A stretch of DNA of 64,000 bases from Hexactinellida sp. DTS-2022 (lineage: Eukaryota > Porifera > Hexactinellida), in the NCBI GenBank assembly GCA_028753945.1, contig JAPNXP010000017.1, positions 992,001 to 1,056,000 on the forward strand, given 5' to 3'. How positions within the stretch are numbered: the first letter of the stretch is position 1; each line of letters opens with the position of its first letter. Shown here in pieces: positions 1 to 64,000 of the stretch. A program made the translations under genes and the position numbers. The notes beneath the pieces are model-generated. The model was not told the DNA's origin. It worked only from the letters and a program-made list of their open reading frames with translations, and ran no database searches.

Positions 1-12
1 GAATTAAGAAGA

Positions 13-315
13 CTAGATATGTATCCCATTTAAGTTCATTAGTTTCCTTCTTAAAGAATCACATTCGCCTTTACATTCAGTCAGAACAGATTGTAAGTCG
101 TCTCTCTCTTTCTCGAGTGATTCAATTTCGGTGTTAATCCTTTCTTTACGTTTTCGTTCATAACCTCTTCTCTTTATTCGCTTTCTCACTTCTTTAATCA
201 TCGTTCCTTCATCTTTAGTCAATCCGAGGGATTTAATAATTCTATTCAGGTTTGGAATGTCTGACATCACTATCATATCCATTGACAAGGGTAGTTGGTA
301 TTGAAAATCTGCCAT
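13..315 (-). CDS. Small Maf-like bZIP transcription factor
   Basis: A 100-residue single-exon frame with a complete start and stop. Residues 17-45 resemble the Maf extended homology region (MSDIPNLNR, then LGLTKDE). Residues 46-66 form a basic region around RRGYERKRKER, corresponding to the Maf NRGYA block. A leucine-zipper-like coiled coil fills residues 66-96. This architecture is that of small Maf proteins, which bind DNA as dimers and lack an activation domain; those are usually about 150 residues, so this one is short. The Asn and Cys of the usual NRGYAxxCR DNA-contact motif are replaced by basic residues, so DNA specificity may differ. A TATA-like box lies about 70 bp upstream. No intron is needed. 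It could be a lineage-specific bZIP or a retrocopy; the family assignment is by eye. Confidence 0.6.
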   Translation of the reverse strand: MADFQYQLPLSMDMIVMSDIPNLNRIIKSLGLTKDEGTMIKEVRKRIKRRGYERKRKERINTEIESLEKERDDLQSVLTECKGECDSLRRKLMNLNGIHI

Positions 316-383
316 TTCGACTAAATAATTTATTCCGATATCGCAACTATTTGAAATATATATTATGTGTCTCTTTCATGTCA

Positions 384-393
384 CCTTTTTATA
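384..393 (-). promoter_or_regulatory. TATA-like box upstream of the bZIP frame
   Basis: The minus strand reads TATAAAAAGG here, 69-78 bp upstream of the bZIP start codon, at a spacing that would give a short 5' UTR. In DNA this AT-rich such matches also arise by chance. Confidence 0.3.
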
Positions 394-882
394 CTTGAAT
401 GTTACAAACAGGCACTGTACTGTATTTATAACTAGAAAGCCACTATAAGATTAAAAATGTATGTTCACCGTCTATTGCTCTACTTTAATTCTTTCTGGTC
501 ATCATACACAATTATCAAGATATGCGTTGTAATCGTAATGTTAATGACAATATTGACTAAGGATTATTATTTGTCGGTAGCAATTCAGTATAGCGAAACA
601 TCTCCAATAGCTAGTTCAATTGAAAGTACAGTATACTCTCATAATTACGTACACGTATAATACGATTTATCGGTTAAAGAGTAGGTACAAGTTTTAATAC
701 GGCACCAGGGGAGAGCCGAAATTGTTTGTATTACTGGAGTTACTTGCATGCATGTATTTGTATAGGCTAGGGGAATTAACAAGAGTTTATTGCAACATAT
801 AGATATACTATTATTAATATGTTATCTAAATCAATTCTTCTCTAAACTAAATTTTCTACGATCCTACTGACTATGCCAAATA
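394..882. other. AT-rich intergenic DNA
   Basis: I see no gene or repeat boundary. A 67-codon plus-strand frame (457-660) has no recognisable domain and looks fortuitous. Confidence 0.4.
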
Positions 883-1066
883 CAGCTGAATCTCGTTAGT
901 ACGAACACGGTTAATACGAATTTCCGGATAAGACGAACAAACAGTTCCACAAAGTCAGGTCCCTACAATGGCTATTCAATGGGTATTACTCCGGTTAATA
1001 CGAACATCGGATAAAGCGAACAAATGTTTACCGTCCGTTGGTGTTCGTTTTAACGAGGTTCTACTG
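883..1066. mobile_element. pogo/Tigger-like MITE
   Basis: 184 bp flanked by TA on both sides. The left end starts CAGCTGAATCTCGTTAGTAC and the right end is its imperfect reverse complement (AACGAGGTTCTACTG). Inside each end the motif GGTTAATACGAA / GGATAAGACGAA is repeated, which suggests multiple transposase-binding sites. There is no coding capacity. Confidence 0.75.
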
Positions 1067-1209
1067 TATATAAATTATTTACTTTTCAAGGTAAAATAAT
1101 CTTAGAACTTATACACGTATATAACTATATAAAATTAATGTAACAGATACATGTTTGTTTTCTTTATACATATTAATTCTTAGTAAATTAACCGATTATT
1201 GGTAATGTA

Positions 1210-1365
1210 CATAGGCGTCGTAAACCGCCCGGGTGCCCGGAAATGTCCGGGCGGGCCGAAGGGATTGTCCCCATGCTACTAACACTATACTCCGAGTTTA
1301 CCCGGACATTACCCGGAATTTCCGGGCGGCCCGATGGATTGACCTTTGCATTTGCGACGCCTATG
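1210..1365. mobile_element. hAT-like MITE with 8-bp TSD
   Basis: The outer inverted repeat is CATAGGCGTCG / CGACGCCTATG. The 8-bp direct repeat GTAATGTA lies immediately outside both ends (1202-1209 and 1366-1373). The interior is GC-rich and self-complementary (CCGGGCGG / CCGCCCGG blocks). An 8-bp TSD fits hAT. Confidence 0.75.
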
Positions 1366-1499
1366 GTAATGTATTCGTATATCCCTACCTGCTCGTATTT
1401 ATTAAATTCGTGCTCAATTTATTCAAAGAATATTCGTTTGAATGGAACGAACGAATATACCAAATATGCCATAAATTTTTTTACATCTTTATATATTGA

Positions 1500-1720
1500 G
1501 AGCTGAAAATTGGCATGTAGGTGCGGAGTGTCCGTCTAATTTGCACCTGCGGGTATGATTTTTTATTACATTTTTGAACACATTTATACACCTATTTAAT
1601 TTTACAACAAGAACAATAAATACCTTGTGCCACTGAATCATTAATCCATACGTAGAATATAAATATATTGCTAGAAAAGTAAAATATAAATAGATCACTA
1701 CTCATATCTGCTTGTCATAC
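1500..1720. repeat. Diverged fragment of the array repeat
   Basis: Contains TTGGCATGTAGGTGCGG and CGTCTAATTTGCACCTG, the most conserved stretch of the unit forming the 4.8-23.6 kb array. The hairpin end of the unit is missing. The region 1720-2080 beyond it has short GAACGAACTGAAC repeats and nothing else I recognise. Confidence 0.55.
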
Positions 1721-2206
1721 CTAATAACCACCACCACCCACTCATCTGAACTGAACGAACTGAACGAACGGGGGTCAGCCCGTTGAACGAACTGAACGTG
1801 CGTTAATTTGCAATGAACTGAATTGGATTTATTCAGTACGTTCGTGAACCTTTCATTCCCTGCTTGTGCCTAATATTCAATTGATATGCAATCGATGGAG
1901 AATTCAGTTATCTTTCCATAGTGCACGAATGTTCAAATTGGGCATTGTTTGTGTCATAATTGAGTTGCTAATATCCTTTGTTTACCACACTTCCGTTCAA
2001 TTAAAAATGTTTTAATATCATCTTAATTCTTCAACTTAATACTTTAACTTATCAAAGCTTAATAATCAAATCTTCATTAGTTTTGGAAATCAGATTTTCC
2101 CCTGTGGGATTCCCATATAGATTCCTATGGGAGTTCCCGCAGAAATCTTGTGGGAATGGGATGGGAATGGAAATTTCATCCATTGATTATTCTAAAGATA
2201 CAGGTA

Positions 2207-3478
2207 TTTTGTATATATATATATATGGGAAAATTCCAAAAATACTCAAGTTTTTTAAAAATTTCCAAATATACTCAAGAATACTCAACTAATTTGTAAA
2301 TATAATCAAGTTTTTCCAAATATACTCAAGTTTTACAGGATTATTCCAAATATACTCAAGTTTTATTGGATTATTCCGAATATATTCAAGTTTTATTGGA
2401 TTATTGAAACTAGTATGGAGATCCCAACCACAAAAAATATTTATTAGTACAATCTGCACGTCTGCTCTACGCGCGTCCTTACAACTTGTACTCGGGTCTA
2501 CGGCCCTCGCTTGTGTTTAAAGCATCTGCTTTTCAAATTAAATGTCGTTCTTGATGGTTGGCCGCTAGCTGTCTATTTATATCCGTTCATCCTAGCTACA
2601 GGTTTCTATAAGGACAGATTAAATAATTTGGATATTTATGCAAATTTGAACAGATAATTTTCTAGATATATGAGCTTGTCCATGTATAATAATATACCAA
2701 TTCCAAATACGTATATAATTAAATATCACTAAGAAACTGTACCAGTGGACCCCTAACTTTGGGACGTGGAGAAGTTATTGTATTGATTGATAATAATTTG
2801 ATAACAAATAACACAATGGAATGTTATAAATGTATGGCTAGACTGACAGAACACAAATAACTGATTAAATCATTTAATGCCTGAACTTCCTCTCGATCAA
2901 TTAGATTACTTTCTCAGTATTCCATAATGCATACTTAACATTTGACAGACACTAAAGCATTCGATTATACTAATTGAAATGCTAGCTGCTAATCCATACT
3001 GGAACAACCCTCGAATTTAATTGGCTAAAGGTTTTGACACCTTTTGTGATGGAAGATTTGAATATCTTTTTAGATATTGAACTTGTTTGTACATACAATA
3101 CTAGTATTCCCCACCCCACTGCCAAATTTTAGGTCTGTAGCTTTACCAGTTCCTCAATCAATTCTGAACAAACACACAAACAAACAAACACAAAAACATT
3201 GTGATTTAATATATAAGATAGACTAAATATAGCCTTTCTAAACTTGAGTAGATCTGTGAATTTACTGAAAAGTTGAGTAGATTTGGAATTTATTGAAAAA
3301 ACTTGAGCAGAATTGGAATTATTCTGAAAAACTTGAGTAGATTTGGAATTATTTTGAAAAACTTGAGTAGATTCGGAAAGATCTAGTTTTATATTTGAGT
3401 ATCAGTAAAAAGTTGAGTATATTTGGAATTTTTTTAAAAACTTGAGTATTTTTGGAATTTCCCCATATATATATTCAC
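2207..3478. mobile_element. Foldback-type element with tandem-repeat arms
   Basis: The left arm (2207-2405) holds about six copies of a roughly 31-bp unit containing CCAAATATACTCAAGTTTT. The right arm (3236-3478) holds about seven copies of the reverse complement (AAACTTGAGTAGATTTGGAA). The outermost bases of the arms match in inverted orientation and are embedded in TA runs. The 830-bp centre is AT-rich without a coding frame. Long inverted arms made of short tandem repeats are the classic foldback layout; the transposase family is not known. Confidence 0.65.
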
Positions 3479-3834
3479 CAAATGTGGGCTAATGAACTAA
3501 TTTCTAACTAATGCTTTGTTACAAACATCCCTGACTTCAATAGGTTAATTACATCGAAATTGTTTTCACTTCGCATTATATAATAAATACATAAACAATA
3601 AAATTTATATTTGGTGTATTTGGTAGATAAGCAGTGTATTATACGCTGTAACAGTCATTTGTAAATACACTCCTATTCCTGGTCTGATGCAATTTTCATA
3701 CGCCTAAATCACAAATTAATGTTACGGTATATGAGAGGATTCAAATTTTCCCGCTCCTAATTACAATTTTCCAAAGAATTATACTCCAAAAGGAGCTTCT
3801 CGCGCTCCTGGATAAGTACATGTTAAGATAAGGT
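3479..3834. other. AT-rich intergenic DNA
   Basis: No gene or repeat recognised. Confidence 0.4.
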
Positions 3835-3868
3835 CATACCTGCCAACCGTACAGGAATTCCCTGTACA

Positions 3869-4172
3869 GTACTGTCATGAGATAGGGCCACGCACTAGTG
3901 TGAAGACTAGTCGTTCTAGTCGACCCTAACTCATGGGGATGTCATGAGTAGTGGTTTCGTCCCATTGCAGGGACTCCTCAGGAGGGTAACCCTCGACCAC
4001 CATGCGTACTGCCGGTCCTGTGCCCTTAGCACACCCGTACTGCCCATGTGTCCTTCCACATGGCTACCAGTCGTACTGCCGGACCAAACCCTACAAACTT
4101 CATGTAGTGTCCCGTACTGCCACCTATAGTCTTTCCCAAGGACTATACTCCTGTAGGCTACAGGTAATGTCT
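3869..4172 (-). ncRNA. Structured hammerhead-bearing element, copy 1
   Basis: About 300 bp, GC-richer than its surroundings and almost entirely foldable. In plus-strand order it holds: a long helix (CATGAG at 3876-3881 with CTCATG at 3930-3935, plus TAGGG with CCCTA); the hammerhead complement (3951-4000); then four copies of the 9-mer CGTACTGCC (4005, 4036, 4072 and 4113), with hairpins between and after them (GTGC/GCAC, CATGTG/CACATG, CTACA/TGTAG, ATAGTC/GACTAT, CTGTAG/CTACAG). The RNA sense is the minus strand because the ribozyme reads that way. No reading frame is conserved between the two copies. It may be a retrozyme-like or viroid-like small RNA replicon copied into DNA; this is inference. 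Confidence 0.75.
3951..4000 (-). ncRNA. Type III hammerhead ribozyme, copy 1
   Basis: The minus strand has every element of the hammerhead consensus in order. Helix III is GUGGU (complement of 3996-4000), followed by cleavage-site C17 (complement of 3995). Helix I is GAGGG/CCCUC with a UUA loop. The core CUGAGGA fits CUGANGA. Helix II is GUCCC/GGGAC with loop UGCAAU. Then come GAA, A15.1 and CCAC closing helix III. Helix III is the open one, so it is type III. Predicted cleavage is between the complements of 3995 and 3994. All catalytic-core residues are present. Confidence 0.88.
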
Positions 4173-4529
4173 ATAACAATAGTATATTCTGCCATCCATT
4201 CTGCATTGACCACATAAAGGCACAACTGGTTTATATATTTGTTCAAGCGTACAGGAATTCCCTGTACAATATATAATTTAATGCTTTCTCCTTTCCAAAG
4301 TGCTAATTTTACAATGTAAGTGTATAGTAATTCCCTGGACGAGCGAGCGCAGCGAGCGAGAAATCTTTGGGAGGTGTACAGGGATTTTGGCCAATGTACA
4401 GGGGAAAATTGGAGCCCTGTACAGGGATATGACTCAAATAGGTTGGCAGGTATGTAATTAAAGGTTTTAAACATTTGGAAGTAGATAGTTGAACCATAGC
4501 AAAGGAATATGGATGATAAATAAGTACCG

Positions 4530-4700
4530 TATTTCGCCGAATAAGTGCCGGTGTAAGCGCGTTTTAGGTATCCATCGATTTAGGGATCCCCGTCCCTATA
4601 TCGCTAGCCTTTTAGGGGCCCCATGGATCCCAAAAACGCTAGCGATATAGGGATCAATTCAGAGATATAGGGACCCCACCTAAGGCCACCCATATTGAAT
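4530..4700. repeat. Repeat with inverted GCGATATAGGGA motifs
   Basis: Contains several direct and inverted copies of CGCTAGCGATATAGGGA / TCCCTATATCGCTAGC next to GTGTAAGCGCGTTTT. The same family forms 28285-28925. Probably a MITE with subterminal repeats; its ends are not resolved. Confidence 0.5.
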
Positions 4701-4711
4701 CTAGGCTCAAT

Positions 4712-4811
4712 CAGGGTTCTAAAAAATGAGTGTTAAAATTAAGGCGCCTTAATTTTGGTCATCCATATCTACTCGTCTTAGTTTTTTTGGTCCTAGCCCC
4801 AATTGGTTTAC
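4712..4811. repeat. Dispersed ~95-bp repeat at the array's left edge
   Basis: Runs from AGGGTTCTAAAAAATGAGTG to GGTTTACTCGCCTTA. A second copy lies at 37655-37750 and ends CAATTGGTTTACTCGCCTTT. The array begins directly after the TTTACTCGCCTTATT end of this copy. Confidence 0.65.
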
Positions 4812-4817
4812 TCGCCT

Positions 4818-5060
4818 TATTACTGTGCCGACTATACTATAGTATAGTGGCCCAGTATTGGAATCACTGCCTTTATTTATTACTGTGCCGACTATACTAT
4901 AGTATAGTGGCCCAGTATTGGAATCACTGCCTTTATTATTATTACTGTGCCGACTATACTATAGTATAGTGGCCCAGTATTGGAATCACTGCCTTTATTA
5001 TTACTGTGCCGACTATACTATAGTATAGTGGCCCAGTATTGGAATCACTGCCTTTATTAT
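4818..5060. repeat. 60-bp palindromic minisatellite, 4 copies
   Basis: Four consecutive copies of a unit starting ACTGTGCCGACTATACTATA, with period 58-62 bp, each containing the perfect palindrome ACTATACTATAGTATAGT. One to three copies of the same unit sit in several array units (6337-6460, about 9139, 11570-11690, about 12548, 16169-16350, about 21525) and in the single copy at 43.5 kb. Confidence 0.85.
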
Positions 5061-6214
5061 TATTTTTTTTTTTTTTCTCCGTAGACGGTGCCCTGGCAAG
5101 AGCTTTAGAGTTGATGGGCTTAAACTTGGCATGTAGGTGCGATAGGACCGTCTAATTTGCACCTGGGGTTACGATTTTTGATTAACAAATTTTTTACACA
5201 TCTTTAACACCTTTCAAAATTTGTCTGGTCCATAACTCAAAAATTGTTTTACTAAACCCCCACATTTTATTTTATATTTGGATTCACCATAAAATTCTGC
5301 GTCTGATGGGAGAAGAAACCTTTCAATAAAGGGGTCAATTTCTGCCATAAATGGGGGTTGAAATTTCTTTGTTTACTCACACTTCAATTTCAGTAAAGTG
5401 TTAAATCTAATTCCATTGTTTCAACTTGTAATAATTATATTGATTTAACTTGTTAAATCCTACTCTAGTGATTCAACTTGCGATAATTATATTGATTCAA
5501 CTTATAAATTCCAGCTGGCTTCTATTTTGCAATTGAAAATTAAGATTATATATTTCATAACAACGACATATTATGTGATTATATTTACTTCTGCGTGAAT
5601 ATAATTGCACTGTTAATATACTGACGTAATTAATTATAAATAATTCAGTTTGTATTTAACTTATATAGAAGCTTCCAATTTGTATATTAGAGGTTATCGA
5701 GTGTGCGGAATTGAAATTTGATAGATAAATTAATTAATTAATTATTTATGACAAAATAATTGAACTTAATAATTGTATGTTGACATTGAAATTGGTGTCA
5801 TATTATAAATAATATTAATAATTATTTATACTAATTAATTAAATATCATAAATCTCAGAGATCATAGAAGATAGAAACAAACTTTCAATATATCAATTGG
5901 TCCTTATGACACGTGCCACCTATACAAGTGGGTCTTGACACCTTGAGGTGATGATGACATCGTTAAAAAAATGTGTTTTTACAATTTTGTTAATTCGATA
6001 TTTAAAATGGGTTAGTTAATGTTGGTTGATGACCCAACACCCACTTAAAAAATGCTGAGTCATTACAGATTATATTCTACTGAAACTTGAATATCTCTTT
6101 AATGAAGTGAGCTGAATGGAAACTTCCACCACTCTAAAGGGTCGTTGCCTTCTGAAACACCTTTCTGAAATAATTTAACACCTTCATAGTGATGATGACA
6201 TGGCGAAAAAAAAA

Positions 6215-6335
6215 ATCCAAAATTGCAGCCTGTGCCGACAGCATGTTCCTTTGGAGGCACTATCAATAAACCAACAACAAAATATAGTGCCACCAAAGGA
6301 TCATGCGTCGGCACAGGCTGCAATTTTGGATTTTT
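6215..6335. repeat. Representative hairpin of the array unit
   Basis: CCAAAATTGCAGCCTGTGCC on the left is answered by its reverse complement on the right (GGCACAGGCTGCAATTTTGG), enclosing a second inverted block AGCATGTTCCTTTGGAGGCA. Stems of about 50 bp around a short loop, flanked by A-runs on the left and T-runs on the right. Fifteen copies occur in the array. Confidence 0.8.
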
Positions 6336-9300
6336 TTTACTGTGCCGACTATACTATAGTATAGTGGCCCAGTATTGGAATCACTGCCTTTATTATTATT
6401 TTTACTGTGCCGACTATACTATAGTATAGTGGCCCAGTATTGGAATCACTGCCTTTATTTTTATTATTTTTATTTTTTCTCCGTAGACGGTACCCTGGCC
6501 AGAGCTTAATTGTTGATGGGCTTAAACTTGGCATGTAGGTGCGATGGGACCGTCTAATTTGCACCTGGGGTTACGATTTTTGATTAACAAATTTTGGACA
6601 CATTTTTAACACCTTTCAAAATTTGTCTGGTCCATAACTTGAAAATTGTTTTACTAAACCCCCAAATTTTATTTCACATTTGGATTCGCCATAAGATTCT
6701 GCGTCTGATGGAAGAAAAAATATTTCAATAAAGGGGTCAATTTCTTCCATAAATGGGGGTTGAAATTTCTTTGTTTACTCACACTTCAATTTCAGTAAAA
6801 CTGTGAAATCTAATTCCATTGTTTCAACTTGTAATAATTATATTGATTTAACTTGTTAAATCCTACTCTAGTGATTCAACTTGCGATAATTATATTGATT
6901 TAACTTATAAATTCCAGCTGGCTTCTATTTATTGTAGTATTACTATACAATGGATTAAATAAAATATTATAATATAAGGAATTTGTTGACTTAATTCAAC
7001 TTAACCGTGGATAACATTGCTAAAATAAATAACTAATAATATAATTTATTATCAATACATAATGAATGAATGGCTTTAAACTCAAGATGGTTTATGATAG
7101 AACCGTAAGATTTACATTCCACAACAACGACAGATTAAGTGAATATATTTATTTCGGCGAGAATATTCTTGCACAATTAATGTACTGACGTAATTAATTA
7201 TAATTAATTCCTTTTGTATTTAACTTATAGACGGTTCCAATTGGATTATTGGGGTTATCGAGTGCGTGGAATTCAAACATTATAGTGAAATTCAATGTAA
7301 ATTAATAATAATTGCAAATAATTGAACTTAATTTATTTTGCTGTATATAATAATGGTGTTAAATAATTAATACATTAATTAAATTTTTATGCTAATTAGC
7401 TAAATTTCATTAATCTCAGAGATGATACAAGATATAAACAAACTTTCAATTTATCAATTGGTCCTTATGCCAGGTACCACCTATACAAGTGGGTCTTGAC
7501 ACCTTGAGGTGATGATGACATCGTTAAAAAAATGTATTTTTACAATTTTTTTAATTCGACATTTAAAATGGGTTAGTTGGTGTTGGGTGATGACCCAACA
7601 CTCACATAAAAAATGCTGACTCAGCACTTATTATATTCTACTGAAACTTGAATATCTTTGAAACGAAGTGAGCAAAATGGAAACTTCCACGACTCTAAGG
7701 GTCGTTGCCTTCTGAAACACCTTTCTGAAATAATTGAACACCTTCATAGTGATGATGACATGGCGGAAAAAAAATCCAAAATTGCAGCCTGTGCCGACAG
7801 CATGTTCCTATGGAGGCACTATCAATAAACCACCACCAAAATATAGTGCCACCAAAGGAACATGCGTCGGCACAGGCTGCAATTTTGGATTTTTTATTAT
7901 TTCTCCGTAGCAGGTGCCCTGGCCACACCAGTATACATTAAGGGCTGAAACTTGGCATGTAGTTGCCGAGTGACCGTCTAATTTGCACCTGGGGTTACGA
8001 TTTTTGATCAAATAATTTTAACACCTATTTAAACTAATTATGGCTCATAACATTAGATAATTAATAGTGAGCTTGATAAATTTTACATGTACGGATAGAT
8101 AATTAAATTCTACACCTTTTAGCAAATCAAAAAATTTCAATATGGCCTAGATTTGTGCCTTAATAAGGGTACCAATCTCCTGTATTTTCTCACACTTCAG
8201 ATTCAATAAAACTGTTAAATATAATTCTATTGTTTCAACTTGTAATAATTATATTGAATCTAATTCCATTGTTACAACTTGCAATAATTATATTGATTTC
8301 AACTTGTGAGATCGAGTAGGCTTCTATTTTCCAATTGAAAAAAAAGATTATATATTTCATAACAACGACAGATTATGTGATTATATTTACTTCTGCGAGA
8401 ATATTATTGCACTGTTAATATACTGACGTAATTAATTATAATTAATTCAGTCAGTATATGACTTATATAGATGCTTCCAATTTGTTTATTAGGGTTTATC
8501 GAGTGTGCGGAATTGAAATTTGATTGCCAAATTAATTAATTAATTATTAATGACAAAATAATTAAACTTAATAAATATAAGTTGACATTGAAATTGGTGT
8601 TAAATTATAAATATTATAAATAATTATTTATACTAATTAATTAAATATAATAAATCTCAGAGATCATAGAAGATAGAAACAAACTTTCAATTTATCAATT
8701 GGTCCTTATGGCACGTGCCACCTATACAAGTGGGTCTTGACACCTTGAGGTGATGATGACATCGTTAAAAACATGTGTTTTTACAATTTTGTTAATTCGA
8801 AATTTAAAATGGGTTAGTTGATGTTGGGTGATGACCCAACACTCACATAAAAAATGCTGAGTCATCAGCTATTATATTCTACTCAAACTTAAATATCTCT
8901 ATAATGAAGTGAACTAAATGGAAACTTCCACCACTCTAAGGGTCGATGCCTCCTGAAACACCTTTCTGAAATAATTTAACACCTTCATAGTGATGATGAC
9001 TTGGCAAAAAAAATCCAAAATTGCAGCCTGTGCCGACAGCATGTTCCTTTGGAGGCACTATCAATAAACCACCACCAAAATATAGTGCCACCAAAGGAAC
9101 ATGCGTCGGCACAGGCTGCAATTTTGGATTTTTTTTATTACTGTGCCGACTATACTATAGTATAGTGGCCCAGTATTAGAATCACTGCCTTTATTTATAT
9201 TATTATTATTTCTCCGTAGCAGGTGCCCTGGCCACACCTGTATACATAGAAGGCTGAAACTTGGCATGTAGATTCGGAGTCGACGTCTAATTTGCACCTG

Positions 9301-11262
9301 GGGTTACGATTTTGTATTAACAAATTTTTGACACATCTTTAACACCTTTCAAAATTTGTCTGGTCCATAACTCAAAAAATGTTTTACTAAACCCCAAAAT
9401 TTTATTTCACATTTGGATTCGCCATAAAATTTTGCGTCTGATGGGAGAAGAAATTTTTCAATAAAGGGGTCAATTTCTGCCATAAATGGGGGTTGAAATT
9501 TCTTTGTTTACTGACACTTCAATTTCAGTAAAGTGTTAAATCTAATTCTATTGTTTCAACTTGTAATAATTATATTGATTTAAGTTGTTAAATCCTACTC
9601 TAGTGATTCAACTTGCGATAATTATATTGATTTCACTTATAAATTCCAGCTGGCTTCTATTTAATTTTAATATTACTATACAATTGATTAAATTAAATAA
9701 TATAATATAAGGAATTTGTTGACTCAACTCAACCAACCATGGATAACATTGCTAAAATAAATAACTAATAATATAATTTATTATCAATACATAATGAATG
9801 AATGGCATTAAACTAAAGATGGTTTATGATAGAACCGTTAAGATTTTACATTCCACAACAACGACAGATTAAGTGATTATATTTATTTCGGCGAGAATAT
9901 TCTTGCACAATTAATGACTGACTTAATTAATTATAATTAATTCATTTTGTATTTAACTTATAGACGGTTCCAATTGGATTATTGGGGTTATCGAGTGCGC
10001 TGAATTCAAATATGATAGTGAAATTCGATTTAAATTAATAATAAGTGCAAATAATTGAACTTTATTTATTTTGCTGTACATAATAATGGTGTTAAATTAT
10101 TAATTTATTAATTAAATATTTATACTAACTAGCTAAATTTCATTAATCTCAGAGATGATACAAGATAGAAACAAACTTTCAATTTATCAATTGGTCCTTA
10201 TGCCACGTACCACTTATACAAGTGAGTCTTGACACCTTGAGGTGATGATGACATCGTCAAAAAAATGTATTTTTACAATTTTGTGAATTAAATATTTCGC
10301 ATGGGTTGGTTGGAGTTGGGTGAATACCCAACACGCACTTTAAAAATGCTGAATCATCACAGATTATATTCTACTGAAACTTGAATATCTCTCAAATGAA
10401 GTGAGCTAAATGGAAACTCCCACCACTCTAAGGGTCGTTGCCTACTGAAACACCTTTCTGAAATAATTTAACACCTTCATAGTGATGATGACTAGGCGAA
10501 AAAAAATCCAAAATTGCAGCTTGTGCCGACAGCATGTTCCTTTGGAGGCACTATCAATAAATCACCACCAAAATATAGTGCCACCAAAGGAATATGCGTC
10601 GGCACAGGCTGCAATTTTGGATTTTTATTATTATTTTTTTCTCCGTAGACGGTGCCCTGGACAGAGCTTTATAGTTGATGGGCTGAAACTTGTCATGTAG
10701 GTGCGATGGGACCGTCTAATTTGCACCTGGGGTTACGATCTTTGATTAACAAATTTTGGACACATCTTTAACACCTTTCAAAATTTGTCTGGTCCATAAC
10801 TCAAAATATGTTTTTATAAACCCCAAAATTTTATTTCATATTTGGATTCACCATAAAATTCTGCGTCTGATGGGAGAAGAAAATTTTCAATAAAGGGTTT
10901 AATTTCTGCCATAAATAGGGGTTGAAATTTCTTTGTTTACTCACACTTCAATTACTGTAAAACTGTGAAATCTAATTCCATTGTTTCAACTTGTAATATT
11001 TATATTGATTTAACTTGTTAAATCTTTCACTATTGTTTCAACTTGCAATAATTAAATTGATTTAACTTATAAATTCCAGCTGGCTTCTATTTAATTGTAG
11101 TAATACTATACAATGGATTAAATATAATAATATAATATAAGGAATTTGTTGACTCAACTCAACCAACCGTGGATAACATTGCTAAAATAAATAACTAATA
11201 ATATAATTTATTATCAATACATAATGAATGAATGGCATTAAACTCTAGATGGTTTATGATAG

Positions 11263-11566
11263 AAACAAACTTCAAATTTATCTACCGTTCCTTGTGACTC
11301 GGACCAAATAACAAATGCTTCTTCACACCTTGGACGTTGATGACTTGGCAAAAAAAATCCAAAATTGCAGCCTGTGGCGACAGCATGTTCCTTTGGAGGC
11401 ACAATCAGTAAACCAACCACAAAATATAGTGCCACCAAAGGAACATGCGTCGGCACAGGCTGCAATTTTGGATTTTTTTTGCCAAGTCATCAACGTCCAA
11501 GGTGTGAAGAAGCATTTGTTATTTGGTCCGAGTCACAAGGAACGGTAGATAAATTTGAAGTTTGTT
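11263..11566. repeat. 304-bp near-perfect palindrome inside the array
   Basis: The standard hairpin is extended outwards: the flank (CTTCAAATTTATCTACCGTT, CACACCTTGGACGTTGATGA) is repeated as its reverse complement on the other side. The right arm ends where the 60-bp minisatellite begins. The inversion breakpoint therefore lies at the hairpin. Confidence 0.85.
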
Positions 11567-14500
11567 TTTTTTACTGTGCCGACTATACTATAGTATAGTG
11601 GCCCAGTTCTAATCTCACTGCCTTTATTACTGTGCCGACTATACTATAGTATAGTGGCCCAGTATTAGAATCACTGCCTTTATTATTATTTTTATTATTA
11701 TTATTATTTCTCCGTAGCAGGTGCCCTGGCCACACCTGTATACATAGAGGGCTGAAACTTGGCATGTAGATTCGGAGTCGACGTCTAATTTGCACCTGGG
11801 GTTACGATTTTGTATTAACAAATTCTTGACACATCTTTAACACCTTTCAAAATTTGTCTGGTCCATAACTCAAAAAATGTTTTACTAAACCCCAAAATTT
11901 TATTTCACATTTGGATTCGCCATAAAATTCTGCGTCTGATGGGAGAAGAAATTTTTCAATAAAGGGGTCAATTTCTGCCATAAATGGGGGTTGAAATTTT
12001 TTTGTTTACTGACACTTCAATTTCAGTAAAGTGTTAAATCTAATTCTATTGTTTCAACTTGTAATAATTATATTGATTTAACTTGTTAAATCCTACTCTA
12101 GTGATTCAACTTGCGATAATTATATTGATTTAACTTATAAATTCCAGCTGGCTTCTATTTAATTTTAGTATTACTATACAATTGATTAAATTAAATAATA
12201 TAATATAAGGAATTTGTTGACTCAACTCAACCAACCATGGATAACATTGCTAAAATAAATAACTAATAATATAATTTATTATCAATACATAATGAATGAA
12301 TGGCATTAAACTCAAGATGGTTTATGATAGAAACAAACTTCAAATTTATCTCCCGTCCTTGTGGCTCGGATCAATTAACAAATGGATCATGACACCTTGA
12401 GGCGTTGATGACTTGGCGAAAAAAAATCCAAAATTGCAGATGTGCTGACAGCATGTTCTTTTGGAGGCACTATCAATAACCCACCAACAAAATATAGTGC
12501 CACCAAAGGAACATGCGTCGGCACAGCTGCAATTTTGGATTTTTTTTTACTGTGCCGACTATACTATAGTTTAGTGGCCCAGTTCTAATCTCACTGCCTT
12601 TATTTTTTTTTTTTTTTTTTTTTTCTCCGTAGACGGTGCCCTGGCCAGAGCTTTATACTTGATGGGCTGAAACTTGGCATGTAGGTGCGATGGGACCGTC
12701 TAATTTGCACCTGGGGTTACGATTTTTTATTAACAAATTTTGGACACATCTTTAACACCTTTCAAAATTTGTCTGGTCCATAACTCAAAATATGTTTTAC
12801 TAAACCCCAAAATTTTATTTCACATTTGGATTCACCATAAAATTCTGCGTCTGATGGGAGAAGAAAACTTTCAATAAAGGGTTTAATTTCTGCCATAAAT
12901 GGACGTTGAAATTTCTTTGTTTACTCACACTTCAATTTCAGTAAAACTGTGAAATCTAATTCCATTGTTTCAACTTGTAATAATTATATTGATTTAACTT
13001 GTTAAATCCTACTCTAGTGATTCAACTTGCGATAATTATATTGATTTAACTTATAAATTCCAGCTGGCTTCTATTTAATTCTAGTATTACTATACAATGG
13101 ATTAAATAAAATCTAATTATATAAGGAATTTATTGACTTAATTCAACTTAACCGTGGATAACATTGCTAAAATACATAACTAATACTATAATTTATTAAC
13201 AATACATAATGAATGAATGGCTTTAAAGTTTAAACTCAAGATGGTTTATGATAGAACCGTAAGATTTTACATTCCACAACAACGACAGATTAAGTGAATA
13301 TATTTATTTCGGCGAGAATATTCTTGCACAATTAATGTACTGACGTAATTAATTCTAATTAATTCGCTCTGTGTTTAACGTATAGAGACGGTTCTAAATA
13401 GATTATTGGGGTTATCGAGTTCGCTGAATTCAAATACGATAATGAAAATCTATTTAAATTAATAATTATTGCAAATAATTGAACTTTATTTATTTTGATG
13501 TATATAATTTTGGTGTTAAATTATTAATAGATTAATTAAATTTTTATACTAATTAGCCAAATTTCATTAATCTCAGAGATGATACAAGATAGAATCAAAC
13601 TTTCAATTTATCAATTGGTCCTTATGCCAGGTACCACCTATACAAGTGGGTCTTGACACCTTGAGGTGATGATGACATCGTTAAAAAAATGTATTTTTAC
13701 AATTTTTTTAATTCGACATTTAAAATGGGTTAGTTGGTGTTGGGTGATGACCCAACACTCACATAAAAAATGTTGACTCATCGCTTATTATATTCTACTG
13801 AAACTTGAATATCTTTGAAATGAAGTGAGCTAAAACGAAACTTTCAACTCACTAAGGGTCGTTGCCTTTTGAAACACCTTTTCGAAATAATTTAACACCT
13901 TCATAGTGATGATGACATGGCGAAAAAAAAATCCAAAATTGCAGCCTGTGCCCAGAGCATGTTCCTATGGAGGCACTATCAATAAACCACCATCAAAATA
14001 TAGTGCCACCAAAGGAACATGCGTCGGCACAGCTGCAATTTTGGATTTTTTTTTTTTTTTTTTCTCCGTAGACGGTACCCTGGCCAGAGCTCTATAGTTG
14101 ACGGGCTGAAACTTGGCATGTAGGTGCGGTGGGACCGTCTAATTTGCACCTGGGGTAACGATTTTTGATTAAGAAATTTTTGACACATCTTTAACACCTT
14201 TCAGATTTTGTCTGGTCCATAACTCAAAATATGTTTTACTAAACCCGAAAATTTTATTTCATATTTGGATTCCCCATAAAATTCTGCGTCTGATGGGAGA
14301 AGAAAACCTTCAAAAAAGGTTTTATTCCTGCCATTAATGGGGGTTGAAATTTCTTTGTTTACTCACACTTCAGTTTCAATAAAACTGTTAAATCTAATTC
14401 CATTGTTTCAACTTGCGATTATTATATTGATTTAACTTGTTAAATCTTACTCTATTGATTCAACTTGCGATAATTAAATTGATTTAACTTATAAATTGCA

Positions 14501-17500
14501 GCTGGCTTCTATTTAATTTACCATACAATGGATTAAATAAAATAATATAATATAAGGAATTTGTTGACTTAATTCAACTTAACCGTGGATAACATTGCTA
14601 AAATACATAACTAATACTATAATTTATTAACAATACATAATGAATGAATGGCTTTAAAGTTTAAACTCAAGATGGTTTATGATAGAACCGTAAGATTTTA
14701 CATTCCACAACAACGACAGATTAAGTGAATATATTTATTTCGGCGAGAATATTCTTGCACAATTACTGTACTGACGTAATTAATTCTAATTAATTCGCTC
14801 TGTGTTTAATATATAGAGACGGTTCTAAATAGATTATTGGGGTTATCGAGTTCGCTGAATTCAAATATGATAATTAAATTCAATTTAAATTAATAATTAT
14901 TGCAAATAATTGAACTTAATTTATTTTGATGTACATAATTTTGGTGATAAATTATTAATAGATTAATTAAATTTTTATACTAATTAGCTAAATTTCATTA
15001 ATCTCAGAAATGATACAAGATAGAAAGAAACTTTAAATTTATCAATTGGTCCTTATGACACGTACCACCTAAACAAGTGGATCTTGACACCTTAAGGTGA
15101 TGATGACATCGTAAAAAAAATGAATTTTTCCAATTTTGTGAATTAAATAATTCGCATGGGTTGGTTGGAGTTGGGTAAACACCCAACACGCACTTAAAAA
15201 ATGCTGAATCATCACAGATTATATTCTACTGAAACTTGAATATCTCTCAAATAAAGTGAGCTAAATGGAGACTTCCAACTCACTAAGGGTCGTTGCCTTT
15301 TGAAACACCTTTGTGAAATAATTTAACACCTTCATAGTGATGATGACATGGCGAAAAAAAATCCAAAATTGCAGCTGAGCCGACAGCATGTTCCTATGGA
15401 GGCACTATCAATAAACCACCACCAAAATATAGTGCCACCAAAGGAACATGCGTCGGCACAGGCTGCAATTTTGGATTTTTTCAGTTTGTATTTAACTTAT
15501 ATAGAAGCTTCCAATTTGTATATTAGAGGTTATCGAGTGTGCGGAATTGAAATTTGATAGATAAATTAATTAATTAATTATTTATGACAAAATAATTGAA
15601 CTTAATAATTGTATGTTGACATTGAAATTGGTGTCATATTATAAATAATATTAATAATTATTTATACTAATTAATTAAATATCATAAATCTCAGAGATCA
15701 TAGAAGATAGAAACAAACTTTCAATATATCAATTGGTCCTTATGACACGTGCCACCTATACAAGTGGGTCTTGACACCTTGAGGTGATGATGACATCGTT
15801 AAAAAAATGTGTTTTTACAATTTTGTTAATTCGATATTTAAAATGGGTTAGTTAATGTTGGTTGATGACCCAACACCCACTTAAAAAATGCTGAGTCATT
15901 ACAGATTATATTCTACTGAAACTTGAATATCTCTTTAATGAAGTGAGCTGAATGGAAACTTCCACCACTCTAAAGGGTCGTTGCCTTCTGAAACACCTTT
16001 CTGAAATAATTTAACACCTTCATAGTGATGATGACTTGGCAAAAAAAAATCCAAAATTGCAGCCTGTGCCGACAGCATGTTCCTTTGGAGGCACTATCAA
16101 TAAACAACCAACAAAATATAGTGCCACCAAAGGAACATGCGTCGGCACAGGGTGCAATTTTGGATTTTTACTGTGCCGACTATACTATAGTATAGTGGCC
16201 CAGTATTAGAATCACTGCCTTTATTATTTTTATTATTATTACTGTGCCGACTATACTATAGTATAGTGGCCCAGTATTGGAATCACTGCCTTTATTACTG
16301 TGCCGACTATACTATAGTATAGTGGCCCAGTATTAGAATCACTGCCTTTATTATTATTTTTTCTCCGTAGACGGTGCCCTGGCCAGAGCTTTATAGTTGA
16401 TGGGCTGAAACTTGGCATGTAGGTGCGATGGGACCGTCTAATTTGCACCTGGGGTAACGATTTTTGATTAAGAAATTTTTGACACATCTTTAACACCTTT
16501 CAATTTTTGTCTGGTCCATAACTCAAAAATTGTTTTACTAAACCCCCAAATTTTATTTCATATTTGGATTCACCATAAGATTTTGCGTCTGATGGGTGAA
16601 GAAAATTTTCAATAAATGGTTTAATTTCTGCCATAAATGGGGGTTAAAATTTCTTTGTTTACTCGCACTTCAGTTTCAATAAAACTGTGAAATCTAATTC
16701 CATTGTTTCAACTTGTAATAATTATATTGATTTAACTTGTTAAATCTTACTCTATTGTTTCAACTTGCGATAATTAAATTGATTCAACTTATAAATTCCA
16801 GCTGGCTTCTATTTAATTCTAGTATTACTATACAATGGATTAAATAAAATATAATAATATAAGGAATTTGTTGACTAAACTCAAATCACCGTGGATAACA
16901 TTGCTGAAATAACTAACTAATAATATAATTTATTATCAATACATAATGAATGAATGGCATTAAACTCAAGATGGTTTATGATATAAACTAACTTCAAATT
17001 TATCTACCGTTCCTTGTGACTCCGACCAATTAACAAATGGTTCTTCACACCTTGGGCGTTGATGACTTGGCGAAAAAAATCCAAAATTGCAGCCTGCGCC
17101 GACAGCATGTTCCTTTGGAGGCACTATCAATAAACAACCAACAAAAATATAGTGCCACCAAAGGAACATGCGTCGGCACAGGGTGCAATTTTGGATTTTT
17201 TTATATTATTATTATTATTATTTTTATTTTTTCTCCGTAGACGGTGCCCTGGCCTGAGCTTTATAGTTGATGGGCTGAAACTTGGCATGTAGGTGCGTAT
17301 GGACCGTCTAATTTGCACCTGGGGTTACGATTTTTGATTAACGAATTTTTGACACATCTTTAACACCTTTCAAAATTTGTCTGGTCCATAACTCAAAATA
17401 TGTTTTACTAAACCCCCAAATTTTATTTCACATTTGGATTCACCATAAAATTCTGCGTCTGATGGGAGAGGAATATTTTCAAAAATAAGTTTAATTTCTG

Positions 17501-20500
17501 CCATAAATGGGGTTTGAAATTTCTTTGTTTACTCGCACTTCAATTTCAGTAAAAGTGTTAAATCTAATTCTATTGTTTCAACTTGTAATAATTATATTGA
17601 TTTAACTTGTTAAATCTTACTCTATTGTTTCAACTTGAGATAAATATATTGATTCAACTTATAAATTCCAGCTGGCTTCTATTTAATTGTAGTATTACTT
17701 ACTATACAATGGATTAAATAAAATATAATGATATAAGGAATTTGTTGACTAAACTCAAATCACCGTGGATAACATTGCTAAAATAAATAACTAATAATTT
17801 AATTTATTATCAATAAGTAATGAATGAATGGCATTAAACTAAAGATGGTTTATGATAGAACCGTTAAGATTTTACATACCACAACAACGACAGATTATTT
17901 GATTATATTTACTTCTGCGTTAATATTATTGCACTGTTAATATACTGACGTAATTAATTATAATTAATTCAGTCAGTATATGACTTATATAGATGCTTCC
18001 AATTTGTTTATTAGGGGTTATCGAGTGTGCGGAATTGAAATTTGATGGACAAATTAATTTATTTATTATTTATGACAAAATAATTAAACTTAATAAATAT
18101 AAGTTGACATTGAAATTGGTGTTAAATTATAAATAATATTAATAATTATATATACTAATTAATTAAATATCATAAATCTCAGAGATCATAGAAGATAGAA
18201 ACAAACTTTCAATTTATCAATTGGTCCTTATGGCACGTGCCACCTATACAAGTGGGTCTTGACACCTTGAGGTGATGATGACATCGTTAAAAAAATGTGT
18301 TTTTACAATTTTGTTAATTCGATATTAAAAATGGGTTAGTTCATGTTGGGTGATGACCCAACACTCACATAAAAAATGCTGAGTCATCAGTTGTTATATT
18401 CTACTCAAACTTGAATATCGCTAAAAGGAAGTGAACTAAAACGAAACTTCCACCACTCTAAGGGTCGATGCCTTCTGTAACACCTTTTTGAAATGATTTA
18501 ACACCTTTATAGTGATGATGACTTGGCGAAAAAAAATCCAAAATTGCATCCTGTGCCGACAGCATGTTCCATTGGAGGCACTATCAATAAACCACCAACA
18601 AAATATAGTGCCACCCAAGGAACATGCGTCGGCACAGGATGCAATTTTGGATTTTTTTTTTTTTCTCCGTAGACGGTGCCCTGGCCACAGCTTTATAGTT
18701 GATGGGCTTAAACTTTGCATGTAGGTGCGATGGGACCGTCTAATTTGCACCTGGGGTAACGATTTCTGATTAAGAAATTTTTGACACATCTTTAACACCT
18801 TTCAAATTTTGTCTGGTCCATAACTCAAAAATTGTTTTACTAAACCCCCAAATTTTATTTCATATTTGGATTCACCATAAAATTCTGCGTCTGATGGGTG
18901 AAGAAAATTTTCAATAAATGGTTTAATTTCTGCCATAAATGGGGGTTGAAATTTCTTTGTTTACTCACACTTCAATTTCAGTAAAAGTGTTAAATCTAAT
19001 TCCATTGTTTCAACTTGTAATAATTATATTGATTTAACTTGTTAAATCCTACTCTAGTGATTCAACTTGCGATAATTATATTGATTCAACTTATAAATTC
19101 CAGCTGGCTTCTATTTAATTGTAGCATTACTATACAATGGATTAAATTAAATTAATTTATATAAGGAATTTGTTGACTTTACTCAACTCACCGTGGATAA
19201 CATTGCTAAAATAAATAACTAATAAGTTAATTTATTATCAATAAGTAATGAATGAATGGCATTAAACTAAAGATGGTTTATGATAGAACCGTTAAGATTT
19301 TACATTCCACAACAACGACAGATTAAGTGATTATATTTATTTCGGCGAGAATATTCTTTTTGCACAATTAATGTACTGACGTAATTTATTATAATTAACT
19401 CCTTTTGTATTTAACTTATAGAATTTTCCAATTGGATTATTGGGGTTATCGAGTGCGCTGAATTCATATATGATAGTGAAATTCGATTTAAATTAATAAT
19501 AAGTGCAAATAATTGAACTTTATTTATTTTGCTGTACATAATAATGGTGTTAAATTATTAATTTATTAATTAAATATTTATACTAATTAGGTAAATTTCA
19601 TTAATCTCAGAGATGATACAAGATAGAAACAAACTTTCAATTTATCAATTGGTCCTTATGCCAGGTACCACCTATACAAGTGGGTCTTGACACCTTGAGG
19701 TGATGATGACATCGTCAAAAAAATGTATTTTCACAATTTTGTGAATTAAATAATTCGCATGGGTTGGTTGGAGTTGGGTGAATACCCAACACGCACTTTA
19801 AAAATGCTGAGTCATCACAGATTATATTCTACTGAAACTTGAATATCTCTCAAATGAAGTGAGCTAAATGGAAACTTCCACCACTCTAAGGGTCGTTGCA
19901 TACTGAAACACCTTTCTGAAATATTTTAACACCTTCATAGTGATGATGACTAGGTGAAAAAAAAAAATCCAAAATTGCAGCTGTGCCGACAGCATGTTCC
20001 TTTGGAGGCACTATCAATAAACAACCACCAAAATATAGTGCCACCAAAGGAACATGCGTCGGCACAGCTGCAATTTTGGATTTTTTTATTATTATTATTA
20101 TTTTTTCTCCGTAGACGGTGCCCTGGCCTGAGCTTTATAGTTGATGGGCTGAAACTTGGCATGTAGGTGCGTATGGACCGTCTAATTTGCACCTGGGGTT
20201 ACGATTTTTGATTAACGAATTTTTGACACATCTTTAACACCTTTCAAAATTTGTCTGGTCCATAACTCAAAAGATGTTTTACTAAACCCCCAAATTTTAT
20301 TTCACATTTGGATTCACCATAAAATTCTGCGTCTGATGGGAGAGGAATATTTTCAAAAATATGTTTCATTTCTGCCATAAATGGGGTTTGGAATTTCTTT
20401 GTTTACTCACACTTCAATTTCAGTAAAAGTGTTAAATCTAATTCTATTGTTTCAACTTGTAATAATTATATTGATTTAACTTGTTAAATCTTACTCTATT

Positions 20501-22872
20501 GTTTCAACTTGAGATAAATATATTGATTCAACTTATAAATTCCAGCTGGCTTCTATTTAATTGTAGTATTACTATACAATGGATTAAATAAAATATAATG
20601 ATATAAGGAATTTGTTGACTAAACTCAAATCACCGTGGATAACATTGCTAAAATAAATAACTAATAATTTAATTTATTATCAATAAGTAATGAATGAATG
20701 GCATTAAACTAAAGATGGTTTATGATAGAACCGTTAAGATTTTACATACCACAACAACGACAGATTATGTGATTATATTTACTTCTGCGTTAATATTATT
20801 GCACTGTTAATATACTGACGTAATTAATTATAATTAATTCACTCAGTATATGACTTATATAGATGCTTCCAATTTGTTTATTAGGGGTTATCGAGTGTGC
20901 GGAATTGAAATTTGATGGACAAATTAATTTATTTATTATTTATGACAAAATAATTAAACTTAATAAATATAAGTTGACTTTGAAATTGGTGTTAAATTAT
21001 AAATAATATTAATAATTATATATACTAATTAATTAAATATCATAAATCTCAGAGATCATAGAAGATAGAAACAAACTTTCAATTTATCAATTGGTCCTTA
21101 TGGCACGTGCCACCTATACAAGTGGGTCTTGACACCTTGAGGTGATGATGACATCGTTAAAAAAATGTGTTTTTACAATTTTGTTAATTCGATATTAAAA
21201 ATGGGTTAGTTCATGTTGGGTGATGACCCAACACTCACTTAAAAAATGCTGAGTCATCAGTTGTTATATTCTACTAAAACTTGAATATCTTTGAAATGAA
21301 GTGAGCTAAAACGAAACTTCCAATTCATTAAGAGTCGTTGCCTTTTGAAACACCTTTCTGAAATAATTTAACACCTTCATAGTGATGATGACTAGGCGAA
21401 AAAAAATCCAAAATTGCAGCTTGTGCCGACAGCATGTTCCTTTGGAGGCACTATCAATAAACCACCACCAAAATATAGTGCCACCAAAGGAACATGCGTC
21501 GGCACAGGCTGCAATTTTGGATTTTTACTGTGCCGACTATACTATAGTATAGTGGCCCAGTATTGGAATCACTGCCTTTATTTTTATTATTTTTATTTTT
21601 TCTCCGTAGACGGTGCCCTGGCCTGAGCTTTTTAGTTGATGGGCTGAAACTTGGCATGTAGGTGCGTATGGACCGTCTAATTTGCACCTGGGGTTACGAT
21701 TTTTTATTAACAAATTTTTGACACATCTTTAACACCTTTCAAAATTTGTCTGGTCCATAGCTAGAAAAATGTTTTACTAAACCCCCAAATTTTATTTCAT
21801 ATTTGGATTCGCCATAAAATTCTGCGTCTGATGGGAGAAGAAAATTAGTTAAAATTGGTTTAATTTCTGCCATAAATGGGGGTTGAAATTCCTTTGTTTA
21901 CTCAACACTTCTATTTCAATAAAACTGTGAAATCTAATTCCATTGTTTCAACTTGTAATAATTATATTGATTTAACTTGTTAAAGCTTTCACTATTGTTT
22001 CAACTTGCGATAATTAAATTGATTCAACTTATAAATTCCAGCTTGTTTCTATTTAATTCTAGTATTACTATACAATGGATTAAATAAAATATAATAATAT
22101 AAGGAATTTGTTGACTAAACTCAAATCACCGTGGATAACATTGCTAAAATAACTAACTAATAATATAATTTATTATCAATACATAATGAATGAATGGCAT
22201 TAAACTCTAGATGGTTTATGATAGAAACAAACTTCAAATTTATCTACTGTTCCTTGTGACTCGGACCAAATAACAAATGCTTCTTCACACCTTGGGCGTT
22301 GATGACTTGGCGAAAAAAAATCCAAAATTGCAGCCTGCGCCGACAGCATGTTCCTTTGGAGGCACTATCAATAAACCATCAACAAAATATAGTGCCACGA
22401 AAGGAATATGCGTCGGCACAGCTGCAATTTTGGATTTTTTTATTATTATTTTTATTTTTTCTCCGTAGACGGTGCCCTGGCCTGAGCTTTATAGTTGATG
22501 GGCTGAAACTTGGCATGTAGGTGCGTATGGACCGTCTAATTTGCACCTGGGGTTTCGATTTTTTATTAACAAATTTTTGACACATCTTTAACACCTTTCA
22601 AAATTTGTCTGGTCCATAGCTAGAAAAATGTTTTACTAAACCCCCAAATTTTATTTCACATTTGGATTCACCATAAAATTCTGCGTCTGATGGGAGAAGA
22701 AATTTTGTTAAAATTGGTTTAATTTCTGCCATAAATGGGGGTTGAAATTCCTTTGTTTACTCAACACTTCTATTTCAATAAAACTGTGAAATCTAATTCC
22801 ATTGTTTCAACTTGTAATAATTATATTGATTTAACTTGTTAAAGCTTTCACTAGTGTTTCAACTTGCGATAA

Positions 22873-23599
22873 TTAAATTGATTCAACTTATAAATTCCAG
22901 CTGGCTTCTATTTAATTCTAGTATTACTATACAATGGATTAAATAAAATATAATAATATAAGGAATTTGTTGACTAAACTCAAATCACCGTGGATAACAT
23001 TGCTAAAATAACTAACTAATAATATAATTTATTATCAATACATAATGAATGAATGGCATTAAACTCTAGATGGTTTATGATAGAAACAAACTTCAAATTT
23101 ATCTACTGTTCCTTGTGACTCGGACCAAATAACAAATGCTTCTTCACACCTTGGGCGTTGATGACTTGGCGAAAAAAAATCCAAAATTGCAGCCTGCGCC
23201 GACAGCATGTTCCTTTGGAGGCACTATCAATAAACCATCAACAAAATATAGTGCCACGAAAGGAACATGCGTCGGCACAGCTGCAATTTTGGATTTTTTT
23301 TCGCCAAGTCATCAACGCCCAAGGTGTGAAGAAGCATTTGTTATTTGGTCCGAGTCACAAGGAACAGTAGATAAATTTGAAGTTTGTTTCTATCATAAAC
23401 CATCTAGAGTTTAATGCCATTCATTCATTATGTATTGATAATAAATTATATTATTAGTTAGTTATTTTAGCAATGTTATCCACGGTGATTTGAGTTTAGT
23501 CAACAAATTCCTTATATTATTATATTTTATGTAATCCATTGTATAGTAATACTAGAATTAAATAGAAGCCAGCTGGAATTTATAAGTTGAATCAATTTA
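22873..23599. repeat. ~727-bp terminal palindrome of the array
   Basis: The last unit turns round at its hairpin (centre about 23236). The right arm then reads back through GGAACAGTAGATAAATTTG, GCAATGTTATCCACGG and CCAGCTGGAATTTATAAG, almost base for base. I noted one mismatch around 23550 and small differences at the loop. The array stops at the outer end of the right arm. Confidence 0.9.
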
Positions 23600-23631
23600 T
23601 TTTTGTTGACTCCTAAATAATTTTACTCGCC

Positions 23632-26307
23632 CATAGCCTACTCTATATATGGCCTGACAGTAGATGTACCAGGGATGCACAAGAAGATGGGAAATTTTAA
23701 TTTTTTAATGTTTTCTATATTGAACTACTAAGTTCTTTATGGGTCTCTAGGTCGTAAACATAACTCAGCAGTGCTAGCCCGTGATTAGTATTAGCTGTAA
23801 TGAGAACGGTGATTGGATTTTCATAATTTAATAGTAATAATAAACACAAACAGTACAATTTCTAATATTAATATACAGTAAATAATACACAATTATTTGC
23901 TTTCTTTGCTTTCGCCTCTTTCTCCTTTCTCTCTCTGGATCTAGCAGTGACACACGACACACTTAACTAAATAATAGAAATAGAAATAAGAATAACAGAG
24001 TAATACAAATCAAGGTAAATAGTAAATACAAATAAGTAGACACATAATTAAGAGAATTTCTTAAATTTACGCTTTCTATACTTTTTGAAAGAACCAGCGA
24101 GTTATAATTCTTAACTTTGTTAATGTTTGCAAGAAAGCAATTCGCTGCAGTAAAGACGAGCTTCGATAAGATGTTCCAACTAAACACACCACAGCTAATA
24201 CAAGTAGACTTCCAAATACTTGGATCACGATTATCGCTATCTTCCAAATACATCAACGTGAGTTCAACTAGTATTTTTCTAGAATGTCCACTTACAAGCT
24301 TCGCCATCAGCTCTTTATTGTTTTCGATGGCACTAAAGGTCTTCCATATAATAAATATGGAATTTAAACTGGCTCAGATGGATATTTAAGTCCGCCACGG
24401 TCCGTTAGCTGCAGAAGTTTATACTGAGAGTCCAGGTCTAAATCAAGGAGAAATACTTTATCAACTGTTAGCATATGTACAGGCATGACACGGTTTTGTT
24501 TGTTTCAGGTACTGATGGACAGTATAGCCTGCAATAAAGGCTAATGATTGAAGCAACTGTGAACCACAATCAATTGTTGATAAATCATTAATCGCATCAA
24601 GAAAAGTCTCCAAATTGAACTCACCATCAGTAGTGGAATACGCTATACGGAGAAGAAAATTACTTAACAAATGACTGAATAGATTGAAAGGAAGTGTCTT
24701 GTTGGTCAGTAAATATGTTTAATATGCTAGAAAGTTTAAGTCGACGCTCGGTTCAAGGATTTGAAGATAGGAAATGTGATAATTAGAACCCGACATCATA
24801 CGGTATAGACCGAAATGGTGTTCCAAGGGATCCGTCTGTAGAAAGGAGGACAACAGATATGTAAAGCCACAAGATTGAGTCAAATGATTGGTAATTTGTG
24901 GTAAGGTAATACAAGCATGTCTAAAACTGGTGTATGTTTGTATACTCAGTTTTCCAATTTTTTCTGGTAAAGTTTGCCAAGCATCTAACCAGAACTACAT
25001 GAGTCAAAAATAGAAATCGCTCTTCATTAAAAGTCAAAGGTCTAGAGAAATTATCGTTCAAACGTATTCCTTTAAATGGTGTGTTAACGTTGAATAATTT
25101 CCAAACAGTAAGAAGGGTATCAACAAACTCCGGAGTATTATTTCTATATTCTGGATAGTTAGCGCAGATATTGTTATTAATTCGTTAACTACTTTCAAAA
25201 CCAGTTTTACATTTTGACGCTCTATGCTAGACGGAAAACATGACTCCATAGTCAAATGAGGAGCTAACTTGGATAAACTTGTTCTTTCTGAATTATATAA
25301 TTGACATACATCTTCAAAGGATGCACAACCGAACTTAAGGGGATAATCACAATAAGAACTAGAGTTGTATTTTAAAGCAAGTTCCTGCAAAACAGATTCT
25401 ATTTCTCGGATGCCACTAATTGCAGCAATGGAAACAGATATACTCTGTCTATTAAAATAGGCTGAGGTGGATAAATAAGCATTGATTTCAAGGTACAAAT
25501 CTACTGAGATATTTTTTTCAGCCATTTTAGCGAGAACAAACGTTATGTTGCTTTCATTACGGAACCACACCAACCAACTATAAGGTAAATAAATCAAGGT
25601 TAACTTATCTTTCAAGTCCTGTGGAGAGTTACCACAAACTTCTCTTTCTCTTGACTCTCGGATCTCAAGCTGAGTTGTAGTGTTTGGTTCATCAATTCTT
25701 CCTCTTTTGCATCGTATGAGAAGCGATTCCGTTTGTAAGGTTTGGATAAGTAATATGCTGGGCAACGAGTTAGTAAACTTGGTACAGCGCCTTCCTTCAG
25801 CTTTGGCTTTGCCCGCGGTACTTCAGTAAAAGTACTATCTCCTCTTGGGACTTGGAAAGTGTAGTCTATGTCTTCTTTCTGAAAATAGTTGATACATACA
25901 TAGACCACCTTCAGGTCACCGATATCCTCGCGACGAAGAGCGTATGTCCAGGCATGATTCAGGGTTGGTGGATTTTGAGGCATCTTGAACACAAGGAACA
26001 TGGTCATCCGGGTTGTAGTTGCTCTTGCATCCGGGGACAGAACACGAGTTAGGCATGAATAGAAGCTAATATGAATAAAATACCAAAGCGAAATTAAAAG
26101 GATGAGATTTTACGTCAATAGAAGAGTTTGGAATAAAATCTGATCAATAATTGTATATATTTCAAGAATATTTCTAATTAATGTGGTTGATTATGATTAT
26201 TATTTTTGAAATTAAATATTGTGGTTGGATAAATATTACCATCTTCTCCTTCATCCTTGGTCCACATTTTCTAGGTTACTGTCAGGCCATATATAGAGTA
26301 GGCTATG
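23632..26307 (-). mobile_element. P-element-like DNA transposon, 2.7 kb
   Basis: Terminal inverted repeats of 31 bp are identical at both ends (starting CATAGCCTACTCTATATA). They are bounded by the 7-bp direct repeat ACTCGCC (23625-23631 and 26308-26314). The interior encodes a decayed THAP-domain transposase on the minus strand. Long TIRs starting CAT, a 7-8 bp TSD and a THAP transposase place it in the P superfamily. Intact ends with a broken gene suggest it could be moved only by enzyme supplied elsewhere. Confidence 0.85.
23963..26056 (-). pseudogene. THAP-domain P-type transposase, frameshifted
   Basis: The start (complement of 26054-26056) begins MPNSCSVPGCKSNY, the N-terminal CxxxxC half of a THAP zinc finger. 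A frameshift follows within about 20 codons; the rest of the THAP domain is in the next frame (about 25700-26007), with VFKMP, the C-terminal VCINYF and the AVPSLL motif. The final zinc-ligand His is Tyr (one C-to-T change). Further frames carry the usual P/THAP9-type landmarks: a frame at 25058-25765, then NTPEFVDTL and GIRLNDNFSRPL near 25000-25130, then TDPLEHHFGLYRMMSGSNY near 24790-24860, then IAGYTVHQYL with CxxC at about 24480-24560, then GLKYPS near 24390, and a C-terminal CISCG segment at 23963-24307. Several frame changes make it non-functional as it stands. In the family, THAP binds the TIRs and an RNase H-like core cuts. Confidence 0.85.
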
Positions 26308-26314
26308 ACTCGCC

Positions 26315-26892
26315 TTATTTTTAAATTTCGCATTTTTAATTTATCTTACTTGCCATACTATTTTTTCTTAAAAATATAAAAAACAAGGCTTATCGCTGTT
26401 TCCGCCCAAATTAAATGGGAAATTTTAAATGTTCAGATTTTTACAATATTTTTACAGACACTGCGGAAGGATGTTATCTATCGATAGGACTTTGGTTTTC
26501 ATCGATTCGACGATAATCTCCAGAGTTATGAACGTTTTAGTGGAGCGGCCTTTCATTTTCAAACTCGGTTTTATAACACCATAGGTCTTGAACACGGTAA
26601 ATTAACTAGTAATTGTGAGTACATTGTTTCAATACTCAGACATATGATAGTCTGAGGAAATTTTGCAAAAAGTGGATATTGCAATAGTTATAGCCCTTCG
26701 GCGATCTTCAGGGTACGGATTCTTAACTAATTTGTAACTCAGAGAGGAAAAGAGATAAATTCAAGTAACACCAAAGAAAAATGATCAGTATACATGGTTT
26801 CCCATATGTAAATAATACATTTTGTGAGCCTAGGACGCACCGTTTTCGACATTCCCCTATATGGTAGTGTGAATGTGACCAATTTTGATGAC
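26315..26892. other. AT-rich intergenic DNA
   Basis: Begins with the continuation of the array's right flank (TTATTTTTAAATTTCGC). I see no gene or clear repeat. Confidence 0.4.
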
Positions 26893-27262
26893 ACATGCAA
26901 ATCTGCTGCTATGGAAACGTGATTTCAATGCTTGAGGTCATATCTCGAGAAGAAATATAGTTACAGCTTAGTCAATGGGTCCAATTGATAGCCCGTCCTC
27001 AATTCCTATTCAATGATAATACATTTCGATGCTCCATCTCCAACCAATTTTGCGCAAAATGTGTATAACCGTCTGAATGTATATTACAATAATCACAATT
27101 CTCAGAAAATTGGTTGGAGATAGAGCATCGAAATGTATTATCATTGAATAGGAAGTTGAGGACGGGCTATCAATTGGACCCATTGACTAAGCTGTACTAT
27201 ATTTCTTCTCGGACCTCAAGCATTGAAATCACGTTTCCATAGCAACAGAGGAATGTGTCAAC
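26893..27262. repeat. Head-to-head inverted repeat of the P-type MITE interior
   Basis: The segment 26893-27045 (GAGGTCATATCTCGAG, CAATTGATAGCCCGTCC, GATAATACATTTCGATGCTC) is repeated in inverted orientation at 27105-27262, with about 60 bp between. The right arm continues as the copy at 27100-27605. Confidence 0.8.
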
Positions 27263-27605
27263 ATTCCATAATTGATTCTGAGATATTTTATGTAAAATGA
27301 CTCCTAGATGGGTTAGTCACAGCGATTTGTTTTAAAAAGCGAAATTGAACATTTTACATGCGTTCAAAGTTCTGGCATATTTGGACTATTAGACAATACA
27401 GTGACGTCATTTCGCCCAAGTGGCACCTCAAAAATATGCGTCTTGTACATGACTACCTTTATAAAAAACAATTACATAAGTAGAAGCACCCTGGATTACT
27501 TATTTCGAAGAATAATTGAATTGCATATATTTAGTTGACTATACTTATTAATCCCTGGTCCAGAAATTTGAGTGCGTATCATTTCCTTATGTATAGAATG
27601 CTATG
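27100..27605 (-). mobile_element. Inverted copy of the 29.2-kb P-type MITE
   Basis: Reads as the reverse complement of 29174-29700. Shared stretches include GACGCATATTTTTGAGGT, AGTATAGTCAACTAAATATA and the terminal TATAGAATGCTATG (ends 27605). The right terminus matches the family end; the left terminus was lost in the inverted duplication. Confidence 0.7.
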
Positions 27606-27846
27606 GCCTAACTAACACTACATTTCTTTGCAAATTTCACACGCCCCCTTATAGTTTGGGTCTGTCCACGCCAGTATCGGGATCCGGCGATCCGCATACA
27701 TTCTTCGTGAAACTATTCTTGACAATCTGCACATTGTATAATTTTGCATCCTTCCTGAGTACGGCATTTACAAAATATATTGATCCTCTTTCTATTTTTC
27801 ACTATTTTTCACTCAAAAACTTAAGATAGTGAGGATTTGGGTAATA
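27606..27846. other. Unassigned intergenic DNA
   Basis: An 85-codon plus-strand frame ends here (27572-27829), but it begins inside the MITE terminus and has no recognisable domain. Confidence 0.35.
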
Positions 27847-27990
27847 CAATGCAACCTCGATTATCCGGACACTCTATGTTGGTCCCAACTGTTATGTAAT
27901 TATTTTATCCGAACTCGATTATTCAGACTGTAAATTATCCGGACTCATTTGAGTATTCCCAAAAAGTCCGGATAATCGAGGTTGCACCTG
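27847..27990. mobile_element. pogo/Tigger-like MITE
   Basis: TA-flanked, with ends GCAACCTCGATTATCCGGAC and its reverse complement near 27965-27985. Inner copies of TTATCCGGAC lie in both orientations. 144 bp, non-coding. Confidence 0.75.
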
Positions 27991-28094
27991 TATATAGAAG
28001 ACTATGTCTTGAGCGTATAGGTTGTATATGGTTGGCCTAGGGTATGCCTTGAGCCCAGGGTTTTACACGCCTTAATTTTTTTACTCGCCCATAA

Positions 28095-28194
28095 CAGGTA
28101 AACCTCCCAAAGCGGCACCTCCGAGTAGCGGCAACCTCCGAGAAGCGGCACAAAACCATTCTCCCGATGGGTGCCGCTTTGGGAGGTTTACCTG
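28095..28194. mobile_element. 100-bp MITE, pogo-like
   Basis: CAGGTAAACCTCCCAAAGCG is answered by GCTTTGGGAGGTTTACCTG followed by TA. CCTCCGAGTAGCGGCA units repeat inside. The left TA is degenerate. Confidence 0.65.
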
Positions 28195-28284
28195 TATATG
28201 TAAGCTATTTTTTAAGACTACTAGTGCTCTAATACAAGGCTTCTAAGGACTGATTTTTTTTGAAATTCTATATTTAATGTAAAC

Positions 28285-28925
28285 TTAGGTCCCTATATCT
28301 CTAGTAATTTAGGGTATAGAAACGAGGATACCCAAAACACTGGCGTACCTGTATCACTAGCGATTTAGGGACCCCATGGCCCCACGACCACAAAACGCTA
28401 GCGATATAGGGACCCCACGATCACAAACGCTAGAGATTTAGGGATCCCCGTCCCTATATCGCTAGTGTTTCAGGGACCCAAAGGGCCCTAAATCGCTGGA
28501 TACCAAAAACGCGCTTACTCCGGTCAGAGACGGAACCGGTCGGGTCTGACCGGCACCGGTCGACCGGTCGAGATCTCTATATGATCTATTCGATATCATA
28601 ATATCATAATTTGTTTTCTATTATTTATAAATTATTGCTAGCTATGATTGACCGGTCGACCGGCCGGTCGGGTCGGGTCAAATTTCCAACTGCACCGTTC
28701 GGGTCGGGTCATGAAAATCCCGACCGGTTCCATCTCTGACTCCGGTGTAAACGCGTTTTGGGGACCCCAGCGTTTTAGGGACCACATCCCTAAATTCTTT
28801 AGTGTTTTGGGCCCCCTGTGCTTTAATACACTAGAGATATAGGGACGGGGGTCCCTAAAACGCTAGGGATATAGGGACGGGGGTAACCAAAACGCTGGGC
28901 GTCCCCAAAGTCGCTTACACCGGAT
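28285..28925. repeat. Repeat block of inverted GCGATATAGGGAC motifs
   Basis: At least eight direct or inverted copies of a CGCTAGCGATATAGGGACC-like motif, bordered by ACGCGCTTACTCCGG / CCGGTGTAAACGCG. Same family as 4530-4700. It is interrupted by the hAT MITE at 28525-28738. Confidence 0.6.
28525..28738. mobile_element. hAT MITE, 8-bp TSD ACTCCGGT
   Basis: Ends CAGAGACGGAACCGGTCGGG and CCGACCGGTTCCATCTCTG. The exact direct repeat ACTCCGGT lies at 28517-28524 and 28739-28746. GGTCGACCGG palindromes inside. A CAGAG start with an 8-bp TSD fits hAT. Confidence 0.88.
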
Positions 28926-28929
28926 CAAT

Positions 28930-29135
28930 TTTCGGGGCCAATTTTCCAGTGACAGGCTTATTCAATAAATTTTTTTGTCCCAATAAGACGAAAAATCGCC
29001 TAGGCTACTATTCTAGTAAATACGGCAACTAATTACACAAACCTCAGAGGGACCAATTTTCCACAAGGACCAAATTTCCATGAAAATTTTGGTCCCCCCT
29101 TACCAATTTTCCAAGGGGACCAAAATTTCCGTAAC
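28930..29135. repeat. Relic of the CTGTCACTGG MITE family
   Basis: Contains CCAATTTTCCAGTGACAG and repeated GGGACCAATTTTCCA motifs, as in the intact-looking copy at 39576-39718. The other end is not found. Confidence 0.5.
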
Positions 29136-29173
29136 TTCCCTACTGTGATTTAATTTACACAACAATATAATAG

Positions 29174-29788
29174 CATAGCATTCTATACTCTAAGGCAATG
29201 CCGCGGTTGAATGGACTTGGACCATGGATGAACTAGTAGTATAGTCAACTTAATATATGCAATGCAATTATTCTTCGAAATAAGTATTCCAGGATGCTTC
29301 TACTTATGTAATGGTTTTTAATAAAGATAGTCATGTACAAGACGCACATTTTTGAGATAGCACTATGTCGAAATGACGTCATCGTTTTGTCTAATAAGCC
29401 AAATATGCCAAAACTTTGAACGCATGTAAAATGTTCAATTTCGCTTTTTCAAACAAATTGCTTTGACTAACCCATATAGGAGTCATTTTACATAAAATAT
29501 CTCAGAATCAATTATGGAATGTTGCCACATTCCTCTGTTGCCTTGGAAACACGTTTTGAATGATTGAGGTCATATCTCGAGAAGGAATATAGTTACAGCT
29601 TAGTCAATGGATCCAATCGATAGCCCGTCCTTAATTTCCTATTCAATGATAATACATTTCGATGCTCTATGAGTCTATCTCCAACCAATTTTATGCAAAA
29701 TGTGTATAATAATTTGAACGTAATTTATAATAATCACAATTCCAAGTCCATTCAACCGCGGCATTGCCTTAGTGTATAGAATGCTATG
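29174..29788. mobile_element. P-type MITE, 7-bp TSD ATAATAG
   Basis: 615 bp. Terminal inverted repeats of about 46 bp start CATAGCATTCTATACTCTAA on the left and end TATAGAATGCTATG on the right. The exact 7-bp direct repeat ATAATAG lies at 29167-29173 and 29789-29795. The ends (CATAGC) and TSD length match the 2.7-kb P-like element at 23632. No coding frame. It ends 39 bp before the AARSD1 start codon. Confidence 0.85.
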
Positions 29789-29827
29789 ATAATAGCTATC
29801 AATAATAAAGCTATAAAGTAATTAGTA

Positions 29828-31030
29828 ATGTCATTCGAATGTCAGCGAAACAGCTATAAACGCGAGTTCAACACGAAGGTAGTTTCTTGTCAGCCCTCCG
29901 AAGAGGAGCCTGGTCTGTACCGGGTCCTATTCGAGGACACGATCCTGTTTCCGGAGGGGGGAGGACAGCCTGAAGATCTCGGCTGTCTGGACGGCGGAAT
30001 ATCTGTGGTGCACGTGAGGAGAGAGGGAGGCTCGGCGGCGCACTACACGGACGCGCCGCTGGAGGTGGGGGCGCAGGTCCAGATGCGAGTGAACTGGGAG
30101 CGCAGGTGGGACCACATGCAGCAGCACTCGGGGCAGCACCTAATCACCGCAGTGCTGGAAAGCTGCTTCGGATACAAGACAGTCAGCTGGTCCCTGTCGG
30201 TGGGGGAGGGGAGCAGGTGCTCCCTGGAGCTGGACGGCAAGGTGAGCGAGCAACAGCTGAGAGAGGCGGAGCTGGAGTGCAATAGGCTTATCAGGGAGGC
30301 CAGGCCAGTAGAGGTGAGAGTAATAGTGTTCGACTCTGAGGAGTTCAACTCAATTCGGTCGCGCGGGCTCCCTTCTGGCAGCGTGGGCCCCATCCGAGTG
30401 GTGGACATGGCAGGGGTGGATGTGAACATGTGCTGCGGAACTCACGTGTCCAACCTTAGCCACTTGCAGTGCGTGAAGCTGCTGCACGCGGAGCAGAAGG
30501 GTTCTGCTTGTCTGTTGTACTTCTTGGTGGGCGGGAGGGTGTGCCACCAGCTGGGCAAGATGTACGCGCTGGAGCGGGGCGTGACTCGACTGCTCAGCTG
30601 CGGACCTGAAGAGCACCTGCTCCGGATAGAGAGGCTAGGCGCGCAACAGCGGGCTGACGCTAAGCAGACGAAGGCGTATCTCCGGGAGATAGCAGAGATG
30701 ACTGCTAGTCTCCATCTGTCTACTCCAGGCCCGGCCCAGCCCTTCTTCCTCCTGCATAGAGACGACGGGGACAGCGAGTTCATGTTGGTGCTGTGTGGCC
30801 GCCTGCTGCCCCACAGGGCGGTGGTGCTGCTGACTGGCGGAGGCAAGAAGGGACAAGGAACCTTCATGATGAGTGGAAGCGATGGTAAGCTCGTGTCAGA
30901 GCTGGGACCGCAGGTTTGTGAGATCCTAGTCGGGAAGGGAGGGGGGAAGGGAACTAGGTACCAAGGAAAGGTTCAGAAAATAGAAAACCATCAAATTGCT
31001 TTTGAGTTTGTTAAGAACTATTTTACTTAA
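29828..31030 (+). CDS. AARSD1: Alanyl-tRNA editing protein AARSD1 (AlaX type)
   Basis: 400 residues, close to the roughly 412 of the vertebrate protein and alignable along its length. Zinc-binding editing-site ligands are present: His100 and His104 in QQHSGQH, and Cys202 and His206 in CCGTH. Other family landmarks are LFPEGGGQP (40-48), WERRWDHMQQ (90-99), GPIRVVDMAGVD (187-198) and the Gly-rich C-terminus (LVGKGGGKG). The family acts in the cytosol as a free-standing proofreader, hydrolysing Ser-tRNA(Ala) and so preventing Ser-for-Ala errors. The start MSFECQRNSY matches the family N-terminus. The coding region is intronless and clearly GC-rich, with G/C-ending codons, unlike the AT-rich kinase next door. 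Its 5' flank is the MITE at 29174-29788, so its promoter or 5' UTR must use or bridge that element. Confidence 0.95.
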   Translation: MSFECQRNSYKREFNTKVVSCQPSEEEPGLYRVLFEDTILFPEGGGQPEDLGCLDGGISVVHVRREGGSAAHYTDAPLEVGAQVQMRVNWERRWDHMQQHSGQHLITAVLESCFGYKTVSWSLSVGEGSRCSLELDGKVSEQQLREAELECNRLIREARPVEVRVIVFDSEEFNSIRSRGLPSGSVGPIRVVDMAGVDVNMCCGTHVSNLSHLQCVKLLHAEQKGSACLLYFLVGGRVCHQLGKMYALERGVTRLLSCGPEEHLLRIERLGAQQRADAKQTKAYLREIAEMTASLHLSTPGPAQPFFLLHRDDGDSEFMLVLCGRLLPHRAVVLLTGGGKKGQGTFMMSGSDGKLVSELGPQVCEILVGKGGGKGTRYQGKVQKIENHQIAFEFVKNYFT

Positions 31031-31122
31031 TTGTAATAATATTTATTACAGATACGAGTAGTAATCATATGATCTCCTGTAAATTACTTTCAGGTTTATC
31101 AAATAATGTAATCTCACTAATA

Positions 31123-31308
31123 CAGTCAGGTTCTTTTATTATGAACATTCAAGGGACCAAAAATTGTGTTCACAATAGAGAGACTTCATAATAAGCGAAC
31201 TCAATTTAATACAAACCCTATGTAAGTTGTTAAATTGGGACCATAGGGCTTGTTCATAATAAAAAATCTTCACATTAAGCAGACGAAATCTTGTTCATAA
31301 TAAGCAGA
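31123..31308. mobile_element. pogo-like MITE relic
   Basis: Starts TA-CAGTCAGGTTCTTTTATT and contains repeated inverted TTATTATGAAC / GTTCATAATAA motifs, the usual layout of the other pogo-like MITEs. The right end is lost where the hAT MITE at 31309 begins. Confidence 0.5.
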
Positions 31309-31552
31309 CAGTGGCGGCGCGAGGGGGGACGGGAATTCGCTTGTCTGTTATAGGAGTACTTAATGTTAATGCGGAAATGCTATACGGCCCGGACAGGCAG
31401 TCCATAATTAGCTGTTTTGCTGAGATACCCCAGTGCCACCGTATACTATTATAGGACAGATTATTTAACTAAGTTTGTCATTAAAAATATCGATTTGGTT
31501 TGAATGTGAATTTTGGAATGTCTACAACTATTGGGTTTGCCCCTCCAGTGCA
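31309..31552. mobile_element. Truncated hAT MITE upstream of the kinase
   Basis: Nearly identical to the left about 245 bp of the complete element at 59181-59481 (starts CAGTGGCGGCGCGAGGGGGG, ends at CCAGTGCA). The right terminus is missing. It ends 79 bp before the kinase start codon, so it may lie in the promoter or 5' UTR. Confidence 0.8.
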
Positions 31553-31631
31553 AAGTATTAAGGTGAAGAACTTGTGATTTATTTATTCTAGTTAGTAACG
31601 ATCTAGCTTAATACTCTCCACATTTATTTCA

Positions 31632-34600
31632 ATGTCACAATCCCAGAGTGTGGGCCCCGATTTCTACTGGTTCTGTTGCGTCTGTCAGAAGGAAATATCC
31701 CATAAAGATATTGAATCTAGTTTGAGCCTCCGTCATCCCTGTCATCTGACTCATCTCATTTCTTCTCAAAACAACAGATTGCATACTTGTGTGTCTATTC
31801 ACAAATTGTGTTATACCACTTTCCTAAACAGTTACACTGTTAGCCCCAAAGCTGAGATAATGCATTCCATCATATGCTACCATATCAACTCTTTCTATAC
31901 TTGTAAGTTTAAACAATTAAACTGCCGGTGCGACCAAAGATATAAATTTCAGCTATATCACATGGAGGAACCGCATGCTTATTCTCTCTGCGGACAATGC
32001 TCTCAGGTGTATGACTATATACTAGAACACGCCGCCAAGTATAACCATTTCCCAAATAATTATGTGCCTCATTCAAAAAGCAGTTTTTATTTAGATAGTG
32101 AGTGCTTTATTCCGTTCTGCAGAGAAGCGAGGAGAGAGTGTGCTTTTTCCAATCAAACCTTCAAATGGACCAATGGTTATTTCAACTGCCCAGAAGCCAC
32201 GGACAATAGGCTATATCAGGGAACCTACTCTCAGAACAAAGAGATTAAAATTGGAAGTATTACGATTGACAAAGGCACATTTCAGAGTAGTAAAGATTTC
32301 AAATATATTAAGACTCTAGGAAAAGGGACAAATGGTGAAGTTTGGTTAGCCCACACAACTGGGAGTGAACGTTTTGCTATTAAAAGTTTCTTTGCGAAAG
32401 TCGGTATTGATGGCTCTCCCACCACAAATGAAGCGACGATATTGTCGGATCTGAATCACCCAAACATTGTCCAGTGTTTCGGAGGTCTCGAATTGGAACG
32501 CAACAATGTAATGTTCATTGAGTATGCTTCGTTCGATACATTAGATACGCATATTAAGACTCAAAATGGACTCAGCCCTTTCCAAACGTTATTCTATCTC
32601 AGACAGCTGGCTTCAGGATTGGCCTACTTGCATGCTAAATCGATAATGCATCGAGACATTAAAACGGACAATGTGTTGCTATTCAACGCTGGTTACCTTG
32701 CCAAGCTAACTGATTTCTCGGAGGCAACTTACTATAACTCGTACACCGGTGAGTTAACTCTATTTACCAAATAATATACTGCATGTATTATTATAAAGTG
32801 AATTCTGCTTAGACATTGCAATAGACCAATAGATTTTCTATTCATCTCTTCTAATAATTTTGGGATTATAAGAATTTAGTAGCCTCTTAACTCTGGGAGC
32901 CTTCCCCTTAGAAAATACGATTGATTCTTAAACACTCAGAGAACTATCTACAGACCCGTAACAAGCCAATTATTATTGGTACAGCAAAGGGGACGTCACG
33001 TTATTGACTTGAAACACACATGAGTCTTTTGTCCTTTATACACTCTTTTACTCTCTGTTTGAAGTTTCTCACCTATGCCGCACCTATACCATTAATGCCG
33101 CACTTATGGTTGTGGGCGGCTTAAATGTGGTGCCCAAATATTTATGTTCTTAGTTAAATATTGGTGCGGCAATATAATTTTTAGTGTGCTCTTCTAGTAA
33201 AAACGTTGTAGCAGGGTCCTACTATAGCTTTATACTATAAGTGCACACTATTGAAATCGTTCTGATAGAGTTGCCTTGGGATAGAGAATTTCCTGGAGAT
33301 GATCACCTCGAAGCCCGAATTCTCAATTTTGTCTTTGTTTGTCAGTTATATCGAAATTTGTGTTCTGGTCTAGTGAACAATTGAAAATATGGAGGTTGTA
33401 TTCTCCTAAGGATGTTCTTTCTATATCTATCTATACTATTAATCGCATATAATTACCGCCCTCTAATAGATAAATATCTGAAAATTTAATATAACATGCA
33501 CATTAATGATGCGGACATGTTGGTCACACCAGATCACCAATATGCTTACTCATTATCGCATGATGAAGTATCACAAAAATTTCACATTGTGAAATTTGAC
33601 TATTTTTTAGGCCTATTTACGCTTTATACTCAATGTTAGAAGTATATGAACCACACACCAACCGCAAAGCGGTTGGTGTGTGGTTGTGTTCTCCCGCGAA
33701 GCGACCTAGCAAGCGAAGCCCGATAGTATCAATTAAAATGAATAGGTCGCTAACCAATTCTACGTTCTATTAACGCACTCGGACGTTAATATTATATAAA
33801 TATTTGTATATGCGTATAAAGTATTTCAAATTTGTTAGATCAACATCTCACCAGGCTATTATTCTTATAGGACCTGCGAAGTATAAGATTCCTCATGCGA
33901 AAGCTCAAGCTGATGTCCGCGGCTCTCCTTTGTACTTTGCTCCTGAGATTGTGTTCGGTTACGGCAACTTTTTCGCATCAGACATCTGGTCTCTAGGAAT
34001 TTTAGCTTCCAAAATGCTATGGCCTATACTTCATCACGAATTTGAATGTAATGCGACTTATCAAGATCTCAACAGGAATAATCCCAATAATGAAATTCGT
34101 AATTCAATCTTGACCATGAATACTTTTTTTCTCTCAATTAAAAAGAATCGTAACTACAATTATTTCAAAGACAGAATAGCTCATTATATACAATGTGAGT
34201 TTAAATCCCTTTTGAATAATGTTTTCGATTTTATGCTTTGCTTCGATACTTCCCAGCGTAGAAGTGCTAATTTTATTCTAAATGAGATTCTACGCGATAG
34301 GATTTATCAACAGAATTATCTGAAAGAATTCAATATTTTTGATTGCTGTGAAGAGTGTAATATTAAACAGAGGATTTATGATTTTCAAAATCTTATCACT
34401 ACCGAGTATGCGAGGAAAGAGGCCCGTCCTGCAACCAACGATTACCAACGCTTGGTCAGACATGGACTAAAGCGTTTTCCCAAAGTACATGGAGTTTGGA
34501 ATCAGAACGAGGAGTATCAAATTAATATTTATACTGACTGGCAATTCTGGTTTCGGTTTGTGTTTGATTATCGACCAAAATTCGATAAATTTTTAACTCA

Positions 34601-34790
34601 TTTCTTAATGCCAGTTATTAATGCCACAGATCACGAAGATTTGTTTGTACTAATGTTCGATGAAATAGATAATGTTTTCATCCACAATTCGCCTCAGAAA
34701 TTAGATACATATTGTCATCCCAGTTATTATTGCTTTCTCTCGAAGGAACTTTTGTCTAAGAATATACTCAATAGCCACCCCACTCATTAG
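31632..34790 (+). CDS. Cys-rich N-terminal domain plus Ser/Thr-type protein kinase, two exons
   Basis: Exons 31632-32748 and 33871-34790 join in phase to 678 residues. Donor G|GTGAGT and acceptor TTCTTATAG are near-consensus and the codon across the junction gives Gly373. Residues 12-125 are rich in Cys and His (CCVC at 15-18, CGQC at 120-123), suggesting zinc binding, with no family I recognise. The kinase domain spans about 223-545: Gly loop GKGTNGEV (230-237), Lys251 in AIK, Glu267, HRDIKTDN (340-347), DFS in place of DFG (361-363), GSPLYFAPE (390-398) and SDIWSLG (409-415). The C-terminal 130 residues are unassigned. Catalytic Lys, HRD Asp and DFG Asp are present, so activity is plausible. 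The substrate is unknown. The two long exons show no internal stop. Confidence 0.85.
32749..33870 (+). other. Kinase intron (1122 bp) carrying repeats
   Basis: Bounded by GTGAGT and TTATAG and inserted between the DFS motif and the activation segment. It holds a dispersed repeat (32945-33180) and a GC-rich stretch with short palindromes (GCAAAGCGG, CGCGAAGCGACC at 33660-33720). The frame of exon 2 continues a short way upstream, but without a better start. Confidence 0.8.
32945..33180. repeat. Dispersed repeat in the kinase intron
   Basis: Shares CAAGCCAATTATTATTGGT, GACGTCAC..TTATTGACTTGAAA, TGCCGCAC..TATGGTTGTGGG and GTGGTGCCC..AATATTTATG with 53255-53465, in the same orientation. Element type unknown. 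Confidence 0.7.
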
Positions 34791-35224
34791 CATATGCTAT
34801 CTGACTGAACTATTTATATGCTTTTATACTGAGTTATATATATTCTTTGTGGTTTATTTTTGGGAATTTTTAAAAATATTTAGTTCACATATTCATCAAT
34901 TTTTCATAAAGAATGTTTTATTTAATTATAGTATTTGGAATTGGATTATTATTGAGTATTAGATTAAAGCAATAGTTTTTTAAATTTCTTTACTTACATA
35001 TACTAGAATATATACATTGATATAGTACTGTACTTTATGAGATACTTTATAGGAAATTTAATTCCTTCAAACGAAGTACAAATATGTATGTTTAATTGAC
35101 AATTTAAACTCAACATGAAACAATTGCTATTGAAGCCAATTACAGAATATACATAACCATGGTTGAAACTCGGTCATTACCTTATGACTATGTAGAACAA
35201 TAATATTTTACCTATTAAATCAAT
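34791..35224. other. Kinase 3' flank, AT-rich
   Basis: No AATAAA lies close to the stop; an ATTAAA occurs near 34965. Nothing else recognised. Confidence 0.4.
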
Positions 35225-35324
35225 TGGGATGTAACTAGGTGTAGAACCGGTTTTTCCCAGTGACCATGATTAGAACCGATTGTTATAAGTATGGTCAGTT
35301 CTGGTTATAACCAACGTTAGTTCC

Positions 35325-35835
35325 GGTGTCGGAGTGCCAGCGGTCCCCCCGGACATGTGGCCCTAGGATCAGATGTCCTCCCCTCGGACTCCTCACTCTA
35401 GGGTCCCAGAAGCCAGAACACTTAACCCGCTGATAACCACTTGTGACCCACATGCCCATATATGGGCATAAAGTGGTTTAGTTCCATTTCCGTGACCCAT
35501 CGGTGGTAAACGTCGTGTTAAATTTCACAATGAACATCATTATAGTTTTATATCCTATATTTAAGTGTTGCATATCTTCCCAAATATAGATTTATATCAC
35601 TTTATTTTAGTAACGTAGTTCAGTTTCAACCATCAAAAAAGCCATGGAGAATGGGCTTAAAGAGATGACATTTAATGATGCTAGTTATAGTAACAATCCT
35701 ATAGTTTTCAACATGAATTTATGTCAGCTGTCAGGATATGGGCTAATTGCTGTCGGGAGGACATCTGGTCCTAGGGTGAATAGTTCGAGTGGGAGACACT
35801 TGACCCTGAGGGGGGACCGTTGGCACTATTACCAA
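35325..35835. repeat. Inverted-repeat element (~510 bp)
   Basis: The left block near 35335-35395 (GTGCCAGCGGTCCCCC, CCTAGGATCAGATGTCCTCC) is answered by the right block near 35750-35830 (GGAGGACATCTGGTCCTAGG, GGGGGACCGTTGGCAC). The centre is AT-rich. No TSD seen. The short frame at 35644-35841 is a by-product. Confidence 0.65.
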
Positions 35836-35999
35836 TTATAACGATTGAAACTGGGAAATAATAGAACCTGCGTAAACCGATCCCTATAATCCGAATTCGC
35901 CTCAATTCGACACAAATTTTCTATCCCGAAGAGTGTCGAATTAGGAAGATTTCACTGTACGGTTATAACACGTTACACACATGAATGTACCTACAAGTA

Positions 36000-36150
36000 T
36001 AGCGGCCAGATTATACCCCCACCAGAATATACCAGGGTATAATCTGGGCCAACCGGGCATATTCTGGGCTAGCCCATTTTAACCCCGGGGTATAAACTAG
36101 GCTAGTTATAACCGGGTATATTCTGGTGGGCGGTATAATCTGGGCTGCTA
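36000..36150. mobile_element. 151-bp MITE
   Basis: TAGCGGCCAGATTATACC at the left is answered by GGTATAATCTGGGCTGCTA at the right. Further inverted CCACCAGAATATACC / GGTATATTCTGGTGG lies inside, so nearly the whole element folds. A TA target is possible. Confidence 0.7.
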
Positions 36151-36843
36151 CACCGGTTTATGCCGGAACTAATTATTATTCTGCACAGGGCGATGATCCA
36201 CTTTGAATCATGGTTAACGATAGTTGTGTATACAGAACTCAGCTATTAGATAAGTCATTAAAGGAGAAGCCCTGCAACTCCTGATATTATTGACAGATCT
36301 CTGAAATAGTAGAGATTATAGGAAAGTTTAATTAAAATGTCTATTTGGCAGATATTATAAGAGAACTATGGCCCAGGTATAGGATAGTGTGTGACAAGCC
36401 CCCAGAGTTAGGGTTCAGTAGAGATGGTTAATCAATAGATTAATGAGTAACATTCATACAATTACTTGTTAACTTACAGTCACTTTAAAATTTGTGCCAC
36501 AATTGGCACATGGCAAGAATATGCAGGCCACTTCTGAAATGTTGACTACAGATGGCCCCAAACAATGATCAAAACATGCAATTTACAAAACTTGGAAAAT
36601 TATATATTTCCGATTAGTTTGATAATGTACACATTAATTTCGCAACTTATTCCGCCATTTGGAATTTGTGGCACAAATTATTGATTGGTAGGTGAGCGTA
36701 TATGTATAGAGTAAATAATAATACTATTTAATTCATACTCACAACTAACAGATTAGCTCCAATAGCATTTGTTTCATGTTGAGTTTAAATAGTCAATTAA
36801 ACATACTTTAACATTCATAGTTAAAATTTGTCAGTATGTAATA
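36151..36843. other. AT-rich intergenic DNA
   Basis: Only a small inverted motif (TTGTGCCACAATTGGCACA near 36492, TTGTGGCACAAATT near 36663) stands out; no gene. Confidence 0.4.
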
Positions 36844-37004
36844 CAGTCGAAATCGGGTTTTTTTGCCTCTCCGGGTTATTTTGCCTCCTTGTTTCTTCAT
36901 AACCTCATAGTACTGTATAATGTTAAATACGGGTTTTTTGCGTATCGGTTTTTTTTGCCTCTTTTTCCATGCATTTAGGGGGCAAAAAAACCCGATTTCG
37001 ACTG
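36844..37004. mobile_element. pogo/Tigger-like MITE
   Basis: TA-flanked. CAGTCGAAATCGGGTTTTTT is answered by CCCGATTTCGACTG. The motif GGGTTATTTTGCCTC / GGTTTTTTTTGCCTC recurs inside. 161 bp. Confidence 0.8.
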
Positions 37005-38143
37005 TAATGGTATATAAGTCATATAACATACTAATAAAAAAATCGGTCACTTTGATAGAAAAATTCGCTACTCAGTAGTAAAATTTGTGTAAATTGCATT
37101 GATCCTTAATAATGAACTAGCCAGTGACCGGCAGTAGCCAATAGGATTATACCTTTAACAATAGGCTAATACATGCTTATTTGTACGTAAACACAAAATG
37201 CTGTGTAATTCTGGAACACCTTTTTGTGGAACCCCGTATATTTCCCGAGGTCTCACTTAGAAGAGCTTTCGATTGATATTTACTACGTCAAGATCGGGCA
37301 ATGTAGCAAAGAGTTACAGGGGCGGACGGACGGACGGACCAAGCTTTCTTAATAATATGGATTAAAATAAAAAATAGTATAACAAAAGGTAAGTTAATTC
37401 GTTTAGATAAATAAAAATTAACTACGTGTAGGAATGAAAAGGAAGAGCTTGGATGATCTTAAACTTCTTAATAATAGCCTCTAATTACCCCATAAACGAT
37501 AAATAGCATACAGTGATTTTAATATCTAATAATGGACACCCATTATCAGGCTTGCCGTGGATATGGATATCCATGGATGGATATCGAGTTTTTGTCATAT
37601 CCATGGATATTGTGGCTATCCATTTCAAAATTGAACTCGAAAAATATTTCAAACCAGGGTTCTAAAAAATGAGTGTGAAAATTAAGTAGCCTTAGTGTTC
37701 TTTTTTGTCCTACCCGGCTACCCCCAATTGGTTTACTCGCCTTTATTTTAACTGAATTAATCTTTTACACGGCTAATTTCTTTCATTTAATAATTGGCCT
37801 GCAACAGATATATTTGATAATCCAGTAGATGAAACATTAAATTTACTGAGAACTGGTACCCCCTTCGCGGGGCCACTGGTTCTCTAAACACCTCTCAATG
37901 TTTGAGAATTACGTATAAAGTTCTCAATATTATATAAGTATATTTTTTGATGATGGCCTCAAGGTGTTACCGTCCTTAAGGAACATAGGCTCATGAATTG
38001 GAAGTTTTCCTTTCCTCAAAAAAGAGCTATGCCAATATGGGAGTCTGCATAATGTGATGATGAGACAGTTCTTTTCTATAAACTGCCCCTAATAGATAAC
38101 CGTTCTTTTTTGCTAACATGATTGTCACCTCAATAATTCACTA
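37005..38143. other. Intergenic DNA with minor repeats
   Basis: Holds a short GGAC microsatellite (37322-37339), a palindromic block of GATATCCATGGATA motifs (37553-37625) and the second copy of the dispersed repeat found at 4712 (37655-37750). No gene seen. Confidence 0.5.
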
Positions 38144-38335
38144 CATTAAAAACCCGTTTTTTCTAACCAATTATTTGCATGGAACTAAAGTAAGAATACC
38201 CCTAGTTAGAACAAACCGATTGAAAATAAAACAAAATTGGAGTTTCTTACACATTTAGAATAAATAGTTACTAGTTAGATAGAAAAAAACGATTAATTAG
38301 AAAAACCCGTTTTAGAAATAAACCGGTTTCCACTG
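38144..38335. mobile_element. pogo/Tigger-like MITE
   Basis: TA-flanked. The left end CATTAAAAACCCGTTTTTTC and right end ACCGGTTTCCACTG are imperfect inverted repeats, with CCGTTTTTTCTAAC-type motifs repeated inside (TTAGAAAAACCCG). 192 bp. Confidence 0.65.
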
Positions 38336-38875
38336 TACTTGCATTCTCTGTATAGTGGAGTTTACATCAGGTTAGTCAAAGGGTCTCTAATATTCAGGTC
38401 AGGTCAGTTCAGTCCGAGAGTAGGTTGAGGTCAGGTGAGGTGAGGTCATTCAAATGATCAATTATTTTCAAGTCATTTATATTCTGTTATTTCTGTACGT
38501 ATACATGAATCTTCGTTATATTTTGTTCTCGATATATACCCTTCTCAATACCCATTCCATTCAATGTCATAGCAGTCAGGTTAAACTTGATTAATTTGAA
38601 ACTGTACTAACTAAATTAACTGCAAACCAAGTTGCTCAGGTTGAGAGCGAACCAACCGTACCTTCTTCTACGGCCTTATATATATAAGTATATATTTTTA
38701 AATATATATTAAAATCAACTTATTTGTAGTATGATAAATGCGTAGCTTGCTGCAGATAGAGTAGTTACGATTCAATCATTCCACTTGATTCCACTGAATT
38801 CCACTGGAATCCACTAGATTCCACCATTCAGTCACCTCAAGAACAACAATAATTATCATATTATACATTTGTAAA
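38336..38875. other. Intergenic DNA with simple repeats
   Basis: A degenerate AGGTCAGGTC stretch (38395-38450) and about five copies of ATTCCACT-like units (38776-38826). No gene. Confidence 0.5.
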
Positions 38876-39115
38876 TGTGAAATCCTTCAAATCCATGTTT
38901 AGCAATATAAATGCAGTTACTAACCCCCAATCACTTTTATACAATCCGGACAAAATCAAACTTAACAATCATACAAACAACAATCGAGTTTATTTATACG
39001 AGCCTTTCGGTCTCGGTCGCTTCGCGACGGATCACTCTCTCACAAAGGTCGCTTCGCAACCTTTGTTCGTTCGTGTTAGGCAGTATACAATTAACGGATG
39101 AATACACAATGCATC
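38876..39115. repeat. Helentron-like end fragment with GC hairpins
   Basis: CACTTTTATACAATCCGGAC and ACAATCGAG match the right end of the element at 62593-63561. These are followed by GGTCTCGGTCGCTTCGCGAC and GTGAGAGAGTGATCC-type sequence shared with 53085-53125 (inverted) and 62870. Confidence 0.5.
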
Positions 39116-39360
39116 AAAGAAGTTAACTACTCTAGTGCATTCTTGTTAACCAAACAAATCAGATCGCCCACATAGTGATAACTTATTAATAATAATAGGA
39201 CACATTTTATCTAATAATTATCCTTCGTTAAGTATATGCGTAAAATTGATAATTTTTGCAAAGGTGTTCCATTATGTGTTGTCTATTTTCATATAAAATA
39301 TATACTAATCGAGTCAAATTTGCAATAGTTATTAAAGAAAAGGTTACCGTGTAATATCAT

Positions 39361-39534
39361 CAAGGCCGCATTAAGGGGGGGGGGGGGGGGGGCTATGGGT
39401 GCTGCAGCACCAGGGCCCAGGGCCTGAGGAGCCCATTAGGGCCCGCATAGCGTGCCTCTAGAGAGTGTAATACAAATAGGGGCCCTGAAATTTTGGACAG
39501 CACCAGGGCCCAGACGACTCTTAATGCGGCCCTG
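39361..39534. mobile_element. hAT MITE with long poly-G tract
   Basis: Ends CAAGGCCGCATTAAG / CTTAATGCGGCCCTG. TSD AATATCAT (39353-39360) / AATATAAT (39535-39542), 7 of 8 matching. A G-run of about 18 starts 15 bp inside the left end. Confidence 0.8.
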
Positions 39535-39575
39535 AATATAATACTCACAATATTTCGCTTAGAAAACCAATAGAC

Positions 39576-39718
39576 CTGTCACTGGAATATTGGGCCCGAA
39601 AAATTGATCCGGGACCAAAATTCCATGGACTATTGGTCCCATGGTGGGACCAAACATTTCAGGCTAGGACCATATTTCCATGGAATATTGGTCCCCTGGA
39701 CCAATTTTCCAGTGACAG
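39576..39718. mobile_element. MITE of the CTGTCACTGG family
   Basis: CTGTCACTGGAATATTGG at the left is answered by CCAATTTTCCAGTGACAG at the right. GGTCCCATGG-like and GGGACCAAA motifs repeat inside. A relic lies at 28930-29135. No clear TSD. Confidence 0.65.
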
Positions 39719-41474
39719 ACCCATGTCGTTATGACAAACTAATCCTATATAGCAAATTTCAGCTTTCTAGGTAGTATGGTCTTTTCAATCAATTACGGAC
39801 AAACATCTTCACACACACACTGACAACAATTGTGTTTTCAGAATTCTTCCTCACTAAAATACATGTCCTTTGAAAATTACGAATTATTCACTAAGAATTA
39901 TTGATTAATTATTCCAAAAGAAAATATTCATGAATTATTCTTAGTGTATGAATGTTTGAAATTAATCATTTCGTCACAATGAATTATTTCATGATATTTT
40001 TCATTGTTCTTGTCCATTATTCAAATTAATTAACTGTCAAATTATTTGTAGGTAGCTTTGTTAAAAAGTGAAATTTACACTTTTACAAAATAATATAGTA
40101 ATTTGTTTCTTTGACCATAGAATGCTATGCTTTGACGAATAGTAAATGCAAAACAGAGGTTAAATATTATTCAAAAGCAGACCTTCTAAACAATTAAGAT
40201 ATGATACGGCCGACACGAACCACTCATACCTGCTCCTACCCCAATGTTATACCTGTCGCGTGGAAGTGTGTACAGATTTAGCTTAGCCAATGTTATAATC
40301 TTCACACGAATGCGTACTATATTTCAGAAGAGGAAGAAAAAAGTTTTATATCGAATTAACAATATAATATCATTTTGATTTGAAAATAATCACTAATTAA
40401 TTCACTCACAAATAGAAACATTAAATTTTTATTAAATACGAAACTACTGGTAGGTTAGAATTTGACTTATTATTTTCAATCAAATTCTAAGAATTATACT
40501 CAAATTACATCCAATTCTTAGTTTTGGTGAATAAGTCTCCATAATGTAATCTGTAACACTTAGAAATATAAACGTGTAGGTTTATTACGATAAATAATAT
40601 TGCAATCCGCAACAGCAGGTTTTTTAATTTTTCAGTTGGAGTATTAGACTCGCAAATTTAACAATTCCATAGTGCAAAAGGTGTTTTTAAAGCTTGGAGC
40701 TTTAGGAGCAATTTGTCTAATACAGTGCATAAATTATCGCATTAGATTGTCACGGCAAAAAATAGACTGTCAAAATCTAGTATGATTTATAAAATTCCTA
40801 TACAATAGTCTAAATATTTATTACATTCTACAGAATTTTATTCTATTCTGTTTTGCATATAGTCCTAGAATATTCTATGATTATACAAATGACAAGCGAA
40901 CCCATACAAATAACCAGATTATGTAAATGTAGTTTAAATTGCTTATTAATGGATATTCGCACTCCAACCCGCATGGTTCTACGTTACTGGAATCGATGAT
41001 GGTAGTTATTGCAGGTTTTGATAGGTATTCATAAAACCGTGTAGCTTAATCAAAAATACAAATTTTTACTAATTCTTTCTCTAATCAGTAAGTTGCTTCG
41101 CCACCATTTCTTATTATAAGGAGGATTCGTTAATTTTTAGTATCCCTCAGGGGCTATTTGTAGAGAAGGTATTGATGCATTTAGAATCTCTCACCAAACT
41201 GTGCTAAATCAATAAAGACAAAATGATAATCAATTACTTGTATATCGGCGAACATCTTTTCTTATATGATTTTCAGGCACTGAAGGGTCAGGTTTATATC
41301 AAAATTCACTTTTTCGATGCCGGGGTTTTTTAAATTGGAAGTTGTTGGCCGATATACTATAAGTAAGCCCATATAATATTCACTAAGCTTATAGCATTGG
41401 ACGGGTAAAAAAAACTCTATATACTGATAATTACTATTTTTCCAGGAGCGGTCGTAGGATCTGGCCACCCAGGG
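39719..41474. other. AT-rich DNA, no gene seen
   Basis: About 1.75 kb with stop codons in all frames, no TIR pair, and only short AATTATTC-rich sequence near 39880-40020. Confidence 0.45.
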
Positions 41475-42101
41475 CAGAGTTGCACGCGGGTCGGCCCGGC
41501 CCACAAGCCCGCGGGAGGCCTGCGGGCCGTGCGGGCCGTAAAACTATTTTTCGGGCCGCGAGGGCCGGCCGGGAATTACTCCCATTATGATCGGCATTAC
41601 TGTTTTGAATTGTCACGAGTTACCAATTGGGAATACAGTGGTGTTCGCCTAATAGCAAGTCGCATTTTGCACGAAATTTCCTTGCTAATAGGCGAACTTG
41701 CTATTAGAGGAACAAATTTAACATTAAATGCTCGCTTGGGGACAAAAAGTTACTTGCTAATAGAGCAATATTGCTATTAGAGCAATTGCTAATAGGCGAA
41801 CACTACTGTACATAAGTAAGAAGACTAATTTTCCCCTTATTCATCATTTTTCACAAACTCGGTTTCACACAAGGATTCCCTAATTATCCTCTTGACCTGC
41901 AATTAATAACAAAGATATTGAAATTATATACAAGCTGCAAGCTGCAACAAACAAGCTGCGGGTCACTTGCGGGCCAAAAATATCCTTGTGGACTTTTTGC
42001 GGGCCGAATAATTCAGTCGCGGTGCTGCGGGCCGGGTTTACTTATTATTGCTGGCCGAGGGCTGGGACGCGGTTAGAAATTTCGGCCCGCGTGCAACTCT
42101 A
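41475..42101. mobile_element. hAT element (627 bp) hosting a nested MITE
   Basis: CAGAGTTGCACGCGGG (left) and CCCGCGTGCAACTCTA (right). TSD ACCCAGGG (41467-41474) / AGCCAGGG (42102-42109), 7 of 8. GGCCCG/CGGGCC blocks inside both ends. It hosts the pogo-like MITE at 41636-41808. Confidence 0.8.
41636..41808. mobile_element. pogo-like MITE nested in the hAT element
   Basis: TA-flanked. CAGTGGTGTTCGCCTAATAG is answered by TTGCTAATAGGCGAACACTACTG. The motif TTGCTAATAG / CTATTAGAG recurs about six times inside. 173 bp. Confidence 0.8.
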
Positions 42102-42331
42102 AGCCAGGGGCAGGGAAGGAGCTTTTAGTATAAATCCGGAGCATGCCCGTGTAATTATACTAACAACCTGGGATGGGACCCGGGACATAATATTTTAAAC
42201 CGGGGCTTTTGCCTCGGATGCCCCCCCTGGGACCGCCACTACCTCCTTAGGGATTCTATAATTAGAGGGTGGTGATGTTGTTTGTTCAATTATTGTTCAC
42301 AAATATACTAAATGTAGACAGATGGTAAATA

Positions 42332-42517
42332 CAGTCGAAACCGGTTTATTCTAACTCGGGTTATTCTAACTTATCGGTTTATTCTAACTCTTAGTAATGC
42401 AATATTTTGTAAGAAATTCCAACTATACTGTATTTTTCATCGGTTTTTTCTAACTATCGGTTTTTTCTTACTATTTTTATCTGAAAAGAAATGGTTAGAA
42501 AAAACCGGTTTGAACTG
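42332..42517. mobile_element. pogo/Tigger-like MITE
   Basis: TA-flanked. CAGTCGAAACCGGTTTATTC is answered by AACCGGTTTGAACTG. Five copies of CGGTT-TATTCTAAC / CGGTT-TTTTCTAAC lie inside. 186 bp. Confidence 0.85.
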
Positions 42518-42774
42518 TACTATAACTATAATTACCCCAAGAATATATTCATAGAACGGTATTTTTCAGTTGTGCTGGCTTAATATGGCATGTTTGCGTT
42601 AAGTTTCCTTCTCAATCTATGATTTATATTTTTAATTTTTAGATACGTTTGATAGAAGGCAAGATTAGTAGAAATGCCATTAGAACCCGATTGTTGTGAT
42701 GGTTTTTGTTTTCTCAACTTTAGTAAAATCATTTTGTACAAAAGAGAGAATATACCTATTGTAAAATAAAATTA

Positions 42775-42858
42775 CAGTGGATGCCGGTTATAAGAACATC
42801 GTCGGGAACTACATATAATGTTTTCTTATAACCCGTGTTCTTATATCCGGATATACTG
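42775..42858. mobile_element. 84-bp pogo-like MITE
   Basis: TA-flanked. CAGTGGATGCCGGTTATAAG is answered by TTCTTATATCCGGATATACTG. Same family as 60581-60738 with a shorter centre. Confidence 0.8.
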
Positions 42859-43145
42859 TATTATTTGAAGGTGTCCAGTTGATTGTGCAAGTTCCGCTAG
42901 CTGACTCTGTATGGGACTTGGTTACGTTTCGATTTTTATTATTCGCTAAATTTGGTCGTTAATCCAAGAAGTATTGCAAAAATATACCAACACCTAAATG
43001 ATAGGTCTATTTTATTTTTCATGATTTAGTGAGAAATAAAAGTCTAATTAATTAGAATTCATTTGTACTTTTGTTTTGTTTCATTTGGATTTATTCATTA
43101 ATTTCTGTGAAAATTTTACTTTTATAATTTTCTTCGTTTCTGCAG
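42859..43145. other. AT-rich DNA upstream of a candidate exon
   Basis: Nothing recognised except a T-rich tract ending in TTTCTGCAG at 43137-43145, which reads as a good splice acceptor. Confidence 0.35.
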
Positions 43146-43237
43146 GAAATACTCTGATTGAATGAACAACGCTAATGAAAAGCAAATTTACTCCAGCTTT
43201 TGGAGTGTGTTAATATTGTCCCATTATAACGAATTTG
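43146..43237 (+). other. Possible first coding exon
   Basis: 92 bp bounded by TTTCTGCAG and G|GTAAGT, both near-consensus. From the ATG at 43162 the frame stays open to the donor (25 codons, starting MNNANEKQIY); upstream of that ATG all frames have stops, as in a 5' UTR exon. No downstream exon could be identified, so this may be chance. Confidence 0.2.
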
Positions 43238-44310
43238 GTAAGTTACCAACACTATGTATTTGTTAATTCATAATTTTTATGTTTAATTAACTTTTATTAT
43301 TGTACCTTGGAATTGCTAACTTCATATTATTCATTCTTTAGAGGTAAGTATTGTCATCTGAATTGTATTTTGACCAATATTGTTTATGATATAATTATGG
43401 CTTGAAACACTGTCAATATACATTCCTTTATTCGTCCTATTCAGTCATTTATTATCAGTGATAATGGACTCATTAAAGGGTACTACGCGCCTTGTTACTG
43501 TGCCGACTATACTATACTATAGTGGTCCAGTTCTAATCTTACTGCTTTGGTTAGTTATTACTGGTGCCGACTATACTATAGTTATAGTGTCCCAGTTCAA
43601 ATATTACTGCCTTGGTTAGTTATTCTTCCGTAGCTCATCCACAGAACAGAGTTTAATTAACTAAGAGCCCAAATTTTCGGGATAGGTGTCTCATGGGTTA
43701 CAGATGTGCACCTGGGGTCACGATTTTTGATTAAACATTTTTTGACACATTTTTACACTTGTTTAATGTTAGAAAGGAACAATAAATAGTGCGCGAATAT
43801 TCAATTTATATGCATTCGATAGAGAATATGATTCTACACCTTTTTACAGTGCACGAATTTTCAAATTGAGTTTAGTTTGTGCTACAATTGAGTTACAAGT
43901 TCCCTTTGTTTACTAACACTTCAGTTCAATTGAAAGTGTTTAATCAAATTCTATTGTTTCATCTCGTTATTATAATATTGATTCAACCTGTGAGATTGGT
44001 TAGGCTTCTATTTTCCAATTGAAAACTAAATTTTACATTCCATAACAACGACAGATTATGTGATTATATTCACTTCTGCGAGAATATTCTTGCACAAAGG
44101 ATACACTGACATATTTAATTCTAATTAATTCGCTCTGTGTTTAACTTTTCGAGACGGTTCCAATTAGATTATTGGGGTTATCGAGTGCGCTGAATTCAAA
44201 TATTATAGTGAAATTCAATTTAGATTAATAATTATTGCAAATAATTGAACTTAATTTATTTGGAAGACCACCTATATAAGTGAGTATTGACACCTTGAGG
44301 TGACGATGAC

Positions 44311-44483
44311 CAAGGGCGTAGCCAAGCCAAAATCTAGGGGGGGGGGGGGGGGGGGGGGCAAATGTACAACCAGCGAACGTAGCGAGCGACTTAAAGGGGG
44401 TCTGGGGTTAAACCCCCATAAAATGGCTGAGCTAGGGAGGGGGGCAACTGCCCTCCCCCTGACCCCCCCTCCCCACGCCCATG
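44311..44483. mobile_element. hAT MITE with long poly-G tract, TSD ACGATGAC
   Basis: Ends CAAGGGCGTAGCCAAG and CCCCACGCCCATG. The exact 8-bp direct repeat ACGATGAC lies at 44303-44310 and 44484-44491. A G-run of about 20 starts about 26 bp inside the left end. Confidence 0.85.
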
Positions 44484-44516
44484 ACGATGACATCGTCTAA
44501 AAAAGTGTGTTTTTAC

Positions 44517-44883
44517 CAAGGTTGAAACCGCTCGAACCGAATATCATTATTCATGAATAGTTGCCCTACCGAATACTGATAATGATAATATTTGGTTACG
44601 TCAACCAAATACGAATACTGATGATATTCGGTTGGTAGAACGAATACGAATACCGATAATCTTTGGTTGCCCTAACCGAATACGAATACGTGTAATTAGA
44701 ATATTCGGATGGGAAAACTAAATGAATACTGATTATATTCGCTCGAGAGACCGAATATCGAATAATGATATTCGTTTGGGCAACCGAATAACGAATAATG
44801 ATATCATGTTGGCAACCGAATATCAACTATTCGCGAATATTATTCGGTTCAACCAAATATATCAGTATTCGGTTGCAACCTTG
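44517..44883. mobile_element. hAT-like MITE of ACCGAATA repeats
   Basis: Ends CAAGGTTGAAACCG and CGGTTGCAACCTTG. TSD GTTTTTAC (44509-44516) / ACTTTTAC (44886-44893), 6 of 8, consistent with the uninterrupted array unit. The interior is a degenerate series of ACCGAATAcGAATA / TATTCGGTTG motifs. Confidence 0.7.
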
Positions 44884-45521
44884 AAACTTTTACAATTTTG
44901 TGAATTAAATATTTCGCATGGGTTGGTTGGAGTTGGGTGAACACCCAACACGCACATAAAAAATGCTGAGTCATCACCTATAATATTTTCTCTGAAACTT
45001 GAATATCTCTAGAATTAAGTGAGCTAAATGGAAACTTCCACCACTCCAAGGTTCGCTGCCTTCTGAAACACCTTTCTAAATAATTTAACACCTTCATAGT
45101 GATGATGACATGGCGACAAAGATCCAAAATTGCAGCCGTGCCGACAGCATTTTCCTTGGAGGCACTATCAATTACACAACTAGTAGCCACCAAAGGGAAA
45201 TGTGTCGGTACAGCTGCAATTTGGGATTTTTTTTAACTTGCCATGGCCCTTTTTTAAGAAGAATTTGGTGATGAGAAAAATGTTTAATGCTAGTATAAAT
45301 AATTCTTAAATTTGTAAAAATTAAAGCTTTTATTATCAGTGCTAAAAAAATTAAGGTGAGTAAACCATTGGAGTAAGATAGTGAAAAAATTAAGGCGAAT
45401 AGACCAGTATGGTGAATCAGAAAAATTTAAGTGAATATAGTGTATGATCAAAATTAACTTAATTAGTCAGCGCAAGAATTTATATTTGTTCAATGCTTCA
45501 TTCTATCTTGGTTCTGTAATA

Positions 45522-45625
45522 CAGTAGATGTCGGATATAAGCACACCGGTTATAAGAACCTATCGGATATAAGAACACTATGTTGGAAAACGGTTGCCAT
45601 ATACCCTATATAATATAATTCGAAC
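45522..45625. mobile_element. Truncated pogo-like MITE
   Basis: Starts TA-CAGTAGATGTCGGATATAAG and follows the 60581-60738 copy through GGAAAACGGTTGCCATATACC; the right half is missing. Confidence 0.7.
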
Positions 45626-46284
45626 TTTCCCCACTATGAGAATCCATTGATATACTAATTATTTTATAATCTTATAAAGCAGTTTTGCGACCCCTGGCCC
45701 AGGTAAACACCTGCTCCACACCTATATAAGGAAAACTATAAATACACACAACCAATGCTGAATTCAGTTAATGCTGGTCAACAGTTACAGACTGTATTAA
45801 ACAGTTAACCTGCCTAATAGCAATTAGCAGTGTTAACACGTAATTTATATGAAATAGACAATTAGCAATGCGTTTCTGTAAAATATAATAATTTTATCTA
45901 CAATTTCCAGTATTCGAATGGTAAACGAAAGATTGTATCCGATCCCCGTTTAATAGAATATCTATGATATCTGTAAAATATATGAGTAAATTTTGCTTAA
46001 AACAGCCCATTTAGCTGTTAGCTAATAGCAGTTGCTGTGGCCAGAAATGAGAATAATATTATGTCCTTTAACTCTATCGATCGAGGTACACTTTAATAGT
46101 ATACACCTGTGGATGTGGAAGGATTGATGCTTTTTATATAATGTGTAATAGCTGCAATGTAATTCGCTGACCTGGGCGGACCTGGGGTTGACTAAATTCA
46201 ACCCTAGTTTAACCTGGGCTGTTCGCATTACTTACATTACCCTAGAATTTGTTAGCTAGCCTACATAAATTTATATATTCAAAA
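45626..46284. other. AT-rich DNA, no gene seen
   Basis: Only short AGCTAATAGCA-type repeats; no long frame or TIR pair. Confidence 0.4.
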
Positions 46285-46640
46285 CATAATTGTTGTTTGT
46301 TGTTTGTTTGTTTGTTTGTATGTGTGTTTGTCCAGAATTTATATGAAAGACCATTTGCTATAGCAATCTGAAATTTGCATGCGGGGTAATTTTACACGCT
46401 GACAAAACGATCTATTGGTTTTCGAAACGAAATAACTTGATTATGACGTCATAAAAGCACATACGTATTTGGGAATAACTCACATAAAATGAGACAGACT
46501 AAAAACGATGTATGGGTTTATGACGTCACTTAGGGACAAATTTGGGGTTCAGCTCTTACGATTTTAATTCAGTCGTTACAAAATTTTCTCACATAAAATA
46601 TACTGTATTGCACGTAACATCAAATTTTTATAATTTTCAC
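46285..46640. repeat. Helentron-like 5'-end fragment
   Basis: A TTGTTTG run and TGTGTGTTTGTCCAGAATTT, followed by CTGAAATTTGCATGCGGGG and ACGATCTATTG; the same order of motifs occurs at 56660 and, more diverged, at 62593. Confidence 0.5.
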
Positions 46641-46730
46641 ATTTAATCTGCGCCAGTTAATAACAAAAATGTAACATCCTACTGCTGCCTCACTACACAA
46701 ATTGATATTTGGTGATTTAATCTTCACTTA

Positions 46731-47300
46731 TACAAACGGCCAAAAGTATTTGAACAACAATAATTTGTATTCATACCATTCAAGCTTCTAGCAGGTTAAT
46801 AACATTTGTAGATGCTTCAACATGGATGTTGACATAAAACGATATGTTAACTAAAATAAAATAAGATAATATTTGAATTTACATTTTTATGGCGGTGATA
46901 AACTCATTAACTATATAATTAACTAATTAAATATAGAAGTATGATCATTATGAGGCAATTAGAATACATAAATTCTGATTTCAATTTGAATACCAGATGG
47001 TCGAATTACTCAAAGTATTTAATTTCTAATCATTACGATTATTTTCCACTGAGATACAGCCACATTCCAATTTGTGCCACCTGCCACAAATGGCACGTGG
47101 CAGGGGCACTTATGCCACTTCATGGATATTGGATAAAAATTACTTAAAATCTCCGGTTTATGGAATTTATTACTATAGCAAGTTAGCAACATATTTATAG
47201 TGTTTCAGAGTAGGTTAAACAGACGTTATTACGCTACAAGAAGGATATTGTGTATGGAATAAAATTCCCGTTGTTCAAATACTTTTGGTCGGTTGGTGTA
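46731..47300. mobile_element. Tc1/mariner-like MITE
   Basis: ACGGCCAAAAGTATTTGAAC at the left is answered by GTTCAAATACTTTTGGTCGG at the right, inside TACA / TGTA ends, about 570 bp. The CCAAAAGTATTTGAAC core is typical of Tc1-like TIRs. No transposase frame. Confidence 0.75.
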
Positions 47301-47769
47301 TTATTTTCCAAATTGCATACTTTGATTATTTGATTATTAATCCAGTTTGGCTTCCATCAGTTTAGTTCTATTGGTGATTTACTAATAGCCTACGTCAATT
47401 ACATAAGTACTCTATCCATCATATTACTCTCAATGTTATTACGCTACTGCACCGAATTGTATAGAAAGCCATGTATTATAGAGCAGTAAGTATTATATGC
47501 AGAGAAGCTATACTAACTATACCTCAAGGTGAATATATATGTAGCGGATTTGAAACTTATTATAATGCTTTCAACGTGTTTCGAAAGTCGGAATTTTTTT
47601 AATCTCTAATTTTAGGCTTCATTCAATATAATATTATATAATACAACCAGACCAATTTTTAAAGTAATCAATCGATATTAAATACAGTACACATAATTGC
47701 TTATTATATTTGATCATAACTGATCTAGTGCCGACCACTGCGTAGTGGGCTAGTATAAAATCACTATCT
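47301..47769. other. AT-rich DNA, no gene seen
   Basis: No recognisable feature. Confidence 0.4.
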
Positions 47770-49416
47770 TAATTTTTACTGTAAAGCCGACTATGCTTAT
47801 ATATAGCATAGACTATAGTGGCCCAGTATTGAAATGACTGGTATATTATTATAATTCTAATATTTAGTCCGTATCCTCTCCACAGGACAGAGTTTTATTA
47901 ACTAAGAACTAAAAATTTCAGAATAGGGTTACAGATGTGCACCTGGGGTTACGATTTTTGATAATTTCCATTTCCATCCAAAAAGGTGACAAACTTTTAA
48001 CCAATTAATTTCGATGGATTATCGAGTAGCATTCAATGAATATAAAAGGATTTTCTATCAATTGTTATGTGTGCATTATAGAATGCCTAACATAGGCTGT
48101 AAATGAATTAGTCGACACTCGACAGTATATTCATGCATCCAATCAGTTATTTTTGTTCCATCATTGTTTTCAATTAGTTATTTTTACAGCATTTTATTTT
48201 GGAGGTACGTACTATTAATCAACCAACGACGAAAATATAGTGCCTCCAAAGGATTTGCTGTCGGCACACCTGTCATTTTGGTCGCACCTTTATAGATAAA
48301 GATCGGAAAATTGGCATGTAGTGCGGAGTGCCCGTCTAATTTGCACCTGGGGTAACGATTTTTGATCAAATAATTTTAGCATCTATTTAATCCAATTATG
48401 GCTGATAACATGAAATAATGAATAGTGAGATTGATACAATTTACATCTCTGGTTTTTGAGAATTTATTTTTATTTAAAGCTTTTGGCAGAAATTTGTTTG
48501 AAATTTGTCCATAGTTTCTGCCATAATTGGGGTGCCATCCGAGTCAATCTCCTAATTTTCCTCACACTTGAGATTCAGTAAAACTGTTAAATCTAATTCT
48601 ATTGTTTCAACTTGTAATAAATATATTGATTTAACTTGTTAAATCTTACTCTATTGTTTCAAGTTGCGATAATTATATTGATTCAACTTTACTTTTGAAA
48701 TCGAGTAGGCTTCTATTTTCTAATTGAAAACTAAGATTCGACATTCCATAACAACTTATGTGAGTCAACTTATGCGAAATTATATGATTCTATTTCTTTC
48801 TGCAAGAGTAAGCTTGCACTATTAAATATCATATACAGAAAAACATTCAGAAAGTAAACACCCTGTGGACCAGGGACGTTGCCAGGATTTTTCACCTAGG
48901 GGGGCATAGAAATTGCCAGGGGGGGGGGAACAGTATATTGGTTTTAGATCTAGCAGTTGACGTTACCAAAAACTAGGCGATAAAGATGAAGCTTTCTAGT
49001 TTAATGTCCTGCAAAGTATGAAATGTAGCCTACAAAATCAATACATTAACAATAATTTTTCAACCCCAGCAAATACTACAGCTTAACTACTAGCTATAAT
49101 GACAGTATAAAGTCAATTTTGACAAGTAAAGGTGTATTGTAAAACAGTTGATTAGAAGTTAGAACAAAAGTTTCCAAAATAACGAGGAATATCCTACAAG
49201 CCGCATCTAGATTACTAACAGTCCATTCCTGTCAACCGTACAGGGATTTCAACATTTTGGATGTTCTGTCAAGGCGTACAGGGATGTAATAAATTGTATA
49301 TGGATTACTAGATGGATAAATGTTTGCCGAATAATACATAAAAAATGCCTAATCCTAAAATGTAGCATTTTGTTTTGTGTAAATTAATACCCTATTCAAG
49401 CGTACAGGGATTCTCT

Positions 49417-49754
49417 GTACTACTGTTACGAGATGAGGCCACGTACTAGTATCGAAGACTAGGCGCTCTAGCTGACCCCATCCCGTAAGGATGTTACGTG
49501 TGTGGTTTCGTCCCATTGCAGAGACTCATCAGGAGGGTAACCCTCGACCACCATGCGTACTGACGCACCTCTCGCTCCAGCCCGTAGCTCCTGCGAGTGC
49601 CGTACTGCCCATGTTCTCCATAGTCCTAGACTATGGTTACCAGTCGTACTGCCGGCCTGTGAATACTCACTTACCTATGAGTCTGCCCGTACTGCCACCT
49701 ATAGTCTTTCCCAAGGACTATACTCCTGAAGGCTACAGGTGATATCTATAACAC
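49417..49754 (-). ncRNA. Structured hammerhead-bearing element, copy 2
   Basis: Same order of parts as 3869-4172: a long helix (TTACG 49426-49430 with CGTAA 49484-49488; GATG with CATC), the hammerhead complement, then CGTACTGCC 9-mers at 49556 (one mismatch), 49601, 49645 and 49688, with hairpins CTCGC/GCGAG, CCATAGTC/GACTATGG, ACTCA/TGAGT inside GGC/GCC, and ATAGTC/GACTAT. The middle stems differ in sequence from copy 1 but still pair; linkers and the last hairpin are nearly invariant. Confidence 0.75.
49502..49551 (-). ncRNA. Type III hammerhead ribozyme, copy 2
   Basis: On the minus strand: helix III GUGGU, cleavage-site C (complement of 49546), helix I GAGGG/CCCUC with UUA loop, core CUGAUGA, helix II GUCUC/GGGAC with one U.G pair and loop UGCAAU, then GAA, A15.1 and CCAC. 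It differs from copy 1 at N7 of the core (U for G) and at one helix II position, both compatible with activity. Confidence 0.9.
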
Positions 49755-50064
49755 TACAACTATATAGTATTTCAATATTATCTGCTATCCTAAGTGATTA
49801 TTTTGATTTATGTCAAACTTAATAAGAATAAATAACATGTTCTTATGTATATCTTGACACACATAATAAAATGCTTTTCGTTAGTGTAATACACTGTAAT
49901 TCGTTTCAATATAAGTGTAGATTTACATTTTAGACGAGCGAGCGAAGCGTGCGAGAAAAAAATTTGAGGTGTCTAGGGATCTTGACCAATGTACAGGGGA
50001 AAATTCGAGCTCGTACAGGGATATGACTAAAATGGATTGGAAAGTGTGAATTCATTAAATTGAA

Positions 50065-50134
50065 TTCAATAGCATCAATGAATCAGAGGAATAAAATAGT
50101 TCAATAGCATCAATGAATCAGAGGAATAAAATAG
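50065..50134. repeat. 35-bp perfect tandem duplication
   Basis: TTCAATAGCATCAATGAATC and the next 15 bases are repeated exactly once, between the hammerhead element and the poly-G end of the hAT element. Confidence 0.9.
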
Positions 50135-50350
50135 TTCAATATATTTACCAGGGGGGGGGGGGGGGGCATTGCCCCGGGGCGACGATTTCTACCAGGGGGG
50201 GCATTGCCCCCCTATGCCCCCCCGTGGCGACGTCCCTGCTGTGGACCAGGCAAAATCTTTACTTTTGAGACGTGTTCACTTTTCAAGATTTATCATAAAG
50301 TCTCCTGTCCAATTCTACCTCCAATATTGACTTATAAGTTATCACATATA

Positions 50351-50749
50351 CCTTATTATAGGAAATTAACGCGCCATGTAATTAACGCGAAGGAAATTAA
50401 CGCTCCATGAAATTAACGCGAATTGGAGCTGAACATTTTCAAATACATGAAATTAACGCGAATATATTTTATAAAAAATTTCATGATTATTAATCTCCTG
50501 ATTGAATACTATTATTGTGCCAAAATAGGCTTCCAATCTACTTGATAGACATGGTATATCCTTTCAAACTAATTTCACATCTGAAAATATGTAGCTCGGA
50601 ACTTTGTCATCCATTATACTTTTGCTAAATACGTAGCAGGAAATTAAGGTCATGGAAATTAACGCTCCATGAAATTAACGCGAAGGAAATTAACGCGATT
50701 TGGAGAAATTCGCGTTAATTTCATGGCGCGTTAATTTCCTATAATAAGG
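50351..50749. mobile_element. TA-flanked MITE with AAATTAACGCG iterons
   Basis: CCTTATTATAGGAAATTAAC at the left and its reverse complement at the right, TA on both sides. Nine or more copies of AAATTAACG(C/CG) in both orientations. 399 bp. Confidence 0.8.
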
Positions 50750-51810
50750 TAATCTAATGAAGCCACATCATGAATTATTTGTGCATTCACACAAGTGTGA
50801 AAACATAGTTGCCACTTAGCCTCCAGAAAGTTCGTCTCAAACAGATCAAATAATACACCAACATGGCTAAAAAATCCTCCAAAAATTATGTATTTATTTT
50901 TGAGGTCATATCCTAAACAATTTGGACAATTGAGACCAGATTAGGTGTTCACATTTCACTTTTCAGAGGTGTTCAGAAGTTGTAGGGTAAATACTGTTTA
51001 AAACAATGGGAAAAATTTAGGACCGATAAAAAGTATTCGTATATTGGAGCTGTTCATTTATGGAAGGTGTTCACTTTTGGAGGATTACTGTATATTATAC
51101 TGACTTATTTAATTCCAATTAATTCTAATGTATTTAACTTATAGAGACGCTTCCAATTTGTTTATAGGGGTTATCGAGTATGCTGAATTCAAAATTGTGG
51201 GAAATTCATTTTAAATTACTATTTATTCCAAATAATTAAACTTAATAAATGTAAGTTGACAATGGAATTGGTGTTAAATTATTGATAATTATAATATTTA
51301 TTTATACTAATTACTAATTAGCTAAATATCTTTAATCTTAGAGATGATACAAGATAGAAACAAACTTCCAATTTATCAATTGTTCCTTACGGCGGGAAAC
51401 ACCTTTACAAATTAGTCTTAACACCTTGAGGTGATGATGACATCGATAAAAAATGTGTTTTCAATTTTGTAAAATTATGTTTCGAATGTGTTGGTTGGCG
51501 TGGGTGAACACCCAACATGCACAGAAACAATGCTGACTCATGAGTCATCACCGATTATATTCTACTGAAACTTGAATATCTCTGAAATGAAGTGAGCTAA
51601 AGGAAACTTCCGACACACTTAGGGTCGTTACCTTTCGTAACATCTTTATAGTGATGATGACATGACAAAAAAATAAAACTACAGCTTTGCCGACAGCATT
51701 TCCTCTCCTTTTGGAGTCACTATCAATCTTTCAGCCACCAAAAAATAGTGCCTTTAAATGAACATGCTGTCAGCATAGCTGTAATTTTAGATTTTTTGGG
51801 TTTATTTGTC

Positions 51811-53254
51811 TGCGAACGACGTTTTCAGAGTTTCATGGAATATTGTGGCACCAAACTGACCCAAAAATTACGAAAAATGTAAAATATATGAACACTTTTG
51901 TTAGAGTTAAGTCTTATCGACATTGTATTAACATTGCAACCAATTCGTTTATTAGTTTTTGAATGAAAAATTGTTCACGCGACCCACATATAGCAAAATT
52001 AATTATTTTGAGTTGTCGAAGTGGGCCTTCAAGTGGCAGAATATAGAATTTGATTGAAGGCTAAAGCGTTGTCCCTAAGCTACACCAATCAGTAGCTCAT
52101 GTTGTTTAAACTGATTAAAATATTTCTAGAAAGTTAGAGCTAAGCACTACCTCGTTTAGATCCGAAGTTAGATTTTATCAGCATCATCATTTATTGCTAC
52201 ATGCCACCACCATATATGGGCATTTAATTTATATTATGGCAACCTTGTATTGGACAGGCTCAATTATACATTCAGTCGTTTGGAAATGAGATATTGATGT
52301 GGTTAGTAATTTAGAGCTAGCTAAGCTTTAGAGACTATATTTCAGAGTTTGAAAATTGCTGTGCTTACAAAGTTGTCGCATTTCTATGCCCATTTATGGT
52401 CCAAACAGAGGAATGGCGTGATATGCTCATTTTGAGTATCAAAATTGTTTAAAAAGTCGGGTTTGTGATTTCATGTGCCGTGGGATTTATTTTAATGATG
52501 TTTGTTGAGGAGTTATCATCTGAATTATGAAATATGCCCCAATTATAGTTTATATGGACCTTAACTCGGAGAAATTGAATATTTTCATTAATTACTGTGT
52601 TATTCCTAATTGGTACAACATAAAGAGTCTCAATAACCATAAATGTTTTAATAATAAACTGTAGAACATTTTTACCCCTCTTGCGGTGATAAAAGTGTAC
52701 AAATATAGTAGTAAACTGAACAAAATCGATCATAACTGTGAAAATAATACTTATAGTCCCAATTCCAAACGATGACCTTCACAAAATTATTTAAACCAAA
52801 ATTTGGATTACACATTTAACTCTGGTAAATTCCATATTTATTTGAGTTCCGTAGCGTCAACCAATTTATCATGCAGAAGCTTAATCCTGGGTTAGTTAAT
52901 AGCATTAATAATTAGTTGACATAACTTGGCTCCCAAATAGCAACATATTGAACTGAATTAAGTATAAGTATAATTTACAAGTCACAGGTTTAACTTGCGG
53001 TATTTATTTTTGAGTGATTTTTTGAGGAGGGTAAGTCCGGGAATTGGCGTTTAATTGTGTTGCGTAGTGTCTAATAAGAACAAACATAGGTCGCACAGCG
53101 ACTTTGTGAGAGAGTGATCCGCCGCGAACTGTGTTACACCTTTGAGCCAATTTTCTATTTTCACTGTAATTTGGCGTTTAGATCTTAATAAAATTGAAAC
53201 TTTATTTTGATTAACACATCGTGTGAGGTCTTTCGATTTAATTATAGGAACAAT
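51811..53254. other. AT-rich DNA with one weak frame
   Basis: A 94-codon minus-strand frame (52449-52733) has no domain I recognise and AT-driven composition; I do not call it a gene. GC-rich GTGAGAGAGTGATCC sequence at 53085-53125 matches the Helentron-like fragment near 39030 in inverted orientation. Confidence 0.4.
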
Positions 53255-53465
53255 GCAGGCCGGTATCAAGCCCATTATTGTTGGTGGAGCAAAGTGACGT
53301 CACTTTATTGACTTGAAATTTGAAAACACCAATGAGTATTCCTTTACTCTTTTACTCTATGTTTGAAGTTACTCACCTATGCTGCTCCTATGCCGCACTT
53401 GTTCCATCAATGCCGCACCTATGGTTGTGGGTGACTGAATTGTGGTGCCCGAATATTTATGTGGT
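53255..53465. repeat. Second copy of the kinase-intron repeat
   Basis: Matches 32945-33180 through CAAGCCCATTATTGTTGGT, TTATTGACTTGAAA, TATGGTTGTGGG and GTGGTGCCCGAATATTTATG. Confidence 0.7.
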
Positions 53466-53688
53466 TACCTAAATATTATATTTTTCACCTTGACGAATTT
53501 GATTCGAATTTTTGATTGGCTGCAGTTTTATTGAATATGCCTCCTAAACGGAAGCCAGGCATTCAGGGGAGGGATGGGTTCAGAAATTAAGCTCAGCTTT
53601 GGTTTGCTATAGCGAGCTTCCTGTTGCTATACGAAATAAAGGGTCGGAGAGTGAAACTGCTTTTAGAACAGAAAGAATACCGGTCAAA

Positions 53689-54265
53689 CAGAGATGCAGC
53701 GGTCCCGAAAATTAATTGACCGAACCGGTCCAGACCGCACACTTAAAATCTTGGACCGATTCGGACCGATCTTTATTCTGAGTAAACATTAAAGCAGTGG
53801 TTCCCTACCTGGGGTCCACAAGATCTCAAAATTGTCTTACGGTCAATGGGAGGCGGTCAACAGAATGTCTAATATTTGCTATAGGGGGTCCACAGTTGAA
53901 AAAGTTTGGGATTCGCTGCATTTAAGCATTCTATTTGGATGATTTTTATAGATTAATTTCCATAATACGTATATCCATTCCTTATTAGTTATACTATTAG
54001 AGACATAAATATACTTTGGTTTAAAGTAATTGTAATAGACTGTTGATACTCGACGATAATGTATCAGCATTGTTATAGTATATCACTGTTATCGAAAATT
54101 TGAAAGGTTTATCAATTTTAAAAAAATTCTAATTCCTAGCTAGCCATAGTCATTCAACGGTCTGGATCATATAGTGCATGGTGACAAACAAAGTCACGGA
54201 CCGGGACCGTTGGTCCGTTCGGTTGCAGTCTGGACCGCGGTTTGGTCGGGACTGCGGCATCTCTG
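53689..54265. mobile_element. hAT element (577 bp)
   Basis: CAGAGATGCAGCGGTCCCG at the left, CGGGACTGCGGCATCTCTG at the right. Degenerate TSD CGGTCAAA / CAGTCAAG (6 of 8). Repeated GGTCCAGACCG / GGACCGATTCGGACCG blocks inside. Confidence 0.75.
53795..53918. mobile_element. Nested hAT (Charlie-like) MITE
   Basis: CAGTGGTTCCCTACCTGGGG at the left and AAAGTTTGGGATTCGCTG at the right. TSD CATTAAAG / CATTTAAG (7 of 8). It lies inside the 53689-54265 element. A related fragment occurs near 62365-62415. Confidence 0.8.
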
Positions 54266-54273
54266 CAGTCAAG

Positions 54274-54795
54274 CTGAAATTTATTGAGCTGCTATTTCTA
54301 TGAGAATTTGAATTTCCCAGACAAATTACATTGTGTAACATTATTATTAAGGGGACTTTTAAAACAAGTTTCTTTCTAATCCATTGTTAATAGTGGTTAA
54401 TCAAGTTTTTAGCTCTGTAAATATACTAAATTTGGTGTAATTTTGCAGTGGGGGAATAGCTCACTTTGGTTGACTTTATAAATTGGATTTAACTTACAAT
54501 ATTTAATGCAGCTTTTTCTTGTATAAGCTTCTGGCTCCTGATACCTATTATTGACATTTTGACAAAAGTTTTAATTTATTAACAAACTTGGGTACGTATT
54601 ACCGTCAAATTTTGGACAGAACTAAGTTTGAATCAAAATTTAATCTGTAAGACTTACATGTGGCTTTTTCAAGAATAGTTGGGTGTCGAAAGCTTGAATT
54701 ACAAATGATATAACATATTATTACAAGTCAAGATGTGTTCACAAATTAAAATAACTGATTAAGTGAGTTTTTAACTATTGTGACAGAAAAAGTTA
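54274..54795. other. AT-rich DNA, no gene seen
   Basis: Nothing recognised. Confidence 0.4.
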
Positions 54796-54803
54796 TTTTC
54801 AAC

Positions 54804-55317
54804 CAGGGTCGCCGAATTTTTGATCATTATATTCAGGGCCGGGCGGCCCAATTAGAAGCCCCTAGTAACAACTTTGGGGGCCTAGAAGTAACTTTGGAAC
54901 ACCAACTATACAGGTCAGAATACAATTAATGTAGGTTTAAAACACTAGATTTTTATCAAACTATTATAAACTTTTTGTTATTTCCCAAACAAACTAACTA
55001 AACTAATCTAGACACTGTAAAATTTTAAGAATATGAGAATCTATGTTAGCAATTTTTTTGGATTCCTTCAAAAGCAAACATGTATTCTCGCGAACTGTAG
55101 GAGCCTTGACGAATCCATTTACCACCTTTTCATTTTCAGTTCAATACTATCTACCAATTCTCTATTAATATGCAATAGTGACAAATAAATATGAATTATC
55201 TAAGATAAAATTAGGGTATACAAATCTTAATAACAATAATAATAATGATTATAAATTATGAAAAACATGAAGGGGCTTAGGCCCCACCAGGTTCGCCCCC
55301 TGGTTTCGGCGTCGCTG
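54804..55317. mobile_element. hAT element (514 bp), TSD TTTTCAAC
   Basis: CAGGGTCGCCGAATTTT at the left, GGTTTCGGCGTCGCTG at the right. The exact 8-bp repeat TTTTCAAC lies at 54796-54803 and 55318-55325. Non-coding. Confidence 0.88.
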
Positions 55318-55613
55318 TTTTCAACTACGTACTGGTTTTAGTGCTAGTAACACAAGGAGCAATAATCTATTTTGAGTCTCTCTTACTGTGTAAAAACATT
55401 TGTGAAGTAACTAGGTTATTTTCCGTATAGACATGTTAAATAATCTTCACAATTTTACTAAAAATGTACGTACTATGAGAGTTTTATGAATATATATAAC
55501 TTAGTGCTGGTACATTACCAATTATTACTAAATTTTTATTTATTGTGGAACTTTTAACTCGCTCATTCTTTGTTTATGCAAATACTAGATACTTACCGTA
55601 TTGACGTTTACTT

Positions 55614-55808
55614 CAGGGGCGGTAGAACCCCTTTTTAGTTTTTAGAGTAATTTAAATCATTGATTTTAATTAACATAATTCAAATTAAATAAACTATATT
55701 TCAGTAATATTTGGTTTTTTTATATTTACGATTTCAAATGCTTTGCGCCCTTTTAAAATATTTAAAACCATTTTTAATCAAAAGATTTTAATTTTGACTG
55801 GCGCCCCT
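55614..55808. mobile_element. Probable hAT MITE
   Basis: CAGGGGCGG at the left and GGCGCCCCT at the right, with TTGCGCCCTTTTAAAA inside. No TSD found, so the exact ends are uncertain. Confidence 0.45.
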
Positions 55809-56655
55809 AAACAATAATTACCTACATAGTTTTTAACCGAATGGTATGATCAAGTTCCTGACGCCGCATACGTAATTAGAGCCCTCCATGGAAGTATTGT
55901 GCCATTATGTTTGCAGAGCTAACAATCAACGAAAATTGTCATTTTCTGATTTATACCACAGGTACATGGATCTAGCGCAGACCCTGTAAGTTCTAATTAC
56001 CTAGGGCGCTTTTAAGGGACGAGAAACTCTTTATCTTATGGTGAATTTATATTCGATTATTCGAAGGCCCTGGATTTGAGTTTGATTAGATCCCTAATTT
56101 CTCTCGGAGGAGTAATTTAGAATTGTTGGTTATATTACATGGATTTAACTATGTTGTCTCTATATCAGTAGTCTATCATTGGGCCAAGGGTCCGAGATGG
56201 ATTATTGTGAGTACGATTAGTAATTAAGGACTGTACTAGTATTGGGTAGTAAACTACGTACATGTTAGTGGCTTATATATTTTACAAATTAAACAATTAG
56301 ACTAAAGAGAACTTACTATATATTAATTAACTAATATTTGCAAACATTTTTTACAACTATATCATCGAAAATTGTCAATAATTCAATCTTGTTCAATTTT
56401 ATATATTAAATCATTGCTTAATTTGTCAAATAGCAAATGCTCCTTAGTTTATAAGCAGTAAGGGATTGACCCAATTAAATTCACCTCCACCGGCATCTTT
56501 TTACCAATTAATCTCAGTTTCTTCAATTTCTTTTCACTACAATTGTTTATATCATTTATTAATAACCTTGATATAACTTGTATAATATATAGTATTGAAT
56601 AAGTATCATGCAATATTTCCCCAAGTAATGTATTCCACTTGTAGATAAATCTTGA
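55809..56655. other. AT-rich DNA, no gene seen
   Basis: No recognisable frame, TIR pair or RNA gene. Confidence 0.4.
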
Positions 56656-56659
56656 ACAA

Positions 56660-57262
56660 ATCTATATATTAAAAGCGCAATTGTTGTGTGTGTTTGTTTG
56701 TCCAGAATTAATTGGAAAGACTACGAGTCCCAGAAAGCTGAAATTTGTATACAGGGGTAATTTTGTACTGCGACAACGATCTATTGTTTTTTTAAGAGAA
56801 ATATTTGCATTTTAAAGTGACAAAATTTGTTAGCAAATTAAATTCGAGGGTTTTTAGTATGGATCAGCTAACTTATTCAATTTGTATAAATAGCCTGTGC
56901 ATAATAGAAATATTTTCTGAGGCTGCAATCTGATTGATTGAAAATAAATTTATCTAACCGATCGATCATTGTATATTCTATTGCATATTTTTATTTTAGT
57001 ATTATTTGGATTCGAGCTATCCTTATCGTGCAACTGAAATTTATTGAGCTACTAATGCGAGGATTCAAATTCCCAAACAAATTACAATATGTAGCATTTT
57101 ATTAAGGGGACTTTATGAGGAATATATTTAATACACCACAGAGATGTATATTTCTAGATGATTTGTTTCAACTTTCAAGGTGTAGTAAGTCCGCGCAGCG
57201 GTCGTCAATTGAGGCGTGAAGCGCCGAACAGTCGCAAAGCGACCGAGACCGAAGGGCTCGTT
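56660..57262. mobile_element. Helentron-like fragment
   Basis: Left end TCTATATATTAAAAGCGCAA then TGTGTGTGTTTGTTTGTCCAG, CTGAAATTTGTATACAGGGG, ACGATCTATTG. Near the right are GC hairpins (GTCGCAAAGCGAC, GAGACCGAAGGGCTCG) also found in the element at 62593. Confidence 0.5.
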
Positions 57263-59172
57263 TTACTTAATTATGGTACATATCAATCTAGTTGCTATCC
57301 ACAATATTGACAATGGACTCAAATTAGTCAATTTCATTCTATTCTTATAACTAGTCTACCAATAATCTTCAGTTCGACGTATAAATTAATGAATAGTATA
57401 ACTCAACAATGCATTTAATCTGGCAGAGCCGATCAAATTCTCTAGTTCAATAAGATCAATGTACCTTCTGTTTTTTAAAAGAGAAATCTGTTTATGACGA
57501 TTCATCCAGAATGTCATTTGATTTGAATGGCATTCTGACAAGAATGATCTTTTCTTTCACTGCTACTGAATTTTGATTGAAATTAAAATATTACACCTAA
57601 TGATTCATTAAGATCAATTGTGTGAAACCAAACATATAGTGTAATATAAATTATTCAGCATATACCAAATTGCAAGTCTTGTATAAATATTCCTTCAGAA
57701 CTGTAGGTACTAGTATTATCACAATCTCACTTTAGTATAAATTGTTAATCCATTTATTAGAACTAAAGACATAGTTCTCGCTTTATTTTAGAAATTTGGT
57801 GCCTCTACTGCTTATTCTCTAATTTAGTTTGTCTCTGATTCAAATTATATTGCGAGATACCTTCCACATCATCTCACCTTGAGTAACCATTATTTGTTCA
57901 GGACAAGCACAGAACTGTAATTTCTCAACAAATTCTGACTAACTACCTGTCTTCACGCATGGCTCAGAGAATTCCTTCTCCTTCTAAATTAGGTTGGTGT
58001 ACTTATATTATGATATCTGCTATTATTGCAACATTTTGTTTTATATATATATATTTAAATTTAGTATATTCTTATTATATTTATGAAAATATTATATTTA
58101 AAATTGATATAAATTTATAAATTATACATTTCAGTGGCTTTCTTTACTTTTATTCCCTATTGTTAGCGATTGATTTACTTTTCACAGTTTTTATCTTTTA
58201 TTATTCTTATTTCACCCAAACGGAAGACTACTTTATTTCATTAAATTTTCATAGAAAAATGGCATCAATTTGTAACTCCACATTTCAGGCTAATTCGTTC
58301 CATTCTTTTTAGATATAAATTGCGAGTATATCTCATCCTCTGCTCAAGATAATTTTCACTTTACACAATTTGCACAATTTCAATTTACACAGAAGACCGA
58401 TTTAGTAATTATTACGGTAGTACATTGTCTCCTCAATTTACAAGTATAGATACTTCCAGAAAAAATTATTAAATTGCGCGCTAATATTTATATATATATA
58501 TATAAATATCATTATAAGTACGTAGTATATTAATTATTTCCCCCCAAACTAAATTTTAATAGAAATTAAATACTATTCTCTCAACGTTACTGGGTCCGGG
58601 TGTTGTCGGGCTAATTAGATATAAATGTGTATTATCCAACTTTTGTTATATTATTCAATACTAAAAAAAGAGATTCCTTTTTGTCATAATGCATTTTATG
58701 TTATCCTCTGTATATCATTCTAACTTTCAACCTGCAAATAACATCAGAGAAAAACGCTTCTATCTATACTACATTACTAACTAAAAATTATAGTTGTAAT
58801 TGGTATAAGATTTTCGGAGCTATTCACAACCAGGTAATATTGCGAATAAAAAATGGGATCATGTACATATTATGCCACTTAAAAGGTCATTTTACCTTTG
58901 CGAATTCCTGTTTTACATTGAAAGGTGTTGGCCATATAAGTAATCTTAAAACTAAAGCTATTACTGGAACTTTCAATCCGTTCCTCTCTAAATCACAAAG
59001 TTTCCCATTTTAATATCAGGTTCTCTTTTCGAGATGTTTCAGTTGCAACTTATCCTTACGTTCCATATATGAATTGGGACAATTTGATTCCAGGCATTTG
59101 TCCCAATTTACCAGTGTCCACTCTATTCATAATGCATTTAACAAAGTAGTATATGTAAAAGACTAAGTTCTT
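57263..59172. other. AT-rich DNA, no gene seen
   Basis: About 1.9 kb of very AT-rich sequence with short TA runs (58040, 58492). No frame or repeat pair I can support. Confidence 0.45.
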
Positions 59173-59180
59173 ATTCAGGG

Positions 59181-59481
59181 CAGTGGCGGCGCGAGGGGGG
59201 GTGGCGGGAATTCGCTTGTCTGTTATAGGAGTACTTAATGTTAATGCGGAAATGCTATACGGCCTGGACAGGCAGTCCATAATTAGCTGTTTTGCTGAGA
59301 TACCCCAGTGCCACCGTATACTATTATAGGACAGATTATTTAACTAAGTTTGTCATTAAAAATATCGATTTGGTTTGAATGTGAATTTTGGAATGTCTAC
59401 AACTATTGGGTTTGCCCTTCCAGTGCATTGGTCCGCCCCCCTTTCGCCCTCCCCAATGGGGCTGTGCTGGCGCCGCCCCTG
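59181..59481. mobile_element. Complete hAT MITE, TSD ATTCAGGG
   Basis: CAGTGGCGGCGCGAGGGG at the left, GGCGCCGCCCCTG at the right. The exact 8-bp repeat ATTCAGGG lies at 59173-59180 and 59482-59489. 301 bp. Nearly identical to the truncated copy at 31309-31552. Confidence 0.92.
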
Positions 59482-59489
59482 ATTCAGGG

Positions 59490-60580
59490 TTAGAATTGAA
59501 CGATCCTAGAACCATGAATTTTACACAGATAAATAGTGTTTATATTTCGTTTAAGGGAGTTTCTCGCTCCTTTAATTCAACATAACTACAAAGCTTATAA
59601 TACGCAGCCTGAAGGCCCTATTGATTCGTTCTGTTATAACAATACACTCAATCCATATGGATTTTAGGTATCACCGAATACGGTATGAAATACTATTAGT
59701 AAGTTATAATCATTGGTAATTTAATCATATGCGAAGTTATTCATAGATTAAAGTATAAAATTCGTTTGGGTTGTTTTTCTTGGCACTCCTTTATTTAACA
59801 GTTCTATCTATTATGCGTATTTGATCCCACTTTTTGTACTGTATAGTTCTTGCGTAATTATTTCGAATTAATGTTTTAGAGTTTATGACTTATAGATATT
59901 ACGTTTTTCAGCTATTTGCTAAAGTTAGGGATTTTTGAAACCCTAATTATTACTGTACTGAAAATTCAATAAAATGATAGTTATATAGTAACTCTATCTC
60001 CAATTAATATAACAACAGTTGTAATAGAGTTTATGGATATACCAGTTCGTTAACAATTGCCTTTTTGATAACAGAGTCTTTCCTTGTAATAACTACACAA
60101 TATTATAATTAACCGTAAATTTCAGCTTGTCTATGTTTATTATACACTATACATTTTGATAATATCTCATCAGCTATTCTTGGCTTTGCAAGCCTATGCT
60201 CATGTTTTTTCTGAAGGATGTTAATCTTACTAAGTATTTCCATACAGTTAATTAAATAAGATTGTATTACCACCTGTTCAAGTTATTTATCATATGAAAA
60301 CTAACATGCTGCGATAAAAATAGATTTCTGAGTTGTGAATACTTTATTTGTTGTTAAGTAAATCTGCAGAGCAAATGCGACCTCAGCAATATTATCAAGT
60401 TAGTTATATGATTTACATCTGAGTAGATATACTTTAATTATTGATTTCAAATATAGTATATAGCGCTTGACTAACCTTTGCTAATTTCCCCATCCTTCCC
60501 ACATCGTTGATTACGCCATATGATTATTTATAAATTAATTTTTTCCATTTCCCTTTGAGAATCCAAAATTTAAGCTAATA
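59490..60580. other. AT-rich DNA, no gene seen
   Basis: Nothing recognised. Confidence 0.4.
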
Positions 60581-60738
60581 CAGTAGATGCCGGATATAAG
60601 AACACCGGTTATAACAACATACCGGATATAAGAACATCATACTGGAAAACGGTTTCCATATACCCCTGTATAATCTATATCGGTTATAAGATCACTATAT
60701 GCAGTTCCCGACGATGAACTTATATCCGGCATCCACTG
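60581..60738. mobile_element. pogo/Tigger-like MITE
   Basis: TA-flanked. CAGTAGATGCCGGATATAAG is answered by TTATATCCGGCATCCACTG. GGTTATAAgAACA / GGATATAAGAACA motifs repeat inside. 158 bp; relatives at 42775 and 45522. Confidence 0.88.
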
Positions 60739-62592
60739 TATAACATTCTAATTAATTTTGATTCGGATACTACGTCCGGCTTTCTTTATCTAATTATATA
60801 ATTATTTATCCGATTAATTTTCCACACCTGTTCCCACGATTTATCTAATGTTCATGCTCTTACTATTGTATGTTGGGTTATTTATTTAATAATTTATACA
60901 TAGCTACAAGGACGCATTAGAATCTTACTTTCCATTGGTGAATACGCGTATGCATTTATTAACTAATTGATGTTTCATGTGGCGCAACTTATATTCAAGT
61001 ATACGTAAGGATTTGCATACGATATTGTAATTGGATCACGAAGAGATGGTATGGCTTTCGTTAATTATTCATCTAATATACCTGAATCTAGACTGACACT
61101 TATATTTATTCAAATAAATATAAGTGCCAGTCTATTTATTCCCTTTCATTTTATTGAGAGATTACTTCCAAAAGAAAGAATTCATGAAAATTACTACGCA
61201 TATTATTTGTTTGCGTTCGCTTTATCCGGAATTCGTACAAACGAGGTTCTACCCTATATCTCGCAACCCTTTTTAGGCACATTTGTCCACTCCTTCATCG
61301 CATTCAATCCAGGAGTAATTGCACTCCTCATTATTAAATAAATAGGAAAAATTAAACGTTATTTCAGACATTAAAATGAGTAATCATATAAAAACTATGT
61401 CGTTCTATTTTGATATGGTAAAACTGCATAAGAGAAGCTTAAATAGTTTTTATTTTTTGTATATTAATTTTAGTCCTAGACATAGACACGTCTTTTGACC
61501 TCTAATCAAAAGTGCAAGTGGTGCCCCTATTTAAAAATCGTTTTTGAGTAGCAACTTTGCACCATTGGTAATCTTATCGCTGAGTGCTGCATGCTGGTGG
61601 TGCACTTGCACCTTACTTTGCGTAATAAAATTGGACTTGAATTGTTGAATGAGGCCGGAATCGATCAGTTATACTCGGAGTTGTGGTAAATTGGCGGGTA
61701 AATAATAATATGATTCAAATAATTTGTTACATCTGCTTATAACCTAGATGATATTATTAACACTGTGAGAAAGCTGGTGCGAACAATCTTGATTAATAAT
61801 GCTCTCCTATTTCCTACCAATTAATCTGATGACTAGCACATTATTTTGATTACTAATCGATTCTTCGTATACATATAGTACATATTTGGACTATTACTAA
61901 AATTTAAATATTTGTTTGCTATTTTCATTTGCTTGGACCTCCCAATAAGCATTCCAATAATTTTATCTACAATCATCGTTTGGTAATACTGCTGTGATCT
62001 CAGATGACGTTGTAGATGTTAAATTTGTTCACTATTCGGCTAATCGGGATAAACTGCCTGGAATCAATTGTTAAAACTAAGCGATTTCTACCTGAACGAG
62101 ATGGGGTTTATTCGTGTGCCGAATCGTTTGTACCGAATTATCGGTATTTTGTGTCGACAGTATATCTTTAACAATCTGCATTAAACTAATTTAACCTATA
62201 TCCAAATGATTGGTCTATGTGTGTTTATTATTAAGACATAGTAATCGGAAACCTTCACAAAACCTGATCGCAAGAATAATTGGTTAACTGCCAATGCTAC
62301 TCGACACACGATATAAACATGTTTTATTATTCATACTAGTACACAGTAACAAGTAAAGGCCCTTGGGTTCCAGATCTCTAAATTTGTTTTATGGGCAATG
62401 GGAGGGGGTCCACATAATTCCTTGCATATATTGTAAGTCGCATTGTATTACATATTGTTTAGATATTAAAAAATAGATACCGTATTTAAAAAGGTCAATG
62501 GGTCACTCGATGGCTCATGGGTCACAAATGGGATGGGTCATGGGTCACCAATGTTGACCCATAATCCACTCTGTTACCAACTATTCTCTTGA
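60739..62592. other. AT-rich DNA with one short cruciform
   Basis: 61089-61133 is an inverted repeat with 22-bp arms (TAGACTGACACTTATATTTA on the left), a 1-nt spacer and one mismatch. A 96-codon frame spans it (61051-61341), and its downstream part also overlaps a pogo-like fragment (AAACGAGGTTCTACCC near 61240), so I do not call it a gene. ATGGGTCAC repeats lie at 62497-62560. Confidence 0.5.
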
Positions 62593-63561
62593 TCTATATT
62601 ATTAAAACAAAATTAATCTTTGTGTATATACGTATATATTTGTTTGTATGTACAGAATTGATTGAATAAATTACAATACCCATAGGGCTGATTTTTGGCA
62701 TGCAGGGATATTTTGGGTCTGGCTCGGATAAGTTCGAGTCTTGAACGAAAATTCACACCCACCATGGAATTATGACGTCATTGTTACATTTTTGAAAGTG
62801 TGAAAATCCACCTAATTGCTTATAACTCACTCTCTATGAGAGATAGAAGCGTGCAAATTTAATACACTACGAGCCCTTCGGTCTCGGTCGCTTTGCGACA
62901 GATCGGTGCTACGCACCTCAAGTTAACGGCCGCTATGCGGCCTTACTCCTTACTAAACAATTGATTACATAGTTAGTAATATTTGTCATAGTTATATACT
63001 TATAATACCCGTTAAAAGCTAACTTCTGGATTGAATTTGAATTTTCATTAATTTTTACCTATTTGTGTAAACAACAACAACAACAAATATTCATATTATA
63101 AATTTAGGAATGCGAAATTCGAATTCAGCACACTTGTTTACCCATAATGCCCGTTGAAAGCTAACTTCTAGGTTGATTTTGAATTTTCATTAATTTGTTA
63201 CCTATTTGTGTAAACAACAACAATAAATATTCACATTATAAGTATATAAACGCAAAATTCGTGTTCAGCATACATGTTTACTTATAATACCCGTTGAAAG
63301 CTAACTTCTAGGTCGATTTTGAATTTTCATAAATTTGTTTACCTATTTGTGTAATCAACAACAATAAATACGTATTCATATTATAAATTTGTAAATGCGA
63401 AATTCGAATTCAGCATACTTGTTAACCTATTATAACATTTGGAACTTAGTCTCTATCTCAATTATAAATGCGGTTTCTAGTCCCCCATCACTTTAATACA
63501 ATCCGGACAAACACACAAACACACAAAACACAACAATCGAGATTTAATTATATAGATATAC
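62593..63561. mobile_element. Helentron-like (HINE-type) element with internal tandem repeats
   Basis: The left end (TCTATATTATTAAAACAAAA, then TTTGTTTGTATGTACAGAAT) and right end (ACAATCCGGACAAACACAC, then TTTAATTATATAGAT) are imperfect inverted counterparts. Inside lie GC-rich hairpins (CGGTCGCTTTGCGACAG at about 62885) and three tandem repeats. Non-autonomous Helentrons have inverted ends, a hairpin and internal tandem repeats; no Rep/helicase frame is present. Confidence 0.55.
63000..63425. repeat. ~141-bp tandem repeat, three copies
   Basis: ACCCGTTGAAAGCTAACTTC recurs at about 63007, 63148 and 63288, each followed by TTTGAATTTTCAT, TTACCTATTTGTGTAA, a CAACAA run and CGAAATTCGAATTCAGCA. 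Confidence 0.88.
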
Positions 63562-63669
63562 ATTAATATGTAGTACCAAAATATCCCCAACCCAAAATCA
63601 CAAATATGCTTACTCATTGTCAAAATATGACGTCGTCATCATGAAATACAAACCACTTTAATCTGGAAA

Positions 63670-63775
63670 AATTAATAGTTTTCTCCTTCGCGAGGCACTA
63701 AGTGCCGAGTGTTACACCCAACAGCCGCGAAGCGGTTGTTGTGTGGGGTGTGAGACGTCGCGAAGCGACCGAGTA
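63670..63775. repeat. GC-rich hairpin cluster
   Basis: Short inverted motifs with TTCG or GCGAAGC turns (GCACTAAGTGC, CAGCCGCGAAGCGGTTG, GTCGCGAAGCGAC), as in the other clusters near 33660, 39010, 57190 and 62870. Confidence 0.6.
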
Positions 63776-63827
63776 TATAATATTATAATTGCTAAAATCC
63801 CTTGATTTTCCTGAACTTTGCTTAATA

Positions 63828-64000
63828 CAGTCAACTCCGCTTAACGGGGTCATTCTTTCAAGTACATAATAATCCCAATAGAAGATAATACAAATATTTT
63901 CGGTTAACCTGGTCAAAGTTATGAAATTTGAGTACAAATTTAGTTATTTTGGGCAAAATTTGGGTTGATTGAATCAATATTCGCTTAAAAGAATCCCGAA
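63828..64000. mobile_element. pogo-like MITE cut by the window end
   Basis: TA-CAGTCAACTCCGCTTAACGG with CGGTTAACCTGGTCA and TTCGCTTAAAAG motifs; the right terminus lies beyond 64000. Confidence 0.6.

Follow-up and report, generated by a model that had tools for sequence, protein, structure and literature searches.

A row of hairpins beside a hammerhead ribozyme in a glass sponge genome probably belongs to the LTR of a retrozyme-like element

In a 64,000-nucleotide stretch (hereafter the window) of the genome of a glass sponge, Hexactinellida sp. DTS-2022, a row of hairpins separated by a nine-nucleotide linker, GGCAGTACG, adjoins a ribozyme at two places. The question raised by this locus is what kind of element such a row belongs to, since a first-pass annotation of the DNA knew of no described family with this layout. 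Judging from comparisons among the genomic copies, we consider both window copies to be solo LTRs of a non-coding LTR retroelement that carries type III hammerheads in its LTRs and resembles the plant retrozymes, with a probability of about 0.87. The parts of the two copies are as follows.

3873..4178, minus strand: copy 1, putative solo LTR of 306 bp, TGTTATAG...CTCATGACA, bounded by comparison with other genomic copies
4122..4178, minus strand: copy 1, conserved 5' domain of the LTR (TGTTATAGACATTACCTGTAGCC...GACTATAGGT)
4005..4121, minus strand: copy 1, hairpin row with linkers at 4005, 4036, 4072 and 4113
4081-4112 (H1), 4045-4071 (H2) and 4014-4035 (H3), minus strand: copy 1, hairpins between the linkers
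3949..4002, minus strand: copy 1, type III hammerhead ribozyme (HHR), core CTGAGGA, RF00008 56.2 bits
3873..3948, minus strand: copy 1, 3' arm A-B-C, the terminal part of the LTR, whose B strand is able to pair with A or C
49424..49753, minus strand: copy 2, putative solo LTR of 330 bp, TGTTATAG...CTCGTAACA
49556..49696, minus strand: copy 2, hairpin row with linkers at 49556 (one mismatch), 49601, 49645 and 49688
49500..49553, minus strand: copy 2, type III hammerhead, RF00008 53.7 bits
49420..49423 (left) and 49754..49757 (right), no strand: TSD of copy 2, CTAC

Read 5' to 3' on the minus strand, copy 1 consists of TGTTATAGACATTACC..., a linker, H1, a linker, H2, a linker, H3, a linker, the HHR and the arm with its terminal CTCATGACA, and the parts of copy 2 follow the same order. 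The first-pass annotation had placed the first row at 3869-4172, at most 6 nt from the element bounds, and the stems that it named are found in both copies. It had also given each copy four invariant linkers, which is correct for copy 1, where CGTACTGCC occurs four times exactly, but not for copy 2, which has three exact linkers and one mismatched linker (CGTACTGAC, at 49556). As it had noticed, a ribozyme stands beside the row; both HHRs score above the curated RF00008 cut-off of 48.5 bits. Cleavage of the copy 1 HHR would be expected between 3995 and 3994, to judge by the position of the GTC triplet. Copy 1 lacks a matching TSD, its plus-strand flanks being GTAC and ATAG. Taken alone, the six window hairpins only weakly beat dinucleotide shuffles (p = 0.27, 0.08, 0.12, 0.03, 0.13 and 0.16).

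Both copies lie within related TIR-type sequence (window 3836-4455 and about 49229-50048), at different positions in it. Around copy 1 this sequence runs CATACCTGCCAACC...GGTTGGCAGGTATG, and repeated GTACAGGGA motifs occur in the TIR-type surroundings of both copies. Elsewhere the window holds a large array (about 5050-23600) with repeats of at least 300 bp at spacings near 0.7-2.7 kb and ~60-bp units with a palindrome around CTATACTATAGTATAG, as well as an Aarsd1-like ORF (29828-31030) with 69% identity to Oopsacas minuta and 86-92% identity to three ENA proteins, a single gene that points to a glass sponge host.

The genome-wide search for linkers that the annotation had proposed yielded 124 linker pairs 15-45 nt apart (68 + 56) in the 112.4-Mb genome and none when the pattern was read backwards. 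All copies described here come from this one genome, and the RF00008, integrase and DNA-search counts are lower bounds. RF00008 has at least 68 genome matches, 64 of them above the cut-off, the count being a lower bound because 68 of 12319 candidates were scored; DNA queries with the two LTRs, in slightly shifted stretches, have at least 52 and at least 44. Copies were taken via linker pairs or via RF00008 score, and the 68 RF00008 matches supplied 30 loci and 20 further places.

Linkers and ribozymes occur together. Among 93 distinct HHR strings found with a regular expression, the region up to 420 nt upstream contains no linker in 15, one in 7, two in 35, three in 10, four in 24 and five in 2, and at least two of the 15 linker-less strings (L283:1825 and L303:3342) are probably chance. 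When up to one mismatch is allowed, 212 linkers lie on the HHR strand within 220 nt upstream of these 93 copies, compared with 2 on the opposite strand, and the downstream counts are 4 and 5. A fairer count, given that many loci were picked via linkers, comes from the RF00008 list: the 46 loci taken from it contain 52 HHR copies, of which 40 are accompanied by one linker or more and 34 by two or more. The cleavage site carries GTC in 83 of the 93 regular-expression copies.

Individual loci depart from this layout. At L289 (G000:C1:17174900-17177500) a 44-nt hairpin-linker unit is tandemly expanded, such that nine linkers precede one HHR. The HHRs of L237, L240, L244, L246, L249, L250, L275 and L281 have no recognisable linkers and a different 3' arm, and perhaps represent other subfamilies. 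L242 and L260 each contain adjacent HHRs that differ in sequence, 313 and 653 nt apart, perhaps as a result of nested or adjacent insertions.

Cross-copy comparison places the start of similarity typically at TGTTAT or TGTGAC and its end at ...CTCATAACA or a variant, and the DNA outside these ends is mostly unrelated between copies. With the ends anchored by sequence rather than by TSD, and with start motifs picked after the flanks had been listed, an identical 4-bp TSD flanks 19 of 38 anchored copies, compared with 18 of 1406 cross-pairs. The other 19 have no identical TSD, and some of these are inner LTRs of composite insertions. When the flanks of 19 copies were joined and used as queries against the retrieved loci, paralogues of the empty site were found for seven: L248, L253, L260, L271, L291, L297 and copy 2. 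The L271 matches are a tandem repeat within its own locus. Two empty sites lie in the window.

4242..4310, plus strand: paralogous empty site of the copy 2 insertion, within the TIR element around copy 1
50022..50106, plus strand: paralogous, empty counterpart of the L260 insertion site (TSD GCAT)

The joined flanks of copy 2 match the former at 76% over 76 nt, across the junction, and those of L260 match the latter at 90% over 89 nt. Mobility, which the annotation had suspected, is thus supported by both the TSDs and the empty sites.

Full-length and composite copies are also present. L328, a relative of copy 2, has the structure TACT-LTR-internal-PPT-LTR-TACT, with two HHRs that are 504 nt apart and score 53.7 bits each.

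C15:3148004-3148330 and C15:3148508-3148834: the LTRs of L328, with an internal part of about 174 nt

The PPT of L328 is AAAAAGGGAAGGTGA, followed by the TGTTATAG of the LTR, and purine-rich stretches stand at the equivalent place in L231, L298 and L266. L231 (TSD CTAC) and L298 (TSD ATAG) are similar full-length copies, at 385 nt, the 5' LTR of each being without the usual 3' arm; both HHRs of the direct pair are above the cut-off in L298, and one of the two is in L231. L266 (G000:C1:7627000-7630700) is a palindromic concatemer in which five LTRs form one insertion with TSD CTAT, in the order LTR-internal-LTR, palindrome, then three LTRs and two internal parts reversed. A loose regular expression finds 19 close HHR pairs, a list that includes the two probable chance strings, and of these 10 are direct, 6 face each other 3'-3' and 3 face 5'-5'. 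We infer that the direct, concatemeric and palindromic forms could arise when a circular template is reverse transcribed and fold-back follows. Given the TG..CA ends, the 4-bp TSD, the PPT and the full-length copies, the row most probably forms part of the LTR of a retrozyme-like element, and the new class that the annotation had suggested as possible does have known relatives.

The internal parts of L328 (TAAGTACTCC) and L266 (TAATAACTAC) do not begin with TGG, and no tRNA-Met primer binding site was seen after the 5' LTR; this reading was made by eye and is compatible with a site for an inner part of a tRNA. A hairpin spans the junction between LTR and internal part. It might substitute for the tRNA primer site, although we hold this to be somewhat doubtful.

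The PPT/LTR-start pattern occurs at 32 places with up to two mismatches (11 for the reversed control), and at least 7 of these, as judged by eye, follow an integrase domain of the same orientation at a distance of 0.77-0.88 kb, in a domain search that scored 150 of 706 candidates. A Gypsy-type element at C4:2993666-2998201 has identical 176-bp LTRs (TGTTATAG...TTAACA), the TSD ATTA and the PPT GGTGA, again followed by TGTTATAG. Its internal part begins with TAAGTAC, seven letters common to L328 and L301; the internal part of L266 begins differently, with TAATAAC. Gypsy elements encode RT and RNase H and then integrase, and in the C4 element RVT_1 and RT_RNaseH are found ahead of the integrase, in a reading frame that is not continuous in the stretch read. 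No HHR string or linker is present in the three Gypsy 3' LTR stretches read. What the Gypsy-type element and the retrozyme have in common is the PPT/LTR-start box, the LTR 3' end letters and the 4-bp TSD, the boxes being short and the comparison resting on one Gypsy-type element read in detail. We regard the C4 element as a candidate helper, the intactness of which is in doubt given the short boxes, the varied internal starts and the broken frame.

The position of both window copies within related TIR-type sequence with GTACAGGGA repeats, together with the 3'-3' orientation of 6 of the 19 close HHR pairs, would agree with the TIR element (CATACCTGCCAACC) as the mobile unit, a hammerhead-bearing MITE or foldback DNA transposon whose hairpins are DNA cruciforms. 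However, among 91 copies only copy 1 and L281 have the exact TIR 9-mer anywhere from -420 to +220 relative to the HHR, the flanks of the other copies are mostly unrelated, and most copies appear to lie outside such TIR elements. The unit also has TG..CA ends, a 4-bp TSD, a PPT and full-length direct LTR pairs of its own, and the arm uses G-U pairs on the HHR strand. We consider this explanation very improbable and reject the TIR element as the mobile unit; it looks like the host site of both copies. About as improbable is a SINE-like metazoan retrozyme without LTRs, as reported by Cervera and de la Pena in 2020, which would agree with the animal host, the HHR, the small size and the tandem copies. 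The LTRs and the PPT refute it; in addition, the HHR fits the type III model, the TSD has a fixed length of 4 bp, the boxes are Gypsy-like, and neither long variable TSDs nor LINE/PLE signatures were seen in the copies read.

The alternative that retains most weight, while still improbable, is that the LTRs belong to or stem from a larger coding retrotransposon, the short full-length copies being deletion relics that pass through no RNA circle and the HHR serving only to trim transcripts. Gypsy elements with similar end boxes do exist in this genome, and the circular RNA stage is here a prediction from sequence. Against this, a motif preceding the PPT occurs at 8 places (1 for the reversed control), and in a comparison of positions by eye all of them are inside HHR LTRs or at most about 200 bp away from one. 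The three Gypsy 3' LTR stretches, moreover, lack HHR strings and linkers, and the head-to-tail units within the single L266 insertion fit a circular template.

The annotation had taken differences between the stems of the two copies as a sign of selection for RNA structure. The units between linkers comprise 104 distinct sequences in 37 clusters at 75%, which are not fully independent and may be distantly related; their mean z is -1.23, 9 of the 37 have p < 0.05 and the Fisher p is 3.8e-8, while several lack a stable fold. The 3' arm was aligned in 49 rows, 48 of them distinct (alignment A1); copy 2, which is identical to L277, was added, and the longer L242, L268 and L291 were omitted from 51 rows. 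In A1 the B-C helix with its tip has 94.5% of cells paired, compared with at most 47.0% in slid versions. Its doubly changed cells number 24, where shuffles average 6.7, and its covariation score is 0.185, where they average 0.138; none of 500 shuffles reaches either value, in statistics that, like all shuffle statistics for the arm, ignore relatedness among copies. The number of pairs changed on both sides, 4 (shuffle mean 3.5; 255 of 500), and of further pair types, 14 (shuffle mean 15.5; 488 of 500), is not above shuffles, and 23 of the 48 sequences do not form pair 33-85. On the HHR strand, columns 31-87 form AU in 28 and GU in 20 sequences, and columns 36-82 form GU in 23, AU in 15 and GC in 7; this use of G-U pairs speaks for structure at the RNA level.

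The alternative A-B pairing reaches 77.6% of cells, with 16 doubly changed cells (0 of 500 shuffles); 41 of the 48 sequences do not form pair 12-31, and neither the pairs changed on both sides (2 vs 2.2) nor the further types (6 vs 7.1) exceed shuffles. Of 294 letters compared between the A and C motifs, 268 are the same, whereas shuffles average 239 and go no higher than 253. In columns 14-19 and 89-94 of A1 the A motif copies the LTR end (CATAACA, CATGACA, CATATCA, CGTAACA). One letter of this repeat lies outside every proposed helix, and a switch leaves it unexplained.

For the homologous hairpin H1 (16 sequences), 7 sequences have CG and 7 have UA at pair 8-33; there are 7 doubly changed cells, a number reached in 1 of 500 shuffles, while the number of doubly changed pairs, 1 vs 0.6 (290 of 500), is not exceptional. 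The strand preference of single hairpins lies within what base composition gives (30 of 200). For the predicted 504-nt circle the fold energy is -203.7 kcal/mol (z -5.7 vs 60 shuffles), and for its complement the raw value is -164.4 kcal/mol. The clusters and the arm thus bear out selection on RNA structure. The more specific proposal, compensatory replacement of whole stems, holds insofar as covariation is seen base by base, but the stems seem to differ partly because whole hairpin-linker modules have been exchanged, gained or lost, as the nine linkers of L289 illustrate, and some measures stay within shuffles. Such module turnover comes close to the recombination of stems from unrelated repeats that the annotation had named as counting against it.

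Under the retrozyme-like reading, a transcript that runs across two LTRs would be cut by both HHRs, self-cleavage would occur at GTC^GAGGG, and the unit of 385-504 nt would be ligated into a circle. Gypsy machinery might then reverse transcribe the circle into solo LTR, full, concatemeric and palindromic cDNAs, which Gypsy integrase would integrate. Of the possible roles of the hairpin row, the likeliest is that of a modular scaffold which, within the circle, would hold single-stranded GGCAGTACG sites apart for binding by a helper protein, Gag or RT; such binding of the linkers is a tentative idea that we still rate as rather unlikely. The roles of the linkers, the junction hairpin and the A/B/C switch are in any case conjecture. 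Equally speculative, and in our estimate rather unlikely, is the fuller proposal of a new, tRNA-free animal lineage, in which a self-priming hairpin formed by the LTR end and its reverse complement would give rise to palindromic concatemers, hairpins would be swapped in a cassette LTR between 9-nt protein-binding linkers, and the A/B/C switch would control ribozyme folding.

Relatives of the row in prokaryotes and viruses were considered and rejected. Two linkers occur in 107 viral-contig stretches, and three occur in 117 genome-contig stretches and 5 viral contigs; because the period is divisible by 3 in 378 of the 457 linker pairs in those loci, these are probably coding repeats in most cases, and a loose HHR-like string is near 3. 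Two longer conserved pieces had no matches in viral contigs (0 and 0). Translated in one frame, the LTR has no relatives among spurious proteins; in another frame it matches P0121 (E 0.13, 57% over 44 residues), from an ENA contig of 1059662 bases. This predicted 141-aa protein has the look of a frame that stays open by chance across a related LTR. Since the best match in the sponge genome is 60%, P0121 is probably from another sponge assembly, which suggests that a second assembly has a related LTR.

A plant-like retrozyme family with a candidate Gypsy helper in a glass sponge would mean that this life style either is ancient, has been transferred or arose convergently, and it would bear on the origin of viroid-like satellite ribozymes. 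The many copies and subfamilies constitute a natural mutational record in which hairpins turn over and the 9-nt linkers stay fixed, and the palindromic insertions bear on reverse transcription of circular RNA. Our literature search, which left subscription journals mostly outside its range, returned no match for a hammerhead ribozyme in a glass sponge or a retrozyme in Porifera, and the titles and abstract openings searched include no animal LTR retrozyme. In the portions of the papers available to us, animal retrozymes are type I and non-LTR (PMC7229834, PMC7761336, PMC11722881), LTR retrozymes with type III hammerheads are assigned to plants (PMC7761336, PMC11722881), and type III HHRs are reported as isolated motifs in termite genomes and also in dipteran genomes (PMC7936874).

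The sponge ribozyme itself is a member of Hammerhead_3 (RF00008), a model that spans the 54-nt ribozyme without the hairpin row or the arm. As far as the available parts of the following sources go, the metazoan non-LTR retrozymes (PMC7229834) share with the sponge element an animal genome, an HHR, small repeated units and tandem copies, but their HHR is of type I and they lack an LTR, a PBS and a PPT, whereas the sponge element has a type III HHR, an LTR and a PPT. The Helenus and Ajax TRIMs (PMC10886601) are likewise small non-autonomous animal LTR elements whose LTR harbours a functional RNA sequence, and animal Helenus also has a 4-bp TSD. However, Helenus has a PBS, and the Helenus and Ajax LTRs contain tRNA- or 5S-derived sequence, with no ribozyme described there, where the sponge LTR contains an HHR. 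The closest resemblance is to the plant LTR retrozymes, which, in the accessible text of Cervera et al. 2016 (PMC4918200), also have a type III HHR in each LTR, an LTR of about 330 bp, a 4-bp TSD, a PPT, frequent solo LTRs, no coding sequence and Ty3-gypsy boxes. The sponge element differs from them in its animal host, its junction hairpin and a unit of 385-504 nt rather than about 700, and of the two it is the only one with a modular hairpin row with GGCAGTACG linkers and a palindromic concatemer. Because no tRNA-Met primer site was seen in it, we keep it out of the plant LTR retrozyme family, although it probably works like a member of it, and regard it as a retrozyme variant, separate from that family.
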